Shown piece by piece: positions 1 through 64,000 of a stretch of DNA of 64,000 bases (the first letter of the stretch is position 1; the number at the start of each line of letters is the position of its first letter). The notes under the pieces were generated by a model. That model saw nothing but the letters and a program-made list of their open reading frames with translations. It did not search any database and was not told the DNA's origin. The stretch is from an uncultured Erysipelotrichaceae bacterium (GTDB lineage: Bacteria > Bacillota_I > Bacilli_A > Erysipelotrichales > Erysipelotrichaceae), in contig CAMCRE010000007.1 of the NCBI GenBank assembly GCA_945877255.1, positions 1 through 64,000 of the forward strand. Reading direction: 5' to 3'. Both the position numbers and the translations under genes were made by a program.

Positions 1-21
1 TTCTATTTTAATTTTTTTCAT
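1..21 (-). CDS. Start of a gene running off the left edge (phage region)
   Basis: Only the first seven codons (MKKIKIE) are inside the window. The start is supported by a ribosome site, AGGAG, seven bases before the ATG on the minus strand, and it follows the 70-residue gene at 51-263 by about 30 bases. It probably belongs to the same minus-strand early phage unit. Nothing can be said about function. Confidence 0.5.
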
Positions 22-50
22 GATTGCTCCTAACTGTTAAAAATATATAT

Positions 51-263
51 TTAAGCATCTGATTCCCCATACTCTTGGGACATAATCATTTTTATAGTGT
101 CTTGATATATTTCGTCTATTCGTTTAATAGTATAATCTCGAAGTGTGTTATTAAAATATCCTATTGAATTAGCACGTTGTTCAAGATAAATTTCTAAAAT
201 TAAACTAGGAAACTTAACAAATAAATCATGATTTTGTTTTTCTAGTTTTTTATTTTTCCCCAT
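51..263 (-). CDS. Hypothetical protein, 70 residues (phage early region)
   Basis: I do not recognise this protein. It is a short, charged, probably helical polypeptide with a lysine-rich start (MGKNKKLEK) and no membrane segment or cysteine motif. A strong ribosome site (AAGGAG) precedes the ATG. It lies on the minus strand in line with the other small genes of the element, although the plus-strand gene at 373-618 separates it from them. The setting makes an accessory phage role likely; this is inference from position only. Confidence 0.6.
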   Translation of the reverse strand: MGKNKKLEKQNHDLFVKFPSLILEIYLEQRANSIGYFNNTLRDYTIKRIDEIYQDTIKMIMSQEYGESDA

Positions 264-321
264 AGTTTTCTCCTTGTTTATTCACTTTTCAGCCATTTCT
301 AGCAAAATTTTAAATTTAGTA

Positions 322-350
322 TTCCATGTTGTCGCATATTGTGGTATAAT
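322..350 (+). promoter_or_regulatory. Extended -10 promoter for the 81-residue plus-strand gene
   Basis: TATAAT at 345-350 is preceded by TGG, giving an extended -10. The -35 region (TTCCAT, 322-327) at 17 bases is weak. It sits 23 bases upstream of the gene at 373 and supports that gene against the overlapping minus-strand reading frame. Confidence 0.55.
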
Positions 351-372
351 GGACTAAAAGGAGGTACATATA

Positions 373-618
373 ATGAATGATTTACAGTACAAAATCGAAG
401 TAGACTTCATGGTACAGGGCATTACGCCTGAAAGTGATAATTCGCCAAAATTAGTATGCACTTTCACTGATGCATTCAACCCTTTTTTGAAATACTTCGT
501 ATATGACAGTAATACTGTTGTAGGGCTAATTTTAGGGCTTAATAAAACTGTTGTAGTGAGTAATAAGCCAATTAAATTAACAGACTTCAATACAGTATTG
601 ATTGCTAATGAGGGATAA
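373..618 (+). CDS. Hypothetical protein, 81 residues, plus strand inside the early region
   Basis: The coding call rests on an AAGGAGGT ribosome site with good spacing and an extended -10 promoter just upstream; the minus-strand frame over the same bases has neither. The protein has alternating hydrophobic stretches that look like beta strands (for example LVCTFTDAFNPF and NKTVVVSNKPIKL), no signal peptide and no motif I recognise. Its end overlaps the end of the minus-strand gene at 605-769 by 14 bases, so the two are convergent. It is the only plus-strand gene left of the repressor, so it may be a separately inserted cargo gene. Function unknown. Confidence 0.6.
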   Translation: MNDLQYKIEVDFMVQGITPESDNSPKLVCTFTDAFNPFLKYFVYDSNTVVGLILGLNKTVVVSNKPIKLTDFNTVLIANEG

Positions 619-769
619 ATAATACGGAACCGCACGGCGTTTTTACAAAAGTTATAGTTCCAAAATCTTCATGTTGTTTGAAATATTTACCTTGCCCGAT
701 AACAATCGAGCCAATAGGGATAGTTAATTCATTATTTGAATTGCTGTCCTTTTTCTTATTTTTTTCCAT
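605..769 (-). CDS. Hypothetical protein, 54 residues (phage early region)
   Basis: The start is placed at 769 (MEKNKKKD) because a GGGAGGG ribosome site precedes it; the longer frame from 814 would begin inside the upstream gene with no site. The stop of the 771-1088 gene is one base before this start, so translation is probably coupled. The product begins with a lysine-rich polar stretch, then a small beta-rich segment (IPIGSIVIGQGKYF). I do not recognise a family. Confidence 0.6.
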   Translation of the reverse strand: MEKNKKKDSNSNNELTIPIGSIVIGQGKYFKQHEDFGTITFVKTPCGSVLFIPH

Positions 770-770
770 T

Positions 771-1088
771 TTACCCTCCCACATATTTAATAACCATATT
801 TCTTCTTTTAGCAATTTCTAATTCAGGAATATTATCCGAATTTCCAAACACCCAGACTTCTTGACATTTCCCGAGTAGAATTTTATTGAACAGTTCATTT
901 TTTTTATCTAAAAATATAAACTGTAAATACGGTGTGATTGGTACTCCTCCACCCTCATATACAATTCGAGCATATTCAATGCTTAAATTAAAATCAAAAA
1001 GTCGATTATCACTTTCTTTAAAACACACATATACAAGTGGTTTAAAATTTTCGTGTTTTTTTCTAATAACTGATAGCGGAGATGCCAT
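771..1088 (-). CDS. Phage protein resembling deoxyribosyltransferase-like (DUF4406/DUF7768-type) family
   Basis: The 105-residue protein has the layout of small phage proteins related to nucleoside 2-deoxyribosyltransferases: a first strand (KPLVYVCF), an alpha-helical stretch with A-x-x-V (EYARIVYEGGGVPITPYLQF), and a late CQEVWVFGNS segment followed by an E-x-x-x-A helix. Those are the usual landmarks (P-x-x-P-x-L, C-D-E-L-W-V-F-G), although the catalytic glutamate cannot be assigned with certainty. It lies between a helix-turn-helix gene and a 54-residue gene in one minus-strand unit. The assignment is by remembered pattern. Confidence 0.6.
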   Translation of the reverse strand: MASPLSVIRKKHENFKPLVYVCFKESDNRLFDFNLSIEYARIVYEGGGVPITPYLQFIFLDKKNELFNKILLGKCQEVWVFGNSDNIPELEIAKRRNMVIKYVGG

Positions 1089-1090
1089 AT

Positions 1091-1300
1091 TTATTTTTTA
1101 CCCCCTGATCTATAAAATGTTGAAATATTAAAATGTCTATAAAAGTCATTTCTATTAACTCTACCTCTAAAATTTAAAGAATTAGGGTTATTTTGTTTAA
1201 TCTTCTTAAATTCTTTTGACATTGTACTTCCTGAAAATCCAGTAATTTCGCATGCTTCTTTTCTTGAAATGTAAGCAGCTATTGTTAATCCATTGTTCAT
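1091..1300 (-). CDS. Small helix-turn-helix protein, possibly excisionase- or antirepressor-like
   Basis: The 69-residue protein has a predicted helix-turn-helix near its start (SRKEACEITGFSGSTMSKEF), then a basic tail containing NRNDFYRHF, as in small DNA-binding proteins of the excisionase/MerR-like class. An AAGGAGA ribosome site precedes the ATG. Two bases separate its stop from the start of the next gene. Its leader crosses a 10-bp inverted repeat (1336-1372) that may be a plus-strand RNA, and an operator-like dyad lies at 1412-1424 further upstream. Its role as Xis is plausible but unproven, especially as the integrase is 5 kb away. Confidence 0.6.
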   Translation of the reverse strand: MNNGLTIAAYISRKEACEITGFSGSTMSKEFKKIKQNNPNSLNFRGRVNRNDFYRHFNISTFYRSGGKK

Positions 1301-1302
1301 AA

Positions 1303-1380
1303 TTGTTCTCCTTATTTTTTATGTTATAATTTAGTAAAAGTAATATACACTGGTCGTGGTCGTATTACTTTTTTTATTTT
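1303..1380 (+). ncRNA. Candidate short plus-strand RNA: promoter plus single terminator hairpin
   Basis: A promoter TTGTTC-N16-TATAAT (1303-1330) is followed at once by a perfect 10-bp inverted repeat (AAAAGTAATA at 1336-1345, TATTACTTTT at 1363-1372) and a T-run. The predicted transcript, from about 1336 to 1380, would be one hairpin with a 17-base loop. It is antisense to the leader of the helix-turn-helix gene at 1091-1300. No protein can be encoded. The alternative is a simple bidirectional terminator with a chance promoter. Confidence 0.35.
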
Positions 1381-1411
1381 TATATCGAAACGCTTCAAAA
1401 TCTTATTCGGA

Positions 1412-1424
1412 ACTCTAAAAGAGT
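1412..1424. promoter_or_regulatory. Operator-like dyad ACTCT-N3-AGAGT (third copy)
   Basis: ACTCTAAAAGAGT matches the dyads found in the two divergent promoters next to the repressor gene (2033-2047 and 2113-2129). It lies between the end of the Cro-like gene and the helix-turn-helix gene and could place the latter under the same repressor. Confidence 0.5.
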
Positions 1425-1426
1425 AG

Positions 1427-1624
1427 TTAAGTTTTAAAAAATATAGAAGATTGGTCACAATCATAAACCTCAGCAATCTTCTCTATTTCTTTCACATTCG
1501 GAAACGTTTCCCCTTTTTCCCATCGCAACAATGTTGAGATTGAAATATTTAATTTTTTGGAAGCTTCTTTAAGTGTTAACTCCTTAGCCCCTCGTAATGC
1601 TCTTAGGCTTTTTTTAATCTGCAC
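1427..1624 (-). CDS. Cro-like XRE-family DNA-binding protein
   Basis: The 65-residue protein is a single XRE helix-turn-helix domain: LTLKEASKKLNISISTLLRWEKGETFPN is the helix-turn-helix and the following helix closes the five-helix fold. The start is a GTG at 1624, chosen because GGAGGTG lies seven bases before it. It is read divergently from the CI-type repressor at 2155 and sits downstream of the operator-controlled promoter at 2026-2054, the usual place of Cro. Expected role: binding the same operators during lytic growth, from position and size. Confidence 0.8.
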   Translation of the reverse strand: MQIKKSLRALRGAKELTLKEASKKLNISISTLLRWEKGETFPNVKEIEKIAEVYDCDQSSIFFKT

Positions 1625-1638
1625 TTTCTCACCTCCAT

Positions 1639-1773
1639 TTATTTATTTTTTAATTCTGCTACTTGTTTCTCTAATTCTTCTACTCTTCTAATTGTCTTAA
1701 ACAACAATGTTGGTACTAGAATAATTAAAGTAATAGCTGATACAGTAGATACTACTGATAATACTTCAAACAT
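1639..1773 (-). CDS. Small membrane protein, 44 residues
   Basis: It has a good GGAGA ribosome site and one hydrophobic segment (about residues 2-25, ending LIILVPTLLF) followed by a charged amphipathic helix (RRVEELEKQVAELKNK). The layout, a start MFEVL, one membrane helix and a charged tail, resembles the short holin-like or type I toxin peptides of Gram-positive phages, but the match is weak. It is read between the 41-residue peptide gene and the Cro-like gene. Confidence 0.6.
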   Translation of the reverse strand: MFEVLSVVSTVSAITLIILVPTLLFKTIRRVEELEKQVAELKNK

Positions 1774-1798
1774 AGTGTGTTCTCCTTTCTTTTTCTAT

Positions 1799-1909
1799 TT
1801 GTAATTTAGTCAAATGTGTGCTATAATGTTCAAGAACACCCCCACCACTCTAGCACAAGTAAGTGGGGGATGAAAACTATTTTTTAGTTTTCTTTGTTCT
1901 TGTTTTTTT
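1799..1909 (+). ncRNA. Candidate antisense small RNA to the 41-residue peptide mRNA
   Basis: A promoter TTGTAA-N17-TATAAT (1799-1827) predicts a start near 1834. The transcript would contain a GC-rich hairpin (CCCCCAC at 1839-1845 with GTGGGGG at 1863-1869) and end in a second hairpin (AAAACTA 1873-1879, TAGTTTT 1885-1891) followed by a T-rich tract to 1909. That makes about 75 nt. Its last 30 bases are complementary to the end of the peptide gene at 1877-2002, the convergent layout of type I toxin-antitoxin RNAs. Confidence 0.45.
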
Positions 1910-2002
1910 GGAGATTGACCTCACAGCTACGATTGCCGTTGCAACCGCCGAAGTTGTAAGAGCAATCTCTTTTATTATCTCTAACACTTTTTTAAAGCAC
2001 AT
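1877..2002 (-). CDS. Small basic peptide, 41 residues; candidate type I toxin
   Basis: The ATG at 2002 has AAGGAGG eight bases upstream. The peptide has a moderately hydrophobic middle (about residues 7-29, EIIKEIALTTSAVATAIVAV) and a lysine/arginine tail (SKKTRTKKTKK), a shape shared by small membrane-active peptides. A GC-rich hairpin follows the stop, and a plus-strand promoter produces an RNA complementary to its 3' end. It is the first gene after the repressor-controlled promoter, so it would be silent in the lysogen. No Fst-type P-x-x-x-G motif is present, so family membership is unproven. Confidence 0.5.
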   Translation of the reverse strand: MCFKKVLEIIKEIALTTSAVATAIVAVRSISKKTRTKKTKK

Positions 2003-2025
2003 CACTTTTTCCTCCTTACACCATT

Positions 2026-2054
2026 ATTATACTACTCTTTAAGAGTAAAATCAA
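2026..2054 (-). promoter_or_regulatory. Lytic-direction promoter with dyad operator in its spacer
   Basis: On the minus strand the promoter reads TTGATT-N17-TATAAT (-35 at 2049-2054, -10 at 2026-2031). The perfect 15-base dyad TACTCTTTAAGAGTA (2033-2047) lies wholly in the spacer, so bound repressor would block RNA polymerase. It drives the 41-residue peptide, the small membrane protein and the Cro-like gene. Confidence 0.75.
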
Positions 2055-2103
2055 GCGTTATTATCTTTTTTGAATAAATTTTTTCCAAAAATGACGTTAT
2101 TAT

Positions 2104-2132
2104 TTGTTTTTAGTACTTTTTTAGAGTACAAT
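2104..2132 (+). promoter_or_regulatory. Repressor promoter with overlapping dyad operator
   Basis: The plus-strand promoter TTGTTT-N17-TACAAT ends 22 bases before the repressor start. The dyad GTACTTTTTTAGAGTAC (2113-2129) covers its spacer and is a one-mismatch version of the operator at 2033-2047, suggesting autoregulation. The two operators are 65 bases apart. Confidence 0.7.
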
Positions 2133-2154
2133 TGAAGTATAAAGGAGGCTTATT

Positions 2155-2853
2155 ATGCACGCAAAATCAAGAGAAAAATTTACCAAAATGCTAAATTGGT
2201 TAATTAAAGATGAAGGAATTACTCCGACCGAACTAGCAAGACGAATTAATTATCCTGCTACAACTGTTTATAATTGGTGTCAAGGCGTTCGTTTTCCGAA
2301 GGCTGAATCTTTGGAGGATATAGCAAATTATTTCAATGTACTGCCGTCTGATTTAATTTCAGACGAAATAAAATCGACTACCCTCACCCCCCTAAACGTT
2401 GAAATAAAATATGATGACTATTTCCCTATGCACTTTAAAACAGGATTATCTGCTGGTATTTTTAGCGAACCTCCTGAATATCAAGATTTGGAAGAAAACA
2501 TTGTATACGTTCCTATAAAATTTTTACCACGAAAAAAACGACTTGCAGCCTTTAAAGTAAACGGCGAGTCTATGAATAATGTTATACCTCATGGATCTAT
2601 TGCAATAATCGAAGATACTTATAATAATGCCATTCCGATTAAAAACGGTGATATTATTGCTGTTGCTTGGGGTAACGATATGACACTAAAACGTTTTTAT
2701 GATGACGGAGATAAAATTGTCCTGTCTCCTGATAGTACACTTAAATCATTCACACCTATAATTTTAGATAAATCGGAATATATAACTATTATCGGTAAGT
2801 TAGTTTGGTGGTCTAATCCTGATGATGTGGTGGAGCAGTATTACGAAAGGTAG
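2155..2853 (+). CDS. CI-type phage repressor with self-cleavage (S24/LexA-like) domain
   Basis: The 232-residue protein has an N-terminal XRE helix-turn-helix (about residues 23-50, TPTELARRINYPATTVYNW) and a C-terminal LexA/CI peptidase fold. The predicted cleavage bond is Ala100-Gly101 (GLSAGIF), the nucleophile Ser139 (VNGESMN) and the general base Lys179 (TLKRFY). A repressor of this kind keeps the lytic promoter shut and is destroyed after RecA activation by DNA damage. AAGGAGG precedes the ATG. It stands between divergent promoters that both contain dyad operators, and it is the first rightward gene of the lysogeny side. Confidence 0.93.
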   Translation: MHAKSREKFTKMLNWLIKDEGITPTELARRINYPATTVYNWCQGVRFPKAESLEDIANYFNVLPSDLISDEIKSTTLTPLNVEIKYDDYFPMHFKTGLSAGIFSEPPEYQDLEENIVYVPIKFLPRKKRLAAFKVNGESMNNVIPHGSIAIIEDTYNNAIPIKNGDIIAVAWGNDMTLKRFYDDGDKIVLSPDSTLKSFTPIILDKSEYITIIGKLVWWSNPDDVVEQYYER

Positions 2854-2910
2854 AAAGGAATAATATATAATAAACATGTACCAAATAGCTTGTTTTCAAA
2901 AAAAGGTGTT

Positions 2911-2946
2911 TTTTCTATAAGTGCGATATTATAACATGTGAATTAC
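2911..2946. repeat. Direct repeat, copy A (upstream of the AbiF RNA)
   Basis: This copy starts TTTTCTATAAGTGCGATATT and continues to ACATGTGAATTAC. About 34 bases are shared with copy B at 4269-4303 and about 20 with copy C at 4449-4473. It ends 28 bases before the TTGACA of the AbiF RNA promoter. Confidence 0.8.
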
Positions 2947-2974
2947 AAAATGGTCGGGTTGAAATATATATTCA

Positions 2975-3003
2975 TTGACAGTATATGTCAATTTTGGTAT
3001 AAT
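2975..3003 (+). promoter_or_regulatory. Consensus promoter for the AbiF leader RNA, with inverted repeat over the -35
   Basis: TTGACA at 2975-2980 and TATAAT at 2998-3003 are separated by exactly 17 bases, a perfect consensus. ATTGACA (2974-2980) and TGTCAAT (2986-2992) form a 7-bp inverted repeat over the -35, a possible operator. Confidence 0.85.
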
Positions 3004-3009
3004 TTAAAC

Positions 3010-3052
3010 ATAGGATTAGGTCAGTAAGCATATGGTGCGCTGGCCATTTTTT
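3010..3052 (+). ncRNA. Short leader/antitoxin-type RNA upstream of AbiF, ending in a terminator
   Basis: The predicted transcript starts near 3010, seven bases after the -10. GGTCAG (3019-3024) pairs with CTGGCC (3040-3045), with an inner GCA/TGC pairing, and is followed by six T's, so most transcripts should stop before the gene at 3064. Promoter, short RNA, leaky terminator, then a HEPN protein is the order seen in RNA-controlled toxin systems. A conserved abiF RNA motif has been described upstream of such genes; whether this is a member was not tested. Confidence 0.6.
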
Positions 3053-3063
3053 ATGAGGTAAAA

Positions 3064-4017
3064 ATGAAGGAACATAAAACATTTAATCAACAATTGACAA
3101 TTCTAAGGTCTAGAGGAATGACTGTTCCAACAAATGGACACCCTAAAAGATTTTTAGAGCAAGAAAATTATTATAATGTAATCAATGGATATAAAGATTT
3201 GTTTTTAGCGAGAAATGCAGATAATACTATCATTACACCTGAACAATATATGATAGGAACGCATTTTGATGAGTTAAAATCATTATTTTTGTTTGATAGA
3301 GACTTGAGAATTTTATTTTTAGAGTATATTTTAATTTTTGAAAATTCATTTAAGACAACTTTAGCATACGAATTTTCTAAGAAATATAAAAAAATAAATT
3401 CCTACTTAGATATAAATAATTATATCTCTAATGATCCCAAGAATGTGTTAAATCAAATATCAATTTTGACAAAAACGATACATGAAAAAGTAGATAAACG
3501 CGGAGCTGTAAAACATTATATCGAAGAACATGGACATGTCCCCCTATGGGTACTAGTCAACTATTTAACTATTGGGAATCTTTCTCATCTGTATGGTGTG
3601 TTAAAGGATTCAGATAAAAATACTATTGCTAAATTTTATGCAGATAAGTTTTTTAAACAAAATAATTGTGCGAGTAATGACTTTAAACTTTCCAGTAAAG
3701 AGTTCAGTTCAGGATTGAAAGTTATTAATTTAGTTAGAAATATTTGTGCTCACGATGAAAGACTATATAATCATAATTATGGTTCTGTATCAATTTCTAA
3801 TATAGCTCGATTTTTAAATTTTCCAATACAAGATAACCGTAGGTTGATCGTAGCTATTCTTTTTTTGAAGATAGTGTTAGATAAAAAATATTTTATACAA
3901 TTCAAGAAAAAATTGTTAAAATTATTTTCAAAATATAATGGAAACTTTAGTACCGTCAAGTTTGAAGATATTGTTTTCATGATGGGAATTAAGATTAATG
4001 ATATTAATGATTTGTGA
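3064..4017 (+). CDS. AbiF/AbiD-like (Abi_2) abortive-infection HEPN protein
   Basis: The 317-residue protein matches the Abi_2 family: an early FNQQLTILRSRGM segment, then RFLEQENYYNVINGYKDLF, and a HEPN-type R-x4-H motif, R225-N-I-C-A-H230, followed by DERLYN. HEPN motifs of this kind are the active sites of ribonucleases, so the expected action is cleavage of RNA to stop phage growth. GAGGT precedes the ATG. The gene lies between a consensus promoter with its own short terminated RNA and a strong terminator (4034-4064), so it is a self-contained cargo cassette. The second HEPN residue pair, if any, could not be assigned. Confidence 0.88.
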   Translation: MKEHKTFNQQLTILRSRGMTVPTNGHPKRFLEQENYYNVINGYKDLFLARNADNTIITPEQYMIGTHFDELKSLFLFDRDLRILFLEYILIFENSFKTTLAYEFSKKYKKINSYLDINNYISNDPKNVLNQISILTKTIHEKVDKRGAVKHYIEEHGHVPLWVLVNYLTIGNLSHLYGVLKDSDKNTIAKFYADKFFKQNNCASNDFKLSSKEFSSGLKVINLVRNICAHDERLYNHNYGSVSISNIARFLNFPIQDNRRLIVAILFLKIVLDKKYFIQFKKKLLKLFSKYNGNFSTVKFEDIVFMMGIKINDINDL

Positions 4018-4033
4018 AAGTATAATATTAACG

Positions 4034-4064
4034 AAGACATCGTTTCATTAACGGTGTCTTTTTT
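4034..4064 (+). terminator. Terminator after the AbiF-like gene
   Basis: AAGACAT-CGTT pairs with AACG-G-TGTCTT around a six-base loop, followed by a run of six T's. It starts 17 bases after the stop. Confidence 0.85.
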
Positions 4065-4092
4065 ATACCCATTTTTAAGAAAGGAGGTTATT

Positions 4093-4245
4093 ATGGCAAA
4101 TCGAATTAAGGGAATTACAATCGAAATTGGTGGAGATACAACGGGTCTTGATAAGCCTCATTCGACCATTAGAAATACACAGCCGACCCTTGTTAATGTT
4201 ACAACAAAAGTACTCAAGTGGGTATTTTTATTTTCCCTTTTTTGA
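4093..4245 (+). pseudogene. Remnant of a phage tail tape-measure gene (first ~50 codons)
   Basis: A strong ribosome site (AAAGGAGGT) leads into MANRIKGITIEIGGDTTGLD, which I recognise as the start of tail tape-measure proteins of Firmicutes siphophages. The next residues (TIRNTQPTLVNVTTKVLK) still fit the usual K-x-I-x-x-T-Q-x-x-L-x-x-V-x-x-L-L-K pattern with a few residues lost, then the frame stops at TGA. Tape-measure proteins are normally several hundred to over a thousand residues, so this is a fragment left by deletion of the late genes, with the AbiF cassette and direct repeats on either side. Confidence 0.7.
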
Positions 4246-4262
4246 CTACTTTTATTGTGACA

Positions 4263-4303
4263 TTGACATTTTTCTATAAGTGCGATATTATCACATGTGA
4301 ATT
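4263..4303. repeat. Direct repeat, copy B, with possible promoter
   Basis: The bases 4269-4303 repeat copy A almost exactly. TTGACA (4263-4268) is 17 bases before TATTAT (4286-4291), so this copy could itself be a promoter. It contains the palindrome TCACATGTGA. Confidence 0.75.
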
Positions 4304-4333
4304 GGCATCATATGATGAAATGATGTAATTTTA

Positions 4334-4362
4334 TTGACAATTAGGAATATATTATGTAGAAT
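4334..4362 (+). promoter_or_regulatory. Promoter of the second RNA unit
   Basis: TTGACA at 4334-4339 and TAGAAT at 4357-4362 are 17 bases apart. The -35 starts 31 bases after repeat B, close to the 29-base offset between repeat A and the AbiF RNA promoter. Confidence 0.8.
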
Positions 4363-4368
4363 ATAGTT

Positions 4369-4445
4369 ACGTTAGCTGCCGAGAAATTCTACGTGAACCG
4401 GATGTGCGTAAAGAGGGTATGTGATTTAAACACATAGCCTTTTTT
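4369..4445 (+). ncRNA. Second structured RNA with terminator, upstream of Fic
   Basis: The predicted transcript of about 77 nt has a stem TCTACG (4388-4393) with CGTA-A-AGA (4407-4414), and a terminator hairpin (GG-TATGTG at 4415-4423 with CACATA-GCC at 4431-4439) followed by six T's. A CCG near 4379-4381 could pair with the CGG in the first loop. It has no reading frame and lies in the same repeat-promoter-RNA-terminator order as the AbiF RNA, but is followed by a Fic gene that has its own promoter. It may be an orphan antitoxin-type RNA; this is inference. Confidence 0.55.
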
Positions 4446-4448
4446 CAT

Positions 4449-4473
4449 TACTATATTATCACATGTGAATTAC
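4449..4473. repeat. Direct repeat, copy C
   Basis: The core TATTATCACATGTGAATTAC is shared with copies A and B; the upstream CTATAAGTGCG half is missing. It starts three bases after the T-run of the second RNA unit and lies about 100 bases before the Fic gene. Confidence 0.75.
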
Positions 4474-4506
4474 ATTTGATAATAAAACCTTAACAATATA
4501 ATTTAC

Positions 4507-4530
4507 AATTTACAAAAATAAGTGATATAA
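4507..4530 (+). promoter_or_regulatory. Likely promoter of the Fic gene
   Basis: A TATAAT at about 4526-4531 is preceded by TTTACA-like -35 sequence about 18 bases upstream. It shows that Fic need not be transcribed from the RNA unit upstream. Confidence 0.5.
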
Positions 4531-4571
4531 TATTAAAAACTTTTTTTGAATAAGTGAAAGGGGGATAGAAT

Positions 4572-5795
4572 ATGACAGATTATAAGAAGCTACGAACTTT
4601 ATTTTATATCGATGAACAAAGTTATGTAGAAGAATATCAAAAACGAATTACCTCACATTCTACATATTTAACAGATTTTGAAATAAATGCGTTTAATAGT
4701 GAAAAAAAATATAATTTATTTTTCTTAATTAATAGACAACTTATTTCATTAATAGAGAAAGTAAATTTAAATAGTAAGATAATTAGAAATCTACAACAAA
4801 AAATCCCCAAAGTAGCTCATGAGCAGTTGTTTATTAGTTTATTGGTTAATGAATTACAGAGTACAAATGAAATTGAAAATGTAAGGAGTACTAAAAAAGA
4901 ACTTCATAAGATTGCTGAAATGGTTCAGAATAATGATAAAAAAATGATAAACTCAAAAAGATTTATAGGTTTAGTATCACAGTATTTATCAGATTATTTT
5001 GAGATTACTAAAGTAGAAGATTTTAGAAAATTATATGATGAGGTTGTTGAAAATGAGATCGATGTTAAAGATAAATTAGATGGGATCTTATTCAGAAAAG
5101 AGCCAGTTTCTGTAGTATCTTCAACTAAAGTAACACATAAAGGAATAATACCTGAAGAAAAGATTATAAAAAAATTAGAAGAATTATTGCAGTTTAGAAA
5201 ATCGGATAAATATCCTCCGTTGGCACAAATTATGTTACAACATTACATGTTTGAATATATTCATCCTTATTATGATGGAAATGGAAGAATAGGAAGATTT
5301 ATGATTTATCAGGATTTAAAAAAAGTGCTAGATGATTTTTCTGCAATTACATTTTCATATTCGATAAATAGAAATAAGAATAAATATTATTCTGCATTTG
5401 AAGAAACATCAAATGTATTAAATAATGGTGAAGCTACAGAGTTTATTTCTGAAATGCTTTCTATATTAAATTATGGTCAAGAATTGATGATTGAAAAATT
5501 AAGAAAAAGTGTATATGATTTTGACAAAGCATTAAAACATTTATTTGATTTAAATTTCACGGATGAAGTTAAAGATCTAATGTATATCTTAATTCAAAGT
5601 AAATTATTTTCTACTGATTTTAATAGAATAAATTACAAAGGTTTAAGAGATATGATAAAAAAAGGAAAAACTAAACTCAAAAAAAACTTATTAAATTTAG
5701 AACAACTAGGTGTTGTGGAGAAAATTTCATCAAGACCATTAACATATCAAATAACTGATGAGTATATGGAGAGAGAAATATTAAAAAATGTATAA
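4572..5795 (+). CDS. Fic-domain protein with N-terminal inhibitory helix
   Basis: The 407-residue protein has the Fic active-site motif HPYYDGNGRIGR at 231-242 (catalytic His231), typical of enzymes that transfer AMP from ATP to protein hydroxyls. Upstream, residues 98-103 (TNEIEN) fit the inhibitory motif (S/T)xxxE(G/N), so it is a class II enzyme held off by its own N-terminal helix. The C-terminal 80 residues look like a winged helix (KGLRDMIKKGKTKLKKNLLNL). GGGGG precedes the start. It sits among phage-element cargo, so a role in host takeover or defence is plausible; the target is unknown. Confidence 0.92.
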   Translation: MTDYKKLRTLFYIDEQSYVEEYQKRITSHSTYLTDFEINAFNSEKKYNLFFLINRQLISLIEKVNLNSKIIRNLQQKIPKVAHEQLFISLLVNELQSTNEIENVRSTKKELHKIAEMVQNNDKKMINSKRFIGLVSQYLSDYFEITKVEDFRKLYDEVVENEIDVKDKLDGILFRKEPVSVVSSTKVTHKGIIPEEKIIKKLEELLQFRKSDKYPPLAQIMLQHYMFEYIHPYYDGNGRIGRFMIYQDLKKVLDDFSAITFSYSINRNKNKYYSAFEETSNVLNNGEATEFISEMLSILNYGQELMIEKLRKSVYDFDKALKHLFDLNFTDEVKDLMYILIQSKLFSTDFNRINYKGLRDMIKKGKTKLKKNLLNLEQLGVVEKISSRPLTYQITDEYMEREILKNV

Positions 5796-5856
5796 ATAAG
5801 ATTTTTATACCGACATGGAACATATCGTTTGGCAAATTTAAGTTTTTTGTGTATAG

Positions 5857-6045
5857 TATAATTACATCAAGATATGCTCTTAAGAGCTACTATGAAAGAA
5901 ATTCATAAAAGGAGAGTTTTAGCTCTCCTTTTATGCTGTAAATCCCTGTAGTCGATGTTTCGTACAGTGAACGCTATACTTTTAAACTTACCACAGGCAA
6001 TAAGCGGTGGGGCATTGTTAATACAGTGCCTTTAATTTTTAAATA
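5857..6045 (+). ncRNA. Candidate structured RNA downstream of Fic
   Basis: A TATAAT at 5857-5862 lacks a clear -35. Downstream are GCTCTTAAGAGC, a perfect 13-bp hairpin (5904-5916 with 5923-5935, six-base loop), a CTGTA/TACAG stem (5946-5967), and a terminator-like hairpin GGCATTGT-TAAT-ACAGTGCC (6011-6030) followed by a T-rich tract. The first hairpin could instead be the Fic terminator. The density of hairpins suggests one RNA of about 175 nt, but no known family was recognised. Confidence 0.35.
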
Positions 6046-6110
6046 ATGTCTGTTTATTTTTTATTTTTTCTAAAATATGTATCATATTCTACCTCATTCT
6101 TTTTTTAAAT

Positions 6111-6227
6111 TTCTCGAGATTTCTCGAGAATCACATATAGTAAAAATACATTAAATTTCGCTTTAATACAGCTTATTTTGCAAACAATATTTTATATTTT
6201 ATACTTTAAAATCTCGAGATTTTAAAG
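6111..6227. repeat. CTCGAG palindromes flanking an AT-rich spacer
   Basis: Two tandem 10-base units TTCTCGAGAT and TTCTCGAGAA lie at 6111-6130, each centred on CTCGAG. A perfect 24-base palindrome with the same centre lies at 6204-6227 (arms CTTTAAAATCTC). Such spacing suggests a protein-binding array, possibly for recombination or plasmid-like functions of the element. Confidence 0.6.
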
Positions 6228-6338
6228 CTAATACCTAGGTAACTACTTTTTGCATAATTTTATTATACATAATTTTTTCACGATTGTAAATAATTATTAA
6301 AAAAATGCATGAAATTTTTTGTAGTGCGTAAATAAGAA

Positions 6339-6363
6339 ACCTCTTCTAAAAAATAGAAGAGGT
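6339..6363 (-). terminator. Hairpin downstream of the integrase
   Basis: ACCTCTTCTA pairs perfectly with TAGAAGAGGT around a five-base loop. On the minus strand a T-rich stretch follows, so it most likely ends integrase transcription about 145 bases after the stop. Confidence 0.6.
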
Positions 6364-6508
6364 CTCTAGTTCGGTTTGACCCGAATTAACACATATATAA
6401 TACACTAACTGTTCCAGAAAAACTACTGGTACAATAAAAAACAGCTATATTTTTCAATAGAATTTCATCTCGTAAATGTTCCATATCCCAATGCTTCTAA
6501 ATGAAGAT

Positions 6509-7543
6509 TCACTTTTTTTGTTTTGCTGCATACTCTAACACACTAACTAACGTACTTCCCTTATCTCTAAACAAATGTTTATATGTACGTTCGAGTTCTT
6601 TTACATCATGCCCCATAAATTGTGCAATGCTATCCTTATCACAATATCCTAAAACATCATAACTATACACAATCAAATTAGACGCACACGTGTGCCTAAA
6701 AGCATGACAATGTGTGTTGTAATATTTTTTTACAAACTTTTGAATGTTATTAGGTTGCATAAATGTAATACCCCCGAATAAAAAACCGTCTTTTACATAA
6801 AGCTGTTTTTTAATGATTTCTTTTGCACGAGCAGTAAGTGCAACCTTTCGATAACTAGCTTTTGATTTTAACTTATCCCATCGCCATTGTTTTAATTTTT
6901 TATCATAAATATATTGTCTATCAATCACAATATGATCTTCATGTATTCTATCAAATGTAATAGATAAACATTCATTAATACGCAATCCAGTATCCAGTAA
7001 GAATAGCACAATATCATTTAATGCTACATTGGAATTTCTAAAGATGTGTCCATCTTCAATTAAACTTGTTTCATTAAATAGCTCAATTTCTTTTTTAGGC
7101 GTTCTCTTTTTAGGAATAATAAAGTCTGCTAACTTCTCTTGGATGTATCGATATTTGTATCCGAAATTTAAAGCAGCTTTTAATACACGCACATTACTTG
7201 TGGATAAATGAATACACATTCTATTCACTTTATTCACATTCAGTTCATTTAAATATATATTATTTTTTTCTAGTGCGTTCTTTAGGCTATTGAAATGTGC
7301 TAATGCTGATTGTGAATAATTTCTTGAAGAAATAAGTGCATCGATTAGATCAAACAACTTCATGCCATGTACTTCTAAAATTTTACTTTCTAATTCTTTT
7401 TTATATTCTTTATCAAAAGCTAACGCTTGTTTTTTACTCGTGAAATCAGTTTGTTTGTAGTAGCTTTCATATTGCCCGTGAGAATTTTTGTATTTACCAT
7501 AAACATAAAATCTTTTTGTTTTTTCATTAATTTTAATCGCCAT
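6509..7543 (-). CDS. int: Tyrosine-recombinase integrase of the element
   Basis: The 344-residue protein has an N-terminal arm-binding segment (residues 1-50, KNSHGQYESYYKQTDF), a SAM-like core-binding domain and a C-terminal catalytic domain. The catalytic set is visible: Arg188 (DTGLRINE), Lys225, His280-x-x-Arg283 (HAFRH), His312 (MGHD) and the nucleophile Tyr321 (TYKHLF). It inserts and excises the element by site-specific recombination. It marks the right end of the element: the tandem TTTTTACAAG repeats and the terminator of the pyruvate formate-lyase genes follow within 120 bases. An AGAGAGGT ribosome site precedes the start. Confidence 0.95.
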   Translation of the reverse strand: MAIKINEKTKRFYVYGKYKNSHGQYESYYKQTDFTSKKQALAFDKEYKKELESKILEVHGMKLFDLIDALISSRNYSQSALAHFNSLKNALEKNNIYLNELNVNKVNRMCIHLSTSNVRVLKAALNFGYKYRYIQEKLADFIIPKKRTPKKEIELFNETSLIEDGHIFRNSNVALNDIVLFLLDTGLRINECLSITFDRIHEDHIVIDRQYIYDKKLKQWRWDKLKSKASYRKVALTARAKEIIKKQLYVKDGFLFGGITFMQPNNIQKFVKKYYNTHCHAFRHTCASNLIVYSYDVLGYCDKDSIAQFMGHDVKELERTYKHLFRDKGSTLVSVLEYAAKQKK

Positions 7544-7597
7544 AGAAACCTCTCTTTCATGACTATTATAAATTACTTTTTAGAAAAAAACAAATAA

Positions 7598-7618
7598 TTT
7601 TTACAAGTTTTTTACAAG
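7598..7618. repeat. Tandem repeat near the presumed attachment end
   Basis: TTTTTACAAG is present twice in tandem (7598-7607 and 7608-7618), 55 bases upstream of the integrase start. They could be integrase arm-binding sites or part of the attachment site; the other end of the element is outside the window, so the core cannot be defined. Confidence 0.4.
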
Positions 7619-7635
7619 TTTTCGGTTTTGGCAAT

Positions 7636-7665
7636 AAAAAAAGTGGCTATTTAAGCCACTTTTTA
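7636..7665 (-). terminator. Terminator of the pyruvate formate-lyase genes
   Basis: AGTGGCT and AGCCACT, extended by A/T pairs, form a hairpin with T-runs on both strands. It lies just after the stop of the glycyl-radical domain gene and may mark the chromosome side of the junction. Confidence 0.85.
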
Positions 7666-7670
7666 TTAAA

Positions 7671-7910
7671 TTACATACTTTCGTGCATTGTACGTGCGAT
7701 AACGTCGTCTTGTTGCTCTTTTGTTAATTTATTGAAGTTTACTGCATACCCAGAAACACGAATAGTTAATTGTGGGTATTTTTCTGGATGTTTTTGTGCA
7801 TCTAATAAAGTATCACGATCAAAAACGTTTACGTTTAAGTGGTGCCCTCCATTTTCAGCGTATCCATCAATTAAAGATACTAAGTTATCAATTTTGTTTG
7901 TGTTTGACAT
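7671..7910 (-). CDS. Separate glycyl-radical domain of pyruvate formate-lyase, 79 residues
   Basis: This is the C-terminal end of pyruvate formate-lyase as its own gene: [17 protein letters not shown], then [15 protein letters not shown] with the radical-bearing Gly54, ending in IARTMHESM. In ordinary enzymes these residues close the 745-760 residue chain. The start has its own ribosome site (AAAGGGAAAG) 20 bases after the stop of the large gene, and the two are in different frames. It differs from GrcA (about 127 residues), the spare part that repairs an intact enzyme, because here the large protein lacks the domain, so this peptide must supply it. An activating enzyme is needed to form the radical; none is in the window. 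Confidence 0.95.
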
Positions 7911-7930
7911 ATTCTTTCCCTTTCTATATT

Positions 7931-9928
7931 TTAATCTTTCCCTAATGATTTTGGCACAATCGAGAATGTGTTTGAAATTCCATCTTTTGAATGTTCGTAT
8001 GGTAGTTTAGCAACAGATTCTAACGAAGCTAATGCACCATTTTTATCACGTCCATGCATTGGGTTAGCACCTGGTGCAAACGGTTCACCGGCTTTACGTC
8101 CATCTGGTGTATTACCTGTTTTTTTACCGTACACTACATTTGAAGTAATCGTTAAGATACTCATTGAAGGTACACCATTACGGTATGTTTGGTGTTTTCT
8201 AATTTTGTTCATGAAGTTTTTCACTAATTCAGCAGCAATTTCATCTACCCTATCATCATTGTTACCAAATTGTGGGAATTCTCCTTCAGTTGCGTAATCA
8301 ACTGCAACACCATCTTCATCACGAATAACTTTAACTTTTGCATATTTAATAGCACTTAATGAATCAGCTACTACAGATAATCCTGCTATTCCAGTCGCAA
8401 ATAGACGACGAACATCTCTATCATGTAACGCCATTTCACTTCTTTCATACGCATATTTGTCGTGCATATAGTGAATAATGTTTAATGTATTCACATATAA
8501 CTCCGCCAACCATTCTAATACTTGATCATATTTCACAATTACTTCATCATATGATAAGTACTCACTTCTAATTGGCTCAAATCTTGGTGCAACTTGAGCT
8601 TTACTCTTCTCGTCTTGTCCACCATTAATCGCATATAATAACGCTTTTGCAAGGTTTGCACGTGCTCCGAAGAATTGCATGTCTTTACCAACTCTCATAG
8701 ATGATACACAACATGCAATCGCATAGTCATCACCCATGTCTGTTCGCATTAAATCATCATTTTCATATTGAATTGATGAAGTTTGAATTGACATTTTAGC
8801 ACAGAAACGTTTAAATCCGATTGGTAATTTTGTTGACCATAAAACAGTTAAGTTCGGTTCTGGTGCAGGACCTAAAGTTGTCAAGGTGTGAAGTACACGG
8901 AATGAATTTTTTGTTACTAGTGTTCTTCCATCAACACCCATACCACCAATAGATTCTGTAACCCATGTTGGATCCCCAGAGAATAAATCATTATATTCCG
9001 GTGTTCTCATGAATTTAACTAAACGCAATTTCATTACAAAGTGATCCATCATTTCTTGTGCTTCACTTTCTGTAATGATTCCTTCTCGCAAGTCTCTTTC
9101 AATGAAAATATCTAAGAACGTTGTAACACGCCCTAAAGACATCGCCGCTCCATTTTGTTCTTTTATCGCAGCTAAATATCCAAAGTAAGTCCACTGAATA
9201 GCTTCTTTTGCTGTTTTAGCTGGTTCCGAAATATCAAAACCATATTCAGAAGCCATTACTTTTATTTCATTTAATGCTTTAATTTGCTCAGAAATTTCTT
9301 CGCGATCACGAATTTTATCAGAAGTCATTGCTCCTTCCAATAATTTTAATCCAGCCTTTTTGTCTTTAATTAAGAAGTCGATACCATATAATGCTACACG
9401 TCTGTAATCACCAATAATACGCCCTCTTCCATACGCATCTGGAAGTCCTGTTATAATTCCTGATCTTCTCGCTGCTTTCATTTCATCAGTATACGCATCA
9501 AACACTCCTTCATTATGTGTTTTACGATACTTCGTGAAAATTTCTACTACTTCTGGATCGATTTCAAATCCATATGATTTTAATGCTGTTTCTGACATTC
9601 TAATACCACCAAACGGTTGTAGTGAACGTTTAAATGGTTTATCTGTTTGGAATCCTACGATTGTTTCTAATTCTTTATTCAAATAACCAGCACCATGTGA
9701 TGTAATTGTTGATACTACTTTCGTATCAGCATCTAGTACACCACCGTTTGCTTTTTCTGCCTTATTTAACTCCATCACTTGTGCCCAAAGCGTTTTTGTT
9801 GCTTCAGTAGCATCAGCTAGGAATGTGTCATCACCTTCATAAGGCGTGTAGTTTTTTTGGATAAAGTCACGTACGTCAACATCTTTTGTCCATTTTCCTT
9901 CTACAAAATCTTTCCATCCTTGATACAT
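7931..9928 (-). CDS. pflB: Pyruvate formate-lyase body lacking the glycyl-radical domain
   Basis: The 665-residue protein converts pyruvate and CoA to acetyl-CoA and formate in anaerobic fermentation, in the cytoplasm. It has the usual start ([10 protein letters not shown]), the active-site pair Cys406-Cys407 (IACCVSSMR) and [11 protein letters not shown], but ends at [16 protein letters not shown], exactly where the glycyl-radical domain would begin. That domain is the next gene, 20 bases on. The start at 9928 is chosen over an upstream ATG because AGAGGT lies in front of it and MYQGW matches the family start. A promoter TTGCTT-N17-TAAAAT lies at 10004-10032. Confidence 0.96.
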
Positions 9929-10003
9929 GTTCTTACCTCTTTTCTTTATATGTTTCGATCGATTACATTCATACACAATAATAAGCGTATAGGATGCACC
10001 TTT

Positions 10004-10032
10004 ATTTTAACACAATAAAATTTTAAAAGCAA
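10004..10032 (-). promoter_or_regulatory. Promoter of the split pyruvate formate-lyase operon
   Basis: On the minus strand TTGCTT (10027-10032) and TAAAAT (10004-10009) are 17 bases apart. About 70 bases of leader follow before the start at 9928. It is divergent from the mevalonate promoter 60 bases away. Confidence 0.7.
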
Positions 10033-10092
10033 ATTTAAAGTTCTTTCAAATGTTGAATTTGTGATCTGAAATTGTTTTTATTCATTTGCAGT

Positions 10093-10121
10093 TTGAATTA
10101 ATAAAATTTATATAGTAAAAT
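10093..10121 (+). promoter_or_regulatory. Promoter of the mevalonate operon
   Basis: TTGAAT at 10093-10098 and TAAAAT at 10116-10121 are 17 bases apart, 18 bases before the mevalonate kinase start. Confidence 0.7.
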
Positions 10122-10138
10122 ATAATAAAGGAGTATTT

Positions 10139-11017
10139 ATGCAAACGTTTGGAAAAATTATCATTCTTGGTGAACACAGCGTTGTATACGGTGCTAAAGC
10201 AATTGCATTACCATTTAATGCCGTTAATGCTTCGTGTATCGTTGAAGATTATGATGGGCCATTATATTTTAAAAGCGATTATTTTGATGGTAACTTAGCT
10301 AATTTCAAAAATCATAGTTTTTATACAGCCTGTATTGTTGCACTAGACTATTTAAAAAAACCACATAAAAATTTGAGATTCATTCTTTCTTCGTCGATAC
10401 CTATTTCTCGTGGATTAGGATCGAGTGCCGCTACTTCCGTTAGTATTATTAAAGCTATTTTCAATCATTTTAACACCGAAATTTTTCCGGATCTGCTTTA
10501 TGAATTATCGCTTGAGGCAGAAAAAGTCGCACACGACAATCCCAGTGGCATCGACTGCTTAGTTTGTTGTGAAAATCAACCTTACTTATTTAGCAAAACT
10601 TTACGTCAACCGATTAATATTGATATTGGTGGATATCTATTAATAATTGACAGTAATGAAACAGGATCAACAAAAGAGGCTATCTCAGTTGTGAAAAAAA
10701 ACTTTGATGTTAAAAAAATACAACAACTAGATACACTTTGTGAAAAAGCGCTGGAATGTATAATCACAAAAAAATTAAAACAGTTCGGTGAAATTTTCAC
10801 CATATCCCACTCAATATTAAAATCACTACAAATTAGCACACCTAAAATTGAATCAATTATCGAAACTTGTTTAGAAGATGCATTAGGTGCAAAAATCAGT
10901 GGTGGTGGATTAGGAGGATGTGTTATTGCATTATACACCGACTTAAAATCGCTGACTCAAACTAAACACAAATTATTACAAAAAGGAATTAAAACAACAT
11001 GGACACAAAAAATATAG
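10139..11017 (+). CDS. mvk: Mevalonate kinase
   Basis: The 292-residue GHMP kinase phosphorylates mevalonate to 5-phosphomevalonate with ATP, the first step of the lower isoprenoid pathway. The substrate motif GEHSVVYG (about residues 12-19), the ATP loop SRGLGSSAATS (about 92-102) and the late glycine motif SGGGLGGCV are all present. AAAGGAG precedes the ATG. It is the first of four overlapping genes; its last 19 bases overlap the decarboxylase start. The set resembles the staphylococcal and streptococcal order (mvk, mvaD, pmk) with fni added. Confidence 0.95.
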   Translation: MQTFGKIIILGEHSVVYGAKAIALPFNAVNASCIVEDYDGPLYFKSDYFDGNLANFKNHSFYTACIVALDYLKKPHKNLRFILSSSIPISRGLGSSAATSVSIIKAIFNHFNTEIFPDLLYELSLEAEKVAHDNPSGIDCLVCCENQPYLFSKTLRQPINIDIGGYLLIIDSNETGSTKEAISVVKKNFDVKKIQQLDTLCEKALECIITKKLKQFGEIFTISHSILKSLQISTPKIESIIETCLEDALGAKISGGGLGGCVIALYTDLKSLTQTKHKLLQKGIKTTWTQKI

Positions 11018-11961
11018 TTACCGCTAAAGCACATGCTAATATCGCAATTATCAAATACTGGGGGAAACTTGATGAGGTAAAAAAAACACCACTAAACTCT
11101 AGTATTTCATTAACACTTGATAAATTTTATACTATTACATCTATCGAACGTAACCAAAAATTAAGTAAAGACTTTTTTTACTTAAATGACGAATTACAAA
11201 ACGATAATGAAACATCTAAAATTTCCAAAATTTTAGATTATTTTAGGCACCCTGATGAAAAAGTTATCGTACGCTCTCACAATAGTATGCCTACCGCTGC
11301 CGGTTTATCTTCTAGTTCATCTGGATATGCCGCCCTTGTTTTGTGTGCCAACAAATCATTCAACTGCAACAAATCACGCAGTGAACTTTCGTATATTGCA
11401 CGACTCGGATCCGGATCAGCTTGTAGAAGTTTGTATAGTCCTGTCGCTATTTGGAAATGCGATATTGACGAACACAAAGCAATTGCATACCCTTTGCAAT
11501 GCAACATTAAACTAGCTATGATTATTATCATCCTTAACAAAAATAAAAAGGAAGTTTTATCTCGTGACGGTATGCGCCATTGTGTTGAAACTTCGACTAT
11601 TTTTAATAAATGGGTAACAACCGCTAACGATGATGCCGCTAAGATGGTTAGTTTACTACAAACAAACGATTTTAAAGCAATTGGTGAATTAATGGAGCGT
11701 AATACTTTATTAATGCACGAAACAACATTGCACGCTAATCCACCATTTAGTTATTTAAACTCTGATACCCATGCGTGTTTAGAATATATTAGAAAAATCC
11801 GTCAAGATGGTTTTGAAACTTATTTTACGATGGATGCAGGACCTAATGTTAAGTTATTATGTAGAGAATCCGAAGTGCATATAATATACAAGAAATTACT
11901 AGAGAAATATGATGAAAGTAATTTAGTGATGAGCCATTTAGTCGAGGAAGATTATGATTAA
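10999..11961 (+). CDS. mvaD: Diphosphomevalonate decarboxylase
   Basis: The 320-residue enzyme turns 5-diphosphomevalonate into isopentenyl diphosphate with loss of CO2 and hydrolysis of ATP. Visible family landmarks are AHANIAIIKYWGK near the start, NSSISLTL, the phosphate loop PTAAGLSSSSSGYAAL and a late MDAGPNVKLL, which carries the catalytic aspartate. It overlaps mevalonate kinase upstream and phosphomevalonate kinase downstream (8 bases), so the operon is tightly coupled. Length is normal for bacterial members. Confidence 0.96.
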   Translation: MDTKNIVTAKAHANIAIIKYWGKLDEVKKTPLNSSISLTLDKFYTITSIERNQKLSKDFFYLNDELQNDNETSKISKILDYFRHPDEKVIVRSHNSMPTAAGLSSSSSGYAALVLCANKSFNCNKSRSELSYIARLGSGSACRSLYSPVAIWKCDIDEHKAIAYPLQCNIKLAMIIIILNKNKKEVLSRDGMRHCVETSTIFNKWVTTANDDAAKMVSLLQTNDFKAIGELMERNTLLMHETTLHANPPFSYLNSDTHACLEYIRKIRQDGFETYFTMDAGPNVKLLCRESEVHIIYKKLLEKYDESNLVMSHLVEEDYD

Positions 11962-12916
11962 AGTTCGTGCTTGTTCTAAACTTTTTCTTAGTGGCGAATA
12001 TGCAGTTGTGCATAACGAAGGACAAGCAATTGTTCTAAGTATTCCACTTTACACTGATGTCGAAATTTTTCCCGCTGATACATGCACCATTTATTCAGAT
12101 ATTTTTGGATATCGTATTAATTTAATCGAAAAAGAACATAATTATCAATTAATATTAGATTGCATTTTTTTCTTCGCTAAATATTTAAAACAACTTAATC
12201 GTTCATTAAAATTATTTCATTTAAAAATTTCAAGTGAATTATACAACGAAAACAAAAAATACGGATTAGGATCAAGTGGTTCAGTTGTTGTTGCTGTTTT
12301 TCGCGCTTTGTTGCTGTTCCATAATATTCAATTAAGTGATTTAGATATCTTTAAATTAATTGCGATATTCTTAGTGAAAAGATCTTACAACGGTTCACTA
12401 GCAGACATTGCCTGCATTACATTCGATAATAACATTTATTTTAGACAGTTTGATCGCTCGTTCATTTTAAAAGATGATAATATTGTCGAATTATTAAAAA
12501 ATGATTTTAATTCGCTACAAATTACAAAATATCGCATGCCTAGCAACATTAAAATGCTAGTTGTTTGGAGCGGTATTACCGCGGATAGCTCAAAATTGGT
12601 CACTGAAGTGAACATAAACGATTATTTTATTTCTAATTCAAATAAGATTACACAGAAATTACTGCATGGCAATCAAAACGATTTTTATCAGTGTATTCCT
12701 CAATTAAGGACATTACTTCAACAATTATCCCCACAAATAGAAATTGAAACACTGCGTGATATATGTGATATCGCCTGCAATAACCGTGCAGTTGCAAAAA
12801 GTAGTGGTGCTGGCGGCGGTGATTGTGTAACAATATTTTATAACAACGATTCCGATACACCAACAATCAAAAATAAACTTAAACACCCTATTATTTTGGA
12901 GGTAAATTATGAATAG
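11954..12916 (+). CDS. Phosphomevalonate kinase
   Basis: The 320-residue GHMP kinase makes 5-diphosphomevalonate from 5-phosphomevalonate. SGEYAVVHNEGQ (about residues 12-23), the ATP loop KYGLGSSGSVVVAVF and the C-terminal AKSSGAGGGDCVTIF match the family. It is slightly shorter than many phosphomevalonate kinases (about 330-370). It overlaps both neighbours by eight bases. Position between mvaD and fni removes doubt between this and other GHMP kinases. Confidence 0.92.
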   Translation: MIKVRACSKLFLSGEYAVVHNEGQAIVLSIPLYTDVEIFPADTCTIYSDIFGYRINLIEKEHNYQLILDCIFFFAKYLKQLNRSLKLFHLKISSELYNENKKYGLGSSGSVVVAVFRALLLFHNIQLSDLDIFKLIAIFLVKRSYNGSLADIACITFDNNIYFRQFDRSFILKDDNIVELLKNDFNSLQITKYRMPSNIKMLVVWSGITADSSKLVTEVNINDYFISNSNKITQKLLHGNQNDFYQCIPQLRTLLQQLSPQIEIETLRDICDIACNNRAVAKSSGAGGGDCVTIFYNNDSDTPTIKNKLKHPIILEVNYE

Positions 12917-13919
12917 AAAAAACGATCACTTGCTTTTGGCAAGGCAATCTACTGCTTTACACAATAGTTTCGATGATATGATAATCAATCACCATGCCAG
13001 CATTCCTAAATATAATCTCGATGAGATAAATATTACAACTTGCATTTGTGGTTTCGAATTAGCTACACCATTCTTCATCAATGCAATTACAGGTGGCAGT
13101 GAATACGCTAAGCAAATCAATCAAAAATTGGCAAATATTGCTGAAAAATGCCAAATCGCTATGGCAACTGGTTCATTTAGTCCAGCACTTAAAAATTCGG
13201 AATATGTTGATGATTTTTTGTATATTCATAATAAAAGTATCCTTAGCATGACAAACATTGGTGCCGATAAATCATTTTTTGCAATGCAACAAGCAATATC
13301 CTACACAAACGCCGATATACTACAAATTCACCTTAACACATTGCAAGAGTTGTTAATGTATGAAGGCGATCATAATTTTAATGAATGGTCAAACAATATC
13401 ACATCTGCAATCACAGAATTAAATATTCCTATTATTGTAAAAGAAGTCGGATTTGGTATGTCAAAAAATACTATCCATTCGTTAATAGATTTAGGCGTAA
13501 AAACGATTGATATTAGTGGAAAAGGCGGAACTAACTTCGCCTACATTGAAAATTCAAGAAGTAATAATCCTATTGAATATCTAAATAATTGGGGTATTTC
13601 TACAGTTAATTCATTACTAAATAGTATCCCTTATCAATCGCAATGTGATTTTATCGCTAGTGGTGGTGTTAGAAATGCACTAGATATTGTGAAATGTTTT
13701 ATATTAGGTGCTAAAGCTGTCGGTATTTCACAAACGTTTTTAAACTGGGTTGTAGAATATGAAGAACACGTTGTTGTTGAAAAAATCGAACAATTAAAAT
13801 TAGAAATCAAAAAAATTATGTGTTTATTAAATTGCAAGTGTTTATCTGAATTAAGAAATATTGATTATTATTTAATTAATGATACACTGCACTATCACCA
13901 ACAAATTACTGAAAAATAA
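12909..13919 (+). CDS. fni: Isopentenyl-diphosphate isomerase, type 2 (FMN-dependent)
   Basis: The 336-residue protein interconverts isopentenyl and dimethylallyl diphosphate. Landmarks are the start MNRKNDHLLLA, FINAITGGSEYAKQIN, MATGSFSPAL, VKEVGFGMS, DISGKGGTNFAYIE and GGVRNALDI, the FMN- and substrate-binding segments of the family. It closes the mevalonate operon with a terminator directly after the stop. The upper pathway enzymes (HMG-CoA synthase and reductase) are not in the window. Confidence 0.95.
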   Translation: MNRKNDHLLLARQSTALHNSFDDMIINHHASIPKYNLDEINITTCICGFELATPFFINAITGGSEYAKQINQKLANIAEKCQIAMATGSFSPALKNSEYVDDFLYIHNKSILSMTNIGADKSFFAMQQAISYTNADILQIHLNTLQELLMYEGDHNFNEWSNNITSAITELNIPIIVKEVGFGMSKNTIHSLIDLGVKTIDISGKGGTNFAYIENSRSNNPIEYLNNWGISTVNSLLNSIPYQSQCDFIASGGVRNALDIVKCFILGAKAVGISQTFLNWVVEYEEHVVVEKIEQLKLEIKKIMCLLNCKCLSELRNIDYYLINDTLHYHQQITEK

Positions 13920-13920
13920 A

Positions 13921-13944
13921 AAACGAGGAAAACCTCGTTTTTTT
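13921..13944. terminator. Shared terminator of fni and rpmF
   Basis: AAACGAGG and CCTCGTTT form an 8-bp stem with an AAAA loop and T-runs on both strands, serving the convergent mevalonate operon and yceD-rpmF unit. It overlaps the rpmF stop codon. Confidence 0.9.
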
Positions 13945-14110
13945 AGTCTACAATTTTTTTACCGTTGTAATATCCACTTTCACTCATGTGGTGTGGTCTT
14001 ACATATTCTCCAGTTTTAGGATCTTTTACGATAGTAACTGGTGTTAATTTGTAGTGTGTTCTTCTTTTAGCTTTTCTTGTTTTAGAATTACGTCTTTGTT
14101 GAACTGCCAT
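13943..14110 (-). CDS. rpmF: 50S ribosomal protein L32, zinc-free type
   Basis: The 55-residue protein starts MAVQQRRNSKTRKAKRRTH, the standard L32 opening with a basic tail that threads into 23S rRNA. The second half (VKDPKTGEYVRPHHMSESG) has none of the four cysteines that bind zinc in the common form, so it is the cysteine-free version. A GGAGGG ribosome site precedes the start. It follows yceD by 14 bases, the widely conserved yceD-rpmF pair. Confidence 0.95.
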   Translation of the reverse strand: MAVQQRRNSKTRKAKRRTHYKLTPVTIVKDPKTGEYVRPHHMSESGYYNGKKIVD

Positions 14111-14124
14111 GTTTTATCCCTCCA

Positions 14125-14634
14125 TTACTTATTAAATTTATATTCTTTGAATTTTGCCAGTCGCGGATCTAAAGGTTTTTCAGCCTTACGATATGCTTCC
14201 TCACTTGTAACTTCCCAACCTTCTCCTTTAGGATACGCATTAGTTGTTTCCTTAACAATTCGCAAAGGAACTTCCATAGAAATTAATTGAATAACCACTT
14301 GCAATAATTCTAATTGATTTTTATTGCAATAATGAATATCCTCCATTCTTTCATGCTTCACAAAGGAGAACGTTTCATAAGATTCTGTCGTGAAATCATA
14401 TTCAACATCCTCAAGAGTTAGCGAACACGGCAATATCATTGTCCCTTCAATCTCAATATCACAGTGGATAAGTTCTTCATCCATATCATATCTGAGTGTT
14501 CCAGAAACATTGATATTTTTTAAGTCTCTTATTTGATGTTCTTTTTTAAAAAAGTCTTTTTGTATTACAATTGATTCATCAAAAACAATTGTATGATTTT
14601 TGGCATTCAAAAAATCAATTTTTGACCATTTCAA
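14125..14634 (-). CDS. yceD: YceD/DUF177 family protein
   Basis: The 169-residue protein matches the YceD family found before rpmF in most bacteria and linked to 23S rRNA accumulation. The middle has the family CDIEIEGTMILPCSLTLEDVEY stretch in two parts and the C-terminus ends with DPRLAKFKEYKF, a typical close. The start is TTG at 14634, with GAGGTGA six bases upstream; no ATG in frame fits as well. A promoter TTGCAT-N17-TATAAT lies in the gap before it, so this unit is independent of pyk. Confidence 0.9.
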   Translation of the reverse strand: MKWSKIDFLNAKNHTIVFDESIVIQKDFFKKEHQIRDLKNINVSGTLRYDMDEELIHCDIEIEGTMILPCSLTLEDVEYDFTTESYETFSFVKHERMEDIHYCNKNQLELLQVVIQLISMEVPLRIVKETTNAYPKGEGWEVTSEEAYRKAEKPLDPRLAKFKEYKFNK

Positions 14635-14717
14635 GAAATCACCTCATTATCTAACATTACTATTATATATGCTATCTATTTTCAATGCAAATATAATAAT
14701 TATAGTTTAGTTGTTTA

Positions 14718-16130
14718 TTACTTAACCTCAACAATTTTCATGGCGTTAGTAGCACCGCTACCTACTGGATAACCTGCTGTGATAATAATAGATTGTCCTG
14801 GTAATACACCATTTTCTTTTGCTATTTTGCATGCTAATTCAATTTCATTTTCTGGCGTATTTCTTTCTTGTGATAATACTGTAATTACACCAAAGTTTAA
14901 CGCTAATGATCGTTGCGTTGCTTCATCAAACGTTACCGCAAAAATAGGTGCATCAGGTCTAAATTTAGAAATACGTCTTGCCGTGCTTCCACTTGAAGTA
15001 AACGCCACAATTCCTGCGATATTTAACGCTGTTGAAATTTCTGAAGTTGCAAGTGCAATAGCATCTTGTTTTGTTCTTCTGCTCGTTTCAATTGCTTTTC
15101 TTAAGTTTTCACGATATGGTAAAATTTTCTCTGTTCCTGTAGAAATTGTAACCATCGTTTGTACTGCTTCTACTGGGTAATCACCAGCTGCTGATTCTCC
15201 AGACAACATAATTGCATCCGTTCCATCTAATACTGCATTAGCAACATCACTTACTTCTGCTCTAGTTGGTCTTGGATTAAAAGTCATTGAATCTAACATA
15301 TGTGTCGCAGTAATGACCGGTTTTCCTAATTCATTAGCACGTTTAATCATAGCTTTTTGGTAGTTTGGTACTAATTCAAATGAAACATCTACTCCTAAAT
15401 CACCACGTGCAACCATAATTCCATCTGCATGTTCTAAGATCTCATCTAAGTTATCAAATCCTTCTTGATTTTCAATTTTCGCAATAATTTGAATATGCTC
15501 GTTTCCTTCTTCTTTTAAAATATTTCTAATTGCGATAACATCTTCTTTTCTTCTTGTGAAACTTGCTGCAATAAAATCAACACCTTGTTGGCAACCAAAA
15601 CGAATATCTGCTTCATCCTTAGCTGAAATAAACGGCATTGATAATTTAACGTTTGGTAAATTACATCCTTTTTTAGATTTTAAGAATCCTGCATTTTCAA
15701 TACGGCACGTTAATAAACCGTCCTCTTTTTCTACAACTGTTAAACGCATTTTTCCATCGTCTACTAACACAGTTGAACCAACTACTAAATCATCAAATAC
15801 TTCTGGACATTGAACGTGAACACGCTCTTTTGTTCCTATGATTTTTTCACGAACTAGTACAACTTTATCTCCTATTTTATATTCTTCTGCACCATTCGCA
15901 AATTCTCCTAAACGAACTTCAGGTCCTTTTGTATCTAATAAGATGGCAATATTTTTACCTAATTTTTTAGAAACTGCACGAATGTTTTTAATACGATTTC
16001 CATGTTCCTCAAAATCACCATGTGAGAAATTTAAACGAATAACATTCATTCCTGTTAATACTAATTTCTCCATCATTTCTTGACTTTCACTGCTTGGTCC
16101 AATCGTACAAACGATTTTTGTTTTTCTCAT
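14718..16130 (-). CDS. pyk: Pyruvate kinase
   Basis: The 470-residue enzyme makes ATP and pyruvate from phosphoenolpyruvate, the last step of glycolysis. The start TKIVCTIGPSSES, the active-site MVARGDLGVD, the ITATHMLDSM segment and the NAVLDGTDAIMLSGESAAGDYP region are intact. It lacks the extra C-terminal PEP-utiliser-like domain of the Bacillus enzyme and ends just after GATNAMKIVEVK. It follows pfkA by 11 bases, so the two control enzymes of glycolysis share a transcript. Confidence 0.97.
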   Translation of the reverse strand: MRKTKIVCTIGPSSESQEMMEKLVLTGMNVIRLNFSHGDFEEHGNRIKNIRAVSKKLGKNIAILLDTKGPEVRLGEFANGAEEYKIGDKVVLVREKIIGTKERVHVQCPEVFDDLVVGSTVLVDDGKMRLTVVEKEDGLLTCRIENAGFLKSKKGCNLPNVKLSMPFISAKDEADIRFGCQQGVDFIAASFTRRKEDVIAIRNILKEEGNEHIQIIAKIENQEGFDNLDEILEHADGIMVARGDLGVDVSFELVPNYQKAMIKRANELGKPVITATHMLDSMTFNPRPTRAEVSDVANAVLDGTDAIMLSGESAAGDYPVEAVQTMVTISTGTEKILPYRENLRKAIETSRRTKQDAIALATSEISTALNIAGIVAFTSSGSTARRISKFRPDAPIFAVTFDEATQRSLALNFGVITVLSQERNTPENEIELACKIAKENGVLPGQSIIITAGYPVGSGATNAMKIVEVK

Positions 16131-16141
16131 TTTTATTCCTC

Positions 16142-17104
16142 CTAAATTAATCTATTAAATAAGTTTTGTAACGCTTTACGTGAACTTCTTGGCATGTCTA
16201 ATGCTTCTGAAATAGGCACCGCCACAATTTGATTGTTTTGTTTGGCAACACATAGTCCACCTTTTCCAGCCATGAGTAGATCAACAGCTTTTTCACCCAT
16301 TTGAGACGCTAACACACGATCTACTGGTGTCGGCGATCCCCCACGTTGAACATGACCTAATATTGTCGCTCTTCCTGAATAACCTGTATTCAGGCTCACT
16401 TTTTTCGCAAACGCATGTACATCTGTTATTTTTTCAGAAATAATCACAATTGCATGTCTTTTTTTAGCTATTTCATAAAAATACTGTAATTGTTCCAGCA
16501 CTTCTGTTTCTTCAAATCCAGTTTGCTGTGTCACAACTATTTCAGCACCTGTAGCTAATCCAGCCCATAAAGCTAAATCTCCACATCTATTCCCCATTAC
16601 TTCAACGATTGAGCAACGTTGATGACTAGATGAAGTATCTCTTAATTTATCGACTGCGTCTACAATTGTTTCTAGAGCTGTATCGAATCCAATTGAAACA
16701 TCACTGCATGTAATATCATTATCTATTGTTCCTGGTAGACCAATACAATTTATTCCCATTTCAGTTAACGCTAACGCACCGCGGTATGACCCATCTCCAC
16801 CAATTACTACTAACGCTTCAATTCCATGTTTTTTTAGATTTTCTACGGCTTTTAGACGTACCGATTCTTCTTTAAATTCTGGTAAGCGAGCTGAACCTAA
16901 TTTCGTTCCCCCACGGTCGAGTATATCACTCACATCACTACGTGTTAATTTTTCAATTTTGTCGTTTACTAATCCTGCATATCCATCATAAATTCCATAA
17001 ACTTCTATTCCAGCATGAATTGCGACACGTGTAACAGCACGTATTGCGGCATTCATACCCGGAGCATCTCCCCCTGAAGTCAATATTCCAATACGTTTTA
17101 CCAT
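16142..17104 (-). CDS. pfkA: ATP-dependent 6-phosphofructokinase
   Basis: The 320-residue protein phosphorylates fructose 6-phosphate to the 1,6-bisphosphate. [16 protein letters not shown] at the start, the [12 protein letters not shown] loop, GTIDNDI with the catalytic aspartate, and [17 protein letters not shown] are all present, and the length is the standard bacterial one. GGGGG precedes the start. An extended -10 (TGG-TATTAT) lies in the 60-base gap upstream, probably serving pfkA-pyk. Confidence 0.97.
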
Positions 17105-17164
17105 ATTTCCCCCAATCTAACATTATATATAATACCATAATTTACTATTTTTTGCTACTTTTAT

Positions 17165-18037
17165 TTACTGATAACGTCTATTAGAACCGTTCATCTTAAT
17201 AATTTCACACGATGACTTAATTCTTTCAACAACACGCAATGCTTTATCAGCATGAAATTTCTGATATTTTCCTTCAGTAAAGTGCGCCTCTAATGCTTCT
17301 AAATCTAAATTTGAGCTAATAATTGTCGGTTTATGATTTCGCATTCTTTCGTCAAATATCGTGAATAAAACTTCATCACGACTAAAATCATCAACTATTT
17401 CACTACCTAAATCATCAATATACAAAATAGGAATTGTACTGAGTTGCTGAATTAATTGCGTGAATTCGTCATAATCTTTTCGTAATCGAAATTCTCTAAT
17501 TAAATCATTACTTCTGACACTTACTACATTTATATTATCCTTTTCTATCAAAAAATTTAAAAAACCATGTAATAAATATGTTTTTCCTACCCCCATTTTA
17601 CCATGCAAATAAACACCTTTATTTTGTTTTAAAGCTTGTAAAATTAATGTTGCAGTTTTTTTATATTCGTCATCTTGTTCTTCCATTAATTGTTTCGTAC
17701 GAATACTTAATAATTCATCTGAAACAGGAAATATTCGATAATTATTTATGAACTTTCTTCTTTCATTTTGAATTCTTAACTTTTTATTTGGTCTATACAC
17801 AAATTCAAAATTTTCATCCAGTGTTTCGTAATACACACATTTTTCACTATTTTCAAATTGTAATTCATTATCAATCATTTTCTCAATTCTAAAAATATTG
17901 TCTAAAATTTCTTGCTGTTCTTTAGGAAATTGTGAAATATATCGTAAAAATATTGGATGGTTTTTTAATTCTTCATACTTTTGAATTTTCCTTTTCTCAA
18001 AATCATTATAATTTAATTCATAATTTATTTTTTCCAT
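17165..18037 (-). CDS. dnaI: Primosomal protein DnaI (helicase loader)
   Basis: The 290-residue AAA+ ATPase loads the replicative helicase during initiation and restart. It has an N-terminal helicase-binding region (residues 1-130) and an ATPase core with Walker A HGKMGVGKTYLL and Walker B IPILYIDDLGSE, followed by TIISSNLDLE. It follows the dnaB gene by eight bases, as in Bacillus relatives where DnaB and DnaI act together with DnaD. Confidence 0.93.
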   Translation of the reverse strand: MEKINYELNYNDFEKRKIQKYEELKNHPIFLRYISQFPKEQQEILDNIFRIEKMIDNELQFENSEKCVYYETLDENFEFVYRPNKKLRIQNERRKFINNYRIFPVSDELLSIRTKQLMEEQDDEYKKTATLILQALKQNKGVYLHGKMGVGKTYLLHGFLNFLIEKDNINVVSVRSNDLIREFRLRKDYDEFTQLIQQLSTIPILYIDDLGSEIVDDFSRDEVLFTIFDERMRNHKPTIISSNLDLEALEAHFTEGKYQKFHADKALRVVERIKSSCEIIKMNGSNRRYQ

Positions 18038-18045
18038 AGTTGCTC

Positions 18046-19140
18046 CTATTTTAATAATTCATCTATTTCAATAACAACGTTTTCTTTTTCATTAGTATTT
18101 TCCCATGATGCCACCATGCGATCTTTGCGTGCCGTTTTATTTCGTTTAACTTCTAGTGTTTTCTTAGCTTCTGTAACTGTATTAATTCCTTTTACAATCC
18201 ACGATGCTGCTATTTTCTCGATATAGTTATGTGTTATCGTGTTATTTTTTTGATAACTATGTTCAATTAATAAATTAATTAATTCATAGTTTAAACGATA
18301 TTGTGTAATCAATTTTTCGATTAATTGACGATCGTTTTTTATTGGCTCAATACCTTGTTGTAACTTTTTAATAAATTGTAACGGGTGTAATATTGTATCG
18401 GTATCTTTAACTTTAATTTTAGCGTTTGAAATATACCCCAACAATTTATCAAAATTTAAGTTTTGTGTTGCTAAATTCGTACTTTTAGCTACATATTTTG
18501 CCATGTTTTGAGCATCAATGTTATATATATATGCATATTCACCTATTTTATGCAAAATTTGCGTATTGTCTAAAAACTGTGATGGTATCATTAATGGTTG
18601 TGCTAGTTTAATAAACAGCGGATAATCAAACTGATGCTCAATTCCAAATTCATGTACTTCTTCAAACGCTGATTCATTTGCGTTAATCATTTCAATTTCA
18701 TTTCCTAAATCAATAACTGCTGATATATTGCGGTATTTTTCTAAATGATGGTCATACTCAAATATTGCCACAACTTTTTTATATAAATCTTCACTCAGTT
18801 TTGAAAACAACACTCTTGAATAAAGTCGATGTGTAATAAACTCATCTCCTTCTAATGGTTTTTGTATCACGATGTGATGTGTTCCTACTTCATCTTCATA
18901 TGTTTTAATCAAATGATATTGCTCTAAATTTTGTCTTAATCTTTCAATTTGTGGTAGCCCCATCGCAAGTATAGTTGTTAAAAAATTGTAATCTATGATT
19001 GATTGTTCTTTTAAAGAAAGTAATGTTTGATATAAAATAATCGCATCATTTTGTACTAATGGTGCATATAATAACATCAAGGATTGCAATTGTGCTGCAC
19101 TTAATTGTGAAATACCAGTTATTCTTATGTTTTTATTCAT
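18046..19140 (-). CDS. dnaB: Replication initiation protein DnaB (DnaB/DnaD family)
   Basis: The 364-residue protein is the Gram-positive initiation protein that helps recruit the helicase, not the helicase itself. It begins with a winged-helix-like region (LYAPLVQNDAIILYQTLLSL) and later contains the YRLNYELINLLIEHSYQKN helix group of the DnaD-like domain, then a polar tail. It lies between coaE and dnaI, overlapping coaE by eight bases. The Bacillus protein is about 470 residues, so this is a shorter member. Confidence 0.88.
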   Translation of the reverse strand: MNKNIRITGISQLSAAQLQSLMLLYAPLVQNDAIILYQTLLSLKEQSIIDYNFLTTILAMGLPQIERLRQNLEQYHLIKTYEDEVGTHHIVIQKPLEGDEFITHRLYSRVLFSKLSEDLYKKVVAIFEYDHHLEKYRNISAVIDLGNEIEMINANESAFEEVHEFGIEHQFDYPLFIKLAQPLMIPSQFLDNTQILHKIGEYAYIYNIDAQNMAKYVAKSTNLATQNLNFDKLLGYISNAKIKVKDTDTILHPLQFIKKLQQGIEPIKNDRQLIEKLITQYRLNYELINLLIEHSYQKNNTITHNYIEKIAASWIVKGINTVTEAKKTLEVKRNKTARKDRMVASWENTNEKENVVIEIDELLK

Positions 19141-19723
19141 ACAATCTCCTTTCTTTTAAGTATTGATAAACTTTTTTTTGCAGTGTTGCTTCATCGGAAT
19201 TATTGAAAATGATATAATCTGAATTTGCCATTTTAATATCCGAATTAAATTGATTTTCTTGTCTTTTTTGAATATCTTGCAACGTTAAATTACGGTATTT
19301 TTTTAAACGTTTTGTGGCAGTTTTTTTGTTGGTGACTACACAGATTATTTCATCAAAATATTGTTCCCATTTTTTTTCAAATACTAATGCCATTTCCACA
19401 AAACAAATATGATGTTTTGCAATAAATTGTTGCATTTCATTAAAAACTAACGGATATAAATAGTTTTCTAAAATCGTTCTTTTTTCTTCGTTATTAAAAA
19501 TTAATAATTTTATTTTTTCTTTATTTAGTATATTACTTTCTTCACCAAACAATAATGTATTAACTTTTTTAATTACATCTTCTCGATAATACAGTGCATT
19601 TACAACTGCATCTAAATCTAATACGGGTAATCCACTATTTTGTATTATTTTAGAAACACTACTTTTACCACTTCCTATTGTTCCAGTTATGCAAATTACT
19701 TTATTTTCTGACATTTTGGACAT
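19133..19723 (-). CDS. coaE: Dephospho-CoA kinase
   Basis: The 196-residue enzyme phosphorylates the ribose 3'-hydroxyl of dephospho-CoA, the last step of CoA synthesis. The P-loop GTIGSGKSS, LDLDAVVNALY and a lid with TKRLKKYRNLTLQDIQKRQ are visible. The start at 19723 has GAGGA eight bases upstream and overlaps mutM by 28 bases; an ATG three codons later is also possible. The mutM-coaE pair is common in Firmicutes. Confidence 0.93.
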   Translation of the reverse strand: MSKMSENKVICITGTIGSGKSSVSKIIQNSGLPVLDLDAVVNALYYREDVIKKVNTLLFGEESNILNKEKIKLLIFNNEEKRTILENYLYPLVFNEMQQFIAKHHICFVEMALVFEKKWEQYFDEIICVVTNKKTATKRLKKYRNLTLQDIQKRQENQFNSDIKMANSDYIIFNNSDEATLQKKVYQYLKERRLYE

Positions 19724-20499
19724 ATATATGTTCCTCGTTGTGCAACTTTTATTTTACTAATTGGTGAGAAGCATTTTGGACATTGTTTTTGCATATGTAC
19801 GTTTAATGATAATTGAAAACGACCATCGATTTCATAATCAGAAGTATACGTTCTTATTGTCGTTCCTCCGGCTTGAATTGCACGATTTAAAACGATTTTT
19901 GTATTTTGAAGTATTTCATAATATTTTCGTTTAGATATTGTTTCAGTAGGTTGACTTGGATGCATTTTAGATAAATAAATAATTTCATCTGCATAAATAT
20001 TTCCTATTCCTGAAATATTACTTTGATCTAATAATAAATTTTTTAACGTTGTTTTTTTATTTTTGACTTTTTCATAAAATTGTGCTTGTGTAATACATAA
20101 TGCATCTTCTCCATAATTTTGCAAGCATTGAATCGTTTCATCTTTAGAATATAAATGAAACGTTCCAAATTTTCTAGTATCATTATATGCTAAATAACTA
20201 TTATCAAAATAAAAAATAACATGATCATGTTTTGTGAGCGGTGTATTGAATCTTAAAAAATATTTACCTTCCATTCGTAAATGTGATACTAAATAATAGT
20301 TATTTAATTCTAAGATAATATTTTTTCCTAATCTTTCAAATCCAATAAATGTTTCGTTAATTAATGCTGTTTTAAACTGTTCCACTGTAATGTTTTGAAT
20401 CATTTTTGAATGATAAACTTCCACTTTTCTTATCGTTTTATTTTTAATTTTTTTCTCTAATACTTTTAATACTGTTTCTACTTCTGGTAATTCTGGCAT
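19696..20499 (-). CDS. mutM: Formamidopyrimidine-DNA glycosylase
   Basis: The 267-residue repair enzyme removes 8-oxoguanine and opened purines. The catalytic start PELPEVETV (Pro2, Glu3 after Met removal counted from Met1), the GRFQLSLNVH loop and a C-terminal zinc finger (C-P-K-C ... C-P-K-C) are intact. It is the first gene of the mutM-coaE-dnaB-dnaI unit; a TATAAT lies about 25 bases upstream. The zinc finger is kept here although several ribosomal proteins of this genome have lost theirs. Confidence 0.96.
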   Translation of the reverse strand: MPELPEVETVLKVLEKKIKNKTIRKVEVYHSKMIQNITVEQFKTALINETFIGFERLGKNIILELNNYYLVSHLRMEGKYFLRFNTPLTKHDHVIFYFDNSYLAYNDTRKFGTFHLYSKDETIQCLQNYGEDALCITQAQFYEKVKNKKTTLKNLLLDQSNISGIGNIYADEIIYLSKMHPSQPTETISKRKYYEILQNTKIVLNRAIQAGGTTIRTYTSDYEIDGRFQLSLNVHMQKQCPKCFSPISKIKVAQRGTYICPKCQKIK

Positions 20500-20558
20500 A
20501 TGTTATCCTCACTGTTATTATTATAGCACATTTGAAACTAAAAGTATGTTTTAATAAA

Positions 20559-20588
20559 AAGACATAATCAATATTTAGATTATGTCTT
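20559..20588 (-). terminator. Terminator after yajC
   Basis: AAGACATAATC and GATTATGTCTT form a perfect 11-bp stem with an eight-base loop, followed on the minus strand by TTTTTATT. It separates the PTS/yajC unit from mutM. Confidence 0.88.
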
Positions 20589-20595
20589 AGTGTTA

Positions 20596-20880
20596 TTAGT
20601 TTTTGATACCAGAAATTGCGAATCTTGATACTTTAATGATATTGTTTGGATTTAATTCCACATCACAATATTCATCATAAATTCTGACAACTTTTCCGTA
20701 AATTCCATTAAGTAAAACGACGTTTTGTCCTACTTTTAATGTTTCATGAACTTTAATAAATTCATCTCTTTTTTTATTTAATTTACGCGTGATAAAGAAA
20801 TAGTATAATAAAACTCCTACTATAATATATACAACTAGTATTAATGATACTGGTGCTATTAAGGCAAGTATTTCTTTCAT
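20596..20880 (-). CDS. yajC: YajC-type translocase auxiliary protein
   Basis: The 94-residue protein has one N-terminal membrane helix (APVSLILVVYIIVGVLLYYFF), a basic KKRDEFIKVHETLKVGQNVVLLNGIYGKVVRI segment and a short tail, the YajC layout. YajC associates with SecDF at the Sec channel. It is linked to the PTS IIA gene by a one-base overlap, an unusual partner; no secDF is in the window. The KVGQxVVxxxGxxGxV pattern supports the assignment. Confidence 0.82.
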   Translation of the reverse strand: MKEILALIAPVSLILVVYIIVGVLLYYFFITRKLNKKRDEFIKVHETLKVGQNVVLLNGIYGKVVRIYDEYCDVELNPNNIIKVSRFAISGIKN

Positions 20881-21311
20881 TAAATTCCGTCCTCGTCGTT
20901 AATCTCTCTTACCACTTTCACAAATTCGTATTTTACAACATTGTTTTTTACACATTCTACAGCTGAATCTGCTAACGCGAATACATCTGTATTAAAGTTT
21001 CGTAATAAGCTCATCTCGATAATCGCAGCTAAACTCACTCCTCCTACAACAGCAACATTTTCCATTCCAACACTTACTTCAACTGCTGTTTTAAATGGTG
21101 ATCCACCTACTAAATCTGCTAATACTAATACACCATCTAAATGTGATAATTTAGCTATAGCGTCTTTTAATCCATTTTGCAAGTCCTCTAGTGAGCCACC
21201 TAATGGAAAATCTACTAGTTCATAATTTTCTTGTTGTCCTGCAATAACTTTTACTGCACTATCTACTCCAGTTGCAAAATTTCCGTGTCCTGTAATAATT
21301 AATCCTATCAT
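20880..21311 (-). CDS. PTS mannose-family IIA component
   Basis: The 143-residue cytoplasmic protein carries phosphate from HPr to IIB. The start GLIITGHGNFATGV holds the phosphorylated His9, and VLADLVGGSPFKTA is the typical mid-domain loop. The start at 21311 is chosen because AAAGGAG lies just upstream; a longer frame would begin inside agaS. IIA is placed with agaS, and IIB-IIC-IID lie 5 kb away on the same strand, so the four together form one permease. Sugar likely N-acetylgalactosamine or galactosamine, judging by agaS and gatZ. Confidence 0.9.
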   Translation of the reverse strand: MIGLIITGHGNFATGVDSAVKVIAGQQENYELVDFPLGGSLEDLQNGLKDAIAKLSHLDGVLVLADLVGGSPFKTAVEVSVGMENVAVVGGVSLAAIIEMSLLRNFNTDVFALADSAVECVKNNVVKYEFVKVVREINDEDGI

Positions 21312-21312
21312 A

Positions 21313-22467
21313 TTATTCTCCTTTATATTCATGTACAATTACACCTTGAACAACACGATTAACTTCTCCTGTTGGGCAAGGGTTATCAGGTGTAATTTCA
21401 AACGATAACGCTTTATAGTATGCTAGCAGTTGTGCTACTACAATGTACGCAATTCCTAATAATGCATTTGGTAAATCAGCATTAACGTTAAAGCTGAAAT
21501 CTACTAATTTATTTAATTCTAAATCTTCATTTGGTGTTAATACCATTAATTTGTTTTCTTTTCTTTGACGTGACATTTCATTAACTAAATCTACTTCATA
21601 TTTTTTAGCATATTCGTCATTACTAATATACGTTAATACTAATGTGTCGTCAGAAATAATTGATTTTGGACCGTGTCTAAATCCTAATGGTGTATCAAAT
21701 GCAACAACAACTTTACCAGCTGTCAATTCTAACATTTTTAATGCCGATTCTTGTGAAACACCTTTAATTGTGTTCGCTCCTAAATATACAATTCTACCAA
21801 AATTATATTTGTTGACGATATCCGCAAATTTTTCTTCATTTTCTAAAATAAATGACCCTGCTTCAGCAAGCTGCGATACTTTTTCTTCTAATGATTTATC
21901 AAATATCAATAACGTCGCTAACGCCATATTTGAAAAACTGCTTGTCATAACGAATGATTGGTCATGCGTTTCATCAGCTAAATTTAATGCATAAGCGTTC
22001 GGTAATTCAGAAGCTATTTTACTTAACGCTCCTTCTTTGTTGCATGTTACAAATAAGTGGTATACATTTTCACAATACTGATTTGCTAGGTTAACTACTG
22101 CAACAGATTCTGGAGAGTTACCACTTCTCGCAAATGAAACAATCAATGTTGGTTTTGTTTTGTGTAAGTAGTATGTTGGAGAAGATAAAATATCTGTTGT
22201 TCCATATGATTTTGCTTTATGTTGCACAAATTTTGCAACATGGGAAAATACACTACTCCCCACAAATTCACTTGTCCCTGCTCCAGTAAAGATAACGTCA
22301 AAATCGTCTTGTTTTATTACATTACTTATAAACGCTTCTATGTTTTCTCTTTCTGTTTGTATTTGTGCTAACGTTTTTAACCATGTTTTTGGTTGTTGAT
22401 TTATCTCGTTAGCTGTATGATATGCAGATACTTTTTCCAGTTCTGCTTGTGTTTTTCTAAATATCAT
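21313..22467 (-). CDS. agaS: SIS-domain sugar-phosphate isomerase, AgaS-like
   Basis: The 384-residue protein has two SIS domains: FTGAGTSEFVGSS near residue 60 and YLGANTIKGVSQESALKMLELT near 230, with the GFRHGPKS segment of the family. The N-terminus HTANEINQQPKTW matches AgaS, which deaminates and isomerises galactosamine 6-phosphate to tagatose 6-phosphate. It lies directly before PTS IIA. GAGGTGAGAA precedes the start. A GlmS-like or glucosamine deaminase role is less likely since the glutaminase domain is absent. Confidence 0.88.
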   Translation of the reverse strand: MIFRKTQAELEKVSAYHTANEINQQPKTWLKTLAQIQTERENIEAFISNVIKQDDFDVIFTGAGTSEFVGSSVFSHVAKFVQHKAKSYGTTDILSSPTYYLHKTKPTLIVSFARSGNSPESVAVVNLANQYCENVYHLFVTCNKEGALSKIASELPNAYALNLADETHDQSFVMTSSFSNMALATLLIFDKSLEEKVSQLAEAGSFILENEEKFADIVNKYNFGRIVYLGANTIKGVSQESALKMLELTAGKVVVAFDTPLGFRHGPKSIISDDTLVLTYISNDEYAKKYEVDLVNEMSRQRKENKLMVLTPNEDLELNKLVDFSFNVNADLPNALLGIAYIVVAQLLAYYKALSFEITPDNPCPTGEVNRVVQGVIVHEYKGE

Positions 22468-22553
22468 TTTCTCACCTCACAATAATTATAAACTATTTTT
22501 TATTTTTTGTGTTATATTTTTTACGATAAAGTTTATATTTTTCGATATGTTTA

Positions 22554-22582
22554 TTGAAATATTGCGTTTTTTATGCTATGCT
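22554..22582 (+). promoter_or_regulatory. Promoter of the small membrane protein gene
   Basis: TTGAAA at 22554-22559 is 17 bases before TATGCT (22577-22582). It is divergent from agaS. Confidence 0.5.
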
Positions 22583-22604
22583 ATAAACAATGAGGTGGAA
22601 TTTT

Positions 22605-23105
22605 ATGAATTATTTTATTGCATTATTTACATCAAAAGTAGTTACTGATGCACAAGGTAGATCAATTTATATTGATCCTATCACAAAAAATGGATATTTA
22701 CTAAAAGGTAAACTAGCTCGTCAAAAAAATATTTTACCTATTCGTGCGGTTTTTGCATTATTCGCGTTTTTAATTATTTATTCTTTAAAACCTGTTATAA
22801 TGGGATATACAATGTGGCCAATATACTTAGTTGCCGCTATAATAGGTTTAATATATTTTGAGTATCGCCTATACACAAAAATATTACCAAATTGTAGTGT
22901 TTTCCCAAACTATCGTACTACTGGTGAAACAAAAATTTCAATTGGTAATAAAAAACGTATCGTATTAATTATTGCTTATTCATTGTTTGCGGTATTGCTT
23001 GCTATTCATGCATGGACAAAACAAGATTTATCTATTACAATCGCAATTATTATTTTAATTGTTGTGTCATTAATTAGACTAAAAAAACTAATCACTAACG
23101 ATTAG
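22605..23105 (+). CDS. Membrane protein of unknown function, 166 residues
   Basis: I do not recognise the family. The start at 22605 is used because GAGGTGG lies in front of it; the ATG at 22590 overlaps that site. Residues 40-60 and 65-85 form two membrane helices (RAVFALFAFLIIY and WPIYLVAAIIGLIYF), a soluble stretch of about 40 residues (PNCSVFPNYRTTGETK) follows, then two more helices near 120-160. It is the only plus-strand gene between fni and the right edge. Its 3' end overlaps the HAD gene by 18 bases, so it is convergent and separate from the PTS genes. Confidence 0.7.
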   Translation: MNYFIALFTSKVVTDAQGRSIYIDPITKNGYLLKGKLARQKNILPIRAVFALFAFLIIYSLKPVIMGYTMWPIYLVAAIIGLIYFEYRLYTKILPNCSVFPNYRTTGETKISIGNKKRIVLIIAYSLFAVLLAIHAWTKQDLSITIAIIILIVVSLIRLKKLITND

Positions 23106-23900
23106 TTTTTTTAATTCATTTTCAATAAAATAAGCAACACTATCTTCTAAATTAGATTTTGTAATATGTGTGGCATGTTGTTTTAAACTATCAAATGCGT
23201 TATCCATGGCAACACATATATTGCACACTTTAAACATTTCAATGTCGTTTTCTCCGTCCCCAAAGCAAATCAAATTATCTGATACTTGATTAAACATTTT
23301 CATTAAATTTTGAATAGCAACACCTTTATTTACACCATTTGGTGATTTTTCCATCCATCCTTTATGCACACGAATAAACTGTTTTTTTACTTCATCACAA
23401 AATAAATCGTAATTATCTGATTCCTCTAACACACATGCTACTTTTTGTACATCTGCTGTTATTTTACTTAAATCATCAATTTCAATATAACTAACATATT
23501 TATATACATCATCATCACGATAATATCCTGGTGTTAATTTAGGATCAAATTTTTCACAATATACTTTTTCATGACTATACACCGCAACTTTTAAATGATA
23601 TTGTTTTGCATAATCTAAACATTTTAAAACATCTTCCGGTGGTACAGTGTAACTCATAATATTTTTCTCATTTTTGAAATCATAAATTATTCCACCATTA
23701 AAACATATTCCGATTCCACCATATTTTTTTAACTCTAAACAATCTACAAAATATTTCATTGTATAAGGTGATCGTCCACTCGCTAAAAATAAACGATATC
23801 CTTCCTTTTGAATATTAATTAATGTGTTTATTGTTTTTTGTGACATAAACTTGCCATTCAGTAACGTACCATCTATATCACATATAATCCATTTTTCCAT
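23088..23900 (-). CDS. HAD-superfamily sugar phosphatase (Cof/YidA type)
   Basis: The 270-residue protein begins CDIDGTLLNG with the catalytic aspartates, has LASGRSPYTM (motif II) and ends with CFGDGENDIEMF (motif IV) plus AMDNAFDSLKQHATHIT, the full Cof-type set with a C2 cap. These enzymes remove phosphate from sugar phosphates or similar small molecules. It lies after the lipoprotein gene and a hairpin, with its own GGAGG. Substrate cannot be told from the sequence. Confidence 0.9.
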   Translation of the reverse strand: MEKWIICDIDGTLLNGKFMSQKTINTLINIQKEGYRLFLASGRSPYTMKYFVDCLELKKYGGIGICFNGGIIYDFKNEKNIMSYTVPPEDVLKCLDYAKQYHLKVAVYSHEKVYCEKFDPKLTPGYYRDDDVYKYVSYIEIDDLSKITADVQKVACVLEESDNYDLFCDEVKKQFIRVHKGWMEKSPNGVNKGVAIQNLMKMFNQVSDNLICFGDGENDIEMFKVCNICVAMDNAFDSLKQHATHITKSNLEDSVAYFIENELKKLIVSD

Positions 23901-23913
23901 GTATCCTCCAATA

Positions 23914-23936
23914 AAAAAGAGGTTACCCTCTTTTTG
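23914..23936 (-). terminator. Hairpin between the lipoprotein and HAD genes
   Basis: AAAAAGAGG and CCTCTTTTT form a stem around the lipoprotein stop codon, with a T-run on the minus strand. Transcription probably stops or is reduced here before the HAD gene. Confidence 0.75.
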
Positions 23937-24690
23937 CGTTTTTTATTACTTCTTCTGGTATTGATTTAATAATATTTTCTTTATTAGGATCAACTTTTAA
24001 ATTAGCGGCTACACTGATTTTTTGTGTATTGCCACCATTTTGAACACTAAAATCTACAACCATTTTACTTTCTTTAATTTCATAATTTTTATCATAAATT
24101 TGAGTTAGCGATATTTGTTCTATTTTACCACTTTCTTCTTTAAATTTCTGGATTAGTGTTGTTTGACTTGCGTCCATACCCGCGATTTTTAATAATTCTT
24201 CAAACTCGAATTTATTAGAATTTAAAGTGACTGTAAATTCATTGTTTGATTCAGTAATTTTTACTGAATCTTTGTATTTTTCAAATAAGGCAACTTCATT
24301 TTTTCTAAAAGAATCAATAATATCTTTAGTATAATCGAATTGAGTAGTTGTAGTCGCTAACCATGAATTTTGATATTCTACATACGTATTATTTTTATCA
24401 ATATACATTTTAAGATCATTACTTGTTGTGTCATTTCCATTTGCTGCAGTTAATTTTATTTCACTATATACTAAAAATGGTTCAAATCTTGCTTCGATAA
24501 CTGCACTAGCTTTTAAAGCCATTGCTGTATCCTGCATTTTTACTTCAGTATCTATATTAAATTTTATACTATCTAATTTTTCTGATTGTTTTGCAACGTT
24601 TTGAAAAAACTGTGTTACATCAACTGATTTTTTAGATTGGCATGCAACTAATGATATTCCTAATAATAAGCATAGTATTACTTTTTTCAT
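23923..24690 (-). CDS. Predicted lipoprotein, 255 residues
   Basis: A lipoprotein signal (MKKVILCLLLGISLVAC) gives a lipidated Cys17. The mature part is rich in polar residues and beta strands, with KLDSIKFNIDTEVKMQDT and IEQISLTQIYDKNYEIKES, similar in character to DUF6612 or LppX-like lipoproteins that carry a hydrophobic ligand; that likeness is only by style. It follows gatZ by eight bases, so it is co-transcribed with a sugar pathway gene, but a sugar-binding role is not evident because the substrate is handled by a PTS. Confidence 0.75.
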   Translation of the reverse strand: MKKVILCLLLGISLVACQSKKSVDVTQFFQNVAKQSEKLDSIKFNIDTEVKMQDTAMALKASAVIEARFEPFLVYSEIKLTAANGNDTTSNDLKMYIDKNNTYVEYQNSWLATTTTQFDYTKDIIDSFRKNEVALFEKYKDSVKITESNNEFTVTLNSNKFEFEELLKIAGMDASQTTLIQKFKEESGKIEQISLTQIYDKNYEIKESKMVVDFSVQNGGNTQKISVAANLKVDPNKENIIKSIPEEVIKNAKRG

Positions 24691-24698
24691 ATATCCCC

Positions 24699-26006
24699 CT
24701 ATATGTCTTTTTGATTTGTTGCGTAAGTGTATTCTTCTACAGTATTAATAACTCTATCCATTACTAATGCAATTGGATGATTATCTAAAGTTTTTTCTCT
24801 AACTTTCGTATATTGAATAGGCATAAATTGTGATAGTAGTGCTAGCGGTATACCTGCCTCTAAGTTTTTAAATAACGTTTGTTGTGCCTGAACCATTTCT
24901 GGTTGTGGTAAATAATATCTTGCACGGTCAGAAAATGAGTATTTGCGTTTATAAGCTAATTCTTCTTCGTTTCCATGATAATGTTTTTGCCAATATTTTG
25001 GTGTCGCCAACATTTGTTGTTCTAATATTTCAATAAAATGAGATTGTTTTTCCTCTGGAATACATACTTTCTCAATGTTAGCTAACGCAAACAATGCTTC
25101 TCGTAACGCAAAGGTTAATCCTGGTCCTACTTTTAAAATTCCTACACCATCTTCAACTAATTGCTTTAATTTAATTTTAGTTTGATAATCTGTTGAATGT
25201 CCTTCAAAAATTAAATTTGGGTATTTTTTAATTTCTGCCATTAATTCTGTAGCTTTTTGACGATCATACTCCGTACAACCAGCATCTTTTTCTTCAACAC
25301 CCGGTTGAACAACAACAGCAATAACATTATCCCACGCTCTTTCTAAACCTGCATTTTTAAACGCTTTTTCAAATGTTTGTACAGTGTCATTAAAATCTTT
25401 TACTTTAGTAACTTGTACACCTGTATCTATCGCATCTTGTGAACCACCAGGAATAGGCACTTCACTTCCCACAATATATACTGGTGCAATAGCTGCTGGA
25501 TGATTTAATTTATATTCTTCAAATGCTTTTTCACATTCTAACGCTAATATTACACCACGTTGTGCAATAATCTCATCACTTAATCTTGTGTTTGCATCAT
25601 CACTATTCACTTTCATTGATGTATCTAAATGAATTTTTGTGAAACCTGCTAAAACATACTCTCGTACTAACTGTTTTGCTTCTTCCATTGCTTTTTCTTC
25701 ATCATACTGTGTGAATGTTAATGGACCTAAATGATCTCCCCCTAAAATGATTTTGCTTTTATCAAATGATACTTCATCTGCGATTTTCATCACAAATTCA
25801 TAGAAATCTTTCGGTTTCATTCCAGTATAGCCACCGTATTGATCTACTTGATTTGCGGTAGCTTCAATTAACACCGGACTATTTTTTTGTTTTGCTTCAA
25901 GCATACATGCTTTAATCACTAATTCATTAGCCGTACAAGCAGAATAAATACCTACTGCTTTCCCTATGTTTTTGTAATGAATAATTTTTTTTAATGGATG
26001 TTCCAT
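24699..26006 (-). CDS. gatZ: Tagatose-bisphosphate aldolase non-catalytic subunit, GatZ/KbaZ-like
   Basis: The 435-residue protein matches GatZ/KbaZ: GIYSACTANELVIKACM near the start, LIEATANQVDQYGGYTGM, GGDHLGPLTF, IHLDTSMK and GSEVPIPGG. In enteric bacteria this subunit stabilises the class II aldolase GatY/KbaY that splits tagatose 1,6-bisphosphate. No GatY is in the window, so the partner must be elsewhere or the protein works otherwise. GAGGTGAGG precedes the start. A terminator (26100-26127) separates it from PTS IID, with a TATAAT about 25 bases upstream of its ribosome site. Confidence 0.92.
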   Translation of the reverse strand: MEHPLKKIIHYKNIGKAVGIYSACTANELVIKACMLEAKQKNSPVLIEATANQVDQYGGYTGMKPKDFYEFVMKIADEVSFDKSKIILGGDHLGPLTFTQYDEEKAMEEAKQLVREYVLAGFTKIHLDTSMKVNSDDANTRLSDEIIAQRGVILALECEKAFEEYKLNHPAAIAPVYIVGSEVPIPGGSQDAIDTGVQVTKVKDFNDTVQTFEKAFKNAGLERAWDNVIAVVVQPGVEEKDAGCTEYDRQKATELMAEIKKYPNLIFEGHSTDYQTKIKLKQLVEDGVGILKVGPGLTFALREALFALANIEKVCIPEEKQSHFIEILEQQMLATPKYWQKHYHGNEEELAYKRKYSFSDRARYYLPQPEMVQAQQTLFKNLEAGIPLALLSQFMPIQYTKVREKTLDNHPIALVMDRVINTVEEYTYATNQKDI

Positions 26007-26099
26007 ATCCTCACCTCTTTCATATTTATTATATCAAAATAGCATAAAAAATACTATCATTTTTTTAAAAATTGTTGAAAAATACAAGTTCTTTTTTAA

Positions 26100-26127
26100 T
26101 AAAAAAACGCGTTGATACGCGTTTTTA
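26100..26127 (-). terminator. Terminator after PTS IID
   Basis: AAAACGCG and CGCGTTTTT form a stem with a short loop and T-run on the minus strand, before the gatZ promoter region. Confidence 0.88.
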
Positions 26128-26128
26128 A

Positions 26129-27115
26129 TTATTCACCTACTTTGATGTTTGCTTTTTTCAAAGCTTCTTCAATAGCTTTAACTTTAGAATCTGTTGATCC
26201 TTTAGCATCAGCCGCTTCTTTATCAGTTTTGATTTTCATTCCATCTTTGAATAAGTCTAATGGTGCTTTTCCAATGTAATCAGCTGATTTAGGACCAAAG
26301 AATCCAAGTGCAGTTCCCACAAATGCAACTACTCCTAATAAGAAGATTCCGTGAATTGGTGTCCATTTTTTCTTAGCGAATAAGAAGTATAATCCTAATA
26401 CAATTACTAATGGTAAGAATTTAGGCACGATTACATCTAATACTCCTGTTTGAATATCTAATGCAGATTGTCCTACTTTAATTACTGAACGTAAAGTTGT
26501 ACCACCGAAGTTAGAAGTTAATACCCCAACTACGAATACCCCTAATAATGAAGCTGAGCGTGTAAATGCTTTAGAGTGTTTTGTTAATTCTCCAATTGCA
26601 TTAGTACCTAATTTGTATGACCAGTGCATTAACCAGTAACGAACTGGGAATTGAACTAAGTTAAATGCTGCTAAGAAGAAGAATGCCCCTACGATGCTTT
26701 TTGATTCAATTGCAAATCCTGAACCAATACCTGCAGCGATTGGTACTAAAGTTAACCAGAAGATCGCGTCCCCGATTCCTCCTAAAGGTCCCATCGCAGC
26801 AACACGTACTGCACGAATTGTGTTTGTGTCAGCTTTTTGCTCTTCTAATGCTAATACGATCCCCATAACGAATGTTACTAAGAATGGGTGCGTGTTAAAG
26901 AACTCTAAGTTGTGTTCCATTGAAGTAGCTAAGTCTTCTTTGTTAGTGTGGATTTTTCTTAATCCAGGTAAAATTCCGTATAACCAACCAGCTGCTTGCA
27001 TACGTTCCATGTTGAATGATCCTTGTAAGAATAATGAACGCCAAGCCATTTGGTTTAATGTTTTTTTATCTAAAGATTGTCCTCTAGTTTTGTCAATATA
27101 TTGTTTAGATGCCAT
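26129..27115 (-). CDS. PTS mannose-family IID component
   Basis: The 328-residue membrane protein works with IIC as the sugar channel. ARSLFLQ-like WRSLFLQGSFNMERMQAAGW at the start, LGGIGDAIFWLTLVPIAAGIG in the middle and several C-terminal membrane helices fit the family. It is longer than most IIDs (270-305) owing to a polar tail after residue 280 (TDKEAADAKGSTDSKVKAIEEALKK in parts) that is probably cytoplasmic. It overlaps IIC by 11 bases. Confidence 0.93.
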   Translation of the reverse strand: MASKQYIDKTRGQSLDKKTLNQMAWRSLFLQGSFNMERMQAAGWLYGILPGLRKIHTNKEDLATSMEHNLEFFNTHPFLVTFVMGIVLALEEQKADTNTIRAVRVAAMGPLGGIGDAIFWLTLVPIAAGIGSGFAIESKSIVGAFFFLAAFNLVQFPVRYWLMHWSYKLGTNAIGELTKHSKAFTRSASLLGVFVVGVLTSNFGGTTLRSVIKVGQSALDIQTGVLDVIVPKFLPLVIVLGLYFLFAKKKWTPIHGIFLLGVVAFVGTALGFFGPKSADYIGKAPLDLFKDGMKIKTDKEAADAKGSTDSKVKAIEEALKKANIKVGE

Positions 27116-27890
27116 CTTCGTCTACCTCCACAGCTTTAGTACTTCCAGATCTAGTTGCCACTTGGAAGTCAAATACAGCAATTGCTAATCCGATAAATGT
27201 TAATAATAATAATGCAGATGATCCTAATCCACCGATTTTGTCGATGATTGTAGCTGCTGCAAATCCAGCGAAGTAGAATACCCATAATTCTTTAGAAACC
27301 ATAATACGTAATAATACTGCGAATCCTACGAATCTTAACATTCCACCCCAAGTTTCAAATGCAACTTTAATCCATTGGTAAGTGTCAAAGAAATTTTTGA
27401 TGTCTTTACCGAATGCTTCACCAAAGTGAGCACCTAATACTACTACCACAGCGAATAAAGTTCCAAGTGTAGCCATTGTAAAGTAGTTTAATCTTTCAAT
27501 TCCTCTTGTATCAGCTTTAGCTGCTAATTTATCTGCAGCGTTCATTACTGGAGATGTGAATGTAAAGATTAATGTTACGAATACTTGTCCTAAAAGTGCA
27601 AACGGAATTGTAGCAGCCGCTGCAGCTTCTGGTGTTAAGTTTGATTTAACTGCGAATACTGTTGCCATAATACCCCAAATTACTACGTTTGGTGGTTGTG
27701 CTCCCCCAATTGGCATCGCACCAATTGACATTAATTGGATTGTTCCTCCAACTACAATACCAGTTTCAAAGTTTCCTAAAACTGCCCCAACAATTGGTCC
27801 AACTACGATTGGTTGGTATAGTGATTCTAAGAAACTGAACTGGTCAATTGCAGCAATAAATGTAATTATTGCTAAAATAACTAATTGCAT
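27105..27890 (-). CDS. PTS mannose-family IIC component
   Basis: The 261-residue membrane protein holds the sugar-binding channel. About seven membrane helices are visible and the motif GGTIQLMSIGAMPIGGAQPPNV is the usual IIC core, although many members read MGxxxxGxxxPPD. It lies between IIB (14 bases) and IID (overlapping). With agaS and gatZ on the same strand the sugar is probably an amino sugar of the galactose series; mannose or fructose cannot be excluded. Confidence 0.93.
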   Translation of the reverse strand: MQLVILAIITFIAAIDQFSFLESLYQPIVVGPIVGAVLGNFETGIVVGGTIQLMSIGAMPIGGAQPPNVVIWGIMATVFAVKSNLTPEAAAAATIPFALLGQVFVTLIFTFTSPVMNAADKLAAKADTRGIERLNYFTMATLGTLFAVVVVLGAHFGEAFGKDIKNFFDTYQWIKVAFETWGGMLRFVGFAVLLRIMVSKELWVFYFAGFAAATIIDKIGGLGSSALLLLTFIGLAIAVFDFQVATRSGSTKAVEVDEDGI

Positions 27891-27904
27891 ATTTTTCCCC
27901 CTTA

Positions 27905-28381
27905 CTATCTAAATAGTTTTTCTAAATCCTCAACTGGTTCTTGTGGAACACGTTGAATAAATATTTCTACCCCTAATTCTCTTAGGCGTTTAAACGCAGC
28001 TACATCTGCGTCATTTACTGCAACTGAAGTTGCAACTTGTCTTTTTCCTTCAGCCATGTGCATATTCCCAACATTTAATTTTGTGATTGGTACTCCACCT
28101 TCAACCATTTTTAATACATCGTGTGGATTATCACAAACAATAAATATTTTTTGTTTGTCACTTGCTTTAGAAATAACATTGATTACTTTCTCAATTGAAA
28201 AGTAACGCGTTTGTGCGGATGACGGTGCACACATGTCCATTAAACCTTGACGCATTTCGTTTGTACTAACTTCATCATTGGCAACTAAGATTAAGTTCGC
28301 TCCGATTGCTCCGGTCCATTGTGTTGCTACTTGACCATGAATAAGTCTTTCGTCAATTCTAGTTAAAACAATGTTTGGCAT
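27905..28381 (-). CDS. PTS mannose-family IIB component
   Basis: The 158-residue cytoplasmic protein passes phosphate from IIA to the sugar. RIDERLIHGQVATQW at the start contains the phosphorylated His15, and KLNVGNMHMAEGKRQV is the usual later motif. It is the first gene of the IIB-IIC-IID unit. GGAGGAG precedes the start; an extended -10 promoter (TGC-TATAAT) lies 40 bases upstream. Confidence 0.94.
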   Translation of the reverse strand: MPNIVLTRIDERLIHGQVATQWTGAIGANLILVANDEVSTNEMRQGLMDMCAPSSAQTRYFSIEKVINVISKASDKQKIFIVCDNPHDVLKMVEGGVPITKLNVGNMHMAEGKRQVATSVAVNDADVAAFKRLRELGVEIFIQRVPQEPVEDLEKLFR

Positions 28382-28420
28382 TGCTCCTCCTTCCTGGAAA
28401 CCTCTTATTAATCCGCCTCC

Positions 28421-28429
28421 ATTATAGCA
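28421..28429 (-). promoter_or_regulatory. Extended -10 promoter of the PTS IIB-IIC-IID unit
   Basis: On the minus strand TGC-TATAAT (28421-28429) lacks a good -35, as is common where an activator is needed. I saw no clear cre site. Confidence 0.6.
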
Positions 28430-28587
28430 TACTTTATTTTGCGTGTGTTGCTTATTTCGAAATATTTTTTATATTTTTCAACTTTTTTTACTATCTTTTT
28501 AAGAAAATAATTTTTGTTTTTGTGTTTTCAATTACATTATTTATCTTTTTGGCTGATAAGTCAATTTGTTATTCTGTTTAATAAAAA

Positions 28588-28617
28588 ATGAGAAAGATTA
28601 TTGTTTTTCTTTCTCAC
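28588..28617 (-). terminator. Terminator after trmK-fthC
   Basis: GAGAAAGA and TCTTTCTC pair around a T-rich loop that overlaps the stop codon, followed by TTTTTTATT on the minus strand. Confidence 0.8.
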
Positions 28618-29731
28618 TTTTTATAATTAAATTCATTTTAATATCTGTTTTTTCTGGTGTAAATGACACTTCATATTGCTTAAGTGCAGGCAATATCGTA
28701 ACAACATTGGTGTTTGATAAATATTTGTCGTAATATCCTTTTCCATAACCTATTCGATATCCCGCTATATTATAACCTAAACATGGTACAATCATAACAT
28801 CAATCGCATTAGCATCAATTTTTGTAGTGTTTTTTGGTTCTAATATGCCGTATTCGTTTTTTTCCATTTCACCATATAAATAAAATTCCATTGTATCTGT
28901 TATTTTGGGGAAAACTATTTTTTTATTTGGTAAGCTTTCTCGCAACAAATACTGTGTATCAAATTCAGATTCTTTACTAGAAAATAGTGCTATACACTTT
29001 GCATTTTTATAAACATCTAACGCCATAATTTGTTCTGAAATTAATTTGCTTTGTGTTTGAATATCATCGTAATCAATGTTTTGGTGTAGTAACTTTAATT
29101 GTTTTCTAACTTTCTTCTTTTCTAATTGTATTAATCTTTGATATAAATGCGGTATTTTATCATAGTTTGTAATTAACTTTATTTTATTAATGTGGTAATC
29201 TAAATATTCAATATAGTTTTCATTATCTTGAAGTTTTTTGTTTTTCACATTTTTACCACTAATAACTAAAATTTCGTAAGCAATATTATTTTCTATTACA
29301 ATATGATGCTCGTTAATATACAATCCTAGATATGTAATAAATTTTTTTAATTTATCATTATTTTTATTGCACTGAATAATAATTTTATTTAGTTTTGGAA
29401 GTATTACCTTATCTTTTTCTAATATCGTTTTTATTGTGTCAAACCCCATACCCGCAATAACGATTTCTTTAACGTCATCTGCCAATTGTGATAATCCGTC
29501 CATTAATTGTAATTCAACATTTTGACATTGGTATTTAATTAATGTATTTTCAGCTTGTTTTAATGCACGCGCATTAACATCACATGCATATGCCTTAAGT
29601 CCTTTTCGTTGTTGGATATACGCTACACATAAATATCCATGGTCAGTTCCAATATCCGCAAATATTGTTTTCTCGCTAATTAGTTGACACAGTGTTGCTA
29701 ATCGTTTAGATAGCACAGGACTATTGATCAT
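28598..29731 (-). CDS. Fusion: tRNA (adenine22-N1)-methyltransferase TrmK with 5-formyltetrahydrofolate cyclo-ligase
   Basis: Two enzymes are joined in one 377-residue chain. Residues 1-195 are Trm[12 protein letters not shown] (SAM loop, 24-34), ACDVNARAL and IAGMGFDTI; TrmK methylates A22 of tRNA. Residues 203-377 are 5-formyltetrahydrofolate cyclo-ligase: [11 protein letters not shown] start, FPKI, and the nucleotide loop GYGKGYYDK at 328-336; it makes methenyl-THF from 5-formyl-THF with ATP. The link has no stop and the reading frame is continuous. The normal TrmK neighbour in this operon, the YqfO/Nif3 gene, is absent. The start overlaps rpoD by 11 bases. Confidence 0.92.
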
Positions 29732-32276
29732 AAAATACTCTTAAACGTTTAGATAAGTTTGGTCGATTTTTTAATTTACGTATCGCTTTAGCTTCAATTT
29801 GACGAATTCTTTCACGTGTTACATTAAATAGTTGTCCAACTTCTTCTAAAGTACGTTGTCTTCCATCGTACAATCCTAATCTTAAACGTAATACTTTTTC
29901 TTCTCTTTCTGTTAAACGTCCTAATACTTCATCAATTTCATCTTTTAATAATTGATTACTTGCAAAATCACTCGGTGATACCGCATCTTTATCTTCAATG
30001 AAATCACCTAAGTGTGAATCATCTTCTTCCCCTATCGGTGTTTCTAACGATACCGGATCTAATGAAATTTTTTGAATTTCTCGTACTTTTTCTGGTGTTA
30101 TTTTTTTCCCACTATCACCTGCTGATAATGTTTCGTTAATTCTATTTGCTATTTCTTCTGCTGTTGGTTCTCTTCCTAGTTCTTGCACAAGTTGTCTTTG
30201 TTCGCGAGTAAGTTTATTTATTGTTTCTACCATATGTACTGGTATACGAATCGTACGTGCTTGATCGGCAATTGCTCGTGTAATAGCTTGTCTTATCCAC
30301 CAAGTTGCATAAGTTGAAAACTTAAATCCTTTTGTATAATCAAATTTTTCAACTGCTTTAACTAATCCCATATTTCCTTCTTGAATTAAGTCTAAAAACT
30401 GCATTCCTCTTCCTGAGTATTTTTTTGCAATACTTACTACTAATCTTAGGTTAGATGAAATTAATATTTGTTTGGAGTCTTCTCCTATCACAATTTTTTT
30501 GTTTAGGAAATAATTTAATTTTTCATTTTCTATGTCATACGGTTCAAATTCCGTATCTGCTTGGTTTAAAACATTTGCATCAGTAAAATATCTTTCTAAA
30601 ATTTCTTTATCTTTTTCTTTGAATGTCACATAATATTGGTTTTCACTTGATTTTATAAATACGTTTGATCGCACATCCACAAACATTTTTTGTAGTAATG
30701 TTGGAATATCTTGCAATAATTGCACTACCGATAATTTCATTTTTTGGTTTTGAACTTGTTTAAAAATGCTTTCAGCTTCTTTTGTGCTTAAGTCCGGTAA
30801 GTTGTTTTGTAATTTAGACGCATCTTCAAAATAGTTAAAAAACGCCGTTTGATCTGATGGTGCTAAATCCACGTAAAACGCATTATCGCGATAATGATTC
30901 TTAAATACTTTCTCACATACTTCTGGTAATGACTCCAACAACACGCTAAACATGTTTAGTGATAATTCATTGTTATAAATATCTGGTATTAATTCTTCGT
31001 ATTCTCCGGAACTAGCCGCTAATAATTCCCCCACAAATTCTTCACGTTTTTCAAGTGGTATATTAACTTGTACTTCGTCTTTATTAAATGATAAATGGAA
31101 ATGTTTTTTTCTTTCTAGTACAGCTACTAATTTTGTGCGTACAACACTATCCAATTCAATAAAATCTCTAAATAATAATGTGTTTTCTAGTAATCTTGCT
31201 TTTAATTCTTTTGATATTTTTGTTTTGTGTAATATTTCATTAATAATTGCTAAACTTGTATCATCTAATTTAACAGCTACTACTTTTACATTTTCTTCTT
31301 CTAACAATATAAATTGTTTTTTGCGTTTGTTGAAGATTGTGTTAAATTTACTGTCACCTTGCTTTTGCAACAATTCTAATTGGTTAAATGATAAGTCATT
31401 TCTAATAATTCTGGCAAGCGTTGAATTAACTTTGTCTTCTGGAAAGTCTTTTAATTTGTTTTTCTTAACTTTATTTTCATAGAACCACAGTAATAAACTT
31501 TGGCGTAAATCTGATGGTAAATGAATAATAAAGCGATTTTTTTCATATTCTAATGCCACTTCATCTACTGTCGATCCATTCAATAATTCATCAATATTGT
31601 TAATTGTTAGTAGTGGGTCATTAACTAATTGATCTAATGTGTATTCATCTTTCATAATAGATGCTAATGTGTCTTCTACTTTCATTTGATGTATTAAAAT
31701 CGGTATTAATTCTGGTGTAATTTCTGTTTTTTCTTCTTCAACTTCATTAAATTCATCATCTTCATCAATTTCTTCTTTTACTGGTAGCTCTTCATTCTTT
31801 AATAATTTATAAATAGCTTTTGATGTTTCACCTTGCTTAATCATTCTTGCGATATCTGGTTCATCTTCTGATTTCAGTAATTCAACTTGCCCTATTTCTT
31901 TTAAATACGTTTTTACTGGATCACCAATACTTAAACTTGATTGCGAGGCAAACACCGATTCTAAATGGTCAATATCATTTTCTCTTTCTTGTTTGCGGTA
32001 TGAATCTTCTTCATCGTATTCGTCTAATAAATCTTCATCTTCAAAATGTTCGTCAAATTCTAATTCATCTGTCACAAATTCTTCAAAATCTTCATCTTCA
32101 TCGATTTCGATAATTTCATAACCTGCATCAGAAAAAAACTCAAATAATTCTTCAATTGTATCTTCATCTAAATCTAAATTTGCTGTTGCTTTTTCTATTT
32201 CTGATGGTGCAATGATTTTATTGTCTTCATTTTTTTCTAATAATTCTTGCTTAATTTCTTCTAATGATTTAATCAT
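29721..32276 (-). CDS. rpoD: Primary sigma factor RpoD/SigA with very large insertion
   Basis: The 851-residue protein directs RNA polymerase to housekeeping promoters. Region 1.2 is at 118-150 ([16 protein letters not shown]); regions 2.1-4.2 are at 607-851, with [13 protein letters not shown] for the -10 element and [18 protein letters not shown] for the -35. Between them lie roughly 155-600, about 440 residues with no relation to Bacillus SigA (371 residues total). E. coli has a non-conserved region here of about 245 residues. The acidic N-terminus (50-105) resembles region 1.1. It follows dnaG with an eight-base overlap. Confidence 0.96.
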
Positions 32277-33996
32277 TTTTGCCTCCTATTTTTAATTTTT
32301 GTATTGATTTTGTGAGTTCAATAGATTGCATAATTAACTTTGTTCGTTGTTCATTACTAATTTCTGATTTAATTTGATCAGAAATTTTTTGTTGTTCTTG
32401 TTCTAATAAATAAATTTGGATTAGTTTAATGTTATCATAAATAATATTTTCGTCAAAATAGTTCACGAATAATTCATTATCCTGCATTTTTAAAACGAGC
32501 GTTGTCATCTCTTCGGTAAAATACTCTGCAATAACATTAATAGGAATCTCAACATATTCATGGTATAATTCAATAATTTTAACTGCAATTTCATTGAGTA
32601 ATTTCGAAGGCAATACTCCTAATGTATGACGATAAATATCACATGCTCTTTTACTCAATAAAATTTGATTAATTATTTCTAATTGTGCTTTTTCTACATT
32701 ATTTCTTAACACTAATTGATCACTATACACGATTGTTTGTTTTTTATTAATAACTTTTTGTGTAGAATAATCAAAAGATGTGTACTGCTTTAATATGTCA
32801 TAATACGCATTTTTTTCAACTTCATCTTTGACTAATTGAATATATTGTGCTATTTCTTGTGCATATTGTTTTTTATCGCTATAATTTTCTAAATTGTATT
32901 TCGTTTTTAAATATTGAAACAAAAAAGCTACCCAAGAAATTGTTTTGTTGATTGTTTTTAAGAAAGTGTCTTTTCCTTCCATTTTCAAAAATTCGTCTGG
33001 ATCTTTCTCTGAATCCCAGTCAACAATCTCAAAATTTAATTGATGTTCGCTAGCTAATACTCCAAATTTATATGTTGCATTTCTTCCGGCTTGATCACCA
33101 TCAAAACACACATTAATTGGTGTTGCTAATTTTTTTAACGCTTTGATTTGTTGTGGTGTCACAGCAGTCCCTAATACTGCTACACAATCTTCAATTCCTG
33201 CTTTATCAAAAGCAATAACATCCATTGTACCTTCAACTAAATACACTTTATCTTTTTTTTGCTCTTTTTGTTTTACGCGATGATAATTATAAATGAGTTC
33301 ACCTTTAATATAAATTTTTGTTTCTTTTGTATTAATGTATTTAGCATCGCTGTTTATTAATGTGCGAGCAGTAAATCCAACAGGATTCCCATCTAAATCA
33401 TGAATTGGGAATAATATTCGGTCCTTGAATACGTCATCGAAACTTGTTATATTGTCATGAATAATATACGCTTCTTTTAATAGCTCATATTCAAAACCTT
33501 TTTGAATTAAATAATCTCCTAATTTCCCATCATCATACCCTATTTCAAATTTATTGATTTGTGGTGTTTCAATTGAGCGTGTTTTTAAGAAGTTTTCTGC
33601 TATAGTATGAACTGAAATTTGATATTGTGAGTATTTAATAGCTTCATTTAACACTTCATAATAAGGAATATATTCTGGATTTTGTTTAATTGGTGTTTTC
33701 CCAACTTGCAAATCATATCCTAATTGTTTTCCTATTTTAGCGACAGCTTGTTGAAATGATATTTTTTCAAAATTCTCCACAAAACGGAAAACATTTCCAC
33801 TTGCACCACATGCAAAACAACGATAAATTTGTTTTTCTTGTGAAATCATTAAACTTGGCGATGTATCATCATGAAAAGGACAAATACATACATGAGATTT
33901 TCCTTTTTTTTCTACGGGAACGTATTGTGAGATAACATCCACAATATCCGCTTTTTCTCTAATTTCAGCAATGACTTCTTTGCTAATCGATTTCAT
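32269..33996 (-). CDS. dnaG: DNA primase
   Basis: The 575-residue enzyme makes RNA primers at the fork. The zinc domain has Cys39-P-F-His42 and Cys60-F-A-Cys63; the TOPRIM domain has [13 protein letters not shown] and [13 protein letters not shown]. The C-terminal helicase-binding part (from about 440) is present but weakly conserved. It overlaps glyS by one base and rpoD by eight, the conserved macromolecular-synthesis order. Confidence 0.95.
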
Positions 33997-35363
33997 TAAA
34001 ATACTAAACTTTTTTCAATAAATGTTTTTAATTCAGTTATTGAAATTCTTTCTTGTGTCATTGAATCACGATGACGAATTGTAACACAGTTATCTTCTAG
34101 TGAATCAAAGTCATATGTGATACAAAATGGTGTACCAATTTCATCCTGGCGACGATATCTTTTTCCAATACTTCCTGCTTCATCAAATTCAACATTAAAG
34201 TGTTCAGATAACTCTGTAAATACTTTTAATGCTTCTTCACTTAATTTTTTAGTTAATGGTAAAATACATGCTTTAAAAGGTGCTAATGCTGGGTGTAACT
34301 TTAACACAATTCTTGAGTCATTTTCTAATTGTTCTTCAACCAATGCTTCACTCATTAATACAAGCATTAATCTTTCTACACCTACTGATGGTTCAATAGT
34401 ATATGGTAAATATCGCTCGTTTGTTGTTGGATCAAAATATTCTAAGCTTTCTTTACTTCCTTTTTGGTGAACTTTTAAATCGAAATCTGTTCTATTTGCG
34501 ATTCCCCATAATTCTCCCCATCCAAACGAAAATTTATATTCAATATCGCAAGTTCCACTTGAGTAATGCGATAATTCTTCTGCACTGTGTTCTCTTAATC
34601 GTAAGTTTTCATCTTTTACACCTAATGATTTTAAGAAATTCATGCAATAGTCTTGATAAAATTTATACCATTGCATATCTTCCCCTGGTTTAGTGAAAAA
34701 TTCTAATTCCATTTGTTCGAATTCTCTTGTTCTAAAAATAAAATTTCCCGGCGATATTTCATTTCTAAATGATTTTCCGATTTGTCCAATTCCAAATGGT
34801 ATTTTTTTTCTTGTTGTTCGTTGTACATTTTTGAAATTCACAAACATTCCTTGTGCTGTTTCTGGTCTTAAATAAACGACGTTTTTTGCAGTTTCTAATA
34901 CACCTTGATATGTTTTAAACATTAAATTAAATTGTCTAATTTCAGTGAAGTCTGTTTTTCCACAATCTGGACATGCAATATTATTATCTTTAATGAAATC
35001 TTGCATTTTTTCATTTGACCAACCATCTACAGTCATATTTTGTGTAGCGTCTTCAATTAATTTATCTGCACGATGACGTGATTTACAGCTTTTGCAATCC
35101 ATTAATGGATCTGAAAACCCATCTAAGTGTCCACTTGATTTCCATACACTTGGATTCATTAATAATGCCGATTGAATTCCTACGTTATTTGGAATTTGTT
35201 GGATAAATTTTTTCCACCATGCTTTTTTTACGTTATTTTTAAATTCTATTCCTAGTGGTCCAAAATCCCAAGTATTAGATAATCCACCATAAATTTCAGA
35301 TCCTTGGAACACAAACCCATTTTTTTTCATGTGTGCTACGACTTTTTCAAATTGATTTTCCAT
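33996..35363 (-). CDS. glyS: Glycyl-tRNA synthetase (single-chain, class II)
   Basis: The 455-residue enzyme charges tRNA-Gly. It is the single-chain alpha2 type (like Bacillota and archaea-like relatives), not the alpha/beta GlyQ-GlyS type: [58 protein letters not shown] with motif 2, and [19 protein letters not shown] late. Its [11 protein letters not shown] and CPDCG residues form a zinc site in the insertion. It overlaps recO by 17 bases. Confidence 0.96.
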
Positions 35364-36045
35364 TTTTATTTATCTCCTCTATATAATTTGTGATTTTTGA
35401 TGTAACCCCTAATTGTTGGGATATAAGTTTAATATATAATTGACATAATTGATAATCGACTGCTAATAACTTGTATTTTTCTAATGTTTCTGATGTTACT
35501 CTTGGCAATACTTTTAAAATAACTTGGTGATGATGAGATAATATAATATCTTCATTTTTTAATGCGTCTTTACTTACTAATCCACCATCATTAATAGATA
35601 TTGCTATTGTTTCTTTTTGTGTCGTTCTTACACACTTTGACACTTCAAATTGCAACCCATTTTCTTTTGCTATATGATATAAAAAATATAATAATTTATG
35701 ATAGCCACTTAGTTGATTCATTAGCAACATTGTTTGCATATTATCATAGTTTAAGCGGTAACTTAATTCACAACATAACTGTGTAATTAATAAGTTTTCT
35801 AAATTCCACTCTAATGAATAATTTAATAATTTTATTGATTTTAGTATATAAAAGCTTTTTCCTTTTAATAGCTCAATATTAACGTAATTTCCAATTTCAC
35901 AGGCAGACTTGTTTTTGCTGGTATGTTTTTTTACACCTTTTGCAATTATTTTTTTTATACCATCGTGTGTAATTACTGTTAAAATTTCGCTATTTTCTTG
36001 ATATGGTATTTTATGAATAATGAACGCATCCTCATTCAAATTCAT
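35347..36045 (-). CDS. recO: DNA repair protein RecO
   Basis: The 232-residue protein helps load RecA with RecF/RecR on SSB-coated DNA. It has an N-terminal OB fold ([26 protein letters not shown] across two parts) and a helical C-terminal part. The zinc cysteines of some RecO proteins are not evident. It overlaps era by 14 bases, a conserved neighbour pair. Confidence 0.88.
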
Positions 36046-36919
36046 TATAGCCTAAGTCCTTTAATTTATTTTCTTTATTACGCCAGTTTTCTTCAACCCT
36101 CACAAATAAATTTAAATAAACATTTTTTCCAAACATTAGTTCTAAATCTTTACGGGTATTAATACCAATCGTTTTTATCATACTACCATTTTTCCCAATA
36201 ATAATAGGTTTCTGACTTTTTCGTTCCACAATAATTAAAGCATCAATTACCAACACTTCTTTTTTATCGACGAATTTTTCAATAATTACTGCAACAGAAT
36301 GTGGTATTTCTTCTTTCGTTTGAAAAATAATTTTTTCGCGTATTAATTCTTTAAACATAAAAGATTGTGGATGATCACTTTTCATATTTGCTGGAAAGTA
36401 TTGTACACCTTCTTCTAAATGATTTTTCGTTACGGCGAGAAGTGTTTTTAAATTATGTTGTTTTAATGCCGAAATCGGAATAATTTCTATAAATTGATAT
36501 CTTTTTTCCCATTCAATTAAGCATTCCATTAATTCATTTTTTTCTAATAAATCAATTTTATTAACGATTAAAAACACTTTAGCGTGACTAGCCTTTAACT
36601 TTTCTAGTACATAAGCATCCCCATTTCCATATTGCTCACTTGCATCTACAATCCAATACACGACATCTACATCTTGCATCGCATTATATGCATAGCGATT
36701 TAAATTACTACCTAATTGGTGTTTTGGTTTATGTATACCTGGGGTGTCTATAAATATGAATTGACAATCTTCTTCTGTTCTAATGCCTTGTATATTGTTT
36801 CTTGTTGTCTGTGCAGTTGGTGTAACAATAGCTATTTTTTGTTCAACCAACGCATTTAATAGTGTCGATTTCCCCGCATTTGGTCTACCGATTATTGCAA
36901 TAAATCCTGATTTCATCAT
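36032..36919 (-). CDS. era: GTPase Era
   Basis: The 295-residue GTPase assembles the small ribosomal subunit by binding the 3' end of 16S rRNA. G1 GRPNAGKST, G3 DTPGIHKPKHQLG, G4 NKIDLL and a C-terminal KH domain with IGKNGSMIK are visible, and the length is standard. It touches dgkA by one base and overlaps recO. Confidence 0.96.
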   Translation of the reverse strand: MMKSGFIAIIGRPNAGKSTLLNALVEQKIAIVTPTAQTTRNNIQGIRTEEDCQFIFIDTPGIHKPKHQLGSNLNRYAYNAMQDVDVVYWIVDASEQYGNGDAYVLEKLKASHAKVFLIVNKIDLLEKNELMECLIEWEKRYQFIEIIPISALKQHNLKTLLAVTKNHLEEGVQYFPANMKSDHPQSFMFKELIREKIIFQTKEEIPHSVAVIIEKFVDKKEVLVIDALIIVERKSQKPIIIGKNGSMIKTIGINTRKDLELMFGKNVYLNLFVRVEENWRNKENKLKDLGYNEFE

Positions 36920-37272
36920 TACCCCCTATTCCACAGTATCATGAAATATCCGATTGCAGATATGATACTAATTATTAATACTGCTGCCGCTGATAAATCT
37001 TTTATTTCTTTGGCGAATATACTATATTCTGGTGACATCTTATTTACAATTTTTTCAATGGTGGTATTAATATATTCAACCGTAATAACTAGTCCTATCA
37101 TCACGATAACGTATATCATTTCAATAACATTGAAGTTTAATAAGAGCGAACATATTATCACAAATATTCCGATGCTACATTGTATTAAAATAGATTTGTC
37201 TTTTAGACCTGTTACTATCCCAACAATTGCTGGTTTAAATTTTTTAATGACGGCGTGGAATAATTGCATCAA
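36919..37272 (-). CDS. dgkA: Diacylglycerol/undecaprenol kinase family protein
   Basis: The 117-residue protein has three membrane helices. In Gram-positive bacteria this family phosphorylates undecaprenol. The signature VEYINTTIEKIVN keeps the glutamates and asparagine, but the aspartate usual at the end (VVD) is Asn. The KD pair (KEIKDLSAAAVL) is present. It overlaps ybeY by 29 bases and continues to era, as in Bacillus. Confidence 0.9.
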   Translation of the reverse strand: MMQLFHAVIKKFKPAIVGIVTGLKDKSILIQCSIGIFVIICSLLLNFNVIEMIYVIVMIGLVITVEYINTTIEKIVNKMSPEYSIFAKEIKDLSAAAVLIISIISAIGYFMILWNRG

Positions 37273-37705
37273 TTATTTCCTCCTGTAATGAAAACATTTC
37301 TTTTTCATCTTCTATATTTTGATGATCATATCCTAATAAGTGTAATAATCCATGTCCAAATAAAAAACCTAATTCTCGTAATTCGCTATGTTCGTATTGT
37401 TTTGCTTGTTGTTGTATTGCATCAACGTTAATAAAAATATCTCCTAATTCAATTTCTGTTTCTGCGTTTTCGTATTCATTTTCACTGTCATTCAGTGCGA
37501 ACGATATAACATCAGTTGCACGATCAATGTTACGATATTCGCGATTAATTTCATGAATTTCGTTACTATCCACAAAAATTAATGATACGACTTTATCATC
37601 AGAAATGTTTAATATTTCAGTTGTTTTTTCAGCTATTTTATGTATTACTGTTTTTTCTTCACTTTGTAGTTTATAATTTGTGTTATTAATGATATTGATT
37701 TCCAT
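37244..37705 (-). CDS. ybeY: Endoribonuclease YbeY
   Basis: The 153-residue metalloenzyme acts in 16S rRNA 3'-end maturation and ribosome quality control. The zinc motif HGLLHLLGYDH (H-x3-H-x5-H) near residue 120 and the NREYRNIDRATDVISFAL segment are intact. It is first in the ybeY-dgkA-era-recO-glyS-dnaG-rpoD-trmK transcript; an extended -10 (TGT-TATAAT) lies about 25 bases upstream and the ribosome site is weak. Confidence 0.95.
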   Translation of the reverse strand: MEINIINNTNYKLQSEEKTVIHKIAEKTTEILNISDDKVVSLIFVDSNEIHEINREYRNIDRATDVISFALNDSENEYENAETEIELGDIFINVDAIQQQAKQYEHSELRELGFLFGHGLLHLLGYDHQNIEDEKEMFSLQEEIIDAIIPRRH

Positions 37706-37737
37706 AACATTCCAACTTTCTTACACTATATTATAAC

Positions 37738-37997
37738 ATGTTTTTATTGAAATGTACATTTTGAGTTTTTAATTTTTGGTCGCTTTATACTTCTTTTTCC
37801 ACAAACAAGTAAGTATTAATCAAATCACGACTGTGCTATAGTTAAATTCTCTGCAGCATATCCTTTACTAACATCATTCAATAGCCTTTATCAACCTACA
37901 ATTTAACAAGGTGAAGTTAATATAATATAAGAAAACATGTTTTTAATAGCAAACACATAATATAACTGTGTTTCGTTCAAAAACATGTTTTTTTTGA
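37738..37997. other. Intergenic region between ftsZ and ybeY
   Basis: No gene is visible. At the ftsZ end, ACATGT-centred repeats (near 37937 and 37981) and the stem AACACA/TGTGTT near 37953-37973 form a hairpin array with T-runs that should end ftsZ transcription. The other end holds the ybeY promoter. The middle shows nothing I can name. Confidence 0.6.
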
Positions 37998-39059
37998 TTA
38001 TTTTCTTCTGTTTAGAATAAATGAAGGAATGCCTTCTTTACTGTCGTTGATTTCAGTTTTTGGTGTAACTGTAGTATCAAATTCAATTTTCCCATTAAAA
38101 CGATCACCTTCAGGTTTATGGTCAAATCCTGTTGCAATAACTGTAACAATTACAGCATCACCTAAATCATCGTTAATAGCTACCCCAAATATAGTGTCAA
38201 TGTCATTTCCAGCCATATCTCTAATTACTTGTGTTGCGTCTTGTGCATCAAATAATGTAATTTCACTACCACCTGTAATATTAATAATAGCATGTTTTGC
38301 ACCTGTAATTTGTGCTTCTAATAAAGGTGATTGAATTGCTTTTTCAGCAGCAATAACTGCTTTATTTTCACCTTCTGCCATACCAATTCCAATTAATGCA
38401 CTGCCTTTATTTTTCATAACTGATTGAATATCAGCGAAATCTAAGTTAATTAAAGCAGGAACAGCAATTAAATCAGTAATCGTTTGTACACCTTGTCTTA
38501 ATACATTATCTGCTTCTGCAAATGCAATTTGTAATGGTTTACGTCCAATGACTTGTAATAAATTATTATTAGAAACAATAATTAATGAGTCTACATATTC
38601 ACGTAATTCATTTAATCCATTTTCAGCAGAAATTGTACGCTTTTTACCTTCGAAATCAAATGGTTTTGTTACAATACCAACTGTTAATGCACCTTCTTCT
38701 TTTGCGATCTTCGCAAAAATTGGTGCTGCTCCAGTTCCTGTTCCTCCACCTAGACCAGCTGTAATGAAAACCATGTTTGCTCCTCTTATAGCATTGCGGA
38801 TTTCGCTTTCACTTTCTAAAGCTGCTTTTTTTCCATTTTCAGGATCGCCACCAGCTCCACGTCCACCTGTTAATTCATTACCTAATACAATTTTGTTTTG
38901 AACTGGTGAATTATTTAAAACCTGCATATCGGTATTTGCAACATAAAACTCAACACCACGAATACCTTCATTGACCATTCGGTTAACGGCATTACAGCCT
39001 CCTCCACCAACTCCAAATACTTTAATTTTTGTTACGTCATCTAATAATAATTCACTCAT
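37998..39059 (-). CDS. ftsZ: Cell division protein FtsZ
   Basis: The 353-residue tubulin-like GTPase forms the division ring. GGGGCNAVNRM, the tubulin signature GGGTGTGAAPIFA and TVIATGFD are present. The linker is short (about 25 residues) and ends with the conserved peptide IPSFILNRRK that binds FtsA. It follows ftsA by 11 bases. No ftsQ or mur genes adjoin, so the pair stands apart from a full dcw cluster. Confidence 0.97.
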   Translation of the reverse strand: MSELLLDDVTKIKVFGVGGGGCNAVNRMVNEGIRGVEFYVANTDMQVLNNSPVQNKIVLGNELTGGRGAGGDPENGKKAALESESEIRNAIRGANMVFITAGLGGGTGTGAAPIFAKIAKEEGALTVGIVTKPFDFEGKKRTISAENGLNELREYVDSLIIVSNNNLLQVIGRKPLQIAFAEADNVLRQGVQTITDLIAVPALINLDFADIQSVMKNKGSALIGIGMAEGENKAVIAAEKAIQSPLLEAQITGAKHAIINITGGSEITLFDAQDATQVIRDMAGNDIDTIFGVAINDDLGDAVIVTVIATGFDHKPEGDRFNGKIEFDTTVTPKTEINDSKEGIPSFILNRRK

Positions 39060-39070
39060 AATCTTCTCCT

Positions 39071-40309
39071 TTATTTTTTCATCAATGCTCTTTTTAATCT
39101 TTTAGTTAAACCTAAATCTGTTCTTTTTTTAGATATTTCATTTTTTTCTAATTCGAAATTATCACAAGAACTTCTAAAATCATTTTTTAATTCACGTTGT
39201 TCATTCCACACATAAAATATTCCTAGCATTGATGTAAATGCACTTTCTCTTGCACCAAGTACATCAGGGATATATCTTATCGTCGGTACAGCAAATTTGG
39301 ATACAATGTCTTGCATTCCATCGAAATCTGCTCCTTCTCCATATAATACAAATTTTGTATCACCAGCAGCAATAATTCCTGCACTAGCATCATTAATATA
39401 ATTTAACCAATCAGTAATTTCAAATTCTAATAATTTGAATATATCTTGCTTCGTTAATATGACATGATGATTTTCATCTTTTTGATATGCAAATACTTTC
39501 TGATCATCACATTTTGTGATGTCGTATGGTATATTGTTTTTAATTAAACGAATAATCGTTTCTGTTTTTAAACCGTGTTGTTCGATAAAATCAGTAATGA
39601 AATTATTGAAACCTCTAGTAATAATTTGACTACTTAAAATGCGATCTTTTTCAAACAACGTTAATGTTGTAGTGTTAGGTGACAATTGAATACCAACAAC
39701 ATATTTGCTGTCCATTTTTCTTACTATCGACGTTTCTTCAGCTGCTGCAAATGCATCCAAACAAATATCCATTACTTCTAATCCAGCATCTTCCACGCAG
39801 CCTACATAACTATATACAATGTCTTTATCTCCATATAATACATCAGCAGACACAACTAATACATCTCCTGTTTCGCCAATTGGCATTTTTCTGGAAATAA
39901 TACCGTTAGTAATGTAACGCACGCTACCAATATTTACTGGTATGCTATCTTCTTCTTCAAACTCTAATAAATCTGAAATTCCTTTTTTAATATGATCAAT
40001 CGTAATTTTACGATCTAATGTATCTATAAACACATTTACTCTTTTAGTCACATTTTTAAAATTGATTGATGGTATTGAAAGTAGTACACGTTCTATTGAA
40101 AAATTCAAACTAGATTGTGCTTTTGATATAAGTGTATTAATTGCTGCTACAACATCATTTTGTCGAATAATAACATGATTATTAATACCACTAATACTTT
40201 GACGCTCTTTGTGTAATACATTTAATCTTCCTTCTAGAAATTCACATACTAATAATCTAATTTCATTGTCGCTCAATTCTAATACGGCATAGATTTGTTT
40301 TTTTGACAT
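39071..40309 (-). CDS. ftsA: Cell division protein FtsA
   Basis: The 412-residue actin-like protein tethers FtsZ to the membrane. The ASKHA fold is visible (YAVLELSDNEIRLLV near the start, VVGIQLSPNTTTLTLFEK, and FVLYGEGADFDGM), and the C-terminus is an amphipathic basic helix (LTKRLKRALMKK) for membrane contact. It is more divergent than FtsZ, which is usual. ftsA-ftsZ form one unit. Confidence 0.93.
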   Translation of the reverse strand: MSKKQIYAVLELSDNEIRLLVCEFLEGRLNVLHKERQSISGINNHVIIRQNDVVAAINTLISKAQSSLNFSIERVLLSIPSINFKNVTKRVNVFIDTLDRKITIDHIKKGISDLLEFEEEDSIPVNIGSVRYITNGIISRKMPIGETGDVLVVSADVLYGDKDIVYSYVGCVEDAGLEVMDICLDAFAAAEETSIVRKMDSKYVVGIQLSPNTTTLTLFEKDRILSSQIITRGFNNFITDFIEQHGLKTETIIRLIKNNIPYDITKCDDQKVFAYQKDENHHVILTKQDIFKLLEFEITDWLNYINDASAGIIAAGDTKFVLYGEGADFDGMQDIVSKFAVPTIRYIPDVLGARESAFTSMLGIFYVWNEQRELKNDFRSSCDNFELEKNEISKKRTDLGLTKRLKRALMKK

Positions 40310-40373
40310 GCGACACCTCCAATATTTCTATATTATCATACCATAATTTAGTGTAAAATTAAACTATTTTTAC

Positions 40374-43085
40374 CTAGTCATACGATTTTAATGCTTCCAG
40401 CATATTTATTTTTTTAATTTGGCGACGCAATATAATCGTAATCAGTAATGTAAACATTATTACAATTAAAAAAGTTATCAAATATATTGATAATGGTAAT
40501 GACTTATCAAAAGTAATATTTGCACCTTCTACCGTTTTTAATACAACAGAAAACATTTGTTCTCCAAAAATTAAACCGAACAATATTCCTAAAAATGACA
40601 ATAGTAAAACTTCATTAAAAATATAACGATAAATTTCTTTAGGATAAAATCCTAATACTTTTAATGTTGCCAACTCTTTGATACGCTCACTGATACTAAT
40701 AACGGTGATATTGTATGTCACAACAAATACAAGTAGTAACGACAATATGACGATAACAATTATCACAACATCAATGGAATCAATCATCGCTTGTACACGA
40801 GTAATGTTGTCTTGCGCGAATATTGTTGTTTCTGCTTCGTTGTCAGGTGATGTGTTGTTCTTTATTAAAACAGTTTTATGTTCTTTCTGTAACACATTCG
40901 ATCCAACGTATATAAAATTTCCGATGTGATTAGTTGTTTTTCCAGTGACTTTCAAATAATATGTATTTTGTTTATCTACTGAAGATACTTTAATTGTTTG
41001 TCCTATATTAGCTTTTATTTTATTTGTGATGATGACATCATCTTTGTTGAATGTTTGATCAAAATTAATTATTTCATTTAATCTTTCATCACCTACAAAT
41101 AATTGTGCATATTGATCATCTACTTCTACTATTTCATTATATATTGTTACTTCATTAGTTATAGGTAATGTTTTATAAGTTGCTTGTTGTTGAAATAAAT
41201 GAATTTTACTGTATTGCTTGTTTGATACAGTTTTAACGGCATGTGATAACCCCAATCCTGTTAATAATAACATTGTGCAACCACCAATTCCAATAACAGT
41301 CATTATTAATCTAAATTTACTAAAAAAAGTGTTTCGCAATGTGATTTTAGTTAAAAATTTCAGTTTATTCCACATCAAACCTGTTTTTTCTAACATTATT
41401 TTACGTCCTGTTGTTGTATTTATATTTGACAACAATGTTGCTGTATTCATTTTCAACATTTTATATAATGAAACAGTTATTGTTGTTGCTACGCAAACAA
41501 CTAAACAAATTAATGTGAGTAATGCTGTTTTAAAATCAAACACATAGTATATTTTTGGAAACCTAAAAAGTAATTCATAAGTTTTGAATAACAACATTGG
41601 TATAAAATACATTCCAATTACAACACCTATTGTTGTTCCTATTAAACATGCTGTAACGCCATAAATAATATATCGTGTCCATATCGTGATATTTTTATAT
41701 CCTAGCGATTTAAGTGTTCCGATTAATCTTTTCTCTTCTTCTATCATGCGTCGCATCGTCATCATTGTTACTAATACGCAAACAAAAAAGAAAATAAGTG
41801 GAAAAATAGTAGCTAGCGATTTAATATTATTTGATTCTGATTTAAAAGTATGATATCCTACGTTTTTTAAACGATTCTCCACGTAGATTTTGGCTGGTTT
41901 TAATGCTTTAATTTCTTCTTCTGCTGACGCTATTTTTTTACTAGCTTCCGCTATTTTTGCTTCATATTGTTTAGTATTATTTAGTAGTGTTTGTTTAGCT
42001 TTTGCAATGTTTTGTTTTGCAATATCCAGTTGATTTATTGCTTGTTGAATTTGAGTTTGTTGGGATTGAAGCATTTCTTCTTTTTGAATTAATTGTGTTT
42101 TTTGTAATGCTATTTGTGTGCTATTCATTTCATCAACTTTAATCGTTGCAAGTTGATTTAGCGTCTTTTGTATTTGTTCTAAGTGTGTCTTTACTTGTGT
42201 TGCTTGTTTATTTAAATTATTTAGTTTTTTATATATTTCATTTTCATTATTAGTGATTTTTTGTTTTGCCTGCAACAAAGCTTTGCTTTTTTCTGTTTTT
42301 TCTTTTTCAAATTGTGCTTTTTCTACATTTAATTGTTCTATTGCTTTTGTTTTAACACGATTTTCAATATCTTGCGCATATTTGATTGCTTTTTCTTCAA
42401 ATGCGTTTGTGATTGCTTTTAATTTAACTTCATATGTTGTAGTAAACGTATTATGTTGCTTTAACTCAGGAATACTAACATGCACATGTGTCGGATTTTT
42501 TATTGTTATTTGATTTTTAGAGACATAAATAACATGATCTAATACACCATTCCCTAACGATGTTCCACCTAATAAATTTGCTATATACGACGGTTCACTC
42601 ACTTCGCCAACTACTTTAAATGTTGTTGTGTTTAAAGTTTTTTTATTTATGCTATTTTTTTCAGTTAGTTCTATAGTATCTCCAATTTTAATAGTGTGGT
42701 TTTTTGTTTTCTTTAAGATGACTATTTCAGATTCATTTTGTGGCAATCTACCTGACAACAGTGTATACTGATTTTCATCCGAGACAACCCTAAAGTTATA
42801 TGTTTTATTATTTGAAATACCTACATTTTCAAACTGAATAAAGCTTGTGTTTGGTTTTATATCATTTAATGTTTCTTCGTCAAAGCTGTAAGTAGATATC
42901 ATCTGAATATCATAAAAGTTTTGTTGTTGGTAGTAATGATGCATTGTTTTTTGCATATCAATACTTGTTATCAGTAACCCCGTCAAAACAATCGCACCTA
43001 GCATACATATTGTTACTATTGAAAGAAAGCGTGATTTAGTTTGGATAATTGTTTGAAAAACACTTTTATAAAATTTCATCACCAC
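40374..43085 (-). CDS. ABC transporter permease, FtsX-like, with coiled-coil extracellular part
   Basis: The 903-residue protein has one N-terminal membrane helix, a large outside domain, then three helices (LFVCV-type at about 430-560), a second outside domain and three more helices near the C-terminus: two FtsX units in one chain. Residues 245-400 are rich in Gln, Lys and Glu (KAKQTLLNN, AEASKKIASAEEEIKAL) and should form a coiled coil. The layout is that of the MacB/LolCDE-like or peptide-resistance exporters of Bacillota (type VII ABC). It overlaps the ATPase gene by seven bases. Confidence 0.9.
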   Translation of the reverse strand: MVMKFYKSVFQTIIQTKSRFLSIVTICMLGAIVLTGLLITSIDMQKTMHHYYQQQNFYDIQMISTYSFDEETLNDIKPNTSFIQFENVGISNNKTYNFRVVSDENQYTLLSGRLPQNESEIVILKKTKNHTIKIGDTIELTEKNSINKKTLNTTTFKVVGEVSEPSYIANLLGGTSLGNGVLDHVIYVSKNQITIKNPTHVHVSIPELKQHNTFTTTYEVKLKAITNAFEEKAIKYAQDIENRVKTKAIEQLNVEKAQFEKEKTEKSKALLQAKQKITNNENEIYKKLNNLNKQATQVKTHLEQIQKTLNQLATIKVDEMNSTQIALQKTQLIQKEEMLQSQQTQIQQAINQLDIAKQNIAKAKQTLLNNTKQYEAKIAEASKKIASAEEEIKALKPAKIYVENRLKNVGYHTFKSESNNIKSLATIFPLIFFFVCVLVTMMTMRRMIEEEKRLIGTLKSLGYKNITIWTRYIIYGVTACLIGTTIGVVIGMYFIPMLLFKTYELLFRFPKIYYVFDFKTALLTLICLVVCVATTITVSLYKMLKMNTATLLSNINTTTGRKIMLEKTGLMWNKLKFLTKITLRNTFFSKFRLIMTVIGIGGCTMLLLTGLGLSHAVKTVSNKQYSKIHLFQQQATYKTLPITNEVTIYNEIVEVDDQYAQLFVGDERLNEIINFDQTFNKDDVIITNKIKANIGQTIKVSSVDKQNTYYLKVTGKTTNHIGNFIYVGSNVLQKEHKTVLIKNNTSPDNEAETTIFAQDNITRVQAMIDSIDVVIIVIVILSLLLVFVVTYNITVISISERIKELATLKVLGFYPKEIYRYIFNEVLLLSFLGILFGLIFGEQMFSVVLKTVEGANITFDKSLPLSIYLITFLIVIMFTLLITIILRRQIKKINMLEALKSYD

Positions 43086-43777
43086 TCTACCTCATCTATT
43101 GGTAATGGATTTTCATTGTAATACATTTCACTAATTATTCCATCTTGAACTTTAATTACTTGATTGCCAATTGCAGATAGTGCAGCATTGTGTGTTATAA
43201 TAATAACTGTTTTATTGTTTTCTTGGCATATTTTTTGCAATAAAGCTAATATTTTTTTACCAGTTTGATAGTCTAATGCACCAGTTGGTTCATCACATAA
43301 CAGTAGTTTTGGATTTTTAGCAATCGCTCTTGCAATTGCTACGCGTTGTTGTTCTCCTCCTGATAATTGTGATGGAAAATGTGTGATTCTATTTTCTAAC
43401 CCCACCATTTTTAATGTTTCTTGTGCATCTAGTGGTTCATCCACGATTTGTGTTGCCATTTCAACGTTTTCAAGTACAGTTAAATTTTGTATTAAATTAT
43501 AAAACTGAAATACAAATCCTATATCATTTCTTCGATAATCATTTAATTGCTTGTTTGTATAAGCTGAAATATTGTTGTTGTTTAAGGTAATTGTTCCTTC
43601 ACTAACAGTGTCCATACCACCTAATAAATTTAATAATGTTGTTTTTCCTGCTCCACTACTTCCTAAAATAACAACAAAATCACCTTCTTTAATATCAAAT
43701 GTCATTCCTTTTATGGCCTCAACTTTGATTTCACCTAATTGATAATTTTTCTTGACATTACTAACTCTCAGAAACAT
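43079..43777 (-). CDS. ABC transporter ATPase (MacB/LolD type)
   Basis: The 232-residue ATPase has Walker [12 protein letters not shown], the Q-loop [17 protein letters not shown], the signature [14 protein letters not shown], Walker [13 protein letters not shown] and the switch histidine [13 protein letters not shown] and EPTGALD are typical of the exporter group acting with FtsX-like permeases, here the next gene. Substrate unknown; possibly antimicrobial peptide sensing or lipid handling. Confidence 0.94.
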
Positions 43778-43830
43778 TACATCACCTCTATCTTCATTAT
43801 ATCGTTTTTAATTTAATATTGCAATATACA

Positions 43831-43858
43831 AAAGCAATAGTAAATATATTACCATTGC
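43831..43858 (-). terminator. Terminator after frr
   Basis: AGCAAT-x-GTAA and TTAC-x-ATTGCT pair around a short loop with TTTTGT following on the minus strand. Confidence 0.75.
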
Positions 43859-43865
43859 TTAGTTG

Positions 43866-44411
43866 TTATATTGTTGTGATTTCTTTTTCTTTTTCTTTTA
43901 CTAGTACATCAATTTTTTTAATGAATTCATCAGTTAATTTTTGTACTTCTTCTTGTCCATTTTTACTTTGATCTTCAGTTAATTCTTTATTTTTTTTGAT
44001 TGCATCATTAGCATCACGACGTATATTACGTACTGCAACTTTTGACTCTTCTCCGTATTTATGTGCTACTTTTGCATACTCTTGTCTTCTTTCTTGTGTT
44101 AATGGTGGAATATTAATTCTAATTAATTCACCATCATTTTGCACGTTAAATCCTAAGTCTGCTTGTGAGATAGCTTTTTCAATATCTTTGATTATTGAGC
44201 GATCAAATGGTTTAATTACTAGTTGTCTTCCCTCTGATACAGATATTGACGCAACTTGATTTACTGGCATTAATGATCCATAGTATTCTACCTGTACTTT
44301 TTCTAATAACAATGGTGTTGCTCTACCTGTATTAATTGTTGCTAAAGTTGCTTTTAATGCTTCAATCGCTTTATTCATTTTTTCTGTTGTTGTATTTAAA
44401 ATTGTTTTCAT
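43866..44411 (-). CDS. frr: Ribosome recycling factor
   Basis: The 181-residue protein splits the post-termination ribosome together with EF-G. The triple-helix bundle is clear: MNKAIEALKATLATINTGRATP at the start and KKNKELTEDQSKNGQEEVQKLTDEFIKKID at the end in parts, with VRNIRRDAND between. It follows pyrH by one base; both belong to rpsB-tsf-pyrH-frr. Confidence 0.96.
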   Translation of the reverse strand: MKTILNTTTEKMNKAIEALKATLATINTGRATPLLLEKVQVEYYGSLMPVNQVASISVSEGRQLVIKPFDRSIIKDIEKAISQADLGFNVQNDGELIRINIPPLTQERRQEYAKVAHKYGEESKVAVRNIRRDANDAIKKNKELTEDQSKNGQEEVQKLTDEFIKKIDVLVKEKEKEITTI

Positions 44412-44412
44412 G

Positions 44413-45123
44413 TTATTTCTCCTTACTAATTATTGTTCCATTTACTTCTTGTTTAACAGCTTTTAAAATATTGCCAGGCTCATTCATATTAAATACTACT
44501 AAATCGACATTGTTATCCATGCACATTGTTGTTGCTGTATGATCCATTACTAATAGTTGGCGATTGATTAAATCTAAATATGTGAGTTGATCAATTTTTT
44601 TGGCATTTGGGTTAAGTTTTGGATCGCTGTCATATACACCATCGACACCGTTTTTTGCCATTAAAATTACATCTGCTTTAATTTCACTCGCTCTTAATGC
44701 AGCTGTTGTATCTGTTGAAAAATACGGCGATCCTGTTCCCGCTCCAAACACGACTACTCTTCCTTTTTCTAAGTGTCTTTTTGCACGTCTTACAATATAC
44801 GGTTCTGCCACTTGTGCCATATTTACCGCTGTCATCACTCTGGTAGGAATTTCAACACGCTCTAATGCTCCTTGTACAGCTAACGCATTAATAACTGTGG
44901 CAAGCATTCCCATATAATCGCCTTGTACACGATCTATTCCTATTGATTCCGCCATTTTACCACGGATGAAATTACCACCTCCGACAACAATCGCAATCTC
45001 TACTCCTAATTGGTGAATTTCCTTAATTTCTTTTGCTAAATTATCTAGTACCGAGGCATCAAAAGCATTACCATTTTTACTCAGTGCCTCACCACTTAAT
45101 TTTAATAATATTCGCTTGTACAT
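44413..45123 (-). CDS. pyrH: Uridylate kinase
   Basis: The 236-residue enzyme makes UDP from [39 protein letters not shown] and [10 protein letters not shown] are the family motifs. The start at 45123 is chosen because AAGGAGA precedes it and [11 protein letters not shown] is the standard opening. It lies between tsf and frr. Confidence 0.96.
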
Positions 45124-45185
45124 AGTAATCTCCTTTTCATCTATATTATACAAAATTTAATTTTATATTTCAAACATTATAAAAT

Positions 45186-45213
45186 AAAAAATAGAGATTG
45201 CTCTCTATTTTCC
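45186..45213 (-). terminator. Terminator overlapping the tsf stop
   Basis: AAAATAGAGA and TCTCTATTTT pair around a short loop, with a T-run on the minus strand. Transcription of pyrH-frr must then come by readthrough or from a promoter in the 50-base gap. Confidence 0.75.
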
Positions 45214-46095
45214 AAATGCTTGTTGCATTACTTCTTCAGCGAAGTTCGTTTCGTTTTTCTCGATTCCTTCTCCAGTTTGGAATCTCACAAATTTCAATAC
45301 TGTGTTATTTGCGTTTGAAACGTATTCACCAACTTTTAAATCAGGATTTTTGAAGTAAACTTGTTCAATTAAACATACGTCTTTTAATTGTTTTGATAAA
45401 CGTCCTTCAACAATACCTGCAATCATTTTTTCTGGTTTTCCAGCCATTGTTTCATCATTTTGGATATTCGCTAATAAAATAGCTTTTTCGTGTGCAATGT
45501 ACTCATCACTTATTTCTTCTCTTGAAATAAATTCAGGGTTCATTGATGCTACTTGCATTGCAATATCTTTTCCTAATTCTTCATCAGCTTTAGCTAATTT
45601 AACAACAGATGAAATTTTTCCACCCATGTGGATGTAGTGTCCAAATCCTTCAGCATCAGTTTTTTCCACAAATTCAAAACGACGTAATGTAATTTTTTCT
45701 CCAATTGTTGCACTAGCTTCTGTAATAATACCACCTAAAGTTGTTCCATTTACTACAACTTCTAAAGCAGCATCTAAATTTTCTGGTTTGTGAGCTAATA
45801 ACGCTTCTTCTACTACTTTAAATAATTCTAAGAATTGCTCGTTTTTAGCAACGAAATCTGTTTCTGAGTTAATTTCAAAGATAACAGCAGTGTTACCATT
45901 TACACCAACTCGTGTTAACCCTTCAGCAGCAACACGTCCAGATTTTTTAGCAGCTTTTGCAATTCCTTTTTCACGTAAGTAGTCAATAGCTTTTTCAATA
46001 TCTCCATTAACTTCTTCTAGTGCTTTTTTACAATCCATCATTCCAGCACCAGTTTTTTCTCTTAATTCTTTAACTAATTGTGCAGTAATAGCCAT
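45205..46095 (-). CDS. tsf: Elongation factor Ts
   Basis: The 296-residue protein exchanges nucleotide on EF-Tu. LVKELREKTGAGMMDCKKAL at the start and the TDFVAKNEQF segment are invariant features. The start at 46095 is fixed by GAAAGGAG eight bases in front. It follows rpsB by about 15 bases. A terminator at the stop may limit expression of pyrH-frr relative to rpsB-tsf. Confidence 0.96.
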   Translation of the reverse strand: MAITAQLVKELREKTGAGMMDCKKALEEVNGDIEKAIDYLREKGIAKAAKKSGRVAAEGLTRVGVNGNTAVIFEINSETDFVAKNEQFLELFKVVEEALLAHKPENLDAALEVVVNGTTLGGIITEASATIGEKITLRRFEFVEKTDAEGFGHYIHMGGKISSVVKLAKADEELGKDIAMQVASMNPEFISREEISDEYIAHEKAILLANIQNDETMAGKPEKMIAGIVEGRLSKQLKDVCLIEQVYFKNPDLKVGEYVSNANNTVLKFVRFQTGEGIEKNETNFAEEVMQQAFGK

Positions 46096-46110
46096 ATTAT
46101 CTCCTTTCAA

Positions 46111-47034
46111 TTATTCACTAACTTCTTCAGTTTCTTCTTTTACTTCTTCGCTAACTGTTTCTTCTTTTCTAACAAAAGGACGATTTCCTTTTGGTCTTCT
46201 ACCATTTGCTGTTTCTTGTGTACGACGGTTTTTTAATGCGTCTTGTTTTGCTTTACGGCGTTTTTCATTTTCTGCATTTTGTTCATCAACATTTACAATA
46301 ACATCACTCATTGTAACATCTTCTTCTTCTAATTGATGTGCAGCTAATAATAATCCACCTTTAGCTTCAACAACAGCGTCCGCAAATAACGTAACCATTA
46401 ACTTAATTGTTCTTAGTGCGTCATCGTTTGATGATACTGGGTAATCCACTAATTCTGGATCACAGTTTGTGTCTACTAACGCAAATACTGGGATACCTAA
46501 TTTTTTAGCTTCTGCTACTGCAATGTGTTCTTCAGTTGGATCAATTACAAATACCGCATTTGGTAATTTTTTCATGTCTTTGATTCCACCTAAGAAGTTT
46601 TCTAATCTTGTTTTTTCTTTTCTTAATTGCGCTTGTTCTTTTTTAGGGTATACTTCAATTTTTCCGCTAGCTTCCATTTCTTCAATTTCAACTAGACGTT
46701 TAACACGTTTTTGAATTGTGCGGAAGTTCGTTAATAAACCACCTAACCATCTTTGGTTTACAAAGAATGAACCTGAACGATCAGCTTCTTCTTGGATAAT
46801 TTGTTGTGCTTGTTTTTTAGTCCCAACAAATAATACTTTTCCTCCCTCAGCTGCAATATCTTTTAAAGCATTGTATGCTTTAGTTAATTGCTCTTGTGTT
46901 TTCTCCAAGTTAATGATGTAAATTCCATTTCTTGAAGTATAAATGTTTGGCTTCATTTTTGGATTCCATTTTCTTGTGTTGTGTCCGTAATGAACGCCTG
47001 CTTCTAATAATTTCTTCATTGAAACAACTGTCAT
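46111..47034 (-). CDS. rpsB: 30S ribosomal protein S2
   Basis: The 307-residue protein binds S1 region and the 16S head-body junction. [19 protein letters not shown] and [17 protein letters not shown] are the family landmarks. The start at 47034 is set by GGAGGAAAATAAA; a longer frame from 47076 would start inside the leader. The last 75 residues (from about 232) are charged and low in complexity, longer than the usual 240-260 residue protein. A leader of about 110 bases with a hairpin precedes it. Confidence 0.95.
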
Positions 47035-47145
47035 TTTATTTTCCTCCTCCGTTTGTTCCTCCATCAGTTCGAACATTGCAACTTTTTAAAGCACGGAACA
47101 ATGAATCCCTGATGTGTGAAGTGTGTACGTTGTACACCTTCTAAA
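47035..47145 (-). promoter_or_regulatory. Leader of rpsB-tsf, candidate autoregulatory RNA
   Basis: The minus-strand leader from about 47140 contains GTGTAC-AAC-GTACAC and further partly complementary segments (TGTTC/GAACA) up to the ribosome site. S2 leaders that bind S2 are known in several bacteria; membership here is inference. Confidence 0.35.
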
Positions 47146-47174
47146 ATTTTAACATAATTATGTATTCTTTTCAA
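47146..47174 (-). promoter_or_regulatory. Promoter of rpsB-tsf
   Basis: On the minus strand TTGAAA (47169-47174) and TAAAAT (47146-47151) are 17 bases apart, with about 110 bases of leader before rpsB. Confidence 0.75.
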
Positions 47175-47206
47175 ACAAAACAATAAAAAAATAGTGTTTG
47201 ATAACA

Positions 47207-48565
47207 CTATTTTGATAATAAGAAGTGTAATAAGAACACTACTGTTAATGAAATTGTTGTTGGTGTAAAGTTTTGCCATTTTTTAGTCGCTGCAGAAACG
47301 ATCGCATAAGTTATAAATCCTACCGCAATACCATCTGCAATTGAGTATGTCAATATCATAAAGATAATTGTCATAAACACTGGTGCACTAATTTCAAAGT
47401 TTGAGAAATCAACTTCTGCTAAATGTGAAATCATTAAAATACCTACTACAATTAATGCTGGTGCTGTTACCGGAGATAAGAATGCTTCTCCTACTGGAAT
47501 TGACCCAACAATACTAATTAATGGTGCGAATAAGATTGAAAGTATAAATAATAAACCTGTAGTAACTGCTGTTAATCCTGTTCTTCCACCAACACCTACT
47601 CCACTAGCACTCTCAACAAAAGACGTTACTGTTGAAGTTCCTAATCCTGCCCCAACAATTGTAGCTACTGCATCTGCTGTTAATGCTTTTTCAACACCTT
47701 CTAATTCTCCTTCTTTATTCATAACACCGATTGAACCACATACTGCTACTAATGTTCCTGCTGTATCAAAGAAGTCAACGAATAAGAATGTGAACACAAT
47801 TAATACAATATCTAAAATTGATCTTCCATTTAGTAATGTATTAAACCCACCAAATGCTTTTCCTACTAAACTCGTATCTGGTTGGAATGAAATTACACTA
47901 GTTGGTAATTGTGGCATGCCTTCTACACCACTTAATCCCATTATCACACCAAATACTGCTGTAATAACTAAACCATAAAATACTGAAGCTTTTACACCTT
48001 TAACTAATAAAATTAAAGTAACGAAAATACCAAATATCGCTAATGCTACTGTCGGATTTTTAATATTTCCTAATCCTACTAATGTTGCTGGGTGTGTCAC
48101 AATAATTCCGGCGTTTTTTAATCCAATAAATGTAATAAAGAATCCAATAGCTGCTCCAATACCTAATTTAAGATGTTTTGGAATAGCATTAATTAGTGCT
48201 TGTCTAACTCCTAAAACAGAGATTAATAAGAAGATTATACCAGAAATTAAAACTAACGCTAATGCTTCTGCACCACTATAGCCTTTTGTTAGTACAACCG
48301 TGTAGGCAAAAAATGCATTTACCCCCATACCAGGTGCTAACGCAACTGGATAGTTCGCTAATAATCCCATTAAAATACATCCGATCGCACTTGATAACGC
48401 AGTGGCGAATAATACTCCACTAAATCCTAATTTTGCATCAGTACCTAAAATTGATGCATTTACTCCCAAGATATATGCCATCGTTAAGAATGTAGTTAAT
48501 CCTGCAACTAGCTCTGTACGAACTGTTGTATTGTATTTTTTTAACTTAAACAAGTTTTCTAACAT
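47207..48565 (-). CDS. NCS2-family purine permease (AzgA/PbuG-like)
   Basis: The 452-residue protein has about 12-14 membrane helices and imports hypoxanthine, guanine or adenine with protons. TTFLTMAYILGVNASIL, ANYPVALAPGMGVNAFFAYTVV in two parts, the FLFVDFFDTAGTLVAVCGS motif and SFVESASGVGVGGRTGLTAV are typical of the AzgA group. The start at 48565 is set by AAGGAGG. No purine riboswitch was seen upstream; the promoter lies at 48594-48622. Confidence 0.93.
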   Translation of the reverse strand: MLENLFKLKKYNTTVRTELVAGLTTFLTMAYILGVNASILGTDAKLGFSGVLFATALSSAIGCILMGLLANYPVALAPGMGVNAFFAYTVVLTKGYSGAEALALVLISGIIFLLISVLGVRQALINAIPKHLKLGIGAAIGFFITFIGLKNAGIIVTHPATLVGLGNIKNPTVALAIFGIFVTLILLVKGVKASVFYGLVITAVFGVIMGLSGVEGMPQLPTSVISFQPDTSLVGKAFGGFNTLLNGRSILDIVLIVFTFLFVDFFDTAGTLVAVCGSIGVMNKEGELEGVEKALTADAVATIVGAGLGTSTVTSFVESASGVGVGGRTGLTAVTTGLLFILSILFAPLISIVGSIPVGEAFLSPVTAPALIVVGILMISHLAEVDFSNFEISAPVFMTIIFMILTYSIADGIAVGFITYAIVSAATKKWQNFTPTTISLTVVFLLHFLLSK

Positions 48566-48593
48566 ATTGTCCTCCTTTTTAAAATACAAGGCT

Positions 48594-48622
48594 ATCATAG
48601 CATAAAAAAAAAGCCAGTGCAA
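48594..48622 (-). promoter_or_regulatory. Promoter of the purine permease
   Basis: TTGCAC-N17-TATGAT on the minus strand, with a TGC extended -10. The spacer has a run of nine T's, which could make it prone to slip variation. Confidence 0.65.
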
Positions 48623-48677
48623 ACAATAACATAGCTTTTTTTATGGTTTTTATAATTTAAAATTATGTTTGGTGATT

Positions 48678-49250
48678 TCAATATAATTTTTTTGAAATGG
48701 AAACGCCATCACCAACAGAGTAAAATTGCGTATCGAAATTTTTTCTCTCGGTTAAATATGTACGATATTTTTTAATTTTGGTCACTAATTGACGCAGATT
48801 TCTGCTCTTAATCTGTTTGTCTCCTGTTACATAACCATGAAAATCTAAATTGTCGGTAAAAATAATTCCGCCATTTTCAAGATTTTTTTCGAATAATTCA
48901 AAAAATTTGATATATTGTGATTTAGCGGCGTCAATAAAGATAAAATCAAATTTCTCATTTGTTGTATAATTTAAAGCATCTTGTAATTTTAACTCGATTT
49001 GCGACTGTAAGTTAAATCTTGTGATATTTTTTTTTGCTTCATTATAACGATTTTCATCAACTTCCAATGACACAATTTTAATATCAGAATTTAGCAACGC
49101 CATGTTAATCGTCGAATAACCAATTGCAGTGCCTATTTCTAAGATTTTACAACATTGATTGTTTTTAATCGTTTCTAGCAACAGATCTAATCCATCATCT
49201 TGTATTATCGGCACATTGTTTAATGCTGCATATTCTTTAATATTCTTCAT
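48678..49250 (-). CDS. SAM-dependent O-methyltransferase
   Basis: The 190-residue protein has the class I methyltransferase fold: KILEIGTAIGYSTINMAL (SAM loop), IVSLEVDENRY, then KFDFIFIDAAKSQYIKFFE and IIFTDNLDFHG, the layout of the catechol O-methyltransferase-like family (PF01596) that includes TrmR, which methylates uridine 34 of tRNA in Bacillus. The start at 49250 is set by AGAGGT. It follows the ribosomal alpha operon terminator. The substrate is not certain. Confidence 0.85.
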   Translation of the reverse strand: MKNIKEYAALNNVPIIQDDGLDLLLETIKNNQCCKILEIGTAIGYSTINMALLNSDIKIVSLEVDENRYNEAKKNITRFNLQSQIELKLQDALNYTTNEKFDFIFIDAAKSQYIKFFELFEKNLENGGIIFTDNLDFHGYVTGDKQIKSRNLRQLVTKIKKYRTYLTERKNFDTQFYSVGDGVSISKKLY

Positions 49251-49263
49251 TTTTACCTCTTTC

Positions 49264-49294
49264 AAAAAAAGTTACAACAGCTGTTGTAACTTTT
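49264..49294 (-). terminator. Terminator of the ribosomal cluster
   Basis: A perfect palindrome (AAAAAGTTACAACAG and its complement) ends the long ribosomal transcript 12 bases after rplQ. Confidence 0.92.
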
Positions 49295-49304
49295 TAAATC
49301 ATTA

Positions 49305-49670
49305 TTAATCTACTAAAGCGATTATTGCCATTGGAGCATTATCTCCACGGCGGTTATAAGTTTTAATTACTCTTGTGTATCCACCATTTCTATTTGCATA
49401 TTTTGGTCCTACCACGTCAAATAATTTTTGTAAAACTGTTTGTTTTTCATCTTCACTTACATTTACATCACGAATAAATGCTGCAGCTTGTCTTCTAGCG
49501 TGTAAGTCATTTCTTTTCGCTAATGTAATTAATTCATCAACTACACTACGTAATTCTTTAGCTTTCATTTCAGTTGTTTCGATTTTTTCATGACGAATTA
49601 AATCTGTCGCTAAGTTACGGAATAACGCTTTACGATGATCTGCAGTACGTCCTAATTTACGATTCCACAT
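49305..49670 (-). CDS. rplQ: 50S ribosomal protein L17
   Basis: The 121-residue protein opens [22 protein letters not shown] and has [15 protein letters not shown] late, the whole-family pattern. It binds 23S rRNA near the exit tunnel base. It is the last gene of the S10-spc-alpha transcript, 14 bases after rpoA, and has its own AGGAGG site. Confidence 0.97.
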
Positions 49671-49684
49671 ATCTAAATCCTCCT

Positions 49685-50668
49685 TTATGGTTGTTTAAAG
49701 TTTAATCCTAATTTATGTACTTTTTCAACTAATTCCTTAAATGATTTTTTACCTAAATTACGGATTTTCATTACTTCATCTTCTGTTTTTTCTAATAATT
49801 CTTCTACCGATGTGATTCCATCTCGTTTCAAGCAATTGTATGCACGAACAGATAAGTTAAGCTCTTCAATTGATTTTGAAGCTTCGACATTAGCTTTCTC
49901 AATTTTAGCACTTTTGAATAAACTTTCTTGTGATTCTAAATCAATTTCATCTACATTCGTAAGTAGTGAAAAATGTTGTGCTAATATATGCGAACCAATT
50001 GCAATTGATTTTGCAGGCGAAATCGCACCGTTTGTATAAACCTCAAAAATCACACGATCATATTTTGCACTTTGACCAACACGTGTTTGTTCAACGCTAT
50101 ATGAAACTTTTTCAATTGGTGTATAAATTGAGTCAATGTAAATAGTTTTCTCATCACCATAACCTTTTGTGTGATATAGTGTTTTATTGTAGTCTGCACT
50201 TACATATCCTCTTCCAACACGCACAAATAAGTCCATGTCTAATAATCCACCTGTCTCAATAGTACAAATAACAATATCTTCATTTAAGATACGTACATTA
50301 TCTGGAGTAATAATATCTTTTCCTGTTACATCTCCAGAAGTGTGTTTTTCAATTTTTAATTTAAATACTTCGTTATCATAGTTTTCAATATCATCAACTT
50401 GAATAATTAATTTTTTCAAATTTAAGATAATTGAAGTTACGTCTTCACTAATTTTTTCTAATGCCGTAAATTCATGGAATACATTTTGGCTATGGAAAAC
50501 TATAGAAAAGACCGCTGCCCCAGGCAAAGAGGATAATAGTACACGTCTTAATGCATTACCGATTGTTGTTCCAAATCCTCTTTCAAGTGGTTCAAAACTG
50601 AATTTACCGTAATTCGTTTCTACAATATACTCTTTTGCTTCAAAATTTGGATGTTCAAATTTCTGCAT
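49685..50668 (-). CDS. rpoA: RNA polymerase alpha subunit
   Basis: The 327-residue protein dimerises to nucleate RNA polymerase. The N-terminal domain has [29 protein letters not shown] in parts; the C-terminal domain (from about 255) has [20 protein letters not shown] with the arginine that touches promoter UP elements. It lies between rpsK and rplQ as usual. Confidence 0.97.
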
Positions 50669-50693
50669 TTACTTTTCCTCCTTTATAACTTTT

Positions 50694-51092
50694 TTATCCA
50701 CGTGGGCGTTTTGGTGGACGACATCCGTTGTGTGGCACTGGTGTTACATCATTAATTGATGTGATTTCTAATCCTGCAATTTGTAATGCTCTTACAGCAG
50801 CTTCACGTCCTGGTCCTGGACCTTTAACTGTTACTGCTACTGTTTTCATACCGTGATCAACCGCTGCTTTTCCTGCTGCTTCTCCAGCTAATTGTGCAAC
50901 GAATGGTGTTGATTTACGAGAACCTTTATAACCTAACGCACCCGCACTTGACCATGTTACTGCGTTACCATTTTCATCAGTAATAGTAACGATTGTGTTG
51001 TTAAATGTTGAATGAATGTGTGCAACACCTTTCGCTATGTTTTTACGAACACGACGTTTACGAGTTGTAGCACCTTTTTTTACTTTTGCCAT
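50694..51092 (-). CDS. rpsK: 30S ribosomal protein S11
   Basis: The 132-residue protein contributes to the platform next to the mRNA exit. [36 protein letters not shown] and the basic C-terminus with [18 protein letters not shown] are the complete family pattern. It follows rpsM by 20 bases. Confidence 0.97.
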
Positions 51093-51112
51093 TTTAATTT
51101 CCTCCTATCGTA

Positions 51113-51502
51113 CTATTTCTTTTTATTTGCGATTGTACGTACTGGACCTTTTCTAGTACGTGCGTTTGTTTTTGTTCTTTGTCCACGAACTGGTAATCCA
51201 CGTCTGTGACGAATACCACGGTAGCATCCAATTTCCATTAAACGCTTAATGTTTGATAAAATTTCACGACGTAAATCTCCCTCAAATTTTTGTGGATTTT
51301 CTCTGTTTGTTTGTAATGATTCTAATTCACTACGAATCGCATTTACTTGCTCATCACTTAAGTCTTTTACACGAATATTTTCATTTATTCCAACTGCTGC
51401 CAATACTTTGCTTGCAGTAGTGCGTCCGATACCGAATACATACGTTAACGAAACTACTACACGTTTGTCACGTGGAATATCTACTCCTAAAATACGAGCC
51501 AT
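51113..51502 (-). CDS. rpsM: 30S ribosomal protein S13
   Basis: The 129-residue protein sits in the 30S head and contacts the P-site t[28 protein letters not shown], the helix-two-turn-helix, and [20 protein letters not shown] near the end are typical. It is slightly longer than the 118-122 of most members, with an extra VRTIANKKK tail. Confidence 0.97.
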
Positions 51503-51520
51503 AAATTTCTATTTCCTCCC

Positions 51521-51637
51521 TTAGTTTCCTTGTCTTTGTTTGTGTTTTGGGTTTTCACAAATTACCATAACACGTCCTTTACGTTTGATGATACGGCATT
51601 TATCACACATCGGTTTTACTGATGGTCTTACTTTCAT
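51521..51637 (-). CDS. rpmJ: 50S ribosomal protein L36, zinc type
   Basis: The 38-residue protein reads [20 protein letters not shown] and so on, with the zinc ligands Cys11, Cys14, Cys27 and His32. It binds 23S rRNA. It lies between infA and rpsM, its usual place, with GGAGGG before the start. Unlike S14 and L32 of this genome it keeps the zinc site. Confidence 0.97.
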
Positions 51638-51657
51638 GTATTTTCCCTCCTATGACA

Positions 51658-51876
51658 CTATTTGTGTCTAAATGTTATACGCCCACGTGTTAAATCATAA
51701 GGCGAAATTTCTACTGTTACTTTATCCCCTGGTAAAATGCGAATATAATTCATACGGATTTTACCAGAAACGTGAGCCATAATAACATGTCCATTTGATA
51801 ACTTCACCTTAAACATAGCGTTTGGAAGAGTATCTTCTATTACTCCTTCAATCTCTATTACATCTTGTTTTGCCAT
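51658..51876 (-). CDS. infA: Translation initiation factor IF-1
   Basis: The 72-residue OB-fold protein covers the A site during initiation. [24 protein letters not shown] and [25 protein letters not shown] in parts are nearly invariant. It overlaps map by one base (TAATG). Confidence 0.97.
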
Positions 51877-52640
51877 TACGAATGCGTTTCCTCCTCGATT
51901 GTTGTGAAGATTTCATAACCTTCCTTTGTAATTACAATTGTATGCTCAAAATGAGCTGCTAAACTACCATCTTTTGTTTTTGCAGTCCAACCATCTGACA
52001 TAATTTTTATTTTTGGGGTTCCAATATGTACCATTGGTTCTACCGCAAGTGTCATTCCTTCTTTTAAAACAACACCCGTCCCTGGTTTTCCAAAATTTGG
52101 TACGCTTGGGTCTTCATGTAATTCACTACCAATCCCATGACCTGAAAAGTCTAATGGAGTGGAATATCCATGTTGATAGATGTAATTCCCTATTGCACTT
52201 GAAATGTCTCCAAGTCTGTTTCCTGCTTTTGCATATTTCAACCCTTCGTAAAGAGATTGTTCCGCTATTGCTAATAGTTTTTTAGCTTCTTCGCTAACTT
52301 CTCCAACCGCGTATGTCCATGCAGAATCTCCGTGATAACCTTTATAACACGCACCAATATCAACAGATACAATATCTCCTGATTTCAGCACATATTCACT
52401 CGGAAAACCATGCACAACTACATCATTTACTGAAATACATGTTGCTGCAGGGAAGCCTCCATATCCTTTGAAAGACGGAATTGCTCCATTGTTTATTATA
52501 ACATTTTCAACAATTTTATTCAATTCATTTGTAGTTAAGCCAGGACGAATTATCTTAGCTATTTCTTTATGACACAGTGCAACAATTCGTCCAGCTTCAC
52601 GCATGCAATCCAATTCTCGTTTAGATTTGCATGTAATCAT
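51876..52640 (-). CDS. map: Methionine aminopeptidase, type I
   Basis: The 254-residue enzyme removes the initiator methionine from new proteins. The metal ligands are seen in [15 protein letters not shown] (two Asp), [13 protein letters not shown] (His), the VEPMVHIG segment (Glu) and FEHTIVIT (Glu). It starts on the stop of adk (TAATG overlap) with GGAGAA in front. Confidence 0.97.
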
Positions 52641-53284
52641 TATTTTTTCTCCAATAATTTTTCAATATCAGCGAATACTTCATCCATTGATCTTTCGCCA
52701 TCGATATTTACTAGTTTTCCTTGTTTAGCATAAAATTCTAAAACAGGCTTTGTATTATTGTCATATTCTTCTAATCTTACAACAACACTTTCTAAAGTGT
52801 CATCTTTTCTTTGAAATAATTGCGAACCACTAACATCACAAATACCTTCTACTTTAGGCGGATTGTATTTGACATGGTAAATTTTTCCTTCCGGAGACAT
52901 CCATCTTCCTGTTATTCTTTCTTTAATGATTTCATAGTTAACATCAAGGTTAATTACTAAATCTATTTCTAAAGATGAGTTTTTAATTAATTCACCATAT
53001 ACTTCAGCTTGTGCTAATGTTCTTGGGTAACCATCTAGCAAGTATCCATTTTCAATATTGTTTTTTTCTAAAAAAGATACTACCATCGGGTTCGTTACTG
53101 AATCTGGTACCAATAATCCTTTTTCAATATAAGATTTTGCAGTTTTTCCTAATTCAGTTTCATTTTTTATTTCGCTTCTGAAAATATCTCCTGTAGAAAT
53201 ATGTGTTAAATTAAATTTCTGTACAATACGTGCAGACATTGTTCCTTTTCCACTACCAGGAGCTCCCATAATAAGTATATTCAT
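52640..53284 (-). CDS. adk: Adenylate kinase, zinc-free lid
   Basis: The 214-residue enzyme balances ATP, ADP and AMP. The P-loop GAPGSGKGTMSA, DGYPRTLAQAE and the lid start GRWMSPEGKIYHVKYNPPKV are present. The lid lacks the two C-x2-C pairs that bind zinc in most Gram-positive adenylate kinases; only one cysteine (GICDVSGSQ) remains. It is between secY and map in the spc operon, the usual location. Confidence 0.96.
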   Translation of the reverse strand: MNILIMGAPGSGKGTMSARIVQKFNLTHISTGDIFRSEIKNETELGKTAKSYIEKGLLVPDSVTNPMVVSFLEKNNIENGYLLDGYPRTLAQAEVYGELIKNSSLEIDLVINLDVNYEIIKERITGRWMSPEGKIYHVKYNPPKVEGICDVSGSQLFQRKDDTLESVVVRLEEYDNNTKPVLEFYAKQGKLVNIDGERSMDEVFADIEKLLEKK

Positions 53285-53293
53285 AATTTACCT

Positions 53294-54592
53294 CTATCGT
53301 TTTAAGAAACCACGGTAAGATTTTTGTGTCATTTGACCTTTTAACTGGCTAGTTGTTTCTAATGCAACCCCTACAACAATAATTAATCCCGTTCCACTAA
53401 TACCAAAACTATTTGGTAACGTTGGGAATATCATCGGTAACACAAACGGTAATAAAGCGATAAATAATAACGATAATGCACCTAATACTGTTATTCTATT
53501 AAGTACCATCGTAACGTAATTTTTCGTTTCTTTACCTGGTCTTACACCTGGAATATATGTTCCATTTTTATTTAAATTTTCTGCAATTTTCTCTGGATCA
53601 ACTTGTAAGTTTGTATAGAAGAAAGTAAATAACACGATTAAAATTCCATAGAAAATTAAACCTTCTACTTTTTGGAAATTTAAAAAGTCTCTTAATTTCC
53701 ACGCCCAATCATATTGTACATTAAATAAATTTAATACAGCTACTGGTGCAGTCATAATTGCAGAAGCAAAGATAACCGGAATTACAGAAGCAGAATTAAT
53801 TTTTAATGGTAAAAAAGTCATATCACTTCTTTTTTGAACTAATGAGCTTGATGTATATTGAATAGGAATTTTCCTTACTGCCACGCTCATATAAATTACT
53901 AGAGCAATTAATGCCACGAATAATAACATTAATCCTGCAAACGCTAAAATCCCTTGGAACATTTCTTGGTTACTTCCAGTACTTACTGTTTGTTGCCACA
54001 TACCATAAATCATTGTTGGGTAATTAGATACAATTCCCGCAAAAATAATTAATGAAATACCATTTCCTAATCCTTTTACTGTAATCTGATCTCCCAACCA
54101 TAACAGGAACATTGTTCCTCCAGTTAAAATTGTTGCGACATACAATAATGTAGGTAAGCTATTGTTCGTTAACACTTGATGCTCAGCACCAAAAATAAAT
54201 TTAACCATTACGATCGCTTGCACAAAACATAAAACTACACCTAATATTCTTGTGTAACGATCTAATTTTTTCTTACCGTTTTGTCCTTCTTTAGCTAATT
54301 CAGTTAAATGTGGAATAACATCCATTGATAATAACTGAATAATAATAGAAGCAGTAATATACGGTCCTATTCCTAGTGCAAATAAAGAGAAACGTTCGAT
54401 TGAACCTCCCCCTAATAAGTTTACCAAGTCTAGGAAGCTTGAACCGCCTCCTAAACTCGCTTGATTTAATACATTCACAAACGGTACAGTAATTGTAGCA
54501 CCTAATCTAAATATAAATAATGCACCTAACGTAAACAATATACGATTACGTATTTCTTTATTTTTTACAAGATTTGCTACCGTCTTAAACAT
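53294..54592 (-). CDS. secY: Protein translocase subunit SecY
   Basis: The 432-residue protein is the channel of the Sec system, with ten membrane helices. ALGIGPYITASIIIQLL, the plug region GGGSSFLDLVNLLGGGSIERFS in parts and cytoplasmic loops with the GVRPGKET residues that contact the ribosome and SecA are visible. It follows rplO by one base. Confidence 0.97.
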   Translation of the reverse strand: MFKTVANLVKNKEIRNRILFTLGALFIFRLGATITVPFVNVLNQASLGGGSSFLDLVNLLGGGSIERFSLFALGIGPYITASIIIQLLSMDVIPHLTELAKEGQNGKKKLDRYTRILGVVLCFVQAIVMVKFIFGAEHQVLTNNSLPTLLYVATILTGGTMFLLWLGDQITVKGLGNGISLIIFAGIVSNYPTMIYGMWQQTVSTGSNQEMFQGILAFAGLMLLFVALIALVIYMSVAVRKIPIQYTSSSLVQKRSDMTFLPLKINSASVIPVIFASAIMTAPVAVLNLFNVQYDWAWKLRDFLNFQKVEGLIFYGILIVLFTFFYTNLQVDPEKIAENLNKNGTYIPGVRPGKETKNYVTMVLNRITVLGALSLLFIALLPFVLPMIFPTLPNSFGISGTGLIIVVGVALETTSQLKGQMTQKSYRGFLKR

Positions 54593-54593
54593 A

Positions 54594-55034
54594 TTAAATT
54601 ACCTCTACACTTCCACCTGCTTTTTCAATTAATTCTTTTGCAGATTTAGAGAATTTGTGTGCTTTTACTGTTAATTTTTTAGTTAATTCACCGTTACCTA
54701 AAATTTTGATTCCATTTAACTCTTTACGAGCTATTCTGTTTTCAAGTAATAATTCAGGTGTTACAACAGTTCCATTTTCAAATCTTTCTAATAACTCTAC
54801 ATTTACAGTTGCATATTCTTTACGTGTGAAGTTTGTGAATCCACGTTTTGGTAAACGTCTAAAAATTGGTGTTTGTCCCCCTTCGAATCCAAGACGTACT
54901 CCACCGCCACTTCTAGCGTTTTGTCCTTTGTGTCCTTTCCCTGCTGTTTTTCCAGTTCCTGAACCTTGACCACGTCCAATACGTTTTCTATTTCTTCTAG
55001 CTCCTTCGCTATATTGTAATTCATGTAATTTCAT
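54594..55034 (-). CDS. rplO: 50S ribosomal protein L15
   Basis: The 146-residue protein is a late-assembly 50S protein. The glycine- and arginine-rich start ([20 protein letters not shown]) and the following [26 protein letters not shown] in parts are standard. It follows rpsE by only 12 bases, so no rpmD (L30) lies between them, unlike in most Bacillota. Confidence 0.97.
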
Positions 55035-55046
55035 TTAGCGACCTCC

Positions 55047-55562
55047 TTAACCACGAATTTCTTCCGGTTTTTTCTCACGTAAACGTGCAACTTGGTTTAA
55101 TGTTTTTAATCCTTTTAAGGCATCTACAGTAGCACGCACCATGTTAATAGGTGTACGTGATCCTAAACATTTTGACAAGATGTCTGTTAACCCTACTAAT
55201 TCTAATACATCACGAACAGCTCCTCCAGCAATAATTCCTGTCCCTTCTGAAGCTGGTTTTAATACAATTTTTCCTGCTCCAAAACGTCCGTGTGTGTCGT
55301 GTGGAATTGTTGAGTTATTAATTAATGGAACTTCAAATACGTTTTTCTTAGCGTCTTCGATAGCTTTTTTAATTGCATCTGGTACCTCATTTGCTTTTCC
55401 TGTACCAAATCCTACACGTCCTTTTTTATCACCGATTACTACTAATGCTGCGAAACGGAAACGACGTCCCCCTTTTACTACTTTTGTAACACGGTTAATC
55501 GTTACTACGCGTTCTTCAAATTCTTTTGGTTCACGGTCTCTTCTTGGTTTTCTTTCCATCAT
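55047..55562 (-). CDS. rpsE: 30S ribosomal protein S5
   Basis: The 171-residue protein helps translational accuracy and mRNA unwinding. [39 protein letters not shown] and [20 protein letters not shown] are intact. It lies between rplR and rplO. Confidence 0.97.
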
Positions 55563-55577
55563 TTTTGTGACCTCCTC

Positions 55578-55934
55578 TTAAAATTTCAATCCAGCTTCTC
55601 TAGCTGCTTCTGCTAATGCTTTAACGCGTCCGTGGTAAATATACCCTCCGCGGTCAAACACTACATTAGTAATATTCGCTTTTAATGCTACTTCTGCAAT
55701 TGCAGTTCCCACTTTTTTAGCTGCTTCAATGTTTCCACCGTTTTCTAATTTTAATGAAACACTGCTTACAGCTGCTAATGTTGTATGGTTTACATCATCA
55801 ATAATTTGCACGTGAATGTGTGCGTTTGAACGGAATACATTCAAGCGAGGACATTCAGCGCTACCGCTAACTTTTCTACGTACACGTGCGTGACGACGTA
55901 ATCTTTCATCATTTCTAGATAATTTTTTAGCCAT
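55578..55934 (-). CDS. rplR: 50S ribosomal protein L18
   Basis: The 118-residue protein binds 5S r[35 protein letters not shown] and [27 protein letters not shown] in parts are the usual core and C-terminus. It lies between rplF and rpsE. Confidence 0.97.
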
Positions 55935-55952
55935 TGTATTGCTCCTTTCTCG

Positions 55953-56498
55953 CTATTTTTTACCTGCTGTTTTACCAACTTTACGTAAGATACGTTCTCC
56001 TTGGTATTTAATACCTTTACCTTTGTAAGGTTCTGGTTTTCTAACAGCACGAATGTTTGCAGCCCATTCACCTACTCTTTGTTTGTCAATCCCAGATACA
56101 ACAATTTCAGTTGCTGATTTACATTCAACTTTTACATCAGCTTCTAATTCAAATTCAACTGGATGAGAGTACCCTACGTTTAGAACTAATTTATTTCCAT
56201 TAATTGCTGAACGGTATCCAATCCCAACGATTTCTAATGTACGTGTGAATCCAGCACTTACACCTTCAACCATATTAAATAATAATGCTCTTGTTGTACC
56301 ATGTAATTGTTTTGTGTGTTTTTCTTCATTTGGACGAGTAACTGTAATGATTCCGTCTTCAATGTTGATACCTAAATTTGGATTGAATGTTCTTGTTAAA
56401 GTTCCTTTAGGACCTGTAACTACCACCTCATTGCCTGCTTTTACATTTACTTCAACCCCTGCAGGAATGGTAATCGTTTTATTTCCGATACGTGACAT
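55953..56498 (-). CDS. rplF: 50S ribosomal protein L6
   Basis: The 181-residue protein lies near the factor-binding base of the 50[24 protein letters not shown]-like [13 protein letters not shown] and [16 protein letters not shown] near the end are the family pattern. It follows rpsH by about 18 bases. Confidence 0.97.
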
Positions 56499-56515
56499 TT
56501 ATATTTCCCCCTAGA

Positions 56516-56911
56516 CTACCAAACGTAAGCGACTACTTCGCCACCAACGTTTGCTTTTTTAGCTGCTTTATCAGTTAATAATCCTTTTGAAGTAGAAATA
56601 ATAGCAATCCCTAAACCATTTAATACTCTTGGTAAAGCATCAGCTTTAGCGTATACACGTAAACCAGGTTTAGAAATACGTTTTAAGTCATTAATTACTT
56701 TTTCTCCATTAGGACCATATTTTAATGTAACTGTAATCACTTTTTTAACATCACCTGTTACATCATATTTTAGGATAAATCCTTCTTCTTTTAAAATTTT
56801 TGCGATTTCAATTTTTTCATTACTTGCAGGAATTTCAACACTTGCGTGACGTGCTCTTACAGCGTTACGCACACGTGTCAACATATCCGCAATTGGATCT
56901 GTCATAATCAT
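56516..56911 (-). CDS. rpsH: 30S ribosomal protein S8
   Basis: The 131-residue protein binds the central domain of 16S rRNA; in enterobacteria it is the translational repressor of the spc operon, which is not shown here. [25 protein letters not shown] and the [19 protein letters not shown] stretch in parts are typical. It follows rpsN by 20 bases. Confidence 0.97.
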
Positions 56912-56931
56912 TTAGTAAATTCCTCCTTTTC

Positions 56932-57201
56932 TTACCAACTAGCTTTCTTAACGCCCGGAATTTGCCCTTTGTAAGCTAATTCACGGAATTTAATACGACT
57001 AATTCCGAACTTCCCAATATATGCATGTGGACGTCCAGTAATACTGCAACGGTTATGTAAACGAGTAGGTGCAGAGTTACGTGGTAATTGACTTAATGCT
57101 TCGTAGTTACCTTCAGCTTTGTAACGTGCACGTTTTTCAGCATATTTATCAACTAATGCTTGTCTTTTCACTTCACGAGCGATCATAGATTTTTTTGCCA
57201 T
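56932..57201 (-). CDS. rpsN: 30S ribosomal protein S14, long zinc-free type
   Basis: The 89-residue protein is the long form: [19 protein letters not shown] at the start, [19 protein letters not shown] late, with one cysteine and no C-x2-C. Most Bacillota carry the short 61-residue zinc form in the spc operon and keep the long form elsewhere for zinc shortage. Here the long form occupies the spc position between rplE and rpsH. Confidence 0.96.
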
Positions 57202-57215
57202 GTTTTTCTCCTTCC

Positions 57216-57758
57216 CTATTTAGCAAATGGCATACCTAGTTCTTCTAGTAATGCTTTTGCTTCTTCGTTTGTGTTTGCAGTTGTAACAACTACAATATCC
57301 ATCCCACGTGTTTTATTCACTTTATCAAAATTAATTTCTGGGAAAATAATTTGTTCTTTTACACCTAATGTGTAATTTCCTCTACCATCAAAAGCAGTAG
57401 CACTTACTCCACGGAAATCACGTACACGAGGTAAAGATACAGATACTAATTTATCAAAAAATTCATACATTTTTTCACCACGTAATGTTACTTTACATCC
57501 AATCGCCATTCCTTCACGTAATTTGAAGTTAGCGATTGATTTTTTAGCCTTAGTTGCTACTGGTTTTTGCCCAGTTAATTGTGTTAATTCATTCATTGCA
57601 TCTTCTAGTGCTTTTGGATTTGAAATTGCATCTCCAACTCCCATATTAACCACAATTTTAACTAATTTTGGTGCTTGCATTACTGATGTATAGTTGAATT
57701 TTTTTGTTAAGTTAGCAACGATTGTTTCATTGTATTTTTGTAATAAACGGTTCATCAA
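57216..57758 (-). CDS. rplE: 50S ribosomal protein L5
   Basis: The 180-residue protein carries 5S rRNA and contacts the P-site t[42 protein letters not shown] and [21 protein letters not shown] in parts are intact. It follows rplX by seven bases. Confidence 0.97.
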
Positions 57759-57765
57759 TTACCTC

Positions 57766-58077
57766 CTACTTAACTTGTGCGCCAGTTTTTTTGAAAACAC
57801 GCACTTTTTTTCCATTTTTATCTAATTCAATTTTCACTTTACTAGCTACTTTTGCTTTTGCATCATATAATGCAACATTTGAAACATGTATTGGTGCTTC
57901 TTTCTCAACAATTCCACCGTCTGGATTTGCTTGAGTAGGTTTTAAATGTTTTTTAACAACATTTACTCCTTCAACAATTACTTTTTCTAATTTTGGGAAT
58001 ACTTTTGTAACTTCTGCGATAGTTCCTTTATAAGAACCTGCAATTACTTTTACTTTATCACCTTTTTTGATTTTCAT
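57766..58077 (-). CDS. rplX: 50S ribosomal protein L24
   Basis: The 103-residue protein starts 50S assembly. The KOW motif ([21 protein letters not shown]) is at the start and [22 protein letters not shown] follows in parts, with [11 protein letters not shown] later. It follows rplN by ten bases. Confidence 0.97.
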
Positions 58078-58087
58078 AGCATTCCTC

Positions 58088-58456
58088 CTACAATACTTCT
58101 GGTGCTAGAGAAACAATTTTCATGTAATCTCTGTCACGCAATTCTCTTGCCACTGGACCAAAAATACGTGTTCCACGTGGTGTTTTATCATCTTTAATAA
58201 TCACTACCGCATTATCATCAAATTTAATGTATGAACCGTTGCTTCTTCTGATTCCTCGTTTTGTACGAACAATAACAGCTTTCACAACATCACCTTTTTT
58301 CACAGTTCCACCTGGTGTTGCTTGTTTAACTGCACAAACTACAACATCACCGATGTTACTGCTTCTTCTGCGGCTACCGCCTAATCCACGAATAACTAAT
58401 ACTTCTTTAGCTCCCGTGTTGTCGGCAACGCGTAATCTAGTTTCATTTTGAATCAT
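58088..58456 (-). CDS. rplN: 50S ribosomal protein L14
   Basis: The 122-residue protein lies at the subunit interface. [43 protein letters not shown] in parts and [21 protein letters not shown] are nearly invariant. It follows rpsQ by 16 bases. Confidence 0.98.
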
Positions 58457-58472
58457 TTTATGTTACCTCCTA

Positions 58473-58733
58473 CTAAAGAATAATAGCTTCTTCTACTATT
58501 TTAACTAAACGGAAACGTTTTGTAGCAGATAATGGACGAGTTTCCATAATCAACACTTTATCTCCAACTTTAGCCGTGTTTAATTCATCGTGTGCTTTAA
58601 ATTTTTTAGAATATTTAACACGTTTTCCATATAATGGATGACGTTTTTTTGTTTCTACCAATACCGTGATTGTTTTGTCCATTTTATCAGAAACAACAGT
58701 TCCACGGTATACTTTACGATTAGATCTTTCCAT
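58473..58733 (-). CDS. rpsQ: 30S ribosomal protein S17
   Basis: The 86-residue OB-fold protein binds 16S rRNA helix 11. [19 protein letters not shown] and [20 protein letters not shown] are typical. It follows rpmC by nine bases. Confidence 0.97.
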
Positions 58734-58742
58734 TTGTTCCTC

Positions 58743-58943
58743 CTAATCTTGAGTTTCTTGAGCTCTTTCACCCAAGATTGTTTTAATTCTAGCAATAGTT
58801 TTACGAACAGTACGAATTCTTGCGCTGTTTTCTAATTGCCCTACCGCTTGTTGAAAGCGAAGGTTAAATAGTTCAGCTTTAAGCGTATCGATTTCTTTCA
58901 ATAATTCAGCATTGCTTTTTTCTCTAATTTCTTTTGCGCTCAT
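58743..58943 (-). CDS. rpmC: 50S ribosomal protein L29
   Basis: The 66-residue protein lies next to L23 at the tunnel exit. The helical hairpin [22 protein letters not shown] is the signature. It follows rplP by three bases. Confidence 0.96.
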
Positions 58944-58946
58944 GAA

Positions 58947-59363
58947 TTACTCCTCCTCGCCTTTTCTAACAAATTTAGTTTTAACTGGCAATTTGTGAGC
59001 AGCTAAACGGAATGCTTCTCTTGCTACTTCTTCACTAACTCCAGCAACTTCGAACATTACACGTCCTGGTTTTACTACTGCAACCCAACCTTCAGGCGCC
59101 CCTTTACCAGAACCCATACGTACTTCAAGTGGTTTTTTAGTAATTGCTAAGTGCGGGAAAATTTTAATCCACACTTTCCCACCACGTTTCATATAACGTG
59201 TCATCGCAATACGTGCTGCTTCAATTTGACGGTTACTTACATACGAACCGCTATTTGCAACTAATCCAAATTCTCCAAAAACAACTTCACGTCCTGCTTT
59301 TGAACGTCCTTCGTGGTTTAAACGGTGAGGTCTTCTATATTTAGTTCTATTTGGCATTAACAT
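58947..59363 (-). CDS. rplP: 50S ribosomal protein L16
   Basis: The 138-residue protein helps shape the A site near the peptidyl-transferase centre. [14 protein letters not shown], the usual opening with MLMP, and [24 protein letters not shown] and [12 protein letters not shown] in parts are present. The first ATG is kept over the third-codon ATG since MLMPxR is the family start. It follows rpsC by three bases. Confidence 0.97.
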
Positions 59364-59366
59364 AAA

Positions 59367-60116
59367 TTAGTTTCCTCCTTCTTCTTTATTTTCAACTTTT
59401 TTATTGTTTGGACGACGATTTGCTTTTTTCCCACGACGTTCTTTTTTGAATTCTACTGGTGCTTCTGGTTCTTTAACCATCTCACCTGGTAAAACTTCTC
59501 CTCTACAAATCCAAACTTTAACACCTAAACGTCCGTAAGTAGTGTGTGCTTCTTCCCAAGCATAATCGATATCAGCACGCAACGTATGTAATGGAACATT
59601 ACCTTCTGAATATCCTTCAGTACGAGCCATATCTGCACCACCTAAACGACCTGAAACTGCTGTTTTAATTCCTTTAGCTCCAGCTCTCATTGTTGCTTGA
59701 ATAGCTTTCTTTTGTGCTGTTCTAAATGAAGCACGATTTTCTAATTGATCAGCAATTTGTCTTGCTACTAACTTAGCATCTAAATTTGGGTTTGCTACTT
59801 CAATTACATTAACGTATACTTTTTTTCCGTTTGTTAGTTTTACTAATTTCGCTTTAACAGCTTCAATGTTTTCTCCATTAGCACCAATTACCACACCTGG
59901 TCTAGCACTACGAATAATTACTTCAACTCTGTTTTTTGAACGCTCAATTTCAATTCTTGATACAGAAGCAGCTTTTAATTCTGTGAATAAAAATTCACGA
60001 ATTTTAACGTCTTCATGTAATAACCCTGCGTATTCTTTATCATTAGCATACCATCTTGATTCCCAATCACGAATAACACCAACTCTAAAACCTATTGGAC
60101 TTACTTTTTGACCCAT
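59367..60116 (-). CDS. rpsC: 30S ribosomal protein S3
   Basis: The 249-residue protein lines the mRNA entry tunnel and has helicase activity. [14 protein letters not shown] is the canonical start, so 60116 is used; the upstream frame overlaps rplV. The KH domain has [17 protein letters not shown] with the GANG loop, and [28 protein letters not shown] follows in parts. The C-terminal 30 residues are basic and disordered. Confidence 0.97.
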
Positions 60117-60132
60117 TTTATATGCTCCTTCC

Positions 60133-60471
60133 TTAAACTCTTTCTGCAACCACTACAGTAATGTGGCTTGTTCTTTTATGAATTGCACTTGCGTTTCCTT
60201 TTGCTCTAGGCATAAAACGTTTTAATGTAACACCTTCATTCGCAAAGCATGCTTTCACAAATAATTTTGATTCATCTAAACCATTGTTGTGTGTAGCGTT
60301 AGCAACTGCTGATTTTAAAACTTTTGCAATTGATGCCGCTGCATGGTTAGGCGTGAATTTTAAGATAGCCGCTGCTTCTTCTACGTTTTTTCCACGAATA
60401 AGATCGATAACTAAACGAGCTTTTCTAGGTGGAATACGTAATGTTTTTGCTGTTGCTTTTACTTCCATCAT
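60133..60471 (-). CDS. rplV: 50S ribosomal protein L22
   Basis: The 112-residue protein's long hairpin reaches into the exit tunnel near the macrolide site. [22 protein letters not shown] and the hairpin [23 protein letters not shown] are intact, without obvious resistance-type insertions. It follows rpsS by nine bases. Confidence 0.97.
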
Positions 60472-60480
60472 AGTCTCCTC

Positions 60481-60774
60481 CTAGCGTTTTCCTTTTTTAT
60501 CTTCAGCATGACCTGTGTATTTGCGTGTTGGCGCAAATTCACCTAATTTGTGTCCTACCATATCTACAGTAACGTATACTGGAACATGTTCTTTACCATT
60601 GTATACCGCAAACGTATGTTCTACGAAATGTGGATAAATAGTTGAACGACGAGACCAAGTTTTAATTACTTCTTTTTTTCCAGAAGCCTCTACTTTAGCA
60701 ACTTTTTTCATTAAATGTACATCACAAAATGCACCTTTACGTTCGCTACGGCTTAATTGTTTATTTTCACTCAT
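60481..60774 (-). CDS. rpsS: 30S ribosomal protein S19
   Basis: The 97-residue protein pairs with S13 in the 30S head. [48 protein letters not shown] in parts are typical. The start at 60774 has AAAGGAG in front. The N-terminus ([18 protein letters not shown]) is five residues longer than the usual MxRSLKKGPFVD and has Ser-Glu-Arg where Leu-Lys-Lys is normal. Confidence 0.96.
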
Positions 60775-60791
60775 TGTACTACTCCTTTCCA

Positions 60792-61625
60792 CTATTTCTC
60801 ATTACGACGTCTGATAATTAATTTAGTAGACGCTTTTTTAGTTTTACGAGTTTTAACACCCATCGCTTTTTTACCCCATGGCGTCATCGGAGATTTACGA
60901 CCAATTGGTGTACGTCCTTCCCCTCCACCGTGTGGGTGATCATTTGGGTTCATTACCGAACCACGAACTGTTGGTCTAATTCCTAACCAACGTGAGCGTC
61001 CAGCTTTTCCTAAATTCACTAAGTTGTAATCTTCGTTTCCTACTTGTCCTACAGTCGCTCTACATGAAGCTAATACTTTTCTAACTTCACCTGATGTTAA
61101 ACGTAAAATTACATATTTTCCTTCAGCCCCTAAAATTTGAGCACTCGCTCCAGCACTACGAGCTAATTGTCCACCTTTTCCAGGTTTTAATTCAACGTTA
61201 TGTACAACTGTCCCTTCTGGAATATCTTTTAATTGCAATGCATTTCCTACTTTAATATCTGCACCATCACCTGATACAACTACTTGCCCTACAACTAATC
61301 CTTTTGGAGCTAAAATATAACGTTTTTCCCCATCAACATAATGCAATAACGCAATATTCGCTGATCTGTTTGGATCGTACTCAATTGTTGCTACTTTTGC
61401 AGGAATTAAGTCTTTATTTCTTTTAAAGTCAATAATACGGTATTGACGTTTATGTCCTCCACCTTGATGACGAGTCGTAATACGACCATTGTTGTTACGT
61501 CCACCTTTAGAATGTAAAGGAGCTAATAATGATTTTTCTGGTTTGCTTACCGTAATTTCTTCAAACGTTAAACCAGACATACCACGACGACCATTAGTCG
61601 TTGGTTTATACTTTTTAATTGGCAT
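60792..61625 (-). CDS. rplB: 50S ribosomal protein L2
   Basis: The 277-residue protein supports subunit joining and the peptidyl-transferase centre. [21 protein letters not shown] at the start, [15 protein letters not shown], and the C-terminal [19 protein letters not shown] with the essential His are intact. It follows rplW with about 50 bases between, the largest gap inside the S10 unit. Confidence 0.98.
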
Positions 61626-61676
61626 TGTTTTTCCTCCCTACGCAATTTTTATACAGGAAATAGCGTTTTCTCCCTG

Positions 61677-61958
61677 TTAGAATAATTCGATTTTTTGGTC
61701 TTGTGCTAACTTAACAATTGCTTTTCTAATCGCTTTTGTTTTTCCAGCATAACGACCTACACGTTTGTCTTTTGGACGAACATTCATAATATTCACTTGT
61801 TCTACTGTTACATCAAATATTTTTGAGATTGCAATTTTTACTTCTGTTTTATTTGTGCCTTTAGCAACTTCAAAAGTATATTTGTTTTCATCTTCCATTA
61901 ATCTCATTGATTTCTCAGTAATAATCGGTCTTAGGATTACATCTCTATAATTTTTCAT
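61677..61958 (-). CDS. rplW: 50S ribosomal protein L23
   Basis: The 93-residue protein at the tunnel exit is the docking site of trigger factor and [41 protein letters not shown] and [18 protein letters not shown] in parts are standard. It overlaps rplD by one base. Confidence 0.97.
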
Positions 61959-62587
61959 TACCCTAATGCCTCCTCTACATTTTTCACAGCAGCTTCTGTA
62001 GCTACTAAACGGTTTGCATTCATAATGTCGTATACATTAATTTTGTCGTTTGTTAATACTAAAACGTTTGGTAAGTTTCTAGCTGATAAGAATACATTTG
62101 TGTTTTCTTCATCTTTAGATACTACAAACAATGTTTTAGTCTCACATTTTAAAGCTTCACACACTTTTACAAAATCTTTTGTTTTGATGTTTGGGAACTT
62201 TAAAGCATCCACCACAACAAATTCATTTTCAAGCACTTTTTCAGTTAACACTGATTTTAAAGCTAATCTTCTTACTTTTTTGTTTAAACTGTATGCATAA
62301 GAACGTGGAGTTGGTCCAAATACAATTCCTCCACCTCTCCATTGTGGAGAACGTGTTGACCCTTGTCTTGCTCTACCTGTTCCTTTTTGTCTCCAAGGTT
62401 TTCTTCCACCACCAGCAACTTCTCTACGATTTTTTACTTTGTGTGTACCTTGTCTTAATGAAGCACGTTGCATCACAACTGCATCGAACATCGCCTGTTG
62501 GTTTGGTTCGATACCAAACACCGATGGATTAAGTTCTAATTCACGCAACTCTTTACCTTCTTGGTTTAATACTACCACTTTTGGCAT
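61958..62587 (-). CDS. rplD: 50S ribosomal protein L4
   Basis: The 209-residue protein lines the exit tunnel with its long loop. [40 protein letters not shown] and [20 protein letters not shown] make up that loop and are all intact. In E. coli L4 also represses its operon; nothing here shows that. It follows rplC by three bases. Confidence 0.97.
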
Positions 62588-62590
62588 CGT

Positions 62591-63268
62591 CTATTCCCCC
62601 TTGCTGTAGTCCACTAATACTTTAGGAGCTACATTTCCTTTACTTGTTTTAGCAGATTGAACGATTACTAATCCTTTTTTAGCGCCAGGAACATTTCCTT
62701 TTACTAAAATCACATTATTTTCAACATCTACTTTAATCACTTCTAAATTTTGGTTTGTTGTACGGTAGTTTCCTTCTTGTCCTGCCATTGCACGTCCTTT
62801 ATTAACAACACCATTGTTACGACCAATAGTTGCTAATGATCCTAACCCTCTGTGGTGTCCAGAACCGTGTGATGCAGGTCCTAAATGTTGGTTATTACGG
62901 TAAACAGCTCCCATGAACCCTTTCCCTTTACTTGTCCCAACAACATCTACCATTTCACCAGCTGAGAAGATATCAACTTTAACTTCTTGTGATACTTCAA
63001 AGTTAAACATTTCGTTTCCTCTGATTTCTCTTACAAAACGTTTTGGAGCAGTGTTTGCTTTTTTAGCGTGTGCAATCGCCGCTTTAGTTGCACGTTGTTC
63101 TTTAATATCTTCAAAACCTAATTGAACAGCTTCATAACCGTCATTTTCTTTTGTTTTCTTTTGTAATACAACATTTGGTGTTGCTTCAATTACAGTAACC
63201 GGAATTAATACTCCATCTTCTGTAAATACTTGTGTCATTCCTAGCTTACGCCCTAAAATTCCTTTCAT
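62591..63268 (-). CDS. rplC: 50S ribosomal protein L3
   Basis: The 225-residue protein reaches the peptidyl-transferase centre. [16 protein letters not shown] at the start and [20 protein letters not shown], with [12 protein letters not shown] after it, form the central loop. It is about 15 residues longer than the usual 206-210, with a basic C-terminal tail. It follows rpsJ by 18 bases. Confidence 0.97.
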
Positions 63269-63286
63269 GATGTTACCTCCACCAAA

Positions 63287-63598
63287 CTACAGTTTAATCT
63301 CGATGTCAACACCACTTGGCAACTCTAAACGACTTAAGCTGTCGATTGTTTCCGGAGTAGGTTGTACAATTTCGATTAAACGTTTATGCGTTCTAATTTC
63401 AAATTGCTCTCTTGAGTCTTTATATTTGTGTACCGCACGTAATATCGTAATTACTTGTTTTTCAGTTGGTAACGGTACTGGTCCAACTACTTTTGCTGCA
63501 CCGTGAGAGTGTGCTGCTTGAATAATCTTTTCTGCTGCCGCATCTAAGATTCTGTGTTCATACGCTTTTAAGCGAATACGTACACTATTTTTTGTCAT
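63287..63598 (-). CDS. rpsJ: 30S ribosomal protein S10
   Basis: The 103-residue protein lies in the 30S head and, with NusB, joins antitermination complexes. IRIKLRAYEHR-like [31 protein letters not shown] and [17 protein letters not shown] are typical. It is the first gene of the S10-spc-alpha transcript, with GGAAGGAG before the start and a leader of about 110 bases. Confidence 0.98.
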
Positions 63599-63712
63599 GT
63601 TTCTCTCCTTCCGTCTATTTAATAGACAATATGTTTTGTAGCGAATTACCTGACCACCTCCATGACAACGCTTATCAGTGTGTCAGCAACCTCGCAAGTC
63701 ATTTCAGACTTC
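63599..63712 (-). promoter_or_regulatory. Leader RNA of the S10 operon
   Basis: The minus-strand leader contains GCGAGGTTGCTGACAC, then TGTCATGGAGGTGGTCAGG; TGACA and TGTCA can pair. I remember very similar GAGGTTGCTGACAC and GGAGGTGGTCAGG stretches before rpsJ in other Bacillota, so this looks like a conserved S10 leader. Confidence 0.6.
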
Positions 63713-63716
63713 TAAA

Positions 63717-63746
63717 ATTATATCATATTACTAGGGTTCGTCGCAA
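63717..63746 (-). promoter_or_regulatory. Promoter of the S10-spc-alpha operon
   Basis: TTGCGA (63741-63746) and TATAAT (63717-63722) are 18 bases apart on the minus strand. No other strong promoter was seen before rplQ, 14 kb away. Confidence 0.75.
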
Positions 63747-63780
63747 TTAAAACGATTCAAATATCTATATTTGACGCAAA

Positions 63781-63820
63781 AAAGTTTTCAACCATATTGA
63801 ATGTTATGGTTGAAAACTTT
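63781..63820 (-). terminator. Terminator after the uppP-like gene
   Basis: A perfect 16-bp stem (AAAGTTTTCAACCATA and its complement) with an eight-base loop is followed on the minus strand by TTTTTTGCG. It separates the gene from the S10 promoter. Confidence 0.9.
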
Positions 63821-63824
63821 AATT

Positions 63825-64000
63825 TTATTTAAATATAATTTGTCCTATTGAGTAAATTGTTGCTATAGTCCCCACGAAGAAACAGTAATATGCAAAATAA
63901 TTTAATTTTCTTTCTTTTAATATCGACAACAACATCTTCATTGCAAAGTATGTTGTTATCCCACTAGCTACAAAAGCCACAAACAACGGAAATGCTTCAG
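63825..64000 (-). CDS. uppP: C-terminal end of a membrane protein, probably undecaprenyl-diphosphatase
   Basis: Only the last 58 codons are in the window. The residues read FPLFVAFVASGITTYFAMKM, then LLSILKERKLNYFAYYCFFVGTI in two parts, ending YSIGQIIFK. A membrane helix, a KxLKxxxxxxFAYY motif and a final helix match the end of UppP (BacA), which recycles undecaprenyl diphosphate for cell wall synthesis. The signature motifs of UppP lie further upstream, outside the window, so the call is tentative. Confidence 0.65.
   Translation of the reverse strand, partial: EAFPLFVAFVASGITTYFAMKMLLSILKERKLNYFAYYCFFVGTIATIYSIGQIIFK

What the first reader, a model, noticed from the sequence alone, without database searches (positions are those of the whole stretch)
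1799..2002. Candidate type I toxin-antitoxin pair at the head of the early phage operon
Seen: a 41-residue peptide with hydrophobic middle and basic tail, strong ribosome site, and a convergent plus-strand promoter giving a 75-nt RNA with a GC-rich hairpin and terminator that is antisense to the peptide's 3' end. The peptide's promoter carries the repressor's operator in its spacer. Inference: a small toxin held off by antisense RNA and additionally by the CI repressor.
Basis: partly seen in the sequence, partly recalled or inferred. Interest (0 to 1): 0.58.

Follow-up and report, generated by a model that had tools for sequence, protein, structure and literature searches.

The report
Repressor-controlled phage toxin with antisense guard
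A bacterial virus lying dormant in its host carries, as the first gene of its awakening programme, a tiny membrane peptide gene that looks like a toxin kept silent both by the virus's own repressor and by a small matching antisense RNA, an arrangement much like one already known in a Bacillus phage.

Summary
Window 1877-2002(-) encodes a 41-residue peptide with hydrophobic middle and basic tail; a convergent extended -10 promoter (1799-1827 +) scores above all 1000 shuffles and all 326 control gene ends; the predicted ~75-nt RNA folds at z -3.9 to -5.4 and ends in a U-run. By synteny and peptide searches I found seven more loci of this layout (two in this same genome); all eight have the stop-spanning hairpin and a convergent promoter, features not used to find them. 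Two related prophages hold the pair in the same slot between CI and Cro, with different palindromic operators. The layout matches B. subtilis SPbeta yonT/SR6/yoyJ, a proven type I toxin-antitoxin locus whose promoter is bound by the phage repressor (papers); the peptides show no sequence similarity. Best reading: a repressor-gated type I toxin-antitoxin locus of yonT-like architecture, new in sequence and in its place inside the lysis-lysogeny switch. Toxicity, both transcripts and CI binding are untested.

The parts
1877..2002 (-). 41-aa candidate toxin peptide, first gene of the early operon
   Evidence: SD AAGGAGG 2017-2011; no match in Pfam, PHROGs, NCBIfam, PADLOC
2026..2054 (-). promoter of peptide and early operon, TTGATT-17-TATAAT
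   Evidence: consensus match
2034..2046 (.). palindrome ACTCTTTAAGAGT in the promoter spacer, presumed CI/Cro operator
   Evidence: binding not testable
2115..2127 (.). second operator-like site (one mismatch), upstream of CI
1412..1424 (.). third operator-like site, just after the Cro-like gene
1799..1827 (+). convergent antisense promoter TTGTAA-17-TATAAT with TGn extension
1834..1909 (+). predicted antisense RNA (about 75 nt) ending in U7; outer stem 1831-1838/1895-1902, GC hairpin 1839-1869
   Evidence: transcript not tested
1872..1892 (.). hairpin spanning the toxin stop codon, present in both transcripts
1911..1969 (.). inverted repeat inside the peptide ORF (arms 1911-1931, 1949-1969, 76%)
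   Evidence: ORF fold z -1.6 against synonymous permutation, p 0.078
1639..1773 (-). second small hydrophobic peptide, 44 aa, position of yoyJ
1427..1624 (-). Cro-like HTH regulator, next gene of the operon
   Evidence: HTH_3 1.6e-12
2155..2853 (+). CI-type repressor (HTH + S24 peptidase), divergent

Best explanation
A type I toxin-antitoxin locus with the layout of yonT/SR6/yoyJ, placed as the first gene of the phage early operon and gated by the phage repressor. Seen in the sequence: peptide ORF, strong SD on a short leader, inverted repeat in the ORF, stop-spanning hairpin, convergent antisense promoter, U-run, palindrome in the toxin promoter, second small peptide. Inferred: in the lysogen CI sits on the spacer palindrome and shuts the toxin promoter while the antisense RNA is made steadily (no copy of the operator motif lies in its promoter). 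Leaked early mRNA pairs with the antisense RNA at the shared stop-codon hairpin and is cut by RNase III. As the SD is open and the antisense RNA does not reach it, control should be by decay, as for SR6 on yonT. When DNA damage inactivates CI, early mRNA outruns the antisense pool and the membrane peptide is made at the start of lytic growth. The logic is that of SOS-induced tisB/istR-1 with CI in the place of LexA.
For: Eight loci of one layout: stop-spanning hairpin of 6 or more pairs in 8 of 8 against 34 of 326 control gene ends, antisense promoter score of 10 or more in 8 of 8 against 20 of 326. A scan of 259 small ORFs with SD over all sequence then held returned seven distinct hits, all of them these loci; one of 19 in the window (thresholds set after seeing the members). 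Seven of eight ORFs fold more stably than synonymous permutations, as does yonT, z -4.2, whereas ten of eleven neighbouring small genes do not. The same slot between CI and Cro is filled in L032 and L033 with different palindromes. yonT/SR6/yoyJ has the same order of parts, its promoter region is bound by the SPbeta master repressor MrpR, and yonT is induced by mitomycin C.
Against: No toxicity, transcript or binding data. No sequence similarity to YonT. Taken singly, the antisense promoters of L033 and L045 are not significant (85 and 131 of 1000 shuffles), and L060 is borderline (41 of 1000). A run of U after the antisense hairpins was noticed only in the window locus. The L045 ORF is not more structured than permutations (z +0.6) and the window's own ORF only weakly (p 0.078). 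Two of the four CI relatives found, L034 and L035, lack the pair. The window peptide is the least hydrophobic of the set.
Confidence: 0.66

Rival explanations
1. An OOP-like phage regulator: the antisense RNA trims the early operon mRNA for the lysis-lysogeny decision, and the small peptide is a harmless early protein.
For: Size and position recall lambda OOP, a short RNA antisense to the cII 3' end (papers in listing; 77 nt recalled). The antisense RNA lies in the leader of the message that carries Cro.
Against: The layout also occurs away from CI/Cro, by tail/lysis-type genes (L045, L060) and in tandem on contig C18, and it matches a proven toxin pair.
Confidence: 0.17
2. The hairpins are mRNA elements (processing or attenuation between the first gene and the rest) and the plus-strand promoter is not used.
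For: Structures form on both strands; some antisense promoters are weak.
Against: Window promoter beats all shuffles and controls; a convergent promoter recurs in 8 of 8.
Confidence: 0.09
3. Classical addiction module that keeps the prophage by killing cells that lose it.
For: Type I pairs are reported to contribute to maintenance of mobile elements in C. difficile (title and start of abstract in listings).
Against: Addiction needs toxin mRNA in the lysogen; the operator in the toxin promoter should keep it off (inference).
Confidence: 0.06

Closest known systems
yonT/SR6/yoyJ of Bacillus phage SPbeta
   Same: Small hydrophobic-basic peptide first, very strong SD, structured ORF, hairpin at the 3' end, convergent antisense RNA with extended -10 promoter 46-49 nt past the stop, second small hydrophobic peptide, polycistronic, repressor bound at the toxin promoter region.
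   Different: No sequence similarity; the yonT hairpin follows the stop instead of spanning it; SR6 reaches into yoyJ, while the window RNA starts 61 nt short of the second ORF; yonT is not placed between CI and Cro.
tisB/istR-1 and dinQ/agrB of E. coli
   Same: Toxin promoter under a damage-inactivated repressor with a separately made antisense RNA (listing and abstracts).
   Different: Chromosomal, LexA in place of CI; the base-pairing sites differ (recalled).
lambda OOP RNA
   Same: Short phage antisense RNA overlapping the 3' end of an early gene by the immunity region (listing).
   Different: Target is a regulator, CII, not a small membrane peptide.
txpA/RatA, bsrG/SR4, bsrE/SR5 and C. 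difficile prophage type I pairs
   Same: Prophage-borne, convergent overlap, small membrane toxin with charged tail.
   Different: Those toxins were not compared directly here; the window peptide matches no library family.

Membership tests
Type I toxin-antitoxin | Toxin is a small hydrophobic peptide, usually under 60 aa | tested here: met
   41 aa, hydrophobic middle, 11 K/R
Type I toxin-antitoxin | Antisense RNA gene overlapping the toxin gene | tested here: inconclusive
   Promoter, fold and U-run present and beyond chance; transcript not shown
Type I toxin-antitoxin | Peptide toxic when expressed alone | not testable with these tools
   needs expression
Type I toxin-antitoxin | RNA prevents toxin synthesis by pairing | not testable with these tools
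   about 33 nt of overlap with the ORF plus the intergenic stretch, from sequence
YonT family | Sequence similarity to YonT | tested here: not met
   BLASTP no alignment; hhalign probability 1%
YonT family | Order toxin, antisense gene over the 3' end, second small peptide | tested here: met
OOP-like phage antisense RNA | Antisense to the 3' end of a regulator such as cII | tested here: not met
   target is a small hydrophobic peptide without a DNA-binding match
Repressor-gated (tisB-like) toxin control | Repressor site in the toxin promoter | tested here: inconclusive
   palindrome in place and repeated round CI/Cro; binding not testable

The most novel reading that the evidence does not exclude
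The pair is a working part of the lysis-lysogeny switch: the antisense RNA titrates the common early mRNA that carries the toxin, the second peptide and Cro, setting an RNA threshold that CI inactivation must exceed, and the peptide stops cells that cross it only part-way (abortive induction).
Probability: 0.2. Interest if true: 0.68.

Novelty: new variant of a known kind. Interest (0 to 1): 0.46.

Why it matters
What prophages gain from type I toxins is open. Here the candidate toxin sits under the repressor inside the immunity switch, so an addiction model and an induction-linked role make opposite predictions that an RNA blot of induced and uninduced lysogens would separate. The stop-codon hairpin with a convergent promoter is also a signature, independent of peptide sequence, for finding such pairs whose peptides match no family.

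Tried and rejected
No relatives of the peptides in the phage collection by tblastn (the low-complexity filter may hide short basic peptides); plasmid blastn gave only matches at E 3-10; none in viral contigs or by exact DNA in genome contigs. CI relatives in viral contigs and genome contigs: none confirmed. Rfam: no match overlapping the locus in 1-8000. Single-peptide searches of the family gave mostly noise; two loci, L036 and L037, were looked at and lie in long genes of other kinds. Of nine loci examined I kept L045 and L049 (two peptides); of fourteen I kept L060 and L062 (L059 is the L045 place). The rest were dropped because no small peptide ORF of this layout was seen at the hit or because it was another type of small peptide (L039, two copies, and L084; their surroundings were read and they are not in any count of eight). 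Model A4 in 315 genomes of the order: strong matches only in the five genomes it was built from; the other 78 genomes with weak matches (E 0.0025-0.3) were not followed up. In 144 genomes of the class no new clear member. Simple terminator scan of 1-5000: none. No structure prediction was run.

Full report
What is there. On the minus strand, divergent from the CI-type repressor (2155-2853 +), lies the early operon: a 41-residue peptide (1877-2002), a 44-residue hydrophobic peptide (1639-1773), a Cro-like regulator (1427-1624) and further small genes. The contig starts at the window's first base, so the prophage is cut there; the integrase lies at 6509-7543. The peptide's promoter (2054-2026) holds the palindrome ACTCTTTAAGAGT in its spacer; near-copies lie before CI and after Cro and nowhere else in the window at one mismatch or less. 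A plus-strand promoter (1799-1827) with a TGn-extended perfect -10 reads back into the peptide's 3' end, and the resulting RNA folds into an outer stem followed by U7 that encloses two hairpins.

Is it more than chance? The antisense promoter score was reached by 0 of 1000 shuffles and 0 of 326 control gene ends; the RNA is 3.9 to 5.4 s.d. more stable than shuffles. The palindrome count is weaker: 5 of 100 shuffles had three or more matches. Its placement carries the weight.

Relatives. Four libraries do not know the peptide. CI relatives in 244 genomes of the family (no further ones in 315 of the order at 1e-25) led to two prophages of one genome (L032, L033) in which the same slot holds other small peptides. 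Peptide searches gave L045, L060, L062 and two tandem copies on contig C18 of the window's own genome (L049). The eight loci share an SD on a short leader (except L062, where I see no start codon), a hairpin spanning the stop codon, a convergent promoter 16-49 nt past the stop, and a small hydrophobic ORF next (for L060, L033 and L049b the next ORF was read by eye or, not returned by the ORF filter). Hairpins of 6 or more pairs: 8 of 8 against 34 of 326 controls; promoter score of 10 or more: 8 of 8 against 20 of 326. Singly, the L033 and L045 promoters are not significant. Two of the four CI relatives, L034 and L035, have a Cro-like gene directly after CI and no pair. In six annotated phages with related CI the first divergent annotated gene begins about 150-190 bp from CI, which leaves no room for two peptides.

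RNA structure in the coding sequence. Against synonymous permutations the eight ORFs give z of -1.6 (window), -4.0 (L033), -3.4 (L032), +0.6 (L045), -3.7 (L060), -2.2 (L062), -2.5 and -3.5 (L049); yonT gives -4.2, and of eleven neighbouring small genes only the window's own second peptide departs (-3.2). In the predicted folds the SD stays open, so an antisense RNA that covers only the ORF end should act by decay rather than by masking the ribosome site; this is inference.

How it most likely works. Lysogen: CI represses the operon and the antisense RNA is made steadily. Leak: pairing at the stop-codon hairpin and an RNase III cut. Induction: CI, which has an S24 peptidase domain and Ala-Gly, Ser and Lys motifs in the expected order (their meaning is recalled from LexA), is lost, early mRNA exceeds the antisense RNA, and the peptide is made first. 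Every step beyond the anatomy is inferred.

Known counterpart. In SPbeta, yonT is transcribed with yoyJ and downstream genes, and SR6, about 100 nt, overlaps the 3' end of yonT and the 5' end of yoyJ and promotes RNase III decay of yonT mRNA (PMC5848175: abstract and sections 2.1 and 3.1 read). MrpR, the SPbeta master repressor, binds in the yonT promoter region (PMC10516654: passages). [quoted passage not shown] subtilis (PMC3531473: passages). The SPbeta record shows an extended -10 antisense promoter 46 nt past the yonT stop. The peptides are not similar: the same architecture, not shown to be the same family.

What is new. A peptide group without a name in four libraries, and the placing of such a pair inside the CI-Cro interval of three prophages with three different palindromes. 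In searches for type I pairs I saw no description of that placement, but I saw listings and a few papers only, and most subscription journals are not held.

Limits. No expression, toxicity or binding data. The thresholds of the scan were chosen after seeing the members. Homology among the eight peptides is reasonable only for the five in A4; L032 and the C18 pair are grouped by layout.

Noticed in passing
window 2975-4017 (+): AbiD/AbiF-like abortive infection gene (PADLOC AbiD 1.4e-51, Pfam Abi_2) behind a perfect TTGACA-17-TATAAT promoter and a short hairpin leader; 126 bp of promoter, leader and gene start are 77% identical in DNA to Streptococcus phage Javan235, where the gene also sits beside the integrase. 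RNA-regulated AbiF is described in C. difficile (PMC12373285, listing only).
   Followed up: partly
window 4572-5795 (+): Fic-domain gene matching PADLOC SoFic (1.7e-33), second cargo gene between CI and the integrase.
   Followed up: no
window 2910-2944, 4269-4303, 4437-4471: A 35-bp direct repeat (97% and 71% identical to the first copy) flanks the two defence-like cargo genes.
   Followed up: no
L049 61-177 and 464-598 (own genome, contig C18): Two tandem peptide-antisense units with near-identical promoters and different peptides at a contig end.
   Followed up: partly
L045 and L060: Copies of the pair that lie beside phage tail/lysis-type genes instead of CI, each with a palindrome in the peptide promoter.
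   Followed up: no
L039 1541-1666 and 2878-2988; L084 1498-1587: A different small-peptide type with GC-rich hairpins before and after the ORF, twice in tandem in L039; looks like another antisense-controlled toxin family.
   Followed up: no
window 774-1088 (-): Early gene matching DUF7768 just above the Pfam cut-off (27.2 against 26 bits).
   Followed up: no

What the first reader, a model, noticed from the sequence alone, without database searches (positions are those of the whole stretch)
4269..4445. Second RNA unit built like the AbiF one but without a toxin gene
Seen: the order repeat, 30-base gap, TTGACA-N17 promoter, structured RNA, terminator is repeated here. The RNA (4369-4445) differs in sequence from the first, can form a stem at 4388-4414 with possible loop pairing to CCG at 4379, and is followed by a Fic gene that has its own promoter. 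Inference: it may be the orphan antitoxin RNA of a lost AbiF-like gene, a decoy against a related system, or a regulator of Fic.
Basis: partly seen in the sequence, partly recalled or inferred. Interest (0 to 1): 0.66.

Follow-up and report, generated by a model that had tools for sequence, protein, structure and literature searches.

The report
Orphan AbiF antitoxin RNA in prophage
A small RNA beside a prophage integrase is a toxin-less member of the RNA antitoxins that normally sit in front of AbiF toxin genes (relatives of the ancestor of Cas13), and related lone copies recur in other phages, suggesting that phages carry the antidote without the poison to disarm this bacterial defence.

Summary
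The described unit is real. RNA2 (window 4369-4445) has an 11/12 sigma70-type promoter, a hairpin and a terminator. It is an orphan member of an AbiF-type antitoxin-RNA subclass that Rfam's abiF model misses. Its core AAATTCTACGTGAACC recurs in hairpins, often in tandem, just upstream of Abi_2/AbiF genes in Erysipelotrichales. A model built only from such copies ranks RNA2 first in the window (E 0.021). All AbiF proteins preceded by this RNA class fall in one 15-row clade (support 100/99) that excludes the window's AbiF, whose kin carry the RNA1 class. So RNA2 is probably not that gene's second antitoxin, and the genome has no other Abi_2 gene.

Lone copies are common: 15 strong solo loci in 311 genomes. 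Five adjoin an integrase and four lie upstream of terminase genes. Four distinct IMG/VR phage sequences also carry one. No Abi_2 gene or Fic motif was found near them. RNA2 lies between phage repressor and integrase. The best reading is a phage-carried, trans-acting AbiF-neutralising RNA, like pseudo-ToxI and Racr; the neutralising function is inferred, not shown. The 35-nt repeat is most likely the end of a decayed IS1202/ISNCY element, present in nine copies. A Fic regulator is not supported.

The parts
2155..2853 (+). Phage CI-like repressor (HTH + S24 peptidase)
   Evidence: Pfam PF00717/HTH; PHROG phrog_4 transcriptional repressor E 7e-33
2910..2944 (+). Repeat copy 1 (most likely the end of a decayed IS1202/ISNCY-type insertion sequence)
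2975..3003 (+). Promoter of RNA1/abiF (TTGACA-N17-TATAAT)
3009..3052 (+). RNA1: AbiF-type RNA of a different subclass, cognate-like to the window's abiF
   Evidence: fold z -3.82; same RNA upstream of the nearest AbiF relatives L075 and L078; no R1 match
3064..4017 (+). abiF (Abi_2 family HEPN-type protein, 317 aa)
   Evidence: PF07751 E 5.9e-41; phrog_2158 abortive infection protein E 5.9e-75; PDB 8vz6 Abi family protein E 3.3e-9; only Abi_2 gene in the genome
4269..4303 (+). Repeat copy 2 (IS-end remnant)
   Evidence: 97% to copy 1
4334..4362 (+). Promoter of RNA2 (TTGACA-N17-TAGAAT)
   Evidence: 11 of 12
4369..4445 (+). RNA2: orphan AbiF-type antitoxin RNA (transcript limits inferred)
4373..4409 (+). 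AbiF-type hairpin of RNA2; core AAATTCTACGTGAACC at 4384-4399
   Evidence: R1 covariance model 14.8 bits, best of window; core also in G152 and, with 1 mismatch, upstream of Abi_2 genes
4411..4442 (+). Intrinsic terminator of RNA2
   Evidence: sequence AAGAGGGTATGTG...CACATAGCCTTTTTT; folds
4450..4474 (+). Repeat copy 3 (3' part only), between RNA2 terminator and Fic
4502..4531 (+). Promoter-like site of the Fic gene (TTTACA-N18-TATAAT)
4572..5795 (+). Fic-domain protein (407 aa); neighbour, not part of the RNA system
   Evidence: PF02661 E 1.8e-12; no Fic motif near other solo RNAs
6509..7543 (-). Phage-type tyrosine integrase (end of the prophage)
   Evidence: PF00589; phrog_1 integrase E 3.5e-28

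Best explanation
RNA2 is an orphan AbiF-type antitoxin RNA carried in the repressor-to-integrase ('moron') slot of a prophage. Shown here: it belongs to an RNA subclass whose other members form a promoter-hairpin-terminator unit, often tandem, directly upstream of one clade of Abi_2/AbiF genes. It has no such gene here. Similar toxin-less copies recur in prophages and phages. Inferred: it is transcribed from its own promoter, and its hairpin binds and silences AbiF-family HEPN ribonucleases of that clade in trans. A phage or lysogen carrying it would be protected from a host's or competing prophage's AbiF, as a counter-defence RNA mimic. Its own neighbour AbiF is served by RNA1, of another subclass.
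For: Homology: a 33-nt match to a G152 RNA (88%, E 4.6e-4). The exact 16-nt core occurs in only two of 316 genomes (G000, G152). The one-mismatch hits include hairpin-terminator units upstream of Abi_2 in G087 (tandem pair) and G151, plus a lone copy in G006. A covariance model from 13 Abi_2-linked copies, RNA2 excluded, puts RNA2 first in the 64-kb window (E 0.021 versus 0.35 for the next, filters off). On 70 Abi_2 loci the same model hits only RNAs upstream of Abi_2 genes and RNA2. Structure: 19 solo copies (RNA2 among them) keep 98.9% of pairs, with 5 pairs changed on both sides. Cognate clade: all 11 R1-bearing AbiF proteins lie in one 15-row clade (100/99) that excludes the window's AbiF; the genome has one Abi_2 gene. 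Solo copies: 15 strong solo loci in 311 genomes; of 16 first counted, Abi_2 homology turned up only at L173, which was then dropped. Five solo copies adjoin integrases and four terminase genes. Six IMG/VR contigs (four distinct sequences) carry one, with no Abi_2 found near. [quoted passage not shown]
Against: No expression or binding data. RNA2's own model score is low (14.8 bits against 24-50 for the other strong copies) because its basal stem is rebuilt (CCG/CGG with mismatches), so it could be decaying. By model score alone it does not reach E 0.1 in its whole genome. No second strain with RNA2 is available to show constraint. Six of the 15 solo copies lie in no obviously mobile context.
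Confidence: 0.55

Rival explanations
1. RNA2 is a dead relic: an AbiF operon of the R1 clade was captured next to the insertion-sequence end, the toxin gene was lost by deletion, and the RNA is decaying without function.
For: Basal stem degenerate and low model score. Surroundings are scrambled: three IS-end remnants and what looks like a fragment of a tape-measure gene at 4094-4190. Decayed loci exist: in G084 (C1:262073) a weak R1 hit lies near an Abi_2 gene with nine stop codons.
Against: Promoter (11/12), loop core and terminator are intact. The 16-nt core is identical to a copy in another genus. Many solo copies in phages keep the paired structure. No Abi_2 remnant other than the 3064-4017 gene is found in the window.
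Confidence: 0.25
2. RNA2 is a second antitoxin for the window's own AbiF, as in the tandem RNA pairs of other loci.
For: Other AbiF loci carry two RNA copies; RNA2 is only about 350 nt downstream of abiF.
Against: In those loci both copies are upstream of the gene and of the same subclass. The window's AbiF lies outside the clade that uses R1-type RNAs, and its nearest relatives use RNA1-type RNA. RNA1 does not match R1 at all.
Confidence: 0.08
3. RNA2 regulates the downstream Fic gene in cis (leader or attenuator).
For: It lies directly upstream of fic on the same strand.
Against: It ends in a terminator; fic has its own promoter-like site; none of the other solo RNAs has a Fic motif within its fetched stretch.
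Confidence: 0.04
4. Phage-borne solo RNAs serve a phage function unrelated to AbiF, such as integrase/terminase control or RNA processing, having been recruited from an AbiF RNA.
For: Recurrent positions next to integrase or just upstream of terminase. The terminase-upstream copies checked score only 6-9 of 12 for a consensus promoter.
Against: Two quite different genomic positions and varied neighbours; the hairpin shape and loop of toxin-linked copies are retained.
Confidence: 0.08

Closest known systems
AbiF antitoxin RNAs (Rfam RF03085 abiF; RCd22 of C. difficile phi027, PMC12373285; AbiFr of Prevotellaceae PbAbiF, PDB 8vz6)
   Same: Promoter, short RNA with a hairpin, then terminator; homologues of RNA2 sit directly upstream of Abi_2 genes, often in two copies (RCd22 also has two motifs); AbiF genes of the same Pfam family.
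   Different: RNA2 has no toxin gene behind it; neither RNA2 nor RNA1 matches RF03085, so it is a sequence subclass outside that model; antitoxin activity untested.
Pseudo-ToxI of phage PhiTE (PMC3475682)
   Same: A phage-borne toxin-less copy of a type III antitoxin RNA; there shown to neutralise ToxIN during infection.
   Different: Different toxin family (ToxN, not a HEPN protein); PhiTE is a flagellum-dependent myovirus, while the window's element has the repressor and integrase of a temperate phage; activity shown there, inferred here.
Racr RNA anti-CRISPRs (PMC10651486)
   Same: Solitary copies, in phages, of a small RNA that the defence system normally uses itself; mimicry as counter-defence.
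   Different: Targets CRISPR-Cas complexes; here the presumed target is AbiF, the family from which Cas13 is thought to have arisen.
IS1202 family / ISNCY insertion sequences (PMC10132070)
   Same: The dispersed repeat abuts an ISNCY-type transposase remnant on C14, ends in ACA-3' in several copies and has an apparent inner repeat of the terminal motif.
   Different: Only solo ends and one broken transposase gene remain in this genome; a dif/Xer target was not shown.

Membership tests
Rfam RF03085 abiF RNA | Scores at or above the curated covariance-model threshold | tested here: not met
   No abiF match for RNA2 or RNA1 even at relaxed E; the model does reach 28.7 bits (below its cut-off of 37) upstream of another Abi_2 gene in the order (L061)
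AbiF-linked antitoxin RNAs, R1 subclass (defined here) | Hairpin with basal stem, 5' A-rich bulge, 3-bp apical stem, short conserved loop (UAYG-type), trailing UGCG | tested here: met
   RNA2 is the best window hit of a model built without it (14.8 bits, E 0.021); identical core to G152; basal stem weaker than in relatives
AbiF-linked antitoxin RNAs, R1 subclass (defined here) | Own promoter before and intrinsic terminator after the hairpin | tested here: met
   TTGACA-N17-TAGAAT, hairpin start 10 nt downstream; terminator fold -14.9 kcal/mol
AbiF-linked antitoxin RNAs, R1 subclass (defined here) | Abi_2 toxin gene directly downstream | tested here: not met
   Next gene is fic; only one Abi_2 gene in the genome, upstream and of another clade
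AbiF-linked antitoxin RNAs | Neutralises the AbiF toxin | not testable with these tools
   No expression or binding data for RNA2
Phage-borne antitoxin-RNA mimic (pseudo-ToxI or Racr-like) | Toxin-less copy carried by a phage or mobile element | tested here: met
   Between phage repressor and integrase; 9 of 15 other solo copies beside integrase or terminase genes; four distinct IMG/VR sequences
Phage-borne antitoxin-RNA mimic (pseudo-ToxI or Racr-like) | Blocks the defence in trans during infection | not testable with these tools
   Needs infection or toxicity assays
IS1202/ISNCY end (for the repeat) | Adjacent ISNCY-type transposase | tested here: met
   Fragments match NF033594 (E 3.9e-18 and 1.5e-14; two overlapping pieces on C14) beside one repeat copy; not seen at the window copies
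IS1202/ISNCY end (for the repeat) | Paired terminal inverted repeats and target duplication of an intact copy | tested here: not met
   The only ISNCY match in the genome is one transposase broken by five stops; no intact copy found, so these are at best relics
Cis-regulator of fic | Homologues of the RNA linked to fic genes | tested here: not met
   No Fic motif in 22 stretches around other R1 RNAs

The most novel reading that the evidence does not exclude
Phages and prophages of gut Erysipelotrichales widely carry solitary AbiF antitoxin RNAs as dedicated anti-AbiF agents: an RNA-based counter-defence against the HEPN family from which Cas13 is thought to have arisen. They occupy two preferred positions (beside the integrase, and just ahead of the terminase genes), and the window's RNA2 is one of them.
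Probability: 0.42. Interest if true: 0.82.

Novelty: new variant of a known kind. Interest (0 to 1): 0.62.

Why it matters
AbiF-RNA pairs are regarded as the ancestor of Cas13, yet the AbiF papers found and searched here describe no RNA-only copies. Recurrent toxin-less copies in phages would show that the AbiF antitoxin RNA has been turned into a weapon by the other side, as happened with CRISPR repeats (Racr) and ToxI. They would also give a ready set of natural RNAs for testing what determines AbiF-RNA specificity. It also gives a concrete idea to test for an old observation known here only by its cited title (seen in the reference list of PMC12737573): a DNA region of lactococcal phage sk1 that protects phage 712 from AbiF.

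Tried and rejected
(1) The repeat as a CRISPR-like or regulatory element of the RNA units: rejected, because nine copies are scattered near unrelated accessory genes. A dif/Xer site was considered; the ISNCY transposase remnant starting beside one copy favours an IS end instead, although IS1202 elements themselves target dif sites (PMC10132070).

(2) DNA search of RNA2 in phage and plasmid records: no match.

(3) The viral-contig scan with the exact RNA2 core gave chance hits, several plainly inside coding sequence. L050, L051, L054 and L056 are chance hits in cellular genomes. The G053 hit is only a terminator match.

(4) The genome-contig scan and one viral scan with a narrow pattern returned few or none.

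(5) The G080 copy was first counted as solo, then dropped because an Abi_2 start lies at the contig end. The G092 copy lies at a contig end, so its downstream side is unknown.

(6) Lactococcal phage sk1: neither R1 nor Rfam abiF matches. The lactococcal abiF locus itself was not found in the lists shown, so that link is untested, not refuted.

Full report
OBSERVATION. A 35-nt repeat (2910-2944; 4269-4303; 97% identical) is followed after exactly 30 nt by TTGACA-N17-TATAAT (2975-3003) and TTGACA-N17-TAGAAT (4334-4362). Each promoter is followed by a short structured RNA. RNA1 (about 3009-3052) folds with z = -3.8 and lies in the leader of the Abi_2 gene (3064-4017, PF07751 E 5.9e-41). RNA2 (4369-4445) folds with z = -2.15 and ends in a hairpin and T-run. 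The Fic gene (4572-5795) has its own promoter-like site at 4502-4531. Rfam matches neither RNA.

SETTING. The stretch looks like the lysogeny end of a prophage: CI/S24 repressor (2155-2853), abiF, RNA2, fic, then a phage integrase on the other strand (6509-7543). The genome is a 1.26-Mb member of the Erysipelotrichales: records matched in its relatives are Absicoccus porci, Erysipelotrichaceae bacterium OPF54 and Beduini massiliensis. It has one Abi_2 gene only.

THE REPEAT. A third copy lies just after RNA2 (4454-4471), and six more lie elsewhere in the genome, mostly a short way upstream of accessory genes. Most of the other copies share a longer left part. On contig C14 the repeat directly precedes a broken transposase gene that matches the ISNCY/IS1202 family (NF033594), and several copies end in ACA-3' as IS1202 elements do (PMC10132070). 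The repeat is therefore most likely a solo end of a decayed insertion sequence, and the identical 'repeat-gap' start of the two units would then reflect where modules joined, not a shared regulatory design. A dif-like site remains a less likely alternative.

WHAT RNA2 IS. A search of 245 genomes of the family gave one convincing relative, in G152 (88% over 33 nt, E 4.6e-4). The 16-nt core AAATTCTACGTGAACC occurs exactly only in G000 and G152 among 316 genomes. The one-mismatch hits include a tandem pair in G087 and a copy in G151, each directly upstream of an Abi_2 gene. The architecture is alike: upstream promoter-like sequence, hairpin, then terminator. Reading upstream of further Abi_2 genes gave more copies, usually two in tandem. 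A covariance model (R1) was built from 13 of these with RNA2 left out. It ranks RNA2 first in the 64-kb window (14.8 bits, E 0.021; next 0.35; filters off). Over 70 Abi_2 loci it hits only RNAs just upstream of Abi_2 genes, plus RNA2. RNA2's score is low because its basal stem is rebuilt (CCG/CGG plus mismatches and an extra outer stem), while core, apical stem and trailing UGCG are intact. The score alone would not be significant over the whole genome; the case rests on score, core identity, spacing and context together.

NOT THE WINDOW AbiF's RNA. In a tree of 47 Abi_2 proteins, all 11 that have an R1-type RNA fall in one 15-row clade (support 100/99). The window's AbiF sits outside it with L075 and L078 (100/100), and those two carry an RNA like RNA1. 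RNA1 is not hit by R1. So two RNA subclasses go with two AbiF clades, and RNA2 belongs with the clade whose gene is absent here.

SOLO COPIES. Over 311 genomes, 9 loci with strong R1 hits have Abi_2 downstream (one cut by a contig end) and 15 have none (one of these at a contig end). A search of their surroundings with 47 Abi_2 proteins found none, and no Fic motif occurs near any. Five adjoin an integrase (G084, G057, G072, G094, G092) and four lie just upstream of terminase genes (G166, G024, G208, G006), confirmed by PHROGs for one gene per locus, weakly for G006. The other six have no clear mobile context. An IMG/VR scan with a pattern of another sub-branch returned six phage contigs (four distinct sequences, one the same as G024), each with a solitary RNA and no Abi_2 found near. 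The hairpin is kept among solo copies: 98.9% of cells paired, five pairs changed on both sides, slid controls at most 41% (the alignment was fitted to the model, which favours it). Several copies, including some beside integrases, have promoter-like sites; the terminase-upstream copies checked score only 6-9 of 12 but most have terminators. Four genomes with solo copies (G152, G053, G208, G103) had no Abi_2 match listed, two of them from less complete assemblies.

HOW IT LIKELY WORKS. RCd22 of C. [quoted passage not shown] A toxin-less RNA of this kind, carried by a phage, could bind a host's AbiF and keep it silent. Precedents are pseudo-ToxI of phage PhiTE (PMC3475682) and Racr RNAs (PMC10651486). 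Shown here: family, subclass, lack of a toxin, phage context. Inferred: transcription, binding, neutralisation. The main rival is a decaying relic.

NOVELTY. No paper found in the held library describes solitary AbiF-type RNAs; subscription papers are mostly not held, and the Cas13-origin paper itself was not read. I rate it a new variant of a known kind.

Noticed in passing
window 7671-7910 (-) and 7931-9976 (-): Pyruvate formate-lyase is split in two ORFs inside the glycine-radical domain: a 681-aa PFL carrying the first part of Gly_radical and a separate 79-aa ORF with the rest, including RVSGYAVNF. Natural split or a sequencing frameshift.
   Followed up: partly
window 4094-4190: Short ORF (MANRIKGITIEIGGDTTGLDK...) between abiF and the repeat that looks like the start of a phage tape-measure protein; no family match at this length, so the resemblance is from memory.
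   Followed up: no
window 5864-5938 (+): A further small-RNA-like unit after fic: promoter-like site (5829-5857), strongly folded stretch (z -4.3) ending in a 14-bp hairpin; not hit by the R1 model.
   Followed up: partly
window 1877-2005 (-) and 1639-1773 (-): Two small hydrophobic peptides (42 and 44 aa); the first lies beside a CCCCCACC...AGTGGGGG hairpin and resembles a type I toxin locus.
   Followed up: no
G000: C1:181661-, C3:23044-, C3:121354-, C11:8235+, C11:16486-, C14:18947+: Dispersed IS1202/ISNCY-end remnants mostly a short way upstream of accessory genes (acyltransferase, DUF1016/PDDEXK-like nuclease after a KilA-N-like gene, small membrane proteins; names by eye), as if IS ends served as joining points or promoters.
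   Followed up: partly
G084:C1:262073-262672: A weak R1 RNA hit (E 0.0105) near an Abi_2 gene carrying nine stop codons: an AbiF operon caught in decay.
   Followed up: no
G053 (L159), Absicoccus porci: A solo R1 RNA lies near an AAA-ATPase gene that may belong to another defence system (by eye).
   Followed up: no
L061:2202-2242 (-): The Rfam abiF model reaches 28.7 bits (cut-off 37) upstream of an Abi_2 gene of another clade: Rfam's abiF covers only part of the diversity of AbiF-linked RNAs in this order.
   Followed up: partly
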